A stretch of DNA of 38,536 bases. It comes from Candidatus Niyogiibacteriota bacterium. GTDB lineage: Bacteria > Patescibacteriota > Minisyncoccia > JACROR01. Under the pieces are notes generated by a model. It was not told where the DNA came from, ran no database searches, and was given only the letters and a program-made list of their open reading frames with translations. Positions 1 through 38,536 of the stretch are shown here, piece after piece; the stretch's first letter is position 1; the number at the start of each line of letters is the position of its first letter. Made by a program: the position numbers and the translations under genes. Location: positions 1 through 38,536 of the forward strand of contig JACROR010000029.1 in assembly GCA_016214345.1 (NCBI GenBank), in the 5' to 3' direction.

Positions 1-1
1 A

Positions 2-232
2 ATCAAAAATGCTTTTGAAATGACGGATTCCGTAACCGGCGATATTTATTGTGTGCGAATTTCCAACGGCGAATGGAACAAGTTTAAGGGCACTTGCGGG
101 GAATATGTGGCCACGCCAGCGCCGGTCGTAGAATCGGCGCCTATTGATATCACGACAACCACCCCAATTTCAACATTGAATGTTGAAATGGCCTCCACCA
201 CAGATAAATTTGCGCCGATTGATCAACCTTAA
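2..232 (+). CDS. 3' end of a surface/secreted repeat-type protein (partial)
   Basis: The frame is open from the left edge of the window to a TAA at 230-232, so this is the C-terminal 76 residues of a longer gene and not a 70-residue protein starting at the internal ATG at 20. The tail is rich in Thr, Ser, Pro and Ala and has two cysteines (TGDIYC and KGTCGE). Tails of this kind are, as I recall, common at the ends of large secreted or surface proteins of Parcubacteria. The Thr-rich style matches the protein beginning at 37085. The function cannot be assigned from this fragment. I am confident that it is the end of a gene and less so about the protein class. Confidence 0.6.
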   Translation: MKNAFEMTDSVTGDIYCVRISNGEWNKFKGTCGEYVATPAPVVESAPIDITTTTPISTLNVEMASTTDKFAPIDQP

Positions 233-238
233 TTATTG

Positions 239-301
239 CCAAGGTGCCACCCTGGGTTAGAGCACATTAATTGCATCAACATTGCCAGGGTGACACCTTG
301 G
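239..301. repeat. Inverted repeat with AGGTGNCACC cores
   Basis: Two 17-nt arms (239-255 and 285-301) are reverse complements with a single mismatch, separated by 29 nt. Each arm is itself a partial palindrome around GGTGCCACC or GGTGACACC. The same core recurs at 325-347, 22304-22320 and 22327-22351. It lies just after the stop of the surface-protein gene. No T-run follows the right arm, so it is not a typical terminator. Confidence 0.75.
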
Positions 302-324
302 AATTTGTTGCTTCAAATGTATAA

Positions 325-347
325 ATACATAGGTGCCACCTATGTAT
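325..347. repeat. Perfect 23-nt palindrome, AGGTGCCACCT family
   Basis: Eleven bases on each side of a central C at 336 are perfectly complementary (ATACATAGGTG and its reverse complement). The core is the same as in the arms at 239-301 and in two palindromes near 22310-22350, while the flanks differ in sequence but keep pairing. This suggests selection or copying of the palindrome rather than of a protein-coding sequence. Confidence 0.75.
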
Positions 348-368
348 GTGGATTTGCCTTGTTTGCCT

Positions 369-397
369 TTAACAAAACGCGTTTATTGTGGTATCAT
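369..397 (+). promoter_or_regulatory. Likely sigma-70 promoter for the 433 gene
   Basis: TTAACA at 369-374 and TATCAT at 392-397 are spaced by 17 nt. The spacer contains ACGCGTTTA, which resembles the spacers of the promoters at 13022 and 32796. Transcription would start about 30 nt before the ATG at 433. Confidence 0.45.
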
Positions 398-432
398 TAA
401 AAAGTTATTAAGCATTAAATAGCCAAACAATC

Positions 433-891
433 ATGGATAACGATTTAATGTCAAAAAGGCCATATTGGAAAGAAGTTTTCAGATTTTATTTCGCGCCCGT
501 GTGGCAGTCGGCGCTTACCATTTTGTATCTTTTATTTTTTCTGTATTTCGCGATATTTTATTCGGGTAATGTCTGGACAGCGATTAAGTTTATATTGTAC
601 ACGCTTGCCCAGTCCGGCTCTTTGCTCGGTTTGGCGTATCTTTTTTGGGGCGTTATCTTTTTGATAACTTTGATCATTCCTTTTTCCGTGAGCGCGTACG
701 CCATGCTTTTATTGTATGATGTATGGATACAGAATTGGAGCAAAAAAGATAAAATATTTGGAACCGCTCTGCTCATTCTTTTAGTTCCCATAATTATAAT
801 TTTGATGGATGACGTGGTGAGGGTGGTCGCCAGCCAAGGTGTGCTGCGTTCATTTGTGGAAGCGAACAATTTGAATATAAGCGGTAAATAA
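433..891 (+). CDS. Small integral membrane protein of unknown function
   Basis: This 152-residue protein is very hydrophobic, with about four likely membrane segments (roughly residues 20-43, 50-68, 68-94 and 109-125) separated by short polar loops such as NWSKKDKIF. I see no catalytic or binding motif and do not recognise a family. An alternative ATG four codons downstream (445) is possible, and neither start has a strong ribosome-binding site. The gene stands alone, with a promoter-like sequence at 369-397 and a strong bidirectional terminator at 906-938 that it shares with the converging RNase J gene. The membrane location is a confident inference; the function is unknown. Confidence 0.7.
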   Translation: MDNDLMSKRPYWKEVFRFYFAPVWQSALTILYLLFFLYFAIFYSGNVWTAIKFILYTLAQSGSLLGLAYLFWGVIFLITLIIPFSVSAYAMLLLYDVWIQNWSKKDKIFGTALLILLVPIIIILMDDVVRVVASQGVLRSFVEANNLNISGK

Positions 892-905
892 TACGCGTAT
901 AGAAT

Positions 906-938
906 AAAAATCCCCCCGCCATAGGCGGGGGGATTTTT
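906..938. terminator. Bidirectional rho-independent terminator
   Basis: A perfect 15-bp stem (AAAAATCCCCCCGCC pairing with 924-938) closes a 3-nt ATA loop. T-runs appear on both strands because the stem base is A/T-rich. It sits between two convergent genes, the 433 membrane protein and RNase J, and can end transcription of both. Confidence 0.9.
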
Positions 939-949
939 ATTTATTTATT

Positions 950-2722
950 TTACACTTCAATCATTACCGATAGAACCATGGGCCGCTTTTCGGTTTTGGT
1001 GAATAAATACTGGCCTAATCGCTCTTTTAGGGTGTCTTTGACGTATTCCCAGTTAACGGGATGCATGTTGGCGGTGGTCTCTTCTATGATTTTGAGCGTT
1101 AATTGTCTGGCTTCATACAAGAGCTGTTTGGATTCACGAAGATATATGAATCCGCGTGAAATTATATCCGGAGATCCTTTGACTTTGCCCGTGGTGCTAT
1201 CTACCGCGGCGATCACCACGAAAATGCCGTCTTCCGCGAGCGCTTGCCGGTCGCGGAGCACCACCTCTTGCATGTCGCCCACGCCCAAGCCGTCCACCAT
1301 GACATAATTGGCGGGGACGCGCTCTTTGGTAAGTTTTACTTCCGTTTTGTAGGCCTCCACCACTTGTCCGTTATCTGCGAAAATAAGCTGATTGTCTTTC
1401 ATGCCGGTTTGTTTGGCGATTTTTCCGTGGATTTTGAGAAACGCGTGATTGCCTTCAATGGGCATTAAGTACCGCGGCCTTGTAAGATTTATCATCAATT
1501 TCAGATCTTCTTGTTTGGCGTGGCCTCCGGCGTGAATGTCCAACATTTTGTAATTTATGACCTCGGCTCCGTCACGGTAAAGTTTGTCCGTCAAATGCTG
1601 GACTGAGCGTTCATTGCCGGGAATCACCGATGAAGAAAACACCACCGTGTCGCTCGGCTGAATGCGAAGATATTTGTGCCGTTTGTCCACTATGCGCATT
1701 AAGACGGCGTTATCTTCGCCTTGCGCGCCTGTGGCCAAAATTATTACTTTGTGCGGAGGGTAATTGGGCGCTTCTTGCACGGGAATGATGGTTTTCTTGT
1801 TGAATTTCATGTAGCCCAGGCGTACGGCTATTTCAATGTTGGTTTTCATGGAATATCCTTCAATGACTACTTTCTTTTTGTGTTTTTCCGCCAGTTGTAT
1901 GATCTCGTTCAAGCGTCCGAGCAGCGACGCGAAGGTGCCGAAGATAAGGCGGCCTTTAGCGTCTTTTACGATGGTTTCTATTTCCACGGTGATGTCTTTT
2001 TCGGAAAACTGGCTGCCTGCTTCGCGGGCATTGGTGCTGTCCGACATCAAGAGAAGAACATTTCTTTTTCCCAGAGTTTTTATTTTTTCTATGTCGGTTT
2101 TACCGGCGATGTCGGACTTAAGGTCCAGCTTGAAATCTCCGGTATGGACTATGATCCCGACCGGCGTGGTGACAATGACTCCCACGGATGCCGGTATGTT
2201 GTGAGAGATCCCGTAAAATTCCAGTTGAAACGGACCAAGTTTTATTTTGCTTTTATTGTCTACTTCTTTGAGATTAAGGGGCGCTCCCGGGCTGTTGTCG
2301 TCTTGGCGTTTTTTGATTATAGCCAGAGTCAAATCCGTGCCGAAGAGCGGAATGTTCCTTCCCAGTCTGGGCATAAGATGCGGAATGCCGCCTATGTGGT
2401 CATAGTGCGCGTGCGTTATGATCACTCCTTTTATTTTGTGGCGCTTGGGTATGAGAGAGGCCACGTTGGGAATTATATAGTCAATTCCCGGCATGTTGTC
2501 TTCGGGGAATTGAAGCCCCATGTCAATTATTATGATGTCGCCGTGGTAGGAAGAGCCCGGTTCGTAGTATTCCAGATACATCATGTTTCTGCCCACTTCT
2601 TCCAGGCCGCCCAAGGGTACTACGCGCACATGCTTGTCTTTGCGCGTATTTGGAGCGTTGTAAAAACGGACTGGGTTTTGGCGCCTGACCGGAGAGTCGG
2701 CGCGTCCTCTGTTTGTTATCAT
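950..2722 (-). CDS. rnj: Ribonuclease J (metallo-beta-lactamase / beta-CASP)
   Basis: This 590-residue protein is a full-length RNase J, an enzyme of RNA processing and decay with endonuclease and 5'-3' exonuclease activity in bacteria that lack RNase E. The metallo-beta-lactamase signature HAHYDH is at residues 104-109, further metal ligands are in SHNIPAS (H174) and HTGDFKLD (D196), and the beta-CASP part carries DIHAGGHA and PIEGNHAF. The C-terminal domain ends in the family-typical RPMVLSVMIEV. A short basic N-terminal tail (residues 1-30) precedes the catalytic core. The ATG has no clear Shine-Dalgarno site. It is the last gene of a minus-strand group that includes tRNA-Leu, the solute-binding protein and SecG, and it ends at the shared terminator at 906-938. 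Confidence 0.97.
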   Translation of the reverse strand: MITNRGRADSPVRRQNPVRFYNAPNTRKDKHVRVVPLGGLEEVGRNMMYLEYYEPGSSYHGDIIIIDMGLQFPEDNMPGIDYIIPNVASLIPKRHKIKGVIITHAHYDHIGGIPHLMPRLGRNIPLFGTDLTLAIIKKRQDDNSPGAPLNLKEVDNKSKIKLGPFQLEFYGISHNIPASVGVIVTTPVGIIVHTGDFKLDLKSDIAGKTDIEKIKTLGKRNVLLLMSDSTNAREAGSQFSEKDITVEIETIVKDAKGRLIFGTFASLLGRLNEIIQLAEKHKKKVVIEGYSMKTNIEIAVRLGYMKFNKKTIIPVQEAPNYPPHKVIILATGAQGEDNAVLMRIVDKRHKYLRIQPSDTVVFSSSVIPGNERSVQHLTDKLYRDGAEVINYKMLDIHAGGHAKQEDLKLMINLTRPRYLMPIEGNHAFLKIHGKIAKQTGMKDNQLIFADNGQVVEAYKTEVKLTKERVPANYVMVDGLGVGDMQEVVLRDRQALAEDGIFVVIAAVDSTTGKVKGSPDIISRGFIYLRESKQLLYEARQLTLKIIEETTANMHPVNWEYVKDTLKERLGQYLFTKTEKRPMVLSVMIEV

Positions 2723-2763
2723 TATGATTAAAATTTAGTTTATAATTTTTTTTAGTTTTTTAT

Positions 2764-2844
2764 TGGTGTCGGAGGGGGGATTTGCCCGCCCAGGGCGGGT
2801 CCGCCCTGGGCGGAAACCCTTAAGCCTTGCGGTCACTAGCTCCC
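2764..2844 (-). pseudogene. 3' half of a broken tRNA-Leu gene
   Basis: On the minus strand this reads GAGCTAGTGACCGCAAGG, matching the 3' anticodon stem and variable arm of the intact tRNA-Leu next to it, then a T-arm remnant, then the acceptor 3' strand CTCCGAC followed by ACCA. A 28-nt palindromic element (2786-2813) interrupts the T-loop. The fragment encodes the CCA end, unlike the intact gene. There is no matching 5' half with a complementary acceptor strand. It is best read as a tRNA remnant produced by duplication or insertion. Confidence 0.75.
2786..2813. repeat. GC palindrome inserted in the tRNA remnant T-loop
   Basis: CCGCCCAGGGCGG (2786-2798) and CCGCCCTGGGCGG (2801-2813) are exact reverse complements with a GT between. 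Comparison with the intact tRNA-Leu shows the element sits inside the T-loop of the remnant. A similar two-block layout (CAGCCCAGGGCTG plus a near-copy) occurs at 21381-21414 upstream of tRNA-Ser. Confidence 0.75.
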
Positions 2845-2847
2845 TTG

Positions 2848-2960
2848 TCCCGTTAGAAATGTGTCGGAGGGGGGATTTGAACCCCCATGACCTTGCGGTC
2901 ACTAGCTCCTGAAGCTAGCGCGTCTGCCGATTCCGCCACTCCGACATATTTCTAATGGGA
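2848..2960. repeat. Inverted repeat extending the tRNA-Leu acceptor stem
   Basis: The 15 nt on each side of the tRNA-Leu gene (2848-2862 and 2946-2960) are reverse complements at 13 of 15 positions. They are continuous with the 7-bp acceptor stem, giving a 22-position stem with two A-C mismatches in the transcribed strand. The outer edges coincide, on one side exactly and on the other within 3 nt, with the points where the two outer tRNA halves begin. Confidence 0.8.
2862..2945 (-). tRNA. tRNA-Leu (anticodon CAG)
   Basis: On the minus strand the acceptor strands GTCGGAG (2945-2939) and CTCCGAC (2869-2863) pair perfectly, with discriminator A at 2862. The D-arm GCGGAATCGGCAGACGC, the anticodon stem CTAGC/GCTAG with loop TTCAGGA, a long variable arm (TGACCGCAAGGTCA) and the T-arm GGGGG-TTCAAAT-CCCCC are all intact, as in class II leucine tRNAs. 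CCA is not encoded. The gene is unusual in lying inside a long inverted repeat and between two halves of other tRNA-Leu genes. Confidence 0.95.
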
Positions 2961-3015
2961 TGAACTAGCGCGCCTGCCTGCCGGTAGGCAGGTCTGCTAA
3001 TTTCACCACCTGTCC
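2961..3015 (-). pseudogene. 5' half of a broken tRNA-Leu gene
   Basis: Read on the minus strand from 3015, GGACAGG-TG-GTGAAATTAGCAGA followed by CGCGCTAG-TTCA matches a leucine tRNA from acceptor strand through D-arm to the middle of the anticodon loop. It breaks off exactly after TTCA, where the inverted-repeat block starts. A 20-nt palindrome (2973-2992) of the CCTGCC/GGCAGG family interrupts it between D-arm and anticodon stem. Its acceptor strand does not pair with that of the 3' remnant at 2764-2844, so the two halves do not form one foldable tRNA as they stand. Confidence 0.7.
2973..2992. repeat. CCTGCC/GGCAGG palindrome in the tRNA 5' remnant
   Basis: This 20-nt GC-rich palindrome belongs to the same family as copies at 16177-16224, in dnaG (24498-24513 and 24673-24696) and in rpoD (25138-25159). 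Comparison with intact tRNA-Leu shows that it is an insertion. Confidence 0.7.
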
Positions 3016-3016
3016 T

Positions 3017-4771
3017 TCATTTCAGCAGAAATTTCCATACTTTTTTGGTGTCTATGTACCACTGATTTACTTTCGCGAATCTTTCGGACGATGCTGTGAT
3101 GTGCGTTGTATCGTTACCTTTGAGGTAGTTTGGCGTGGCATATAGATAGTATGGAGAGTAGAGGAATATGGCCGGGATGTCTTCCAGTATTTCTTTTTGG
3201 AATGCTTCATATTTCTGCGCTTGTTTTTTGGGGTCGGATGTGGCGCGAGCGTCTTCCAGCAGGCGATCCACCGCAATATTGGCGTAAAGCGCGATATTCA
3301 ATCCCGGATCATTGCGTTGCGAAGAATGCCAAAAAGCGAAAGGGTCGGGATCGTAGCCCGCGACTTCTCCGAAGAGCAGCGCGTCGTAATCCCTGGGCCT
3401 TATGATATTTTTGTCAAAATCTCCTATGTCAAAAGTTTTAACTTCCGTTTTGATTCCAATGGCTTCCCACATGCTCTTTAACATTTCCGCCGTTGCCACC
3501 AAGTCGGGCGTCATGGAGGTGGAGAGTGTTATGGCAAGCTCCGTCGTGACCTTTTTATTGGTTTTTTCAAAAAAGCCGGATGAATTTTGTTTCCATCCCG
3601 ATTTTTCCAGAAGTTTTTTGGCCGCTTCCGGATCGTAAGTTTTTTCCTCGGTGGCGCCGGTATTCATGGAACCGAAAGTCCCCGGAGGAATGGGGTAGGA
3701 AATAATCGTTCCGTAGCCGTCCAGAATTTCGTTTACTATTTTTTCTTTATCGGTGGCCAGAAGCAGGGCTTTTCTTACGGAATAGTCGGCCAGCGTTTTA
3801 TTTTTATTTTGATTGAAAAATACGCCGAATATGCGGGACAGGGTCATGGTTCGCACGCCGCTTCCGCGGCGCAGCGCTTCAGTTACGTTCTTGGGCGATA
3901 TGGACCCCATGCTTTTAATGTTGTTGTTCAGGTAATTTGCCAATAGTTCCGACTCGGATTTATAAAAGTTAAGAACCATATTGGTTATGTACGGCTTGCC
4001 CAGAGCATAATCGTTAAATGATTCCAGCGCGTACGAGTTTATTATGCCGGAAGAATTTCTATAGATTTTTTTTATGCGATAAGGTCCCGCGCCTACCGGC
4101 TCAATGTTAAACTGACTCAGGCTTATTTGGTCCGGAGTGATATCCTCCCAAATATGTTTGGGCAATATTTGCAACGTGGCATTTTCCAAAAATGGGGTAT
4201 AGGGCTTTTTTAAAATGAATTTGATGACGCGCGGATCTTGGACTTCTACTTCCACGCCTTCCCAGTTGGCTCTTTTTGGGCTTTTGATGAGCGGCGTTTT
4301 AGCGGCCTTTATGGTAAAGGCCACATCTTCCGTGGTGATCGGTTGTCCGTCATGCCAAACCAGACCGTTTTTCAAAGTAAATGTGTAGGTAAGGCCATTC
4401 GGGCTTATGGCGTAACTTTCCGCCAATTCCGGCACTAACCTTCCTTGTCCGTCTGATTTCAGAAGTCCGGCATATATTAGTTGATCAATATCTTGATCCG
4501 CATCCGATATGGCTATTAGAGGATTCAAGAAGCGCGGCGTTCCCACGATTCCTTCATATATAGCGCCTCCGGGATAGGGCACTTCTACCGCCATTTTATT
4601 ATTCAAAATAAACAGCGCGCCCAGGACAGATACGACGAATACGCACACTAAAAGCAGAAAGGTTATTTTTTCTTTCGGCTTCAACGTGTGGATAATAATT
4701 TTAATTTCATTCAAGGACGGCAGATCCACGCGCTTTTTTAATGATGAGAATATTTCTTTTACGTTTAACAC
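3017..4771 (-). CDS. ABC transporter substrate-binding protein, family 5 (peptide type)
   Basis: This 584-residue protein has one N-terminal membrane segment (about residues 36-56) that anchors or exports it, followed by a family 5 extracellular solute-binding domain. Visible family features are AIYEGIVGTPRFLNPL, the early DQLIYAGLLKSDGQG, the core motif AESYAISPNGLTYTFTLKNGLVWHDG, and DVAFTIKA. It would capture oligopeptides or similar solutes outside the cytoplasmic membrane. No permease or ATPase gene lies nearby, so its transporter partner is not visible here. The start is GTG at 4771; the overlapping ATG is in another frame and stops at once. SecG lies 49 nt upstream on the same strand. 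The stop lies 2 nt from the tRNA remnant. Confidence 0.9.
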   Translation of the reverse strand: MLNVKEIFSSLKKRVDLPSLNEIKIIIHTLKPKEKITFLLLVCVFVVSVLGALFILNNKMAVEVPYPGGAIYEGIVGTPRFLNPLIAISDADQDIDQLIYAGLLKSDGQGRLVPELAESYAISPNGLTYTFTLKNGLVWHDGQPITTEDVAFTIKAAKTPLIKSPKRANWEGVEVEVQDPRVIKFILKKPYTPFLENATLQILPKHIWEDITPDQISLSQFNIEPVGAGPYRIKKIYRNSSGIINSYALESFNDYALGKPYITNMVLNFYKSESELLANYLNNNIKSMGSISPKNVTEALRRGSGVRTMTLSRIFGVFFNQNKNKTLADYSVRKALLLATDKEKIVNEILDGYGTIISYPIPPGTFGSMNTGATEEKTYDPEAAKKLLEKSGWKQNSSGFFEKTNKKVTTELAITLSTSMTPDLVATAEMLKSMWEAIGIKTEVKTFDIGDFDKNIIRPRDYDALLFGEVAGYDPDPFAFWHSSQRNDPGLNIALYANIAVDRLLEDARATSDPKKQAQKYEAFQKEILEDIPAIFLYSPYYLYATPNYLKGNDTTHITASSERFAKVNQWYIDTKKVWKFLLK

Positions 4772-4820
4772 ATTGAGTTAAGGCGGGCTTGGTGCGGCCG
4801 CGTCCGGTTTAACAACCAAT

Positions 4821-5045
4821 TTATTTAAGAAGCAGATTTATGAAGGCCGAGGCTAAAAATAGTATAGCTAATATTATGGTCGCGCAGAAAAGGATTTTTT
4901 CAAAACCGCGCCTGCTGGCGTACGAACCGCCGTCTCCGCCTCCGAAAGCGGAGCCAATTCCCGTTCCTTGCTTTTGTAGGAGAATCGCCACGATTAATAA
5001 TACCGAAATGGCTATTTGGATGTAGGGGAGAATTACTAACAGCAT
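4821..5045 (-). CDS. secG: Preprotein translocase subunit SecG
   Basis: At 74 residues it has the classic SecG layout: two membrane helices (about residues 4-24 and 52-72) joined by a glycine-rich cytoplasmic loop containing LLQKQGTGIGSAFGGGDGG. SecG assists SecYEA-driven protein export through the cytoplasmic membrane. The start codon lies only 6 nt after a -10 box with an excellent -35 (see 5052-5080), so the mRNA is probably leaderless. The solute-binding protein gene follows 49 nt downstream on the same strand and may be cotranscribed. Confidence 0.95.
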   Translation of the reverse strand: MLLVILPYIQIAISVLLIVAILLQKQGTGIGSAFGGGDGGSYASRRGFEKILFCATIILAILFLASAFINLLLK

Positions 5046-5051
5046 TTTTAT

Positions 5052-5080
5052 AGTATATTATTAAAAGTTAATGGAGTCAA
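5052..5080 (-). promoter_or_regulatory. secG promoter, leaderless configuration
   Basis: On the minus strand TTGACT (5080-5075), a 17-nt spacer and TATACT (5057-5052) are followed by only 6 nt before the secG ATG. Transcription would begin at or within a base or two of the start codon. Confidence 0.7.
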
Positions 5081-5164
5081 TGGCTTGTACAACTATAGAC
5101 AAGGCGGATATTTTATATTACGCTGATAAAAACCGAGTAACTTGAAAATTCAGAGGAGGTAATC

Positions 5165-6124
5165 ATGGAAACCGACCCTATTTTATTGCCTTGCGTTACG
5201 ATACCGCTTATTTTTTTGCCGGGCCAAACCGGGCAATTTACGGCCGTGTTTCAGGAAGAAGACATGCCCGTATTTCGTTTATTGTTGGATTGTTTCCAAC
5301 AGAAAAAGTCCGTCGTGTTGATGGTTCCGGAAGGCAAGTCGGCCACGCATTACTACGCTTTTAGCGCGGTGGCAATGTTGCAAGGCATGTCTCCGGCGCA
5401 AGTTGTGGCGGGTGAGAAGATGCGGTTTACTTTTAGGGTGATCGGGCGTTGCCAATTTTTAGGTTTTTCCACAAACTCGGAAAATTGCCGATTGGCGAAA
5501 GTGGCGATCTTGTCTGTTCCCGATATTGATGATGCCGCGTGGTTATCGGATGAGATGCGCGTTCTCCGTGACAACATACTGATGTTGTTAAATGATGTGG
5601 TTGACGCGTATGCCGCGTTGCCCTGGGAAGGGATTGGGGCTGTGGCGGAAACCAATGATTATTTGCGTGAAATTATTGAATCCACGGAAGCGTTAATGCT
5701 GCGGACTCAGCTTGCCATTGTAACCTTGAGATCCAATTCCGAACTTTCCTATCCAGAATATTATCACGCAGTGGCGGTGCAGTGGATGGCAAGCATTAAG
5801 GGTGATCATGCCAGACATGTTTTAGAAGCCAATGATGTAAAAGAGCAATTAGCGGGCATTCTTTTGATTCTGGATGAATTGTTGTTTAATTGCGCGCAGA
5901 TCGACGATGTCTTTAAGACAATGATAGACGCGATGTCATCCGGCAAGCCGCCTGTTAATAATAATCTTCCGGCTATGTTTGATAAAAATGGCCAGCCGTC
6001 CAAAAAGAGAGTTCAAAAAGATTTTTTGGCGGATTTGTTGGAAAAACTTGACGCTTGTGATAAACGCTTGATCGCGTTTTTAGATAAAATAGCGCGGAAG
6101 GAGGGAGATGATCGTCATGAATGA
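5165..6124 (+). CDS. Stand-alone Lon N-domain-like protein
   Basis: This 319-residue protein resembles the substrate-binding N-domain of Lon protease without its ATPase or peptidase parts. The start LPCVTIPLIFLPGQTGQFTAVF matches the Lon opening (LPLLPLRD-type strand, then FPG). Residues about 219-240 (VLEANDVKEQLAGILLILDELL) match the Lon helical segment of the type ETxDVxERLxxLLxLLxxE. The rest (about residues 245-319) is helical and basic, with no motif I recognise. A strong AGGAGG precedes the ATG by 7 nt. The gene overlaps the start of the AAA+ gene by 8-17 nt, so the two are almost certainly translationally coupled, suggesting that this is the adaptor or substrate-recognition part of a split AAA+ machine. 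The domain call is by eye; confident for the N-terminal region, less so for the rest. Confidence 0.7.
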   Translation: METDPILLPCVTIPLIFLPGQTGQFTAVFQEEDMPVFRLLLDCFQQKKSVVLMVPEGKSATHYYAFSAVAMLQGMSPAQVVAGEKMRFTFRVIGRCQFLGFSTNSENCRLAKVAILSVPDIDDAAWLSDEMRVLRDNILMLLNDVVDAYAALPWEGIGAVAETNDYLREIIESTEALMLRTQLAIVTLRSNSELSYPEYYHAVAVQWMASIKGDHARHVLEANDVKEQLAGILLILDELLFNCAQIDDVFKTMIDAMSSGKPPVNNNLPAMFDKNGQPSKKRVQKDFLADLLEKLDACDKRLIAFLDKIARKEGDDRHE

Positions 6125-7352
6125 TCGTAAGCGTCGGATTCTTAACGCGTCGCCTGATGGTAAAAATGTCAAAAAGTATAAAGCAACGTTGGACCGATAT
6201 ATTGTCAGTCAAGAGCGCGCCAAGAAAAAGATTTTGGAAATCTTGTTGCGCAAAGATGCCGGAGTGAGCGCTTCCGACAAGCCGTTGGGAATCATCGCTC
6301 TCTTTGGTCCGAGCGGCGTGGGTAAAACCGAATTGGTAAAAACTCTGGCGCGCATTTGGTTTGACGATCCGTTGGCGTTGACGCTGATTGAGGGGCAGAA
6401 TTTCAAAGAACGCCATGAATTGTCCGCGCTTTTGGGGTCGCCTCCGGGATATATTGGCTTTGACGACGCATCCGGTGATCCCGCCAAAAGAAGTCCCGCC
6501 CTGCTTTCACAGGCCAAAATAGATCAACCGGGCAAACGGGCGTTTGCCGCCAAAGTTTCTAAATTGGAACAAGAAGTGGCTAAATTGGAAGCGCTTCCTA
6601 TTAATAAGGGCAATGCTTTGAAAGACGCGTTTGTGAGATCAGAAGCCGATGCTTTGCGGCAGGAGATTGCCGAGATCAAGTCTTGTTTGCGTGATGGTAT
6701 GCTCTCCATTGTTTTGTTTGACGAGGCGGAGAAGATGCATCCGGATGTTTTACAGGTTTTGTTGTCTATTTTGAATGAAGGGCGCGCGGTTTTGAAAAAC
6801 GGCGAGGTAACCGACTTTACCAGAACGGTTATCTGTTTGACGGGCAACGTGGCGCATAAAGAATTGAGTAAAATGGCGTGTGACACCCAATTGGGATTTC
6901 ATGCGTCGAATTCCGGCAAGGGCAAGCGCGATAAAAACAAAGAGGCTTTCAAGGTGGTTACCTCGGCTTTGAAAAAAGCGTTCGGAGCTCCACTTTTGGG
7001 GCGCATTGGCGACAAGAATATTATCGTGTGCCAACCACTGACTTATGATGAAATGGTGAATATTTTGGATGCCCGCGCGATCAGGGAATTGTTGGAAAAG
7101 CTTGCCAAGCATCCAAAAAAATTCACGCTTGTTATTGACGAGGCGGCTAAGAAACGCATCGCGAATGAGTGCTTCCGCAATCCGGACTTGGGCGCGCGCG
7201 CCCTGTCCAATCTGGTGGAAGAATGGATCTTGCGGCCGCTTACTTTTATCCTTGCTAAGGCGGAGGATGAAGGAGGGATCGCTGTCGGATCCAAAGTGTT
7301 CGTGGTTTTGGAAGAAAGCACGCAAAAAATAATCTTTGAGTGCGAAGAATGA
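6108..7352 (+). CDS. Single-ring AAA+ unfoldase of the ClpB-D2 / Clp type
   Basis: This 414-residue protein has one AAA+ module closest to the second ring of ClpA/ClpB. It carries Walker A GPSGVGKT (67-74), pore loop GSPPGYIGFDD (110-120), Walker B IVLFDEAEK (201-209), sensor 1 LTGN (N247), an arginine-finger-like LLGRIGDK (R299) and sensor 2 GAR (362-364). There is no N-domain or D1 ring. Between the pore loop and Walker B, where ClpB has about 20 residues, there is a charged heptad-like coiled-coil insertion (about 140-197). ATG at 6108 (residue 1) and at 6117 (residue 4) are both possible; AAGGAGGG is 5-6 nt before the first. It is coupled to the Lon-N-like gene and followed by a strong terminator. 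It is probably an ATP-driven unfoldase; whether it feeds the ClpP-like protein encoded next is inference. Confidence 0.85.
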   Translation: MIVMNDRKRRILNASPDGKNVKKYKATLDRYIVSQERAKKKILEILLRKDAGVSASDKPLGIIALFGPSGVGKTELVKTLARIWFDDPLALTLIEGQNFKERHELSALLGSPPGYIGFDDASGDPAKRSPALLSQAKIDQPGKRAFAAKVSKLEQEVAKLEALPINKGNALKDAFVRSEADALRQEIAEIKSCLRDGMLSIVLFDEAEKMHPDVLQVLLSILNEGRAVLKNGEVTDFTRTVICLTGNVAHKELSKMACDTQLGFHASNSGKGKRDKNKEAFKVVTSALKKAFGAPLLGRIGDKNIIVCQPLTYDEMVNILDARAIRELLEKLAKHPKKFTLVIDEAAKKRIANECFRNPDLGARALSNLVEEWILRPLTFILAKAEDEGGIAVGSKVFVVLEESTQKIIFECEE

Positions 7353-7358
7353 AAAAGC

Positions 7359-7400
7359 AATCCCTCACCTTTTTGTATTACAAAAAGGTGAGGGATTTTT
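7359..7400 (+). terminator. Rho-independent terminator after the AAA+ gene
   Basis: A perfect 17-bp stem (7359-7375 with 7381-7397) closes a 5-nt TATTA loop and runs into a T-tract. It separates the AAA+ transcript from the ClpP-like gene, which therefore seems to have its own promoter. Confidence 0.9.
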
Positions 7401-7484
7401 ATTTATAGTGTTTGCTTAATTATGGATTATTGGTTAGTGTGAAATTGATCGAAGTTTTTTGAAATTGAAAGATCAGGAGGTGGT

Positions 7485-8075
7485 ATGAATTCAGGGCAAG
7501 CCAGAAGGATGTTTTATAAAAAATTAGGCGTAATCGTGGATCTGGATGGGCGGAAAATAAGCTTGAACGGATTGATCGTGAAAGAAACCGGCTTTGTGTT
7601 TCATAAAGCCCTGCATGTTATGCAGTCAGAGTCGGTTGAAGAACCTATTACCATAAATATTTTACGAAGCGGCGGGGGTAGTTGCATTACTTCTATAATG
7701 ATATACGCCATGTTGCGTATTTGCGCGGCTCCCGTTAAAAGTGTGGTGCGTTATTATGCCAAATCCGGCGCGTGTTACATTTTTGAAGGAGCGTCGGAAC
7801 GCGTTATGATGTCAGGATCATTTGTGGAACTTCATTGGGCGGTTTTGCCGGGGTTTGACGACTGTTTGACGGTTGATGATATTAAGGTTGAATATGATTA
7901 TCTTTTGAGAATGAACAATCATATTTATAATATGATCCGCGAGCGTACCGGAATGCCCATGGGCGCCATCAAAAAACTCTGCAAGACTTCTGCGCCCATC
8001 AATCCAAAGCAGGCGATCCAGTTGGGTTTAGCCGACAAAATTGGCGGACGAAAATCTCGTAAGCATAAAAAATAA
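7485..8075 (+). CDS. Divergent ClpP-like serine protease homologue
   Basis: This 196-residue protein follows the ClpP/crotonase layout: ITINILRSGGGSCITSIMIYAMLR (57-78) corresponds to the ClpP oxyanion-glycine and helix region, AKSGACYIFEGA (92-103) to the nucleophile elbow with S94, ELHW (115-118) to the histidine with H117, and NPKQAIQLGLADKIGG (173-188) to the C-terminal EAxxxGLxDxV motif. The Ser-His spacing of 23 is close to ClpP. The segment where the catalytic Asp should fall (about 160-172, AIKKLCKTSAPIN) has no acidic residue, so the triad is incomplete or rearranged. A strong AGGAGGTGGT site precedes the ATG. A weak promoter TTGCTT-N17-TAGTGT lies at 7412-7440. It sits directly after the Lon-N/AAA+ pair and has its own terminator. 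A signal-peptide-peptidase (SppA-like) or inactive pseudoprotease role is possible. Confidence 0.75.
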   Translation: MNSGQARRMFYKKLGVIVDLDGRKISLNGLIVKETGFVFHKALHVMQSESVEEPITINILRSGGGSCITSIMIYAMLRICAAPVKSVVRYYAKSGACYIFEGASERVMMSGSFVELHWAVLPGFDDCLTVDDIKVEYDYLLRMNNHIYNMIRERTGMPMGAIKKLCKTSAPINPKQAIQLGLADKIGGRKSRKHKK

Positions 8076-8087
8076 AAAAAGAGATAT

Positions 8088-8120
8088 AAGCAATTTCGGT
8101 TATGCCGGAGTTGCTTTTTT
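8088..8120 (+). terminator. Terminator after the ClpP-like gene
   Basis: AAGCAATTTCGG pairs with CCGGAGTTGCTT, with two G-T pairs and a TTATG loop, followed by a run of T. Its right arm overlaps the -35 box of the uvrA promoter. Confidence 0.7.
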
Positions 8121-8139
8121 ATTGGCCTCGGGCTATACT
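8111..8139 (+). promoter_or_regulatory. Probable uvrA promoter
   Basis: TTGCTT (8111-8116) and TATACT (8134-8139) are spaced by 17 nt. Transcription would start near 8146, about 20 nt before the uvrA ATG, with no recognisable ribosome-binding site in between. Confidence 0.5.
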
Positions 8140-8165
8140 GAAGAGTCAAATAAAAATTTTTGGTT

Positions 8166-11090
8166 ATGGCGCGCAAAAACAATCCAAAAGATTTTATACA
8201 CATACAAGGAGCGAGGGTTCATAACCTCAAAAATATTTCTCTTAGTATTCCTAAAAATAAACTCGTGGTTTTTACCGGACTTTCAGGTTCCGGTAAATCT
8301 TCTTTGGCTTTTGACACCATATACGCGGAAGCGGAGCGGCGGTTCGTGGAATCGCTGTCTTCTTACGCGCGGCAGTTTTTAGGCGTGCGTGAAAAGCCGG
8401 ATGTGGACAAAATAACCGGCTTGTCGCCGACCATCGCCATTGACCAGCGTTTGGTTTCCCGAAACCCCCGTTCCACCGTGGGAACCATGACTGAAATTCA
8501 TGATTATTTGCGCGTGTTGTTCGCCCGTTTTGGATCGCTTCATTGTCCGCGGTGCCGTGGCGCGGTCAAGCGTCAGGGCATAGAGGACATGGTTTCGCGC
8601 ATAAGGCGCGCCCCGTTAAATCCCCGCGTAGCGGGGGCGCCGTCGGCGCATTTAACAGGGCGCGCGAATTTTGGCCGTTATTTGATGATTTTAGCGCCCA
8701 TGGTTGTGGCGAAGCGGGGTGAACATAAAAAGGCGCTTTTTAGCATACAAAAGCAGGGATTTCTTCGCGTGCGGTTAGACGGCGGAATTATGCGCGTTGA
8801 AGAGGCGATAGATCTGGAATTGGATCCGGCAAAAAAGCATTCTTTGGAAGTTGTCATAGACCGTTTGATAATTGATAAGCATACGGAAAGAGGTCGGCTT
8901 TTGGAATCGTTGGGTGCGGCGCTTAAAGTTGGCAACGGAAGGGTGACCGCGCTTTTTTCCAAGAACGAATTTGACGATGCCGCGGATGAAGACAACATCC
9001 AAGAACTGGTTTTCAGCGAAAATTTCTCCTGCGTTAAATGCGGAGTTTCTCTGCCAGAGATTGAACCGCGGCTGTTTTCATTTAATAGTCCCCATGGAGC
9101 ATGCCGGAGTTGTACCGGTTTGGGCAACCGGTTGGAAGTAGAGCCGGAATTAGTTATTCCTAATAAAGATTTGTCGCTCGCGGAAGGGGCGATCCGGCCA
9201 TGGTCGCGTTTTGCTTACGGGGCCGCCAAAAAATCCTGGCATTGGTGGATGTTGGAGCATTTGGCGGAGAAACATAAATTCAGTTTGACTGTTCCGGTCA
9301 AAACTCTTTCGCCCAAAATAATAAATTTGATTTTGCGCGGAGAGCAAGACCTTGCGGGGGCGGACGAAGCAAAACCATCGGATAAATATGAAGGAGTGAT
9401 CCCTAATTTGGAGAAACGATGGAAAGAGGCTGATTCAGATTGGGCGAGAGGAGAGCTGGAGCAATATATGCGTTCTTGCGTTTGTCTTGATTGCCAAGGC
9501 CTTAGGCTCCATGCGGAAGCTCTTGCCGTAACTATTCCGGCGGGGGGTAAAAAATACGATATTGCCCAAATTTCGGATATGCCCGCGGAAAACGCTTTGA
9601 TTTTTTTTGAAGGCCTAATGAGAGAACAGTCTAAAAATAAAGCAGTCACGTCTTTACTTAAAGAAATTATTAAACGATCGCAATTTTTATTGGGCGTGGG
9701 ATTGGGATATATTTCGCTTGGCCGTTCCGCGGATACTTTGTCCGGCGGCGAGGCGCAGCGCGTGCGTTTAGCAACGCAGATAGGGTTGGGATTGTCCAAT
9801 GTGATATACGTACTGGACGAGCCGTCCGTGGGGCTTCATCCGGCTGATCATTCCAAATTGATTACTACCTTGAAAGAGTTGCGGGACGCGGATAATTCGG
9901 TATTCGTGGTGGAGCATGACCTGGAAACCATCAAAGAAGCGGACTGGGTGGTGGACATCGGGCCCGGAGCCGGTAAGCATGGCGGACAGGTACTTTTTGA
10001 GGGGACCTATGAAGAATTAAGGCGCGCGCCCACCCTAACCGGACATTATTTGTCCGGTAAAAAACGGATTAAAATAAATAAGCGAAGCATTGATAAAAAA
10101 TCGCCCAAGCTTACCATACGCGGCGCGAGTGAACATAATTTAAAAAATATCAACGTGGAAATTCCGCTGGGAAAGCTGGTTTGCGTTTCCGGCGTTTCCG
10201 GATCCGGCAAGAGTACGCTGGTAAATGACATTTTGGCGCGCGCGTTACGCCGTCATTTTAACGGATCGCGCGAAGTGCCGGGCAAACATAAATCTATTTC
10301 CGGACTGGACGCGATAGACAAGATGGTGATCATGGATCAGTCGCCCATTGGCAAAACTCCGCGTTCCAATCCCGCCACTTACACCGGAGCTTTTTCTTTT
10401 ATCAGAGATTTGTTTGCCGGAACGCGCGATGCCACGGCGCGGAAATACAAAGCGGGGGATTTCAGTTTCAACGTTAAAGGCGGACGCTGCGAGGCGTGCG
10501 AAGGGCAGGGAGTGAAAAACATAGACATGTATTTTTTGCCGGATATTTTCGTGGAGTGCGAAGAATGCCGCGGCGCGCGGTACAAGGCGGAGGTCTTGCG
10601 GATTATTTATAACGGTTTGAATATCGCGGAGGTTTTGGATATGTCATCCGCCGACGCGCTGCCGTTTTTCAAAGATTCCCCTCAAATAGTCGCGCGGCTG
10701 CAAACTTTGGTTGACGTGGGTTTGGGCTACATGAAATTGGGGCAGGCGGCGACTACGCTTTCCGGCGGAGAGGCGCAGCGCGTAAAATTGGCGGATGAAT
10801 TGGCGAAAAAAGAAACCGGCAAAACTTTATATATTTTGGACGAACCGACGACCGGACTTCATTCGGACGACATACAAAAACTTTTGACCGTGCTTTCCGC
10901 CTTGGTGGACAAAGGAAATTCCGTGCTTATCGTGGAGCACAATTTGGATGTGTTGCGTAACGCGGATTGGATAATCGATATGGGCCCGGAGGGCGGAGAG
11001 TTGGGCGGGGAGGTGGTGGGAGAAGGGGTTTTACCAGACATTATTAAAAATAAGAAATCTCAAACCGGCAGGTGGTTGCAAAAATATTAA
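8166..11090 (+). CDS. uvrA: Excinuclease ABC subunit A
   Basis: This is the damage-recognition ATPase of nucleotide excision repair. It has two ABC modules: Walker [10 protein letters not shown] at about residues 38-46 and GVSGSGKST in the second half, and two LSGGEAQRV signature motifs, each followed by a Walker B ([22 protein letters not shown]). It also has CxxC zinc-finger pairs (CVKCGV...[12 protein letters not shown]...CEEC). ATG 8166 is preferred over an in-frame TTG six bases earlier. At 974 residues it is longer than the roughly 940 of E. coli UvrA. Part of the extra length is a 50-bp palindromic element at 8611-8660 that adds about 17 residues in frame (149-165). No UvrB or UvrC lies in the window. 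Confidence 0.98.
8611..8660. repeat. 50-bp three-hairpin palindromic element inside uvrA
   Basis: The outer arms CCCCGTTAAAT and ATTTAACAGGG pair (one G-T), and pairing continues into the flanks as GCGCG/CGCGC. Between them are two further perfect hairpins, CCCCGC-GTA-GCGGGG and GCGCC-GTC-GGCGC, so the element can fold as a three-way junction. An element of identical length and design occurs in dnaG at 24709-24758, read in a different frame. It is translated here without a stop. Confidence 0.85.
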
Positions 11091-11103
11091 AATATGTTAG
11101 AAT
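11076..11103 (+). promoter_or_regulatory. Promoter of the HNH-like gene
   Basis: TTGCAA (11076-11081), a 16-nt spacer and TAGAAT (11098-11103), with TG one base upstream of the -10 (extended -10), lie at the end of uvrA. The expected start near 11110 gives a leader of about 60 nt ending in AAAGGAGG. Confidence 0.5.
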
Positions 11104-11169
11104 CATAACAAGATTGAACCGAAAAGTTTTTTGATAATTAAATAAAAATATACCGCAAAGGAGGTTTTT

Positions 11170-12039
11170 TTGGGGAGCAAAGTATTGGAAAAGCATCACC
11201 GGTATCCGACGTCTTCAGGCGGCACGGATGAGCCGTCAAATATCTCTTATGTTTCGTCTGGGAAACACGCGGCATGGCATTTGCTTTTTAAGAACTATAG
11301 TCCGGTGGAGATCGCCAATATTATCAATACCACTTGGTTGGACCCCGACTATATAATAGTGGTAACTAAGGCGGCGTTGGTTGATAATTCAGGCCAGAAT
11401 AATCAGTTTATTGTTCCGTTGTCTGAAAATGCCCGTGAACGCAGGAAACGCAGGCACGTAAGCCAGCATCATAGGCGTCCCAAATCTCTCGGTGGCAGTG
11501 GACATGCTTGGAATATTTCCGAGGTTGAACAAGAAGAGCACGCGGCATGGCATATTTTATTTTCTAATATGATTCCGGAAGAGATAGTTGCCGAGATCAA
11601 TGCCATGTGGCTGGATCGCGCGTTTAATTTTACGGCTACGCAGATCGCTGATGTGGATTCAAACAAGATGCCTTTCAAACGCAAAGCTTTTCTTCACCCG
11701 TGCTATATATGCGGAGAACATCACCAGTCCGAGAAAAAGGCCAAGCGATGCAAAAGGCGGGGATTTATTGTTCCGAGATACACCAAAGGAGAGCGTGTCC
11801 GGATAAGCATACCGAAAAAAGAGCCGGAATGCGGTGTAATAATCGGTTGGCATACAGAGGATTCGGCAAATCCCCACACTTACGAATTTTATACCGTTAA
11901 ATTGGATGGCGGCGAAACCAGAGGGGTTTTTGCTTACAATATGCAAGTTTTGGTGCGCGGCAAATGGATCAAGCGCCGCCAGGTAATGAAAAAATCTAAG
12001 CAAAAACGCGACAGGTGGCTTAGAAAAAAAGGTTTTTAA
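11170..12039 (+). CDS. Protein with duplicated HNH-like motif, zinc knuckle and basic tail
   Basis: The 289-residue protein contains two copies (about residues 9-58 and 102-151) of a module of pattern HHRxPxSxGG, NISxVxxxxHAAWHxLF, EIxxxINxxWLD. The spaced histidines and the GG...N resemble HNH/treble-clef nucleases, but the fit is loose. A CYIC...C knuckle follows (about 178-195), then a beta-rich SH3/KOW-like region with GERVRISIPKKEPECGVIIGW, then a very basic C-terminus (KKSKQKRDRWLRKKGF) suited to nucleic acid binding. The start is TTG, chosen because AAAGGAGG lies 5-6 nt upstream and no ATG fits. It stands as a single-gene unit with its own promoter and terminator. The function is unknown; a nucleic acid-binding or nuclease role is inference. 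Confidence 0.65.
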   Translation: MGSKVLEKHHRYPTSSGGTDEPSNISYVSSGKHAAWHLLFKNYSPVEIANIINTTWLDPDYIIVVTKAALVDNSGQNNQFIVPLSENARERRKRRHVSQHHRRPKSLGGSGHAWNISEVEQEEHAAWHILFSNMIPEEIVAEINAMWLDRAFNFTATQIADVDSNKMPFKRKAFLHPCYICGEHHQSEKKAKRCKRRGFIVPRYTKGERVRISIPKKEPECGVIIGWHTEDSANPHTYEFYTVKLDGGETRGVFAYNMQVLVRGKWIKRRQVMKKSKQKRDRWLRKKGF

Positions 12040-12047
12040 ATAATATG

Positions 12048-12077
12048 AAAAGAGAAGCGTGTTCTGCTTCTCTTTTT
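12048..12077 (+). terminator. Terminator after the HNH-like gene
   Basis: AAAAGAGAAGC pairs with GCTTCTCTTTT around a 7-nt loop and runs into more T. Confidence 0.85.
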
Positions 12078-12108
12078 TATTTGATGGCGTCATTTGCCAT
12101 GCGGGTAT

Positions 12109-12137
12109 TTGACACGCTTGGTATATGCGGTTAGATT
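12109..12137 (+). promoter_or_regulatory. Promoter of the M50 protease gene
   Basis: A consensus TTGACA (12109-12114) and TAGATT (12132-12137) are spaced by 17 nt. The transcript would start about 42 nt before the chosen ATG at 12187. Confidence 0.6.
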
Positions 12138-12186
12138 GCTATAAGAGGTCGGCACTTTTCAAATACAATAAATGAAGGGAGAAGCC

Positions 12187-12939
12187 ATGGGTTATGTGGC
12201 GTTTTTTATTATCCTTGGGACGATAATATTTGTCCATGAATTCGGACACTTGCTTGCCGCTAAGGCGGTGGGTATACGCGTGGAAGTTTTTTCCATCGGA
12301 TTTTTGGGAAAAATATGCGGCTTTATTTGGAAGGGCACCGAATATCGGCTTGGGTGGTTTCCGTTAGGCGGCTATATCAAGCCGGATGAGGAGCGTTTCC
12401 GTAAAAGTTCTGTCTTGCGCCGGTTGCCAGTGATTATCGCGGGAGTAACGGCTAATTTTATTTTTGGTTTTTTGCTTTTGTTCGGTGTTTTTTTCAGCCA
12501 CTTGTCCACGAATATTCCTTTGGGAGAAAATGTCACATTTTTTGACAGAGTTTCCATAGCCGCGAAATATTCCGCTGTTTTTGGGTCGGATATTATGGTT
12601 AAAAACGCGGAGGGGCTCGTCAAAGATGTTCCCAAAGATCCTGTCAAATCTTTGGCCGGTCCCGTGGGTATTGCCATAATGACGAAGGATGCTTATGTTC
12701 GCGGCGCAGAGAACCTGATTATTTTTACCGCGGTGTTGTCTTTGGTGGTCGGTTTTATGAATATTTTACCCATACCGCTGTTGGATGGCGGAGCGCTTGT
12801 GTTGCTTTTGCTGGAAGCGTTGCGCGGCAAGCCGCTTGCCGCGAAGACGGAATCGGTTTTGCAAAACTTTGGTTTGGTTTTATTGGCTACCATTATAGGG
12901 GTAGCGCTTTATGCCGACATCTTCAGGATCTTGTCGTAA
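12187..12939 (+). CDS. Compact M50 (site-2 / RseP family) membrane metalloprotease
   Basis: This intramembrane zinc protease cleaves membrane-bound substrates, in other bacteria mainly anti-sigma factors or signal peptides. HEFGH (residues 17-21) lies in the first membrane segment, GGYIKPDE follows as in RseP, and the third ligand region NILPIPLLDGG is near the C-terminus. At 250 residues it lacks the PDZ domains of RseP, having only a short linker (SLAGPVGIAIM). I start it at 12187 because AAGGGAGA sits 5-6 nt before that ATG, whereas the earlier ATG at 12172 has no ribosome-binding site and contains this one. It is a single-gene unit with promoter and terminator. Confidence 0.9.
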   Translation: MGYVAFFIILGTIIFVHEFGHLLAAKAVGIRVEVFSIGFLGKICGFIWKGTEYRLGWFPLGGYIKPDEERFRKSSVLRRLPVIIAGVTANFIFGFLLLFGVFFSHLSTNIPLGENVTFFDRVSIAAKYSAVFGSDIMVKNAEGLVKDVPKDPVKSLAGPVGIAIMTKDAYVRGAENLIIFTAVLSLVVGFMNILPIPLLDGGALVLLLLEALRGKPLAAKTESVLQNFGLVLLATIIGVALYADIFRILS

Positions 12940-12945
12940 ATAAAT

Positions 12946-12977
12946 AAAGTTCGTCTGCTTTGGCAGGCGAACTTTTT
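12946..12977 (+). terminator. Terminator after the M50 protease gene
   Basis: AAAGTTCGTCTGC (12946-12958) and GCAGGCGAACTTT (12963-12975) pair with one T-G, a TTTG loop and a T-run. Confidence 0.85.
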
Positions 12978-13021
12978 GTTTTAAGTCTTTTGTTTGGATG
13001 TTAAATTTAGCGCATATATTC

Positions 13022-13050
13022 TTGCTAAAAACGCGGTTTTCTGATATTTT
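13022..13050 (+). promoter_or_regulatory. putA promoter
   Basis: TTGCTA (13022-13027) and TATTTT (13045-13050) are spaced by 17 nt. The -35, the ACGCG-TTTT spacer and the TGATA junction closely resemble the promoter at 32796-32824. Confidence 0.5.
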
Positions 13051-13087
13051 GAGCCTGAAATAAGGTCTTTAACAAAGGAGAAAAATA

Positions 13088-16000
13088 ATGAATGAGAATC
13101 ATGATCGGGTAGATAAGTTATGCGCAGAACTTAGCCGAAAGCTTTTTTGGGGCGCGGAACAATCTTTAAAGCGCCGCGGATTAAAGGGTAAGGCCTTGGA
13201 TGTGTTATTGGCGGAGTGTATGGCCAATGACGAGTTGCGAACCCAGTTGTTTCGTTTTATTGATGTTTTTCCCGCGTTAAAAAATGACCAAAGCATTGTC
13301 AGCCACTTTTTATCTTATCTGGGGCCGCATCAAGATCACTTTCCGTGGTTTATAAAAAAAGCTCTTTATTGCGCGGATAAGCCCATTGCTTGCCATGCCG
13401 TCGCCGGAACCATAAAATGGCTTGTAAAATTTTTTGCCGGCCATTTTGTGATAGACAGCGTGAACGAACAAGCCATAATTAAAAAATGTTTCAGTCTAAG
13501 ATCCAAGGGATATGACACGACCTGGGACATTCTTGGCGAAGATTCCCTTACTCAAAAAGAGGCGGACAACTTTACGCGAAGATATTTTGATTTGATTGAA
13601 CGCCTTGGTTCCATGCCGGCGCCTCGCGAGTTTACCAATAATATTTCTATAAAATTATCGTCATTGGTTCCGAAATTCCAATGGGATCCTATTGATTTTG
13701 ATAATTGCGCGCGCGCGGTTTCAAAAAAATTCAGGGAAGTTTTAAGGGCTGGCATCAGACAGCGCGTGACTATTAATGTTGATATGGAACAGTACGCGGC
13801 GCGCGATCTCACTTTGGCGATATTCAAGGATGCTCTTAGCGCGCCGGAGTTTGACGGTTTGGATGACGCGGGGATCGTGGTTCAGGCATATCTTAAAGAT
13901 TCCGCCGATTCTCTTGACGATCTGCTTTCGTGGATCAAAGAAAGAAAGATCAATATCACGATCAGACTGGTAAAGGGAGCGTACTGGGATCATGAAGTTA
14001 TAAATGCCGAACAGCAGGGGTGGCCCATTCCGGTTTTTACCGATAAAGCGGAAACAGACAGGCAATTTAAATTATTGACTGAAAAAATTTTACTTGCGCA
14101 AAAATCCGGCGTGCCGGTCAAATTTGCCGCGGGAAGCCATAATATTGACAGCCTGTCTTACGCCATTGCTTTAATGCGGGAACTTGGATTGGACGGCAAC
14201 AGAAATGAAATTCAGGTTTTGCACGGGATGGGCGATCATATCCGGGAAGCCGTGCTTGACGTCCTTCGCTCTGCTCAGGATCTTCGCCATGCTACGACAT
14301 GCCATGTGCGCGTCTATGCTCCATACGGAGAATTGGTGCCGAGCATGGCGTATCTGGTGCGCAGATTGCTTGAGAATACTTCACAGCAGTCATTTTTAGG
14401 CGTAAATTTTTTGAGCAAGAAAAAACACGATTCTGTTTCCGGGGCCGATGATGTTGAAAATCTCGGACGCGATGTTCCTAAAATAAACAAGCGCGCGTTG
14501 GTTCCCGACGGGTACAAGCCAGAGCCGTTAACGGATTTTTCCAAAAAAGAAAATCGCGACGCGATGCAAAAAGTTCTAACCAAAATACGCGGTGAGTTTA
14601 ACCAAAAATATCCGCTGATTATCGGCGAGGAGCGCGTTTTTACGGAAGATTTGATATGTTCAAAAAATCCGGCGTGTTTTGGCGAGGATAAGGCGATCGG
14701 ATATGTTTCTCGGGCTTCTCGCGAGCATGCTAAGCGCGCTCTAATTGCCGCCGAACGATCGTTTGCCGATTGGAACGCGGTGTCCGTTAAAGAAAGATTG
14801 TTAATTTTGTTGCGAGCGGCCGATATTATTCGTTCGCGGCGTCTGGATTTGGCGGCTTGGCAGATTTTTGAAGCGTCAAAAACTTGGCGTGAAGCCGATG
14901 CCGATGTCGCGGAAGCTATAGATTTTCTGGAATATTATGCTCGGATGGCGGAATATCTTATGGCTTATCAATCCACCGAAGAATTGCGTGGCGAAGCCAA
15001 CGAGTGCGGTTATGAGGGCAGAGGAATTACCATTGTGATTTCTCCGTGGAATTTTCCCATGGCGATTGCCGCTGGCATGTGTTCAGCGGCGTTAGTTTCC
15101 GGCAATACCGTGATTTTCAAACCCGCGAGCGCGACCGTTGTGTCGGGTTATAAAATAGCGGAAATATTTTTGGAAGCCGGCGTGCCATCAGGTGTTCTGA
15201 ATTTTCTTCCGGGTTCCGGCAATGAGTTGGGCGACACCCTCGTAAAATATAGAGGCACAACCAACATACTTTTCACCGGTTCAAAAAAAGTCGGATTCAA
15301 ACTTTTTAAAATGGCCGCTGACGCCGGAGAAGCGGAGCAGACTCATGTGCGCCGCGTGATCGCGGAAATGGGCGGCAAGAACGCGGTTATCGTTGATGAA
15401 ACGGCGGATTTGGATCAGGCGGTTTACAGCGTTATCAAGTCGGCTTTTGGATATCAGGGTCAAAAATGTTCCGCTTGTTCGCGAGTGATAGTTTTGGATC
15501 CAATCTATGACGAGTTTGTGGAGCGTTTGCGCGGAGCGGTTGCTTCTTTAAGGATCGGCATGCCCGATGGTCCGGGAACTGATGTGGCGGCGGTGATTGA
15601 TGAAGCCGCCTTCCATAACATCAAGCAGTATATAGAAATAGGAAAAAAAGATTCGCGGCTTGCGCATGAAGCCGATATCGGAGATGTCGCGGGCAAGGGT
15701 TGGTTTATCGGTCCGATAATTTTTACCGATGTTTTGCCGGAATCGATTATCGCCCAAGAAGAAATTTTCGGCCCGGTGCTCGCCGTGATCAGAGCCGCCA
15801 ATTTCAAGGAAGCCGTGCAGATAGCCAATAATTCCGTCTATCGGCTTACGGGCGGAGTTTATTCCAGAACGGATGAGCATTTGGATTATGCCCGTAAATA
15901 TTTTAAAGCCGGAAATTTATATATCAATCGCCACATTACTGGCGCGATTGTGGGCAGACAGCCGTTTGGAGGTTTCGGAGCTTCCGGTTCCGGTCCCAAG

Positions 16001-16096
16001 GCTGGCGGTCCGGATTATCTTATGCCTTTAATGGAATCACGGACTGTTACAGAGTGTTTAATTCGCCGCGGTTTTTCTCCGAAATTAAAAAATTAG
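13088..16096 (+). CDS. putA: Bifunctional proline dehydrogenase / P5C dehydrogenase
   Basis: This 1002-residue PutA-type enzyme oxidises proline to pyrroline-5-carboxylate and then to glutamate. The N-terminal half has the FAD-dependent proline dehydrogenase barrel with RLVKGAYWDHE, EIQVLHGMGDH and the substrate-binding YAPYGELVPSMAYLVRRLLEN. The C-terminal half is an NAD-dependent aldehyde dehydrogenase with SPWNFPMAIAAG, the general base E760 (AEMGGKN) and the nucleophile C794 in GQKCSACSR, the form typical of P5C dehydrogenases. No DNA-binding N-terminal domain is present, so it is not self-regulating like E. coli PutA. AAAGGAG lies 7 nt before the ATG. Promoter (13022) and terminator (16146) make it a single-gene unit. 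Such a large catabolic enzyme is unexpected in a reduced genome. Confidence 0.95.
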   Translation: MNENHDRVDKLCAELSRKLFWGAEQSLKRRGLKGKALDVLLAECMANDELRTQLFRFIDVFPALKNDQSIVSHFLSYLGPHQDHFPWFIKKALYCADKPIACHAVAGTIKWLVKFFAGHFVIDSVNEQAIIKKCFSLRSKGYDTTWDILGEDSLTQKEADNFTRRYFDLIERLGSMPAPREFTNNISIKLSSLVPKFQWDPIDFDNCARAVSKKFREVLRAGIRQRVTINVDMEQYAARDLTLAIFKDALSAPEFDGLDDAGIVVQAYLKDSADSLDDLLSWIKERKINITIRLVKGAYWDHEVINAEQQGWPIPVFTDKAETDRQFKLLTEKILLAQKSGVPVKFAAGSHNIDSLSYAIALMRELGLDGNRNEIQVLHGMGDHIREAVLDVLRSAQDLRHATTCHVRVYAPYGELVPSMAYLVRRLLENTSQQSFLGVNFLSKKKHDSVSGADDVENLGRDVPKINKRALVPDGYKPEPLTDFSKKENRDAMQKVLTKIRGEFNQKYPLIIGEERVFTEDLICSKNPACFGEDKAIGYVSRASREHAKRALIAAERSFADWNAVSVKERLLILLRAADIIRSRRLDLAAWQIFEASKTWREADADVAEAIDFLEYYARMAEYLMAYQSTEELRGEANECGYEGRGITIVISPWNFPMAIAAGMCSAALVSGNTVIFKPASATVVSGYKIAEIFLEAGVPSGVLNFLPGSGNELGDTLVKYRGTTNILFTGSKKVGFKLFKMAADAGEAEQTHVRRVIAEMGGKNAVIVDETADLDQAVYSVIKSAFGYQGQKCSACSRVIVLDPIYDEFVERLRGAVASLRIGMPDGPGTDVAAVIDEAAFHNIKQYIEIGKKDSRLAHEADIGDVAGKGWFIGPIIFTDVLPESIIAQEEIFGPVLAVIRAANFKEAVQIANNSVYRLTGGVYSRTDEHLDYARKYFKAGNLYINRHITGAIVGRQPFGGFGASGSGPKAGGPDYLMPLMESRTVTECLIRRGFSPKLKN

Positions 16097-16145
16097 TTAT
16101 TTTTTGTAGAGAGATAATTGTTTTTGCAGAGAATTAATTATTTTC

Positions 16146-16176
16146 AAAGAGATTCGTTAAGGCGAGTCTCTTTTTT
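16146..16176 (+). terminator. putA terminator
   Basis: AAAGAGATTCG pairs with CGAGTCTCTTT (one T-G) around TTAAGG and ends in a T-run. Confidence 0.85.
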
Positions 16177-16224
16177 ATTTTTCGGCTACCTGCCTGCCGA
16201 CAGGCAGGCAGGTAGCCGAAAAAT
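16177..16224. repeat. Perfect 22-bp hairpin with CCTGCC/GGCAGG core
   Basis: Positions 16177-16198 and 16203-16224 are exact reverse complements around a GACA loop. The stem contains the CCTGCCTGCC / GGCAGGCAGG core of the dispersed palindrome family, extended by CGGCTA on the outside. It directly follows the putA terminator. The end of the stem is A-rich rather than T-rich on the plus strand, but the minus strand would read a T-run. Confidence 0.85.
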
Positions 16225-16255
16225 ATAGACGTTTAGCGTTGTTTGATTTTATGAT

Positions 16256-16314
16256 TGCGGGGGTCTCATATGTTATGGACGAGTACATCTATTTTTCAAA
16301 CTGGCTTGGATGTG
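16256..16314 (+). repeat. Copy 1 of a dispersed ~45-bp repeat
   Basis: It contains a 25-nt block (16263-16287) identical to the minus strand at 28096-28120, followed by TCTATTTTTCAAACTGGCTTGG, which is repeated with four changes at 16850-16876. It lies immediately upstream of the HicBA genes, and its right end overlaps the probable -35 box. Confidence 0.75.
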
Positions 16315-16335
16315 CTAATATCTTGGGCGTATAAT
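16306..16335 (+). promoter_or_regulatory. Probable hicBA promoter
   Basis: TTGGAT (16306-16311), an 18-nt spacer and a consensus TATAAT (16330-16335) would start transcription about 35 nt before hicB. The -35 lies in the end of the dispersed repeat. Confidence 0.45.
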
Positions 16336-16376
16336 TTGGTTTGGCGAAATTATATGAGATATGATAGTATCAAATT

Positions 16377-16601
16377 ATGAAACAGCAATTTACCGCAGTA
16401 TATAAAAAAAGCGGAAAATGGTATCTCGGATGGGTTGAGGAGCTTTCCGGCGTTAATACGCAAGGGCATACGCTTGCCGAGACGCGCAAAAATCTTAAAG
16501 AGGCGCTTTCTCTTGTCATTGAAGTGAATCGTCTAGTGAGCCGCGAAGATGCCGGCGCGCGCGCTCGGCGTGAACCGCTCATCATTCCTATCCCCGCATA
16601 A
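16377..16601 (+). CDS. hicB: HicB-type antitoxin
   Basis: The 74-residue protein has the partial RNase H fold pattern of HicB: FTAVYKKSGKWYLGWVEELSGVNTQGHTLAETRKNLKEALSLVIE. HicB binds and neutralises the HicA RNase and usually represses its own operon. The C-terminal DNA-binding helix-turn-helix or ribbon-helix-helix domain is absent, so autoregulation may be through the short form, as in many 70-80-residue HicB proteins. The stop codon directly abuts the hicA start. The order antitoxin first is the reverse of E. coli hicAB. The module sits between direct repeats at 16288-16314 and 16850-16876. Confidence 0.85.
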   Translation: MKQQFTAVYKKSGKWYLGWVEELSGVNTQGHTLAETRKNLKEALSLVIEVNRLVSREDAGARARREPLIIPIPA

Positions 16602-16796
16602 ATGAAACGACTTAATCTTATTAGACACCTTCGCAAAGAAGGGTGTACTCTTATGCGCGAGGGCGCGTCCCACAGCGTATTTTTAAATATTGTAACTCGA
16701 CGCACTTCGACCGTACCGCGACATATTGAGATCGATAATAATCTTGCCAGAAAAATTTGCCGCGATCTTGGCATTCCAAAATCAACTAAAAAATAA
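16602..16796 (+). CDS. hicA: HicA-type mRNA interferase toxin
   Basis: The 64-residue protein fits the double-stranded RNA-binding fold of HicA. MKRLNLIRHLRKEGCTLMREGASHSVF carries the catalytic histidine (H24 in GASH), and VPRHIEIDNNLARKICRDLGI is the usual second half (PRHxEIxxxLxxxIxxxLGI). HicA cleaves mRNA and tmRNA to arrest growth when its antitoxin is lost. There is zero gap to hicB, indicating coupled translation. No hairpin terminator is evident afterwards. Confidence 0.88.
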   Translation: MKRLNLIRHLRKEGCTLMREGASHSVFLNIVTRRTSTVPRHIEIDNNLARKICRDLGIPKSTKK

Positions 16797-16849
16797 AGGG
16801 TATTTGGCTTTGATCTCATTAGCGAAGAGGGGGCCGTCGGGTGCCATTT

Positions 16850-16876
16850 TCTATTTTTCAAACCGGCTCGGGCGTG
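16850..16876 (+). repeat. Copy 2 (partial) of the dispersed repeat, right of hicBA
   Basis: The 27 nt match 16288-16314 at 23 positions in the same orientation, so imperfect direct repeats bracket hicBA. The block continues with ACCGGCTCGGG, which also occurs in the minus-strand copy near 28130. The groES promoter starts 31 nt downstream. Confidence 0.65.
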
Positions 16877-16906
16877 ACGGTGCTTTCGGATGCCGCGGAC
16901 ACGCTC

Positions 16907-16934
16907 TTGACACTTGCGGATATTTCCCTAAAAT
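16907..16934 (+). promoter_or_regulatory. groESL promoter
   Basis: A consensus TTGACA (16907-16912), a 16-nt spacer and TAAAAT (16929-16934) place the start near 16941, inside the CIRCE operator. Confidence 0.75.
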
Positions 16935-16939
16935 GGAGA

Positions 16940-16966
16940 TTAGCACTCTTTGGTCAAGAGTGCTAA
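16940..16966. promoter_or_regulatory. CIRCE operator (HrcA binding site)
   Basis: TTAGCACTC, nine bases, GAGTGCTAA: an exact match to the CIRCE consensus of heat-shock operons. It overlaps the expected transcription start of groES, so an HrcA repressor, whose gene is not in this window, should control groESL. Confidence 0.95.
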
Positions 16967-16986
16967 AATAATAAAATTAATTTTTT

Positions 16987-17289
16987 ATGTCCAAATTAAG
17001 CATTAAGCCATTGGGCGATCGGGTGCTCTTGGAGCCCGTGGTGGAAGACGCCAAAACCAAATCCGGAATTGTGATACCGGATACGACGGAAAAAGAGCGT
17101 CCGGAGAAAGGCAGGGTGGTCGCCGTAGGAGAGGGTAAACGCCGCGAAGACGGAGGATTAATTCCCATGTCCGTCAAAAAAGGACAGACGGTTTTGTTTT
17201 CCAAATACGGTCCTAGCGAAATAAAGGTTGATCACAAAGAATATTTAATTGCCAAAGAAGACGATATTTTGGCGATTCTTGAAAATTAA
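16987..17289 (+). CDS. groES: Co-chaperonin GroES
   Basis: The 100-residue protein is a normal-length GroES. It shows LSIKPLGDRVLLEPV at the start, the mobile loop region with KTKSGIVIPDTTEKERPEKGRVVAVGEG, and the C-terminal VLFSKYGPSEIKVDHKEYLIAKEDDILAIL. It caps the GroEL cage during protein folding. No Shine-Dalgarno sequence is seen; the A/T-rich leader after CIRCE is about 20 nt. groEL follows after 67 nt containing a GC palindrome. Confidence 0.97.
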   Translation: MSKLSIKPLGDRVLLEPVVEDAKTKSGIVIPDTTEKERPEKGRVVAVGEGKRREDGGLIPMSVKKGQTVLFSKYGPSEIKVDHKEYLIAKEDDILAILEN

Positions 17290-17305
17290 TTTTTTTAGTT
17301 TTTAA

Positions 17306-17321
17306 TCCGCCAGCCGGCGGA
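17306..17321. repeat. TCCGCC/GGCGGA palindrome between groES and groEL
   Basis: The 16-mer TCCGCCAGCCGGCGGA also occurs at 18961-18976 (inside groEL) and 22366-22381. The copies here and at 22366 share 20 identical bases including the following CTAA. An inverted, slightly diverged copy is at 26468-26485. Confidence 0.75.
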
Positions 17322-17353
17322 CTAACCACTAAAAACTATAAACTAAGCACTAA

Positions 17354-19015
<1,662 letters not shown>

Positions 19016-19030
19016 TTATCGGTATGTCAG

Positions 19031-19066
19031 AAAACGCGCTTTGATGTTACATCAAGGCGCGTTTTT
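19031..19066 (+). terminator. groESL terminator
   Basis: AAAACGCGCTTTGATG pairs with CATCAAGGCGCGTTTT (one T-G) around a TTA loop, followed by T. Confidence 0.88.
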
Positions 19067-19083
19067 GTTAGGGCTAAATAAAA

Positions 19084-19109
19084 AACAATCCCGCGCAGAC
19101 GGGATTGTT
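19084..19109 (-). terminator. Terminator of the HExxH gene
   Basis: A 10-bp stem AACAATCCCG/CGGGATTGTT with a 6-nt loop is followed by a T-run on the minus strand, just after the stop at 19119. Confidence 0.8.
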
Positions 19110-19118
19110 AGATATTTT

Positions 19119-19436
19119 TTAGATTTTCCATTCGCCGGCTTTTAGTATAAAAGTTCCGATCTCCTTGATCTCATGGACCCTCATTTTATTTACAAAGCTG
19201 TCGGTGGCAACTTCTATCTTTCCTTCCCGCCAATCCGGATTTATGTGATGCAAGTATTCGTGCACCAGACATTCCACCAGCAGAAAGTAAATATTAATGG
19301 TTAAGGTTTTTTTCTCAAAATCAATTTCGGCATATTGTCTTTTATTGAGCCATTTTATATGTAGATTAAAAGTTTTAGAATTTAAAAAATCTTTTAGATT
19401 TTCCACTGAAGCTTTTGGATTTTTTGGTTCTGGCAT
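19119..19436 (-). CDS. Small HExxH zinc metalloprotease-like protein
   Basis: This 105-residue protein has LVEC-LVHEYLHHINPDW (HEYLH at 59-63), a zinc-protease motif in a helix, preceded by an amphipathic beta region (YAEIDFEKKTLTINIY). It lacks a signal peptide, so it is probably cytoplasmic. The size and the HExxHH pattern resemble minimal SprT- or ImmA/IrrE-like peptidase cores, but I cannot place it in a named family. AAGGAGG lies 7 nt before the ATG. A promoter TTGAAA-N17-TAGATT on the minus strand overlaps the lemA control region, so the two genes are divergent. It is a single-gene unit with its own terminator. Confidence 0.75.
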   Translation of the reverse strand: MPEPKNPKASVENLKDFLNSKTFNLHIKWLNKRQYAEIDFEKKTLTINIYFLLVECLVHEYLHHINPDWREGKIEVATDSFVNKMRVHEIKEIGTFILKAGEWKI

Positions 19437-19497
19437 TTGGAACCTCCTTGGTTGTAAATGTGCTAATTTTGTCTTATACTTAAATCTATTATTAGGC

Positions 19498-19503
19498 TAT
19501 AAT
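19498..19503 (+). promoter_or_regulatory. lemA -10 box, near-leaderless
   Basis: A perfect TATAAT ends 9 nt before the lemA ATG, and no Shine-Dalgarno sequence lies in between. No good -35 is seen at 17 nt. Confidence 0.5.
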
Positions 19504-19512
19504 ATTTTCAAT

Positions 19513-20067
19513 ATGAATACAATCTTGACGGTGATAGCGGTTTTGGCGGGGGTTGCGGTATTGTGGCTGGTCTTTACTTATAACAGACTGGTGACTTTGC
19601 GGTTTCGCGCCAAAGAAGCGATCTCGGATATTGATGTGCAGTTGAAACGCCGCTATGATCTGATCCCCAATTTGGTGGAGGCGGTCAAAGGTTATATGGC
19701 GCATGAAAAGGGTGTTTTGGAAAACGTAACAGCGGCTCGCGCGAAAGTTGCCTCCGGAGGAGATGCTTTAGCTCGTAGCCATGATGAAAATGTTTTATCA
19801 AGCACTTTGAAAACTTTGTTCGCGGTGGCGGAAAATTATCCCGATCTCAAGGCCAATGCCAATTTTTTGGATCTTCAGCGCGAATTGGCGGACACGGAAA
19901 ACAAAATTCAGGCGTCGCGCCGATTTTACAATACGACGGTTCGCGATCTGAACACCAAGATAGAAATCTTTCCCGTTAATTTGGTAGTTGGAACATTTGG
20001 TTTTTCGCGTATGGATTTTTTTGAGGCGGAAGATGAAGAAAAAGAGCCGGTGCAAGTACGATTTTAA
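19513..20067 (+). CDS. lemA: LemA family protein
   Basis: The 184-residue protein has one N-terminal membrane helix (about residues 3-22) and a helical-bundle domain. The family signature is visible in YNRLVTLRFRAKEAISDIDVQLKRRYDLIPNLVEAVKGY, and the FPVNLVVGTFGF end is also typical. The frame is open further upstream to 19297, but that extension lacks a start signal; the ATG at 19513 right after a TATAAT fits the family N-terminus. htpX follows after 2 nt, the common lemA-htpX pairing, suggesting a role in membrane stress with the HtpX protease. The biochemical function of LemA is not established. Confidence 0.93.
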   Translation: MNTILTVIAVLAGVAVLWLVFTYNRLVTLRFRAKEAISDIDVQLKRRYDLIPNLVEAVKGYMAHEKGVLENVTAARAKVASGGDALARSHDENVLSSTLKTLFAVAENYPDLKANANFLDLQRELADTENKIQASRRFYNTTVRDLNTKIEIFPVNLVVGTFGFSRMDFFEAEDEEKEPVQVRF

Positions 20068-20069
20068 TA

Positions 20070-20975
20070 ATGGCTTCTCTTTATACTCATCAGGAATCCA
20101 ATATCCGTAAAACTTGGCTTTTGTTCGCCTTGTTTTTCGGTGTAGTGACGGCCGTAGGGTTTGTTTTCGGTCAGCTTTACAATAATCCCGGCATTTTGTA
20201 TTTTGCCGTGTTTTTTAGCGTGGCCATGAGCATAACGAGTTATTGGTTTTCCGACAGGATAGTTTTGGCGACAAGCCATGCTGATCCGGTCTCTAAACAA
20301 AACGCTCCGGAGCTTTATAACATCGTGGAAAATCTGGCTATTACCGCGGGATTACCCACGCCCAAGATTTATCTGATAAAAGAAGCGTCTCCGAATGCCT
20401 TTGCTACGGGGCGAGACGCGCAGCATGCTGTGGTTGCGGTGACTTCAGGATTGCTCGATATTTTGGATCGTTCGGAATTGGAGGGGGTTTTAGCGCATGA
20501 AATGTCGCATATAGGGAATAGAGACATGCTGGTGTCGACTGTGGCGGTGGTGCTGGTGGGATTCGTGGCGTTGCTTTCCGATATGTTTTTGCGAAGCATG
20601 TTTTGGGGATCGTTCGGAGGAGATCGGGATGACCGCGGACGAAACGGCGCGATCATTGTTTTGATCGGAATTATTTTGGCGATCCTGGCGCCGATCGCGG
20701 CGTCTTTGATGCAGTTGGCGATTTCCCGCAAGCGTGAATTTTTGGCTGACGCGTCGGGAGCGATGCTTACTCGTTATCCTGAAGGCCTCGCGTCGGCGCT
20801 TCAAAAAATTTCGCAAAATCATGCGCCCATGAAATACGCCAATAATGCCACCGCGCATTTATTTATCGCCAATCCGTTCAAAGGCGGAAGCGGTAAGCAT
20901 TGGTTCGCGGGACTTTTCTTGACCCATCCGCCGATTGAAGACAGAATAGCAATATTGCGCGGCATGAAGATTTAA
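20070..20975 (+). CDS. htpX: Membrane zinc protease HtpX
   Basis: This 301-residue M48 protease has two N-terminal membrane helices (about residues 15-36 and 41-60), HEMSH (143-147) as zinc-binding catalytic motif, a further hydrophobic pair around residues 155-225, and KREFLADASGA supplying the third ligand. It degrades misfolded membrane proteins. It is cotranscribed with lemA at a 2-nt gap. The length and all key residues are normal for the family. Confidence 0.96.
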   Translation: MASLYTHQESNIRKTWLLFALFFGVVTAVGFVFGQLYNNPGILYFAVFFSVAMSITSYWFSDRIVLATSHADPVSKQNAPELYNIVENLAITAGLPTPKIYLIKEASPNAFATGRDAQHAVVAVTSGLLDILDRSELEGVLAHEMSHIGNRDMLVSTVAVVLVGFVALLSDMFLRSMFWGSFGGDRDDRGRNGAIIVLIGIILAILAPIAASLMQLAISRKREFLADASGAMLTRYPEGLASALQKISQNHAPMKYANNATAHLFIANPFKGGSGKHWFAGLFLTHPPIEDRIAILRGMKI

Positions 20976-20991
20976 TTTAATATCTTGAGGT

Positions 20992-21342
20992 ATGGAAAAA
21001 GAAAAAATACCATTGGAAAATCCTGAAAAAGCGCTTGAAGTATTCCGTGAAAATATGCGGTAGATGCGCGATGAAGAAAAAAGCGGGAAGCGCAAAACGG
21101 CGCATTTTTTGGAGCATGAGAAATTAAAGCTGCCCGAATTAGATCCTGAAAAATTGGCAGAAAGAGATTTGGAAATATGGCATAAGTATGAAAGTGGCGC
21201 GTTAACGTCGGAGGAATTTAAAGCATACAGGAAGTATAATTACGAACATAGTTTTGGTAATTCTGATACCTTGGCGCAATATATTGCCAATTTAGTTTTT
21301 GATTGGGATTCGTATCATGAGAAGTTTAAGGACAAAAAGTGA
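20992..21342 (+). pseudogene. Small acidic/basic protein interrupted by an in-frame TAG
   Basis: An ATG at 20992 opens 23 codons (MEKEKIPLENPEKALEVFRENMR), then TAG at 21061-21063, then the same frame continues for 92 codons to 21342 (MRDEEKSGKRKTAHFLEHEKLKLPELD and so on). The two parts read as one charged helical protein of about 116 residues if the TAG were a sense codon; CAG (Gln) is one change away. Alternatively the downstream ATG at 21064 starts a functional 92-residue protein. No family is recognised. It follows htpX by 16 nt. Confidence 0.6.
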
Positions 21343-21380
21343 GAGGATAAAAAGTAAAAAATAATTAAATGGAAAGGTGA

Positions 21381-21414
21381 CCTCAGCCCAGGGCTGACCA
21401 GCCTCGGGCTGAGG
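21381..21414. repeat. Two-block GC palindrome upstream of tRNA-Ser
   Basis: CCTCAGCCC (21381-21389) pairs with GGGCTGAGG (21406-21414), with CAGCCCAGGGCTG as a palindrome inside. The layout parallels the element at 2786-2813 in the tRNA-Leu remnant. Confidence 0.6.
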
Positions 21415-21438
21415 AGTATCAAGGTACATGATTGCAAC

Positions 21439-21489
21439 CGACTTGTCCAAAATTTTGAATATTTATGATAAAATTTTGGTAACAAGTCG
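21439..21489. repeat. Long A/T-rich inverted repeat upstream of tRNA-Ser
   Basis: CGACTTGTCCAAAATTTT (21439-21456) pairs with 21470-21489 except for a 2-nt bulge, around a 13-nt loop. It ends 3 nt before the inverted repeat that encloses tRNA-Ser. The loop holds TATGAT, a possible -10 for the tRNA. Confidence 0.7.
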
Positions 21490-21492
21490 CAG

Positions 21493-21606
21493 TCCCGCAT
21501 CAAAGCGGTGGGGTGTCTGAGTGGTTTAAGGAGCTTGCTTGGAGAGCAAGTGTACGAGAAATCGTACCGCGAGTTCAAATCTCGCCCCCACCGCTTTGAT
21601 GCGGGA
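21493..21606. repeat. Inverted repeat extending the tRNA-Ser acceptor stem
   Basis: TCCCGCATCAAAGC (21493-21506) is perfectly complementary to 21593-21606. It continues the 7-bp acceptor stem to 21 uninterrupted base pairs and pairs the discriminator base G21593. This is the same arrangement as around tRNA-Leu at 2848-2960. Confidence 0.9.
21507..21593 (+). tRNA. tRNA-Ser (anticodon GGA)
   Basis: The acceptor stem GGTGGGG/CCCCACC, discriminator G, anticodon stem CTTGC/GCAAG with loop TTGGAGA, a long variable arm (TGTACGAGAAATCGTACC) and the T-arm GCGAG-TTCAAAT-CTCGC are all intact, as in class II serine tRNAs. CCA is not encoded. The flanks form a 14-bp perfect extension of the acceptor stem. 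Confidence 0.95.
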
Positions 21607-21631
21607 GAGGATGGTTTATTGCCACAAGTCC

Positions 21632-21660
21632 TTGACACCATAGTTTAAATGTGTTATGTC
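21632..21660 (+). promoter_or_regulatory. Promoter of the CPBP protease gene
   Basis: TTGACA (21632-21637) and TATGTC (21655-21660) are spaced by 17 nt. The start would fall about 50 nt before the ATG at 21717. Confidence 0.45.
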
Positions 21661-21716
21661 TAAAATAGTTTAAATAGTACATTGCCAAATAAAAAGAAAG
21701 AAAGAGGGGTGGCGCG

Positions 21717-22208
21717 ATGCGTTGGTGGAAAAGATTGTCGGAATGGCTGGAAGAAGAAGCCTATGGAAAAAATGTCTTCTTTATCATGGTTGCCGCGGTG
21801 GTGTTTTGCCTATCTTGGTCTGCTACAGCTTTGTTTCTGATTCGTTGTGTAAGCGCTGGAGCGGCGTTGGCCAGCATAGTGAATGTGCTTAGGTTAGATC
21901 TTTATTCCCCGTTCATTTTGTTTGCGCTCGCGTTTTTTGAAGAACTTTTATTCCGCCTGCCCTTGGCCTTATTTGTGCGTGTGGGGTGGTCCCTGAACAG
22001 AGTGCTTATCATAGCTATCGCGATATCCATGTATTTTGGGTTTAGTCATGGAGGCGTCTCTCATATTTTTGTTCAGGGGGTGGATGGGTTCATATTTTCC
22101 ATGGTTTTTCTCAAATGCGGGGGATGGCAGAAACATTACGCCAAAGCTCTGTTAGCTTCATCCACAACCCATTTTATGTATAATGGCGTGTTGATGTGTT
22201 TAGCGTGA
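21717..22208 (+). CDS. CPBP family intramembrane metalloprotease
   Basis: This 163-residue protein has about four or five membrane helices. The three CPBP (CAAX protease and bacteriocin-processing) motifs are present: EELLFR (E75, E76, R80), FGFSH (H111) and HFMYN (H152, N156). Bacterial members process or degrade membrane peptides or give self-immunity to bacteriocins; the substrate here is unknown. A purine-rich AAAGAGGGG lies 8-10 nt before the ATG. It has its own promoter and terminator. It is shorter than most CPBP proteins but keeps the whole catalytic core. Confidence 0.88.
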   Translation: MRWWKRLSEWLEEEAYGKNVFFIMVAAVVFCLSWSATALFLIRCVSAGAALASIVNVLRLDLYSPFILFALAFFEELLFRLPLALFVRVGWSLNRVLIIAIAISMYFGFSHGGVSHIFVQGVDGFIFSMVFLKCGGWQKHYAKALLASSTTHFMYNGVLMCLA

Positions 22209-22234
22209 ATGGTTGCGTCTCTAAAGTTTGATGG

Positions 22235-22264
22235 ACCGGCGGGTTTAATGCTCGCCGGTTTTTC
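22235..22264 (+). terminator. Terminator after the CPBP gene
   Basis: ACCGGCGGG pairs with CTCGCCGGT (one G-T) around a 7-nt loop and runs into T. Confidence 0.8.
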
Positions 22265-22303
22265 TTTTGAAAACAGCGCATGGGAGTCGGATTCCCACGC
22301 TTG

Positions 22304-22351
22304 CATAGGTGCCACCTATGTATTCGGTTTCCAAGGTGCCACCTTGGAAAC
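22304..22351. repeat. Two AGGTGCCACCT-family palindromes in tandem
   Basis: CATAGGTGCCACCTATG (22304-22320) and a perfect 25-nt palindrome centred at 22339 (GTTTCCAAGGTG on the left arm) lie 6 nt apart. The first matches the core and flanks of 325-347; the second matches the arms at 239-301. A further imperfect hairpin, TGGGAGTC-G-GATTCCCA, is at 22281-22297. Confidence 0.75.
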
Positions 22352-22365
22352 ACTTCTAAAACCTA

Positions 22366-22381
22366 TCCGCCAGCCGGCGGA
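22366..22381. repeat. TCCGCC/GGCGGA palindrome upstream of the shikimate kinase gene
   Basis: This is an exact copy of the 16-mer found at 17306 and 18961; it shares 20 bases with the copy at 17306. Confidence 0.75.
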
Positions 22382-22450
22382 CTAATAGTCAGAGCCTATT
22401 ATTGTTGTGAATTTGCCGATATAAGACCAAATTGATTACAATTATTTTAT

Positions 22451-22954
22451 ATGAATTTTACTTTAATAGGCATGCCGGCTGCCGGAAAATCTTTTTTAGG
22501 AAAAAAATTAGCGGAGCGCGCGGGTTTTGCGTTTTTGGACATGGATGAGGTGATGGAAAAAGAATATGGCGAAAAGATAACCGCTATAGCCGCCAAACTG
22601 GGAGACGCTGAATTTATTAAAAAAGAATCCGAGGTGGCGATCGCCAACACGGCGCGTGAAAGCAATTTTGTAATTTCGACAGGCGGGAGCATGGTGTATA
22701 GCGACAACGCCATGCGGCATTTGCGGGAGATTTCAAAAATTATCTATCTTAGAGTCCCCCTATCCACGATAAAGGGGCGTATCGGCGGAGCGCCGCGCGG
22801 CATTATCGGTCTTCATGCAAAAACCTTAAAAGAGCTTTACGAGGAGCGGTGTATTTTATATGAGAAATATGCGGATGCCACTTTTGACGCGGATAGGGCG
22901 CCGGAAGCGGTCATTGATGACGCGGTGGAATGGATGCGCCGTTATACGGCATAA
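22451..22954 (+). CDS. aroK: Shikimate kinase-like P-loop kinase
   Basis: The 167-residue protein follows shikimate kinase: P-loop GMPAAGKS (7-14), the FLDMDEVME strand with the substrate-binding Asp pair (D30, D32), ISTGGS for the glycine-rich substrate loop, and a lid arginine in the APRGIIG segment followed by LYEERCILYEKYAD, also typical. The enzyme phosphorylates shikimate on the way to chorismate. No other shikimate pathway gene is in the window, and a related small-molecule kinase cannot be excluded. No ribosome-binding site is visible. It stands alone before a long inverted repeat. Confidence 0.82.
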   Translation: MNFTLIGMPAAGKSFLGKKLAERAGFAFLDMDEVMEKEYGEKITAIAAKLGDAEFIKKESEVAIANTARESNFVISTGGSMVYSDNAMRHLREISKIIYLRVPLSTIKGRIGGAPRGIIGLHAKTLKELYEERCILYEKYADATFDADRAPEAVIDDAVEWMRRYTA

Positions 22955-22959
22955 ATCCA

Positions 22960-23103
22960 TTGACCCCTCACCCAGAGATGGCAATATTTTTGTATTTATT
23001 CAATCAAGTTCTTGTCGGATTTATAGGTTCAAAAAACTTCGAGCATGTAATTAAATAAAAATGCAAAAATAAATACATTGCCACTCCTGGGTGAGGGGTT
23101 GAA
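22960..23103. repeat. Long imperfect inverted repeat between aroK and dnaG
   Basis: The ends pair through CCCCTCACCCAG / CTGGGTGAGGGG and then TGGCAAT / ATTGCCA, with A/T-rich inner arms (GTATTTATT / AATAAATAC) and a central spacer of about 60 nt. It fills most of the 225-nt gap. No start codon or coding sequence is convincing inside. Confidence 0.7.
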
Positions 23104-23179
23104 TTTACGGCGGTTTTAAGGTAGATTGTAGTTAACCTCGCACATAATTTAATATGGGTAAAATTTTGTAAAATTTGGC

Positions 23180-25006
23180 ATGTCATCTTCCGTAGAACAA
23201 ATAAAATCTCGTTTGGATTTGGTGGATGTTATTCAGTCTTACATCAAAGTTCATAGGGCGGGCGCCAATTTTAAGGCGAACTGCCCTTTTCATAATGAAA
23301 AAACTCCGTCTTTTTTTATCTCTCCGGCGCGGGAAATTTGGCACTGTTTCGGGTGCGGCAAAGGGGGTGATCTCATCAAATTCGTTATGGAAATTGAAGG
23401 CGCGGAGTTTCCGGAGGCGCTCCGCATTTTGGCCAATCGCGCGGGCATAGTGCTGGAAACGGAAGACCCTCGGGCGCGCGACGAGCGGACGCGCGCGTTT
23501 GAATTGTTGGAAGACGCTACGGCTTTTTTTGAGGTGGAGTCCGCGAGACATCCCGAAATCGCCAAGTATTTGTCGGAGAGGGGGTTGGCCGCCGGCACGA
23601 TAAAAGATTTTCGCATTGGGTACGCTCCCGCGAGTTGGGACGGCACTCTTCTTTTTTTGAAGAATAAAGGGTACGCGGATGCCGAAATTGAGCGCGCGGG
23701 GCTTGCCATAAAGTCCAGTAAAAATGAATCCGGATATTATGATCGTTTTCGCGGACGCGTTATGTTTCCGATCTCCGATTCTACCGGGCGCGTGGTAGGA
23801 TTTTCCGGAAGAATATTTTCTCCAGTGGCGAAACAAGGAGGCGAAGAAGAGGCGAAATATATCAATTCTCCGCAAACGCTTTTGTACGACAAATCAAAGA
23901 TCCTGTACGGATTTGACCGCGCCAAAGTGGAGATAAGAAAAGAAAATACCTGTATTTTGGTGGAGGGGCAAATGGACGCGGTGATGTCCCATCAGGCGGG
24001 GATAAAAAACGCGGTGGCGGTTTCAGGAACCGCGCTGACCAATTATCAGCTGACCATGATAAAGCGTCTGGCGGATAATTTGATAACCGCGTTTGATATG
24101 GATGTTGCCGGAGGATTGGCAACCAAGCGGGGGATTGATTTGGCGTTGGGAGAGGGCTTTGAGGTGAAAGTGGCCGTAATAAGCGGCGGCAAGGATCCGG
24201 CAGATTTGGTGAAAGAAGACGCGGCATTGTGGCAAAAATCCGTGGCAAGCGCGCGGCATATTTTAGATTTTTATCTTGATATGCTCTACATTAAATATAA
24301 AAATGACGCGCGTGAAATGCGCAAAAAAACCGGCGAGCTGGTTTTGCCTTATATCGCGGGGATTCAAAGTGAAATTGACAAGGCGCATTGGGTGGGCGAA
24401 GTGGCCAAGCGGCTTAATTTGTCGGAACAGCCAATTTGGGATGAAGTGAAGAAATATAAAAATAATAATTTTGAAAAACCTTTTGCGTCGCAGGCCATGC
24501 CTGCCGGCAGGCAGGCGGGAGTGAAAGAATCCGAAAAAACCCGCAAACATCTTTTGGAAGAAAAAATTTTAGGGCTTGCCGTGTGGAATAATGCTCTGAT
24601 CGTCAAAGCCATGGAAGGAAGGGATGATCGGGTATTTTCCGACGCGGCAAAACCGCTTATCGTAAAAGTTATGGCAGGCCTGCCTGCCGTGGCAGGAGAC
24701 GGCATTGACCCTGTTAAATCCCCGCACGGCGGGAGCGCTGAAAGCGCATTTAACAGGGTTGACATGGGCGAACACAAAGATTATCTTGATCGTTTGGCGT
24801 TGGAGGCCGAATTATTTTACGCCAACACGGACAAAGATCTGGCCATGGAAGCAAGCGAGCTTATAGACGGACTGGAAAGAGAGCATGTCAAAGAAAGGCT
24901 GGTTTCACTCGCGGGGCGTATTAGGGAAGCGGAATCGAACAGGGACAATAAAATGTTGGACGCGCTGGCCATGGAATTCGGCGAGCTTTCTAAAAAATTG
25001 ATATAA
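23180..25006 (+). CDS. dnaG: DNA primase
   Basis: This 608-residue primase makes RNA primers for replication. The zinc-binding N-domain has C35-H38-C56-C59 (NCPFH, HCFGCG). The RNA polymerase/Toprim core has LVEGQMDAV and the later FDMDVAG and GGKDPADL acidic motifs. The C-terminal third is poorly conserved and carries three inserted palindromes (24498-24513, 24673-24696, 24709-24758), all in frame. rpoD follows after 2 nt, the classic dnaG-rpoD arrangement without rpsU. The start lies 5 nt after a TAAAAT, so a leaderless mRNA is possible. Confidence 0.97.
24498..24513. repeat. TGCCTGCCGGCAGGCA palindrome inside dnaG
   Basis: A perfect 16-nt palindrome of the CCTGCC/GGCAGG family is translated in frame as part of MPAGRQAG. 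It falls in the linker after the Toprim core. Confidence 0.75.
24673..24696. repeat. Second CCTGCC/GGCAGG element inside dnaG
   Basis: GGCAGG-CCTGCC and CCTGCC-GT-GGCAGG overlap, giving alternative hairpins. It is read in frame as AGLPAVAG and lies 12 nt before the 50-bp element at 24709. Confidence 0.65.
24709..24758. repeat. 50-bp three-hairpin palindromic element inside dnaG
   Basis: The outer arms CCCTGTTAAAT and ATTTAACAGGG pair perfectly. Inside are CCCCGC-ACG-GCGGGA (one mismatch at its base) and GCGC-TGAAA-GCGC. Length and design equal the uvrA element at 8611-8660, but it is read in a different codon phase (residues about 510-526). The outer arms are conserved in sequence; the inner hairpins differ while staying paired. 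Confidence 0.85.
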
Positions 25007-25008
25007 AA

Positions 25009-26241
<1,233 letters not shown>

Positions 26242-26301
26242 GGCGATTGATAAAGAGCTGTTTTGTGATAAAATAATTTTGTTGTCGAAGGTTAGCAATA
26301 T

Positions 26302-26376
26302 TCCGGAGTAGCTCAGCGGTAGAGCAGCTCGCTGTTAACGAGAAGGTCGCAGGTTCGATCCCTGCCTCCGGAGCCA
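26302..26376 (+). tRNA. tRNA-Asn (anticodon GTT)
   Basis: The acceptor TCCGGAG/CTCCGGA, discriminator G, D-arm GCTCAGCGGTAGAGC, anticodon stem GCTCG/CGAGA-type with loop CTGTTAA, and T-arm GCAGG-TTCGATC-CCTGC are intact. CCA is encoded (26374-26376). Unlike the tRNA-Leu and tRNA-Ser genes here, its flanks do not extend the acceptor stem. Confidence 0.95.
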
Positions 26377-26454
26377 AAACATGAGAACATCCCCTGATTG
26401 GAGATTTTTTTCATGTCTTTATTTTGTGGTGAATATGGATCGAACCGTAGGCGC

Positions 26455-26499
26455 GAATTTTTAAGGAGTTCGCCGGCTGGCGGACGGCTATAAAAATTC
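26455..26499. repeat. Inverted repeat with TCCGCC/GGCGGA-family core
   Basis: GAATTTTTA (26455-26463) pairs with TAAAAATTC (26491-26499), enclosing an inverted, slightly diverged copy of the TCCGCC/GGCGGA palindrome at 26468-26485. It lies in the 289-nt space between tRNA-Asn and thrC, where no gene is seen. Confidence 0.65.
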
Positions 26500-26531
26500 A
26501 GCGTTTCGAGCCGCGCGAGAGGCGAATTCCT

Positions 26532-26588
26532 GGCAGGACTGCGATTTCAACATACGGCAATGCCGTATGTTGAAATCGCAGTCCTGCC
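26532..26588. repeat. Perfect 57-nt palindrome (28 + 1 + 28)
   Basis: Positions 26532-26559 are the exact reverse complement of 26561-26588 around a single A. The arms begin with GGCAGGACTGCG and continue into A/T-mixed sequence. There is no T-run after it and no gene in it. Confidence 0.9.
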
Positions 26589-26614
26589 GCCGGAGCGCAG
26601 TATTTAACTAATAA

Positions 26615-26646
26615 ATAAAAAAATCCCGCGAGCTTTTGTCGCGGGA
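26615..26646 (-). terminator. thrC terminator
   Basis: On the minus strand TCCCGCGA pairs with TCGCGGGA around a 7-nt loop and is followed by seven T. It lies 20 nt after the thrC stop. Confidence 0.88.
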
Positions 26647-26665
26647 CACTCTTATTTTTATTTTT

Positions 26666-27997
26666 TTAAAGCTTTAAAATTTTTGCCACAGTTTCTGTTT
26701 CGCAGTCTTTGGCATCAATAATATTTTTTTGCAGATCGCGCGTGGCGCTTTCTGTAAATTTAATACCATGGGCGGTAGAGACTACCACCACGCTCGCGCC
26801 ATTTTTAATCCATCCTTTTTTAGCAGCCCCCCTTACTCCAGCGAGAGCTATTCCGGTCTGCGGACATACGAAATGTCCGTCCAACCCGCAAACAGCAACC
26901 GCTTTATTCAGGTCTCTTTCCTCGGCAATTTGCATGGCGCCGTCAAAATAAACCAATTCTCTCATTGCTTTGTCGCGGGATACCGGATCACCGATCCGAG
27001 CCGCGGTCGCGGTTGTTTCGCCCACCTTCATTGGCCGGAAATTTTTCTTCCAATTTTCAAGAAAGTTTTTTCCGCTGGGGCTGGTCATATTCCATGATTT
27101 GGCCAAAGGAGATGCCGCCCGTGACTGACATCCGAGTATGCGGGAAGTTTTTTTAAGCCCGAATCTCTTCATCAATCTCATGGCTTTGCCAAGCGAGCTG
27201 ACATTGCTGCCATTGCCAACCGGAACGGAAATCCAGTCAGGCAGATGCCATCCGAAAAATTGAGCGACCTGAAAAACTGTCGCCTGATGCCCTTCAATTC
27301 GCGAAGGGTTCAAGCTGTTGGCCGGATACGCTCCGAGCCTGACCAGTTCCTGCATAACACGCATGCAATCATCAAAACTGCCCGGAAGCGTAATAACTTT
27401 AGCGCCGTGCGCCAGAGGTTGCGCGAGCTGAGCGGCAGTCACCTTGCCTCTTGGTAAAATAACCGCGCACTTCATTCCGGCGCTCGCGGCATAGGCTGCC
27501 GCCATAGCTGACGTATCACCGGTAGAGGCGCAGGTAATGGCGCTAACCCCGGCTGTTTTGGCTACGGTTATAAGAACCGTACCGCCAAAATCCTTAAATG
27601 ATCCGGTCGGAGTTATGCCCTCCAGAATAAGCCAAAGGTTCATATCGGTCCCGATCCAATTCCGTAAATGCTTTCCGGCGCGCACAATCGGAACAATGCC
27701 TTCTTTCAGGGTAATGATATTTTCATTCGGAATAAAAGGCATTATCCATTCTTTGAAGCGCCAGACACCCGAATGAATTGTCGGGTCGTCGCTATGAAAA
27801 GCTATTTGAGCCGCGCGATCGTCAAATTTTTTAGTGTAAGCGTTTAAATTTTCTCCGTATACCAGCTCAAAATTATGCATTACATCATAAAGATTGCCGC
27901 AGCGCGGGCAGCGGAATTTTCTCTCTTTGAATAAATCCGTCTCGTAACCGCAACCGATGCATTTTAGCCAGGTCTGCTTGGAACTTGAGGTATCCAT
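26666..27997 (-). CDS. thrC: Threonine synthase
   Basis: This 443-residue fold-type II PLP enzyme makes threonine from O-phosphohomoserine. An N-terminal zinc ribbon (C13, C16, C30, C33) precedes the catalytic domain, where K135 in TGSFKDFGG binds PLP. ASTGDTSAMAAAYAA binds the phosphate-side substrate, and PVGNGSNVSSLGKA binds the PLP phosphate. I start at ATG 27997: AAGGAG lies 6 nt upstream and is itself inside the codons of the longer GTG-start frame at 28015. The promoter at 28062-28090 and the terminator make it a single-gene unit. Other threonine pathway genes are not seen nearby. Confidence 0.95.
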   Translation of the reverse strand: MDTSSSKQTWLKCIGCGYETDLFKERKFRCPRCGNLYDVMHNFELVYGENLNAYTKKFDDRAAQIAFHSDDPTIHSGVWRFKEWIMPFIPNENIITLKEGIVPIVRAGKHLRNWIGTDMNLWLILEGITPTGSFKDFGGTVLITVAKTAGVSAITCASTGDTSAMAAAYAASAGMKCAVILPRGKVTAAQLAQPLAHGAKVITLPGSFDDCMRVMQELVRLGAYPANSLNPSRIEGHQATVFQVAQFFGWHLPDWISVPVGNGSNVSSLGKAMRLMKRFGLKKTSRILGCQSRAASPLAKSWNMTSPSGKNFLENWKKNFRPMKVGETTATAARIGDPVSRDKAMRELVYFDGAMQIAEERDLNKAVAVCGLDGHFVCPQTGIALAGVRGAAKKGWIKNGASVVVVSTAHGIKFTESATRDLQKNIIDAKDCETETVAKILKL

Positions 27998-28061
27998 TTT
28001 TTTCTCCTTCGCCACGTATTATTATATTTTTAAGATTTAGACAATAATGATTTCCACTAAA

Positions 28062-28090
28062 ATCATACTCGCACTAATCAGATAGGTCAA
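28062..28090 (-). promoter_or_regulatory. thrC promoter
   Basis: On the minus strand TTGACC (28090-28085), a 17-nt spacer and TATGAT (28067-28062) lie upstream of thrC. A copy of the dispersed repeat abuts the -35 side at 28096. Confidence 0.6.
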
Positions 28091-28095
28091 TATTG

Positions 28096-28140
28096 TGTAC
28101 TCGTCCATAACATATGAGACTCCCGAGCCGGTAATGTAGA
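28096..28140 (-). repeat. Copy 3 of the dispersed ~45-bp repeat
   Basis: On the minus strand it reads TCTACATTACCGGCTCGGG followed by the 25-nt block identical to 16263-16287. This joins both halves seen separately near hicBA, defining a unit of about 45 bp. The remainder of the 312-nt gap (28016-28327) holds the two promoters and nothing else recognisable. Confidence 0.75.
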
Positions 28141-28311
28141 TACAATATATCTCATTAATTGATTGAAGGCCTTAAAAAAGCCAGTAATTTTTCTGATAAA
28201 TCCAGCATGATTTTTTATTAAGGCTGTTAAGATTCTCGGATGTTAATTATTGGTTTTTTCAAAGCCTTTTTGTTTTTGATCGCCATAGTCTCGCTCAGAC
28301 CCGCTTTATTA

Positions 28312-28320
28312 TGCTATAAT
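28312..28320 (+). promoter_or_regulatory. Extended -10 promoter, leaderless cupredoxin mRNA
   Basis: TGCTATAAT is a perfect extended -10 ending 7 nt before the cupredoxin ATG. Transcription should start at the ATG itself. No Shine-Dalgarno sequence fits. Confidence 0.65.
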
Positions 28321-28327
28321 TTATTTC

Positions 28328-28732
28328 ATGAATAAAAAATACATAATAATTTTAGCGATAGGATTGGTTTTGGCGGGGGTATTGGCGTTCGTTTATTTTG
28401 GCAGATCGCAAACCGCCGGTACCACTTATATTCCGGAATCTCCGTCAACGTCCGCTTCGCAGAGCGCGACCGAGATGCCTGTGGCGTCTGACGCTGTGGT
28501 GATAGAAAATTTCGCTTTCAGTCCGGCTACATTGGAGATCCAGTCCGGCCAAAAAGTCGTTTGGAAGCAGAATGATACCATCCCACACACGGTTGTTTCC
28601 GCGAATAATCTTTTTGCAAGCGGTACGTTGCGCAAGGGAGATGAGTTCAGCTTCGTGTTCAGTAAGGCCGGTGAATACGATTATCATTGCGGCATTCATC
28701 CTTCCATGATCGGTAAGATAATCGTTAGATAA
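28328..28732 (+). CDS. Membrane-anchored cupredoxin (plastocyanin-like)
   Basis: This 134-residue protein has one N-terminal membrane helix (about residues 5-23), a Ser/Thr-rich linker to about 52, and a type I copper domain outside the membrane. The ligands are H87 (IPHTV), C121, H124 and M127 (YHCGIHPSMIGKIIV), all in place. Such proteins carry electrons or bind copper at the cell surface; the partner is not evident. A small coiled-coil membrane protein follows after 2 nt and a Met-rich one 60 nt further on. The mRNA looks leaderless. Confidence 0.93.
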   Translation: MNKKYIIILAIGLVLAGVLAFVYFGRSQTAGTTYIPESPSTSASQSATEMPVASDAVVIENFAFSPATLEIQSGQKVVWKQNDTIPHTVVSANNLFASGTLRKGDEFSFVFSKAGEYDYHCGIHPSMIGKIIVR

Positions 28733-28734
28733 AT

Positions 28735-28926
28735 ATGGATCAATTGGACTTAAAAATCGAAGCCTTGGAAAAGAAAATAGACGCGCTCCAGCGTTCCATA
28801 GATAGACTGAATAAAATATTTTTATGGACGCTAATTATTACCGCCGCTTTATTTGTTTTGCCCTTGATAGGGCTTTTGTTCGCGATCCCTCAAGTTTTAT
28901 CAACTTACGCGGGCATTTTGCAATAA
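28735..28926 (+). CDS. Small coiled-coil membrane protein
   Basis: The 63-residue protein has an amphipathic heptad-patterned helix (residues 1-27, LDLKIEALEKKIDALQRSIDRLNKI) followed by one or two membrane segments (28-60). No family is recognised. The 2-nt gap after the cupredoxin stop implies one transcript and possibly joint function, for example oligomerising or anchoring the copper protein, but that is inference. Confidence 0.7.
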   Translation: MDQLDLKIEALEKKIDALQRSIDRLNKIFLWTLIITAALFVLPLIGLLFAIPQVLSTYAGILQ

Positions 28927-28986
28927 TATTGGGTGAGGAGATTTATAAATTTTTCAGATCGTAATTATCGGGATATTATTATAAAT

Positions 28987-29118
28987 ATGATGGGATATGG
29001 CGGGGGTTGGGGCATGATGGGAGTGGGATTCGGAGGGCTTGGCCTCATCACCTGGATCGTGGTGTTGGTTGACCTCGTCTTGCTCGGCATTTGGCTCTGG
29101 CAACAAATTAAAAAATAA
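28987..29118 (+). CDS. Tiny Gly/Met-rich membrane protein
   Basis: I prefer the ATG at 28987 (43 residues) to a GTG at 28933, because MMGYGGGWGMMGVGFGGLG followed by one membrane helix (TWIVVLVDLVLLGIWLW) and a basic end (QQIKK) is a compact, familiar layout. The four N-terminal methionines could bind copper, which would suit the cupredoxin upstream. The A/T-rich sequence before the ATG (TATTATAAAT) could be a -10, again giving a leaderless mRNA. The existence of the product is probable rather than certain. Confidence 0.55.
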   Translation: MMGYGGGWGMMGVGFGGLGLITWIVVLVDLVLLGIWLWQQIKK

Positions 29119-29227
29119 AGAATAGCGCGAATTTTGAGCGCGTTTAAGCATAGACTTGCCTGTTTGTGCTGATTTTTGTTATTTTGCGGCCGGTAAATAA
29201 AAAAATGAGGGATTTGGAAATGCCTTT

Positions 29228-29255
29228 TTGTTTTTAGGGAATATGGGAGTAAAAT
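29228..29255 (+). promoter_or_regulatory. tspO promoter, leaderless configuration
   Basis: TTGTTT (29228-29233), a 16-nt spacer and TAAAAT (29250-29255) end 8 nt before the tspO ATG. Confidence 0.5.
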
Positions 29256-29263
29256 AAGAGTAT

Positions 29264-29767
29264 ATGATAGAAAAGAGTGACTTTGTCAAGTTTTCAGCCG
29301 CAATAATGGTTTCAGAGCTATCTGGAGCCCTTGGATCGGCTTTTGCCGGACCGGTTACTTCTGATTGGTATGCCGGATTGGTCAAGCCCGCGTTTACTCC
29401 GTCTGATTGGATTTTTGGGCCGGTGTGGATAACTTTTTACGCTCTTATGGGCGCGGCAGCTTTTTTAGTGTGGAAAAGAGGATTTTCACGACACAAGGAA
29501 GATGCCACTATTTGGCATAAGACCAAGGTGGCGCTCGCGGCTTTTGGCATTCAGTTGGTGTTTAACGCGCTTTGGTCAATATTATTTTTTGGTTTGCAAA
29601 GCCCGTTTTGGGCGTTGGCAGATGTTGCGATATTGTGGTTATCCATCGTTTGGATGATCTGGGCGTTTGACAGAGTGTATCGTTTCGCGGCGGCGCTTAT
29701 GTTGCCGTATCTTTTTTGGGTAAGTTTTGCCGCTTATTTAAATTACGCCATCTGGATGCTGAATTAG
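29264..29767 (+). CDS. tspO: TspO/MBR family membrane protein
   Basis: The 167-residue five-helix protein matches the translocator/benzodiazepine receptor family: SDWYAGLVKPAFTPSDWIFGPVW in the first loop, LVFNALWSILFFGLQSP in the third helix, and the end SFAAYLNYAIWMLN. TspO proteins bind tetrapyrroles and are linked to oxidative stress; the role here is unknown. The next gene starts 4 nt after the stop. The length is normal (about 160). Confidence 0.95.
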   Translation: MIEKSDFVKFSAAIMVSELSGALGSAFAGPVTSDWYAGLVKPAFTPSDWIFGPVWITFYALMGAAAFLVWKRGFSRHKEDATIWHKTKVALAAFGIQLVFNALWSILFFGLQSPFWALADVAILWLSIVWMIWAFDRVYRFAAALMLPYLFWVSFAAYLNYAIWMLN

Positions 29768-29771
29768 TTTT

Positions 29772-30098
29772 ATGGAAATTATAAGTTTTGAGGAATTCAA
29801 AAAAATTGAATTGAGAGTGGCGAAAATAATTATGGCGGAAAGAGTGGAGGGCTCGGACAAGCTTTTGAAATTGAGAGTGGGGTTGGGCGGCGAGGAGCGG
29901 CAGATCATCGCGGGCATCGGCAAATCATATGAGCCGGAGAATTTAATCGGCAGGGAAATTGCCGTAGTGGCTAATTTGGAGCCACGTGCCTTGATGGGTC
30001 TGGAAAGTCAGGGGATGATTTTGTGCGCTTCGGATGAGAATGGTCCTGTGTTGGTGTGCCCGGAAAAAGAAGTCCTATCCGGCACGGAAATTAAATAA
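29772..30098 (+). CDS. OB-fold tRNA-binding protein (MetRS C-terminal / Trbp111 type)
   Basis: The 108-residue protein is the tRNA-binding domain found at the C-terminus of methionyl-tRNA synthetase or as free Trbp111. ISFEEFKKIELRVAKIIMAERVEGSDKLLKLRVGLG, RQIIAGIGKSYEPENLIGREIAVVANLEPRALMGLESQGMILCA are diagnostic. It binds the outside corner of tRNA. As a free protein it could act in trans with a short MetRS not seen here, or as a tRNA chaperone. It is translationally coupled to tspO. Confidence 0.93.
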   Translation: MEIISFEEFKKIELRVAKIIMAERVEGSDKLLKLRVGLGGEERQIIAGIGKSYEPENLIGREIAVVANLEPRALMGLESQGMILCASDENGPVLVCPEKEVLSGTEIK

Positions 30099-30115
30099 CG
30101 TGAAGCCAGCTTTTT

Positions 30116-30155
30116 ATCCCGCACCTTTTTATATAAAAAGGTGCGGGATTTTATT
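30116..30155. terminator. Bidirectional terminator between the tRNA-binding protein and obg
   Basis: A perfect 15-bp stem (30116-30130 with 30135-30149) encloses ATAT, with a T-run on the plus strand and the obg stop overlapping on the other side. It serves convergent genes. Confidence 0.88.
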
Positions 30156-31125
30156 TTGCCGCGAGCTTTTCTTTGGCTATTTCGTTGAGGATTTTTTTGA
30201 CTTTAGACATGCTGTCCGCGTCGTATATGGAAATGGGCATAACCGAAGGGTTTAATTTTTTTAAAGTTGCCAGTTTTTTTTGTATGTCCGCGGGACTCGC
30301 GGCGTCGCTTTTGGAAAGAAAGAGATATTCTTTTTTGAGGAGGAGCTCTTTGTTATAAGCTTTTAATTCTTCGCGGATAACGTGATAGTCTTTTTTCGGA
30401 TCTTCCGATTCGGTAGAAATGAAATGGAATAATATCTTTGTCCTTTCAACGTGCCGTAAAAATTTTATGCCCAGCCCTTTGCCCGCGGACGCGCCCTCAA
30501 TGAGCCCCGGGATGTCCGCCAGAATCAATCCATAATACGCGCCCAAGTTTGGCTCCAGCGTGGTAAAGGGGTAGTTCGCGACTTTGATATTGGCTTGGGT
30601 CAATTCGTTAAGCAGACTTGATTTGCCGGCGTTGGGGAATCCCACGAAGCCCACATCGGCGATAAGTTTTAATTCAAAGCGCACCGTGAATTTTTCTCCG
30701 GGGAGCCCTTGTTGGAATTGTTTGGGGGTGGTGTTTCGTGAAGACCGGAAAAGAAAATTGCCTTTGCCGCCATGCCCGCCTTGCGCCAAAAGCAGGGGTT
30801 CTTTGGCGTCAATTATTTCTTGGATGCTTCCGTTATTTAAATTATGGATGACTGTGCCTATGGGAACTTTCAAGATAAGATCAACGCCGGTTCTCCCGTC
30901 GTTGAATTGGCTTTTGCCGTTCTCGCCGTTTTCGGCCTCCAAGCTTTTTTTAAAACGAAATTGCCGTAAAGCGCCTATGTCAAAAACCCCTTGGCAATAA
31001 ACGCTGCCTCCATTGCCGCCGCTGCCTCCGGTTGGGCCGAGGCTTTCCTTGTTCTTGTTGAAAGACACGGCGCCTCTGCCTCCGTCTCCTGCCGCCACAT
31101 TTATAGTAATGTCATCAATAAGCAT
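30151..31125 (-). CDS. obg: GTPase Obg (CgtA)
   Basis: This 324-residue ribosome-associated GTPase acts in 50S assembly and stress control. The Gly-rich Obg domain (MLIDDITINVAAGDGGRGAVSFNK, GGSGGNGG) is followed by the G domain with GFPNAGKSS (G1), the Obg-type DIPGLIEGAS (G3) and LSKSD (G4). The C-terminal OCT domain is absent, as in short Obg proteins. I start at 31125, where the family N-terminus begins, and not at the 18-codon longer frame; TATAAT ends 9 nt before this ATG, so the mRNA is nearly leaderless. Confidence 0.96.
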   Translation of the reverse strand: MLIDDITINVAAGDGGRGAVSFNKNKESLGPTGGSGGNGGSVYCQGVFDIGALRQFRFKKSLEAENGENGKSQFNDGRTGVDLILKVPIGTVIHNLNNGSIQEIIDAKEPLLLAQGGHGGKGNFLFRSSRNTTPKQFQQGLPGEKFTVRFELKLIADVGFVGFPNAGKSSLLNELTQANIKVANYPFTTLEPNLGAYYGLILADIPGLIEGASAGKGLGIKFLRHVERTKILFHFISTESEDPKKDYHVIREELKAYNKELLLKKEYLFLSKSDAASPADIQKKLATLKKLNPSVMPISIYDADSMSKVKKILNEIAKEKLAAK

Positions 31126-31134
31126 AGCTTTGCC

Positions 31135-31140
31135 ATTATA
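31135..31140 (-). promoter_or_regulatory. obg -10 box, near-leaderless
   Basis: On the minus strand a perfect TATAAT lies 9 nt upstream of the obg ATG at 31125. No good -35 is seen at 17 nt. Confidence 0.5.
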
Positions 31141-31199
31141 ATCCGAATATGAAAAAATGGATAGGTTGGAACAATGCACGGAATTTATTTTAAAATAAA

Positions 31200-31224
31200 A
31201 AAAACCGCCGATTATCGGCGGTTT
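31200..31224 (-). terminator. Terminator of the 31235-32014 gene
   Basis: AAAACCGCCGA pairs with TCGGCGGTTTT around TTA and continues into T on the minus strand. Confidence 0.85.
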
Positions 31225-31234
31225 TATTTTACAT

Positions 31235-32014
31235 TTAAATATTGGCGGAGCGCATTTTGTGGCGCAACGACGAGGTGCGATAATCTCTTGCCAGAATGTC
31301 TAATCGCCCCAGGTCTCTTTCCGTCATCTGCGGTTTATTGTAGAGGAATTTCCACGCCAAGATCATCAGATCAAAGCGGTTTTGCCCCAATATTTTGGTG
31401 AGCGACACCTGTTTTTTATCCAAAAATCCTTTGAGTTTGTCAGGATCTATATTTATGGAACTTGAACCGAAGTCAATGCGCACCCAAAGCGGATTTAGAT
31501 CCGTCTCATTATACTTAAACAGCTTGTGGATAATATTTTTAGATATCATGCCGTTGTCAGGGTCGGCGATATCCATTTGCATATCTATTCCAGCGCTATA
31601 AAATGCTCCGATAAATTCTCCCCATTCTTTTAGTGATACGGGAGATTTACTGCCGTCATTTTGGTAATATTCCCAGGGGAAACCTTCCATGCCCATCACC
31701 CATTCATAGAGGTAGCCGGTTTCTTTGTCATCCGCGCTAAATGAGCCTAACGGACGGGTTACATGCTGGGAAAGATAGATGCCCCGCAGTAAAAAATAGT
31801 CATCAAGTTTTTTTATAAGGGCGTGGCGCAGGAAAGATCTGATTCCGTGATCGGGCGTGACTGACCAAGGAACTCTCAACGCGGTAACCACGGTTTGTTC
31901 GGTCACGACGGTTCCGCCCATTCCCGGAAAACAAGTCCTTCGTTGTATGATAATTGACGCCTCACTGCCGCTACCGCCTTCGCATAAAGTTTCTACTACG
32001 TATTGAGAGCGCAT
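31235..32014 (-). CDS. Uncharacterised protein with weak kinase-like motifs
   Basis: This 259-residue protein is soluble in appearance. YLYEWVMGMEGFPWEYY, then AGIDMQMDIADPDNGMISKNIIH (about 141-163) and VRIDFGSSSINID (178-190) are arranged like the hinge, catalytic loop and DFG segment of kinase or aminoglycoside-phosphotransferase folds, but the HxD is absent and no glycine-rich loop is clear. The N-terminus (residues 1-55) is rich in Val, Thr and Gly and unusual. The function is unknown. AGGAGG lies 8 nt before the ATG, and it is a single-gene unit with its own terminator, divergent from the hydrolase gene at 32173. Confidence 0.65.
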   Translation of the reverse strand: MRSQYVVETLCEGGSGSEASIIIQRRTCFPGMGGTVVTEQTVVTALRVPWSVTPDHGIRSFLRHALIKKLDDYFLLRGIYLSQHVTRPLGSFSADDKETGYLYEWVMGMEGFPWEYYQNDGSKSPVSLKEWGEFIGAFYSAGIDMQMDIADPDNGMISKNIIHKLFKYNETDLNPLWVRIDFGSSSINIDPDKLKGFLDKKQVSLTKILGQNRFDLMILAWKFLYNKPQMTERDLGRLDILARDYRTSSLRHKMRSANI

Positions 32015-32094
32015 GACTTATCCTCCTATTTTTTTTAAAGTACCGAATTTATAGTAACCCTTTTTATTTTAAAATCAAGACTTTGGTCGCGATG

Positions 32095-32123
32095 TTGACA
32101 ACGCAATATATCAACTATTTAAT
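32095..32123 (+). promoter_or_regulatory. Promoter of the hydrolase-like gene
   Basis: TTGACA (32095-32100), a 17-nt spacer and TTTAAT (32118-32123) lie about 50 nt before the ATG at 32173. Confidence 0.45.
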
Positions 32124-32172
32124 AATGAGAGGAATTCTTCTTTGACAAATTTTTGAGAGGCGGTGATGCTGG

Positions 32173-32763
32173 ATGAAAATTTTGGCGATACATGGTTTTT
32201 GGCGCAGTGGCGTTTTTTGGAAAAAGGCGACTAAGGTTCTGCAAGCGTTTGGTCATCACGTGATTACTCCGGATCTGGACTGGGAAAGAGATTGTGTGGA
32301 GTATATTATGCGGATGATCAGAACGGAAAGGCCCGATGTAATAATGGGCATGAATTTTGGCGGTTATACCGTGCAGAAAGTTCTTGAAAAATTAGACAAG
32401 CGAGAAGTAAGATGTTGCGTGCTTATCGCTCCGGTTGGTCCTCATGGGCTTGGTCTCCGCACTTTTTTGAAAATGTGCGTAAAAGGACCGGATCACGAAA
32501 TAGACGATCCGGAATTAATGGAAGAAAAAATAATAAACGCTTGGCATGCTTTGCCTTTTTGCGGAGGCGTTCGGAAATCAATTAGTGTGCCCACCTTAGT
32601 TATAAGCGGAGGCCGGGATAAATTCGTAAGTTTGGGGGATGCTTTGCGGATTGCCGTTTTTCATAACGCGAGTCACATGCATTGGCCGGAATTAAATCAT
32701 AATGAGCTGGGAAAAAATAGGAAAGTTATACAATATATCGCCCGCTGGATAGCGGAAAAATAA
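32173..32763 (+). CDS. Alpha/beta-hydrolase-like protein lacking the nucleophile serine
   Basis: This 196-residue protein follows small alpha/beta hydrolases of the RBBP9/YdeN size: ILAIHGFWRSGVFWKKATKVLQAFGHHVITPDLDW, then VIMGMNFGGYTVQKVLEK, then VPTLVISGGRDKFVS (D149), then histidines near HMHWPELNHNELG. In the nucleophile elbow the expected GxSxG serine is Asn (N61, codon AAT at 32353-32355), one base from a serine codon. It may therefore be a non-catalytic binding protein or use another mechanism. AGAGGCGGTG lies about 12 nt before the ATG. Single-gene unit with terminator. Confidence 0.8.
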   Translation: MKILAIHGFWRSGVFWKKATKVLQAFGHHVITPDLDWERDCVEYIMRMIRTERPDVIMGMNFGGYTVQKVLEKLDKREVRCCVLIAPVGPHGLGLRTFLKMCVKGPDHEIDDPELMEEKIINAWHALPFCGGVRKSISVPTLVISGGRDKFVSLGDALRIAVFHNASHMHWPELNHNELGKNRKVIQYIARWIAEK

Positions 32764-32792
32764 AAAGCGCCGTATTTTTCGTACGGCGCTTT
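32764..32792 (+). terminator. Terminator after the hydrolase-like gene
   Basis: AAAGCGCCGTA (32764-32774) pairs with TACGGCGCTTT (32782-32792) around a 7-nt loop. Confidence 0.82.
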
Positions 32793-32795
32793 GTC

Positions 32796-32824
32796 TTGCT
32801 AAATCACGCGTTTTGTGATACATT
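32796..32824 (+). promoter_or_regulatory. Promoter of the 32881 gene
   Basis: TTGCTA (32796-32801) and TACATT (32819-32824) are spaced by 17 nt. The spacer CACGCGTTTTGTGA closely matches that of the putA promoter. Confidence 0.5.
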
Positions 32825-32880
32825 GTTTCACAAGTGGTTTTTTGAAAATATAACAATCATTAAGGACAAGGAGGATTTGC

Positions 32881-33201
32881 ATGGAACCAAGAAGATATGG
32901 ACGCGGTCCGTTTAATGATGGATGGCCTATAAGTGAAAACAGCATGGTGCATATTTTTGGCGCTAATTTGAAGAAATTTTTAAAAGGAGATTTGGAGCTG
33001 GTTTTTGTGCGTAATGTGCCCGGAGCTGATATTGGGACGGTAATATTGCGGACGCAAAACGGCGTGCACAATTTGTTTAACATAACTGGCGTTCCGCGTT
33101 CTTGTTTTGTGGCTCTGGCTGAAAATATGGACCTTTCTAAAGTGGACGAATGCCATTACAGCGCTTCCAGTGTCATTACAACGCTTCCGGGTCTTGATTA
33201 A
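32881..33201 (+). CDS. Small protein of unknown function
   Basis: The 106-residue soluble protein has no motif I recognise. The middle (VHIFGANLKKFLKGDLELVFVRNVPGADIGTVILRTQNGVHNLF) looks like alternating beta strands, and the N-terminus is rich in Gly, Pro and Arg. Its existence is supported by AAGGAGG 7-8 nt before the ATG, a promoter at 32796 and a hairpin terminator after the stop. It belongs to the SD-led single-gene class. Confidence 0.7.
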   Translation: MEPRRYGRGPFNDGWPISENSMVHIFGANLKKFLKGDLELVFVRNVPGADIGTVILRTQNGVHNLFNITGVPRSCFVALAENMDLSKVDECHYSASSVITTLPGLD

Positions 33202-33213
33202 ATAGCAATAAAT

Positions 33214-33245
33214 AACCGCGCGAGTTATCTCGGCGGTTTTTTTTA
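33214..33245 (+). terminator. Terminator after the 32881 gene
   Basis: AACCGCGCGAG pairs with CTCGGCGGTT (one bulge or mismatch) around TTAT and runs into eight or more T. Confidence 0.82.
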
Positions 33246-33253
33246 TTTATTTT

Positions 33254-33276
33254 ACCTGGCTATGCGATAGCCAGGT
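33254..33276. repeat. Perfect palindrome ACCTGGCTAT-GCG-ATAGCCAGGT
   Basis: A 10-bp stem around GCG lies just after the terminator. It shares the general character of the other intergenic palindromes but not their core sequences. Confidence 0.65.
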
Positions 33277-33366
33277 AGCCATATCGTTTTGTATGAATAC
33301 GCCTGATTGTGAGCGTTGGTTTTTCGTGATATTGTTTTTATATAAGTTATTAATATTTTTTTAATT

Positions 33367-34311
33367 ATGAAAACCACAGCTAAAGATTTTTTCTTAAATT
33401 TGCTCGCAGTTGCGGCTCTTTATTTCTCCGCGGGATTTTTGGTTAATCTGCTTTTTGCTTACATTGATCTTGCTATCGTGGATCCCTTGCAGGGGTCGGC
33501 GATGTATCGTTTAGGATCCGTGCGTTGGGGAGTGGCCGCGCTAGTGGTAATCTTTCCGGTGTTCGTGTGGGCCTCTTGGTTTTTGAATAAAATTTTCGTT
33601 AAAAATCCCGAATCACGTAAATATAAAGTGCGAATCTGGCTTTTGTATTTGACGCTTTTTATAGCGGGTGGCGTGATAGTGGGGGATCTGGTGGCGGTGA
33701 TCTATAATTTTTTGGAAGGAGATCTGACGGCAAGATTTTTATGGAAAGTGGCGTCTATTTTGGCGGTGTCAGGACTAATTTTCAGTTATTATTTAATTGA
33801 GGTGCGCGCCGAAGGCGCTGTAAGCGCCGAAGAAGGCGGGAACAAGATTCAGCGATGGCTGGCGCGGATTTCCATGATCGCGATCGCGATCGCGATCATT
33901 GCCGGGTTTTTCGTCGCCGGCTCTCCTTTTGAACAGCGACTGCGCCGTTTCGATGACCGCCGCGTAAGCGATCTGCAATCCATTCAGTGGCAGGTGGTTA
34001 ATTTTTGGCAGAGCAAAGAGCGATTGCCCGATAATTTGGATGAATTAAGCGATAAAATAAGCGGATTTACTGCGCCACGCGATTCGGAAAACAATAGCGC
34101 GTATGAATACAGAAAAGCGTCTGATTTATCGTTTGAGTTGTGCGCGACATTTAATAGGGAGGGTAATGATGAGAGCGGGTCTAATGTTCCGATGCCGGCT
34201 AAAGCGCAATTTTCCGGAGAAATGCAGGGAAATTGGTCGCATGCGTCCGGTCGTGCTTGTTTTGAACGAACCATTGATCCTGATCTGTATCCTCCTTTTG
34301 CCAAGCCGTAA
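33367..34311 (+). CDS. DUF5671-type membrane protein with soluble C-terminal domain
   Basis: This 314-residue protein starts with KDFFLNLLAVAALYFSAGFLVNLLFAYID, the pattern of the DUF5671 membrane domain common in CPR genomes, with about four helices to residue 150, a fifth at about 170-188 (encoded by an iterated GATCGC tract at 33876-33897), then a soluble region (190-314). The latter, FDDRRVSDLQSIQWQVVNFWQSKERLPDNLDEL, resembles the soluble part of pseudopilin-like or DUF proteins where short peptides define a pilin-type fold. The function is unknown. No Shine-Dalgarno sequence is seen. The 125 nt that follow hold only small palindromic scraps (GGCCGAAGGCC). Confidence 0.72.
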   Translation: MKTTAKDFFLNLLAVAALYFSAGFLVNLLFAYIDLAIVDPLQGSAMYRLGSVRWGVAALVVIFPVFVWASWFLNKIFVKNPESRKYKVRIWLLYLTLFIAGGVIVGDLVAVIYNFLEGDLTARFLWKVASILAVSGLIFSYYLIEVRAEGAVSAEEGGNKIQRWLARISMIAIAIAIIAGFFVAGSPFEQRLRRFDDRRVSDLQSIQWQVVNFWQSKERLPDNLDELSDKISGFTAPRDSENNSAYEYRKASDLSFELCATFNREGNDESGSNVPMPAKAQFSGEMQGNWSHASGRACFERTIDPDLYPPFAKP

Positions 34312-34436
34312 ACTGCTCCCGTTTTGTCCAAGAGCGAAGCGATTGGTAACAAAACGCAGTCCAGCGAGGCCGAAGGCCGAGTCGCGGCTCCTACGCGCTA
34401 AGTTGTTGATGGCTGGCGGTCTCGTTTAATTTTTTT

Positions 34437-35954
34437 ATGAAGCATATACGATTCATATTATTCTTGTTGGCTGTTTTGTTTTTGGCGGCTTTTTTTTAAT
34501 TTTATTTTTACAATATTCCTGAAACCGACAGCTTGTACCATTTTCGCCACGCGGCCATCTATAAAGATGTGGGTATTTTAGCGTCCGCTTTCCCGTGGGT
34601 GCAATATTCCGTGATCAATAAGTATTCCGCCGATATTTGGTATGGTTTTCATTTATTTTTGATACCGTTCACTTATTTTCCGGATCCGATTTTGGGGTTG
34701 CGTGTAGCGGGATTTGCCATAACTTCTTTTTTGTTGCTCGCGTTTTTTTGGTCGTTAAAGCGGCTTAAGGTGGCTGCAAAATTTCTCTGGCCGTTTTTGC
34801 TGTTTTTTTCTTCACCTCTGGTGTCGTACCACTTGATTATGGCGCGTCCGCACGTGGTTTCTTTGGGTTTGGGCGCGCTGCTTTATTCGTTTTTGGCCGT
34901 GGAGAATCTTTGGGGAATATTTTTCGCGAGTTTGGGAATAAGTTTTTTCCATTTAAGCCTTTTTTGGTCCGCGTTGCTTATTTTGGGAGTATTTTTCATA
35001 GTTAAATTTTTTGTGGAAAAAGTTTTGGTGTGGCAATCCGTTTTGGTTGCCTTGGCGGGGCTTGTGGCGGGATGGCTCTTGCGTCCCAATCCGTGGGGAG
35101 CCACCAAAATAGCTTATGTGCAGATTGCGCAATTAATGTTGGTAAAACAGGCGGGCATTCCTCTTCATTCCGGCATGGAATTGTATCCTCTGCCATGGGG
35201 AGACCTGGGTTTTTTCGCGTTGTTTTTGGCGTTATGGTTGGTGGCGATCTTGGTTTTCGTGCGGGCCAGGGTGGGGCGGCGGACGGAGAGCGCACGTCAA
35301 GTCGTTATTCTATGGAGCAGTTTTATTTTGTCGGTTATTTTTTGGCTGATGACTATGTTCGTGGCGGAGAGGTCGTTTGATTTTTGGGCCGTTTTTGGCG
35401 TAATCTTCATGGCTTCGGTATTTACATATTTATTGCGCGATAAAGTAAAAATATTCGTCGCGACCTTCGGCGCGGCAATTTTTATAATTATGGCGGTTTA
35501 CGGCATTTATCAGATAGGTAAATTTTTGAACACGGTTGGCACTGATGCCCGCCGATTCCAGCCGGCCATGGAGTGGCTGAAAAATCATTCAAAGTCGGGG
35601 GATGTGGTATTTAATGTTTCTTGGGATTATTTTCCGGAATTGTTTTTTTGGAATACGAAAAATTTTTATGCAAGTGGCATGGATCCTATTTTTCAGTATG
35701 TCTACAATCCTAATATGTATTGGGAGGCGTATTATTTGGAAACCGGCAAAACCGCGCAATACACTTGCGCGGCAACGGCCTGCGCTCCGAAAGAATTGGA
35801 GGAGACCTACACAGCGCTTACGCGCGATTTTAAGGTGAAATATTTATTTTTGGATAAGCATTTTGATGTTAATCTTTATGATTATTTTTCTACGGATAAG
35901 AGATTTATTTTGCGGTATGAGAATAGCAATGCCGCGGTTTTTGAGGTATTATGA
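34437..35954 (+). pseudogene. GT-C-like membrane glycosyltransferase interrupted by an in-frame TAA
   Basis: An ATG at 34437 begins a membrane helix (MKHIRFILFLLAVLFLAAFF). TAA at 34497-34499 interrupts it, and the same frame continues FYFYNIPETDSLYHFRHAAIYK and on to 35954. The acidic ETDSLYH after helix 1 matches the first catalytic loop of GT-C glycosyltransferases (mannosyl- and oligosaccharyl-transferase type), and about ten more membrane helices follow, ending in a soluble C-terminal domain (about from residue 360). The longest uninterrupted frame starts only at a TTG at 34533, which would lose helix 1 and the catalytic loop. The stop is a single change from TTA, CAA or TAT. It is either a pseudogene, a sequencing error in the T-run, or a gene using read-through. 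rlmN overlaps its end by 4 nt. Confidence 0.7.
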
Positions 35955-36973
35955 CGCCTATGGATTTAAGTTGTTTGGAAAAAATTTTAGAAGGAGAGCC
36001 AAAATACCGCTTAAAGCAGGCCAAAGAAGCGGTATTTCGGCGTTTGATAAATGATTGGTCGGAAGCGTCAAATTTATCCGCGCCGCTTAGAGAAAAATTA
36101 AATCAAACATGCCCGCTTCAGGTCAGGGGAGAGATCGTGGAGTCTGCCAGTAACGCCGAAACATTGAAAGCAATAATCACTTTACAGGACGGATTGAAAA
36201 TAGAAGGCGTTTTGATGCGGCATAAAAATAAACGAAACACCGTGTGCGTTTCTTCGCAGGTGGGCTGTCCTTTGGGATGCAGATTTTGCGCGACCGGAGC
36301 TATGGGTTTCCGACGCGATCTGTCGGCATCGGAGATCGTAGATCAGGTTTTATTTTTCGCGAGGTTTTTGCAAAAACGAGGCGAGCAAAAAATAACCAAC
36401 GTGGTTTTTATGGGTATGGGCGAACCATTTTTGAATTACGATAATGTGGTCGCGGCGATCAAAATTTTAAACGACAAAGACGGGTTGAGCATCGGAGCGA
36501 GAAAAATTTCCGTTTCCACGAGCGGCGTCATTGAAGGCATAAAAAAATTGGCGAATGAAAAATTTCAGGTCAATCTGGCGATCTCTTTGCACGCGCCCGA
36601 TGACGATCTGCGCTCGCAGTTGATGCCCATCAATCGTAAGTATCCGTTGAAAGAAGTTTTGCGCGCCGTTGATGATTATATTCGCAAAACTTCGCGCCAG
36701 GTAATGTTTGAATATATTTTATTGAAGGGGATCAATGATTCGGAGGAGGACGCGAAAAAATTGGCGCGGCTGATGCGCAGGTCTTTATATTTCGTTAACT
36801 TAATCGCTTACAATGTTGTTGATGGAAAAAATATGGAACCGTCTTCCGCGCAGGCGATTAAAAAATTCAAAAACATTTTGGAAAAAGCTGGCGTAGTCGT
36901 GAGCGAGCGCTACCGTTTTGGCCGCGACATCAAGGCGGCTTGCGGCCAGCTTGCCACTCCCTCCGGTTTTTAG
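35951..36973 (+). CDS. rlmN: Dual-specificity 23S rRNA/tRNA methyltransferase RlmN
   Basis: This 340-residue radical-SAM enzyme methylates C2 of A2503 in 23S rRNA and A37 of some tRNAs. CPLGCRFC holds the 4Fe-4S cysteines (C106, C110, C113), VVFMGMGEPFLNYDNV and ISLHAPDDDLRSQLMPINRKYP are family signatures, and the methyl-carrying cysteine lies in the final DIKAACGQL. The ATG overlaps the stop of the glycosyltransferase gene by 4 nt (ATGA), so translation is coupled even though the upstream gene is interrupted. A terminator follows. Confidence 0.97.
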   Translation: MTPMDLSCLEKILEGEPKYRLKQAKEAVFRRLINDWSEASNLSAPLREKLNQTCPLQVRGEIVESASNAETLKAIITLQDGLKIEGVLMRHKNKRNTVCVSSQVGCPLGCRFCATGAMGFRRDLSASEIVDQVLFFARFLQKRGEQKITNVVFMGMGEPFLNYDNVVAAIKILNDKDGLSIGARKISVSTSGVIEGIKKLANEKFQVNLAISLHAPDDDLRSQLMPINRKYPLKEVLRAVDDYIRKTSRQVMFEYILLKGINDSEEDAKKLARLMRRSLYFVNLIAYNVVDGKNMEPSSAQAIKKFKNILEKAGVVVSERYRFGRDIKAACGQLATPSGF

Positions 36974-36997
36974 CAATAATCCAATAATAATTTTATT

Positions 36998-37029
36998 AAA
37001 ATACCCCGGCAATGACGGGGTATTTTTTT
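36998..37029 (+). terminator. rlmN terminator
   Basis: AAAATACCCCG pairs with CGGGGTATTTT around a 7-nt loop and ends in seven T. Confidence 0.88.
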
Positions 37030-37084
37030 ATCCACAGGTGGATCAATTTTTAGCTTACATATAATGGTAAGATAAAGATATAAA

Positions 37085-38536
37085 ATGACAGATGGCAAAC
37101 ACAAGACAGGCCGTTTGAAATTTAGTAAAACTCGGCGCATTTTTGTTATGTTGCGGGCTGTTTTTGTTATTTTAATGTTGCTGTTTTTCACGGGCGTATT
37201 TGCCGGTGATGTTATGGCGGTTTCCGGAGTGCCAAGCGTTATAAGTTATCAGGGTAGATTAAGCGATTCCAGCGACAATCTTTTGGGCGGTTCCGGCACG
37301 ACATATTATTTTAAATTTTCAATTTGGGATAATGCCACGATTAATTCCGGCAATCGGCTTTGGCCCGCTGCGGCGCCGAGTACCACCACCGCTAATGTAA
37401 AGAACGGAGTTTTCAATGTAAATATAGGCGACACCGCCAGCGGTTATCCTGACGCGCTGGTTTTTAATTTCAATACTAACTCGGCAATATATTTACAGGT
37501 TGAAGTTTCTTCAAACAATAGCACTTATCAAACTTTATCTCCGAGACAACGTATTGCCGCTTCGGCATTCGCGCAATTGGCGGGAGCGGTTAGCGGAACT
37601 TCCACTCCATCTTCTTTTGGAACTACCACGCCGATCGGCAATTCCGTTGTTACGATTGAAGCATCTTCTACGAGCGCCATCCCACTTTCATTGCGCGCCG
37701 CTTCAGGACAGATAGCGAATATTTTTCAAATTCAAAATTCCGCAAATTCTGATTTACTTTTTGTAAATTCTTCCGGTGGATTATTTGCGTCTTCCACTTT
37801 GCAAGTTACGGGAAATACAATTTTGTATGGAAATCTTGGGGTAGGTACCACGACTCCTGCCAAAAATTTTGCGGTGCAGGGTGACAGTCTTTTTTCCGGA
37901 GATATATTTTTTGCAAATTTGACGGCAACCGGTACTACCAGGTTGAACGGCAATACTTACGCCTGGCCGGCGTCTATTACTTCCGGAAATTTTTTGCAAA
38001 CCGATTCGTCCGGTAATTTAACTTGGGCAACTGCTAGCGGAGGCGGCGGTGGAGGAGGTTTTGATTCCGTTACTACCGAAGGAGGATTTATCCGCTTAGC
38101 TACCACTACCAATCGCGTGGGCATTGGCACAACCACCCCTTACGCCAAACTTTCTATCGGCCAAACGAATGGCGCGGGAATCGCCACCACCACTCTTGCC
38201 ATTCAGCCGGTATCGGGACAGACCGCGAACATAATTGATATTTTTAATACTTCGGGCAATTTAACGACTACTCTTGATGTTAATAATCTCTTAACCATAG
38301 GCGGTGGCATTATTTCGCGCGCCTCTTCTTCTATTACGTCAAGTTTGCATGTTTCGGGATTATTGAACGCTTCTTCCACCTTGCTGGTGGGAGGCGGCTC
38401 TGCCGCGACTTCCACTTTCACTTCCAACCTGGATACCGCGGCCAACTTGGAAGCCGACAGAATTCAAACCGTTTCCACCACCGCGTCTTCCACTTTCGCC
38501 AACGGCATTAATCTGACCAAAGGATGTTTCAGCATC
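37085..38536 (+). CDS. Large Ser/Thr/Gly-rich surface protein, 5' part (runs off the window)
   Basis: The frame is open for 484 codons from ATG 37085 to the last base without a stop. After a basic start, a signal-anchor helix (about residues 20-41, ending FTGVFAGDVMA) leads to an exported domain with PSVISYQGRLSDSSDNLLGGSGTTYYFKFSIWD, a fold seen at the start of bacterial surface proteins with tail-fibre-like repeats. The rest has loose repeats (NLGVGTTTPAKNFAVQGD, NRVGIGTTTPYAKLSIGQ; VSGQTANIIDIFNTSGNL) and a Gly7 run. GxGTTTPxAK repeats suggest a beta-helix or fibre. It is probably an adhesin or cell-surface fibre. The Thr-rich gene end at 2-232 may be of the same class. A TATAAT at 37060 precedes it. 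Confidence 0.85.
   Translation, partial: MTDGKHKTGRLKFSKTRRIFVMLRAVFVILMLLFFTGVFAGDVMAVSGVPSVISYQGRLSDSSDNLLGGSGTTYYFKFSIWDNATINSGNRLWPAAAPSTTTANVKNGVFNVNIGDTASGYPDALVFNFNTNSAIYLQVEVSSNNSTYQTLSPRQRIAASAFAQLAGAVSGTSTPSSFGTTTPIGNSVVTIEASSTSAIPLSLRAASGQIANIFQIQNSANSDLLFVNSSGGLFASSTLQVTGNTILYGNLGVGTTTPAKNFAVQGDSLFSGDIFFANLTATGTTRLNGNTYAWPASITSGNFLQTDSSGNLTWATASGGGGGGGFDSVTTEGGFIRLATTTNRVGIGTTTPYAKLSIGQTNGAGIATTTLAIQPVSGQTANIIDIFNTSGNLTTTLDVNNLLTIGGGIISRASSSITSSLHVSGLLNASSTLLVGGGSAATSTFTSNLDTAANLEADRIQTVSTTASSTFANGINLTKGCFSI

Follow-up and report, generated by a model that had tools for sequence, protein, structure and literature searches.

tRNA genes of the genome studied here and of its relatives were found nested within interrupted tRNA genes of the same anticodon, and these nests probably arise by displacement, in that a foreign tRNA bounded by a hairpin enters its native counterpart and supplants it. 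The pattern suggests a route, of which no published description was found, by which foreign tRNA genes invade and replace native ones. The window, i.e. the whole stretch of 38,536 bp that was analysed, is part of a 691-kb genome (G000; 32 contigs, about 93% complete, 46 tRNAs), of which about 285 kb were read around all tRNAs. G000 is counted among the Paceibacteria (Patescibacteria) and represents an ultra-small bacterium; its closest named RpoD is that of Candidatus Giovannonibacteria, with at most 72% identity.

Within the window, a nest was observed at tRNA-Leu(CAG) (Table 1). The original prediction had ascribed to this gene the same hairpin design as to tRNA-Ser(GGA), and its arms are indeed nearly perfectly complementary, with mismatches beside the tRNA and one A.C mismatch. 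Outside the arms lie the two halves of a second tRNA-Leu. The outer 5′ half carries a 20-bp palindrome (about 2973-2992) and a further palindrome is inserted in the T-loop of the outer 3′ half (about 2784-2813). In G000 as well as in G001, which represent two genera of one family, the nest has the RNase J gene on one side and the SBP_bac_5 gene on the other, indicating that it is older than the split of the two genera. Contig joining, named in the original prediction as a possible source of artefact, fails as an explanation, since the Leu nest is kept at the same locus in two genera; together with the occurrence of nests in many assemblies, this rules out an assembly artefact. The outer copy is intact in G001, where the Leu transcript folds as two stacked cloverleaves, and broken in G000, with GGACAGG facing TCCGACA in the acceptor stem and with inserted palindromes.

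Table 1. Positions of tRNA genes, hairpin arms and associated repeats. Coordinates without a locus name are those of the window.
Feature	Position	Strand	Evidence
tRNA-Leu(CAG), inner gene of nest	2862..2945	-	ARAGORN, RF00005
Left hairpin arm of Leu(CAG), sense ATCCCATTAGAAATAT	2946..2961	-	sequence
Right hairpin arm of Leu(CAG), sense ATTTCTAACGGGACAAG	2844..2860	-	sequence
Outer tRNA-Leu 5′ half, stops in anticodon loop (TTCA/)	2961..3015	-	sequence; orthologous intact outer tRNA in G001, L143
Outer tRNA-Leu 3′ half, starts /GGAGCTAG	2766..2843	-	sequence
Left hairpin arm TCCCGCATCAAAGC of tRNA-Ser(GGA)	21493..21506	+	sequence, fold
tRNA-Ser(GGA), enclosed gene up to acceptor stem	21507..21592	+	ARAGORN, RF00005
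Discriminator base and right hairpin arm GCTTTGATGCGGGA	21593..21606	+	sequence, fold
Accessory hairpin ACTTGTCC...GGTAACAAGTCGCAGTC, adjoining left Ser arm	21441..21494	+	signature search
Small palindrome CCTCAGCCC...GGGCTGAGG, left of Ser unit	21381..21414	.	sequence
Accessory hairpin NTTTGTC...GTNACAANNNGCARTCCCG, all sites	window 21441-21494; L020 2134-2173; L023 8623-8679; L016 18656-18695; L185 653-688; L186 9798-9843
Right-hand-only cases in G000	L009 9223-9450; L010 8860-9042; L016 18790-18971; L017 4800-5007; L018 2867-3000

Nests with both outer halves and with the same anticodon in the inner and outer gene were present in G000 for Leu(CAG), Tyr(GTA), Gln(TTG), Arg(CCG) and Arg(TCT), the outer 5′ part lying to the left of the hairpin arms and the outer 3′ part to the right. 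Other tRNAs of this genome had a fragment of a like tRNA on one side only, either a 5′ fragment (Val-TAC, Met, Cys and Lys-TTT) or a 3′ fragment (Ile-TAT, Asp, Leu-GAG, Ser-TGA, Arg-TCG and Ser-GCT). The outer tRNAs were mainly split in the anticodon loop after position 35, as in TTCA/GGA (Leu), TTTA/CAC (Val), TTTTG/TAAA (Thr), CTTG/AAA (Ser-TGA) and TTCG/CAT (Ala), and occasionally in the T-loop (Arg, Gln-CTG) or D-loop (Met). Small palindromes were found in loops of outer tRNAs. Simple nests contained only about 115 bp, i.e. the tRNA and its arms, between the outer halves, and three-level nests occurred twice (Val-TAC of G001, L139; Ala-CGC of G161, L401). Among 23 outer tRNAs from seven genomes, which were reconstructed by hand from halves and split points delimited by eye and are not fully independent, 19 showed 7/7 acceptor pairs between their own halves, whereas stems mixed from outer and inner halves reached 7/7 pairs in 6 of 46 combinations (mean 4.8). 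The outer acceptor sequence was usually unlike the inner one. When the inner tRNA and arms were deleted and the flanks joined, a tRNA was again called across the junction in most nests; the intron mode of ARAGORN did not pick up the outer tRNAs.

The flanks of tRNA-Ser(GGA), a gene without encoded CCA, are perfect reverse complements of 14 nt that prolong the 7-bp acceptor stem to a stem of 21 bp, with the discriminator G paired with C-1. Sequence and fold thus agree with the structure originally proposed, and the RNA of the unit folded with -66.9 kcal/mol (z = -9.9) and a single 21-bp outer helix. Comparison of the flanks with the tRNAs of eight genomes did not detect outer halves (p ~0.6 for the left and ~0.5 for the right flank). 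The unit was placed in the nested class because of its arms, whose foot GTCCCGCA ... TGCGGGAGAG is common to Ser(GGA) and tRNA-Gln(TTG) of the same genome, and because of the accessory hairpin at its left arm. The signature of this hairpin, NTTTGTC...GTNACAANNNGCA, was found at six sites in the DNA searched, all within 200 nt of tRNAs, and these include two clear nests of G010. One of the two nests is that of Ser(GGA); it occupies the orthologous site, beside an M48 peptidase gene, and its outer copy is intact. In most other genomes of the class Ser(GGA) is un-nested at this site. The small palindrome to the left of the unit possibly lies inside a fully eroded outer tRNA, whose significant similarity has gone.

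The proposed scan of all tRNAs for complementarity between leader and trailer was carried out on G000, five other Paceibacteria genomes (five genera, one of them in the family of G000) and two genomes from other classes of the phylum, using tRNA neighbourhoods of metagenome assemblies that sample the surroundings of tRNAs partially. A helix score of at least 10 was reached by 6 of the 46 tRNAs of G000, compared with 0.29 expected when leaders and trailers were swapped between tRNAs, which bears out the original view that such flanks cannot be chance. They are not a general property either, as had also been stated: the tRNA-Asn of the window has no complementary flanks. Over the six Paceibacteria genomes the score was reached by 28 of 255 tRNAs versus 2 of 87 in the other classes (p = 0.014), and cognate flanking fragments accompanied 57/255 versus 4/87 tRNAs (Fisher p = 7e-5). 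Helix and cognate fragment co-occurred in Paceibacteria (odds ratio 11, p = 2e-8). One of the two other-class genomes, G203, was also nested, e.g. at a Val-CAC split in the D-loop, so nesting is not confined to the class Paceibacteria; no nests were found in the tRNA neighbourhoods surveyed of the second, G232.

A search for sites lacking both hairpin and inserted tRNA, likewise proposed beforehand, revealed the direction of the change. The Pro-CGG/Ala-CGC locus consists of plain genes in G023, G091 and G047 and carries a nest in G068, which shares its genus with G023 and G091. The outer 3′ part of this nest, CATTGTGCAGGCGTGAGTTCGA, shows no difference from the native Ala of G023 and G091 over 22 nt. 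The Ala beside Pro is also plain in G000 and nested in G001 of the same family. These un-nested orthologues and the native-like outer Ala indicate that the insertion went into the native gene. The earlier suggestion of a mobile hairpin carrying a tRNA was therefore close to the best reading, as un-nested sites do exist, but it had missed the nesting of tRNA in tRNA of the same anticodon.

The commonest arm was CCCCGTTAGAAAT...ATTTCTAACGGGG, with TTCA and CAAG (or the reverse complement) at its outer ends; other arm sequences were present and had a similar C-rich foot. Arm motifs recurred among unrelated tRNAs and genomes. The 14-mer TTCACCCCGTTAGA was found in 59 of 188 genomes of the class (about 160 sites among the matches listed) versus 7 of 109 other-class genomes, and a control with the reversed pattern was found once. 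Its 67 matches in viral contigs do not exceed rough chance for a 14-mer, and a phage origin of the arms was rejected. Most copies of the 14-mer lay away from tRNAs, as inverted pairs around the starts of protein genes, where inverted pairs of the arm motif CCCCGTTAGA were likewise present. The interiors of these pairs were variable, and local duplication was rejected here because interior and flanks were not similar. An inverted pair ATGAACCCCGTTAGAARY ... RYTTCTAACGGGGTGAA was observed around the starts of many unrelated protein genes in many Paceibacteria genomes (L220-L249); it encodes the peptides MNPVR... and ...SNGVN at a spacing of 22-140 nt, and its variable interior often provides a new in-frame start codon, so that the pair looks like an insertion rescuing the interrupted gene. 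An Rfam gathering search of 20 loci, nests included, returned no family other than ordinary tRNA, with the exception of one LOOT RNA (RF03000) at L222:2457-2580, which is unrelated and is separated by about 0.8 kb from a pair of nested inverted arms. The right-hand-only cases of G000 showed a downstream repeat of the tRNA 3′ end from the T-loop; between the copies lay an inverted T-arm half, in several cases also with the hairpin GGAGCAAGCAAACTGCTTTGCTTGCGT. At tRNA-Phe (L009, about 18262-18406), an element of about 120 bp with 20-bp inverted ends CCCTCACCCAGAATGGCATT had on each side a copy of the 11 nt with which tRNA-Phe begins (GCCGAGGTAGC), an arrangement resembling an insertion that duplicated its target.

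According to the displacement model, a short cassette would consist solely of a complete tRNA gene and the two inverted arms, each about 12-17 nt long, that enclose it. It would arrive horizontally and interrupt the resident tRNA gene with the same anticodon by entering one of its loops, usually between bases 35 and 36 of the anticodon and sometimes in the T- or D-loop. The cell would then survive only through the cassette's working tRNA of the same specificity, and the inner gene would take over as the functional one. The outer halves would gain palindromes, be overwritten in part and wear away until one-sided fragments or no traces are left; such decay would account for hairpin-only cases, a hairpin-flanked tRNA without outer halves, such as Ser(GGA), being the end state. 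The inner precursor would presumably be matured by RNase P once the A/T-rich part of the stem opens. The original prediction had put first an unusual processing of such precursors, possibly by RNase III-like cutting. Leader-trailer pairing slows bacterial RNase P and does not exclude processing; the E. coli enzyme copes with inhibitory leader pairing, and two pairs already cut its rate (PMC9433436). Processing of the inner tRNA by RNase P may be regarded as plausible.

Isoacceptors in G000 are almost all single-copy (45 kinds in 46 genes), so that an insertion would survive only if it brought a working tRNA with the same specificity. No clear off-target cassettes were seen; selection alone may not explain this, and targeting by tRNA structure or homology is likely. 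The strict agreement between inner and outer specificity counts against displacement, being hard to obtain from random insertion and selection, and so do the Ser(GGA) flanks, in which no outer tRNA was detected. No recombinase or transposase tied to the arms was found. Y1 (HUH) transposases, with six matches in G000, were not supported as mobilisers: three nested genomes (G001, G010 and G012) yielded none, and the loci of the six G000 matches showed no arm motif CCCCGTTAGA.

The strongest competitor is local copying, in which the resident gene gives rise to the inner one through template switching during replication or self-primed extension of the folded tRNA strand. This would also account for cases in which one arm is a perfect inverted copy of the other, and the highly similar inner/outer pairs, which count against displacement, fit it: the Met nest of G012 (94%), the Ser nest of G010 (90%) and L401, which contains an exact 65-nt repeat of arm and 5′ half. 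In the Val nest of G001, the sequence of the innermost gene recurs exactly in the outermost 5′ half and in part of the leader of that half, and the right arm contains the tRNA 5′ end once more in inverted orientation. These near-identical copies indicate that local copying or later recombination also occurs. As a general explanation local copying is nevertheless unlikely. Mean identity between inner and outer genes was 79%, equal to that of the same isoacceptor between genera (73-79% between genomes), and outer acceptor stems are fully paired yet differ from the inner stems. One Ala-CGC type occupied the inner position in G138 and formed the outer remnant in two members of another family, G113 and G068, with 34/34 identical nucleotides between G138 inner and G068 outer gene; the recurrence of arm motifs in unrelated tRNAs and genomes likewise argues against copying in place.

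Anticodon loop and T-loop are favourite integrase targets. The split positions match them, and islands typically end in one-sided 5′ or 3′ fragments, as would be expected if a tyrosine-recombinase element with a restoring tRNA had hit these loops and had later been reduced to the tRNA and hairpin att arms. We regard such an origin as improbable, since clean cases (TTTTG/TAAA, TTTA/CACC) show no duplicated 7-bp overlap, no larger element was seen, the arm motif is no commoner in viral contigs than rough chance, and dozens of independent losses to one core of about 115 bp would be needed. Splicing, by which the outer tRNA would be functional, hairpin and inner tRNA a removed intron, and each transcript the source of two tRNAs, is very improbable. 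Many outer tRNAs do have intact stems, the Leu transcript of G001 folds as a double cloverleaf, and an RtcB ligase is encoded in G000, G010, G012, G019, G138 and G161; but RtcB was not found in the nested genomes G001 and G033 (99-100% complete), the outer Leu of G000 is broken, Rfam reports ordinary tRNA and no self-splicing intron in the nests, and one-sided relics are common. In G138 (C55:17179-19971), RtcB was matched as two separate pieces within one open frame of 988 aa, possibly because of an intein. That the extended stem is a mere processing or stability feature of ordinary tRNA genes can practically be dismissed, for although pairing of leader and trailer is found in E. coli and modulates RNase P there (PMC9433436), this leaves the same-anticodon outer halves accompanying the hairpins and the un-nested orthologous genes unexplained.

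Displacement thus remains the preferred reading. More tentatively, the cassette itself may be a gene-less, self-spreading 'cuckoo' that enters between positions 35 and 36 of tRNAs of its own specificity, rescues the cell and renews the Patescibacteria tRNA set; it would be selfish or horizontally shared and would act by repeated nesting. If displacement is correct, a large and poorly known bacterial group is having its tRNA set replaced gene by gene through insertion, and the nests record the order of events. The strict cognate-only rule of insertion would call for a mechanism, and a recombination activity acting on tRNA loops is predicted. Annotation and RNase P processing would have to handle double tRNAs.

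Full-text literature searches, covering open-licence papers only, returned nothing comparable to nested tRNAs, and a review from 2014 described bacterial tRNA genes as uniform, with group I/II introns as the sole significant exception (PMC4033280). The arms resemble MITEs, REP/BIME and Rickettsia-type palindromic elements in being short inverted-repeat units, but their interior is not conserved, and there is no consistent tRNA target duplication and no matching transposase. Like tRNA-targeting islands and tycheposons, the nests target tRNA genes, border on tRNA sequence and leave partial tRNA repeats. Those elements span 4-200 kb and carry cargo and a tyrosine recombinase (PMC10872708), whereas the whole insert of a nest is a tRNA with two arms and both outer halves persist. 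Simple nests contain no tyrosine recombinase or cargo between the tRNA-derived ends, and in clean cases the loop is split without duplication of an attachment core. Bacterial group I introns of tRNAs also interrupt anticodon loops, usually at 37/38, and are self-splicing, their catalytic core comprising about 100 nt (PMC4033280); the nests differ from group I/II introns in that the break is mostly at 35/36, no Rfam intron family is recognised and the insert is a tRNA. With the mobile tRNA introns and split or permuted tRNAs of archaea, the nests share the insertion of short hairpins into tRNA loops, and transposition between tRNAs has been reported for archaeal tRNA introns (PMC4033280, PMC10714607). 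The nests are unlike protein-spliced introns of the archaeal type in that an RtcB-type ligase was not found in G001 and G033, and unlike the archaeal systems as a whole in that they are bacterial, their insert is a complete tRNA of the same anticodon and the outer copy is often broken.
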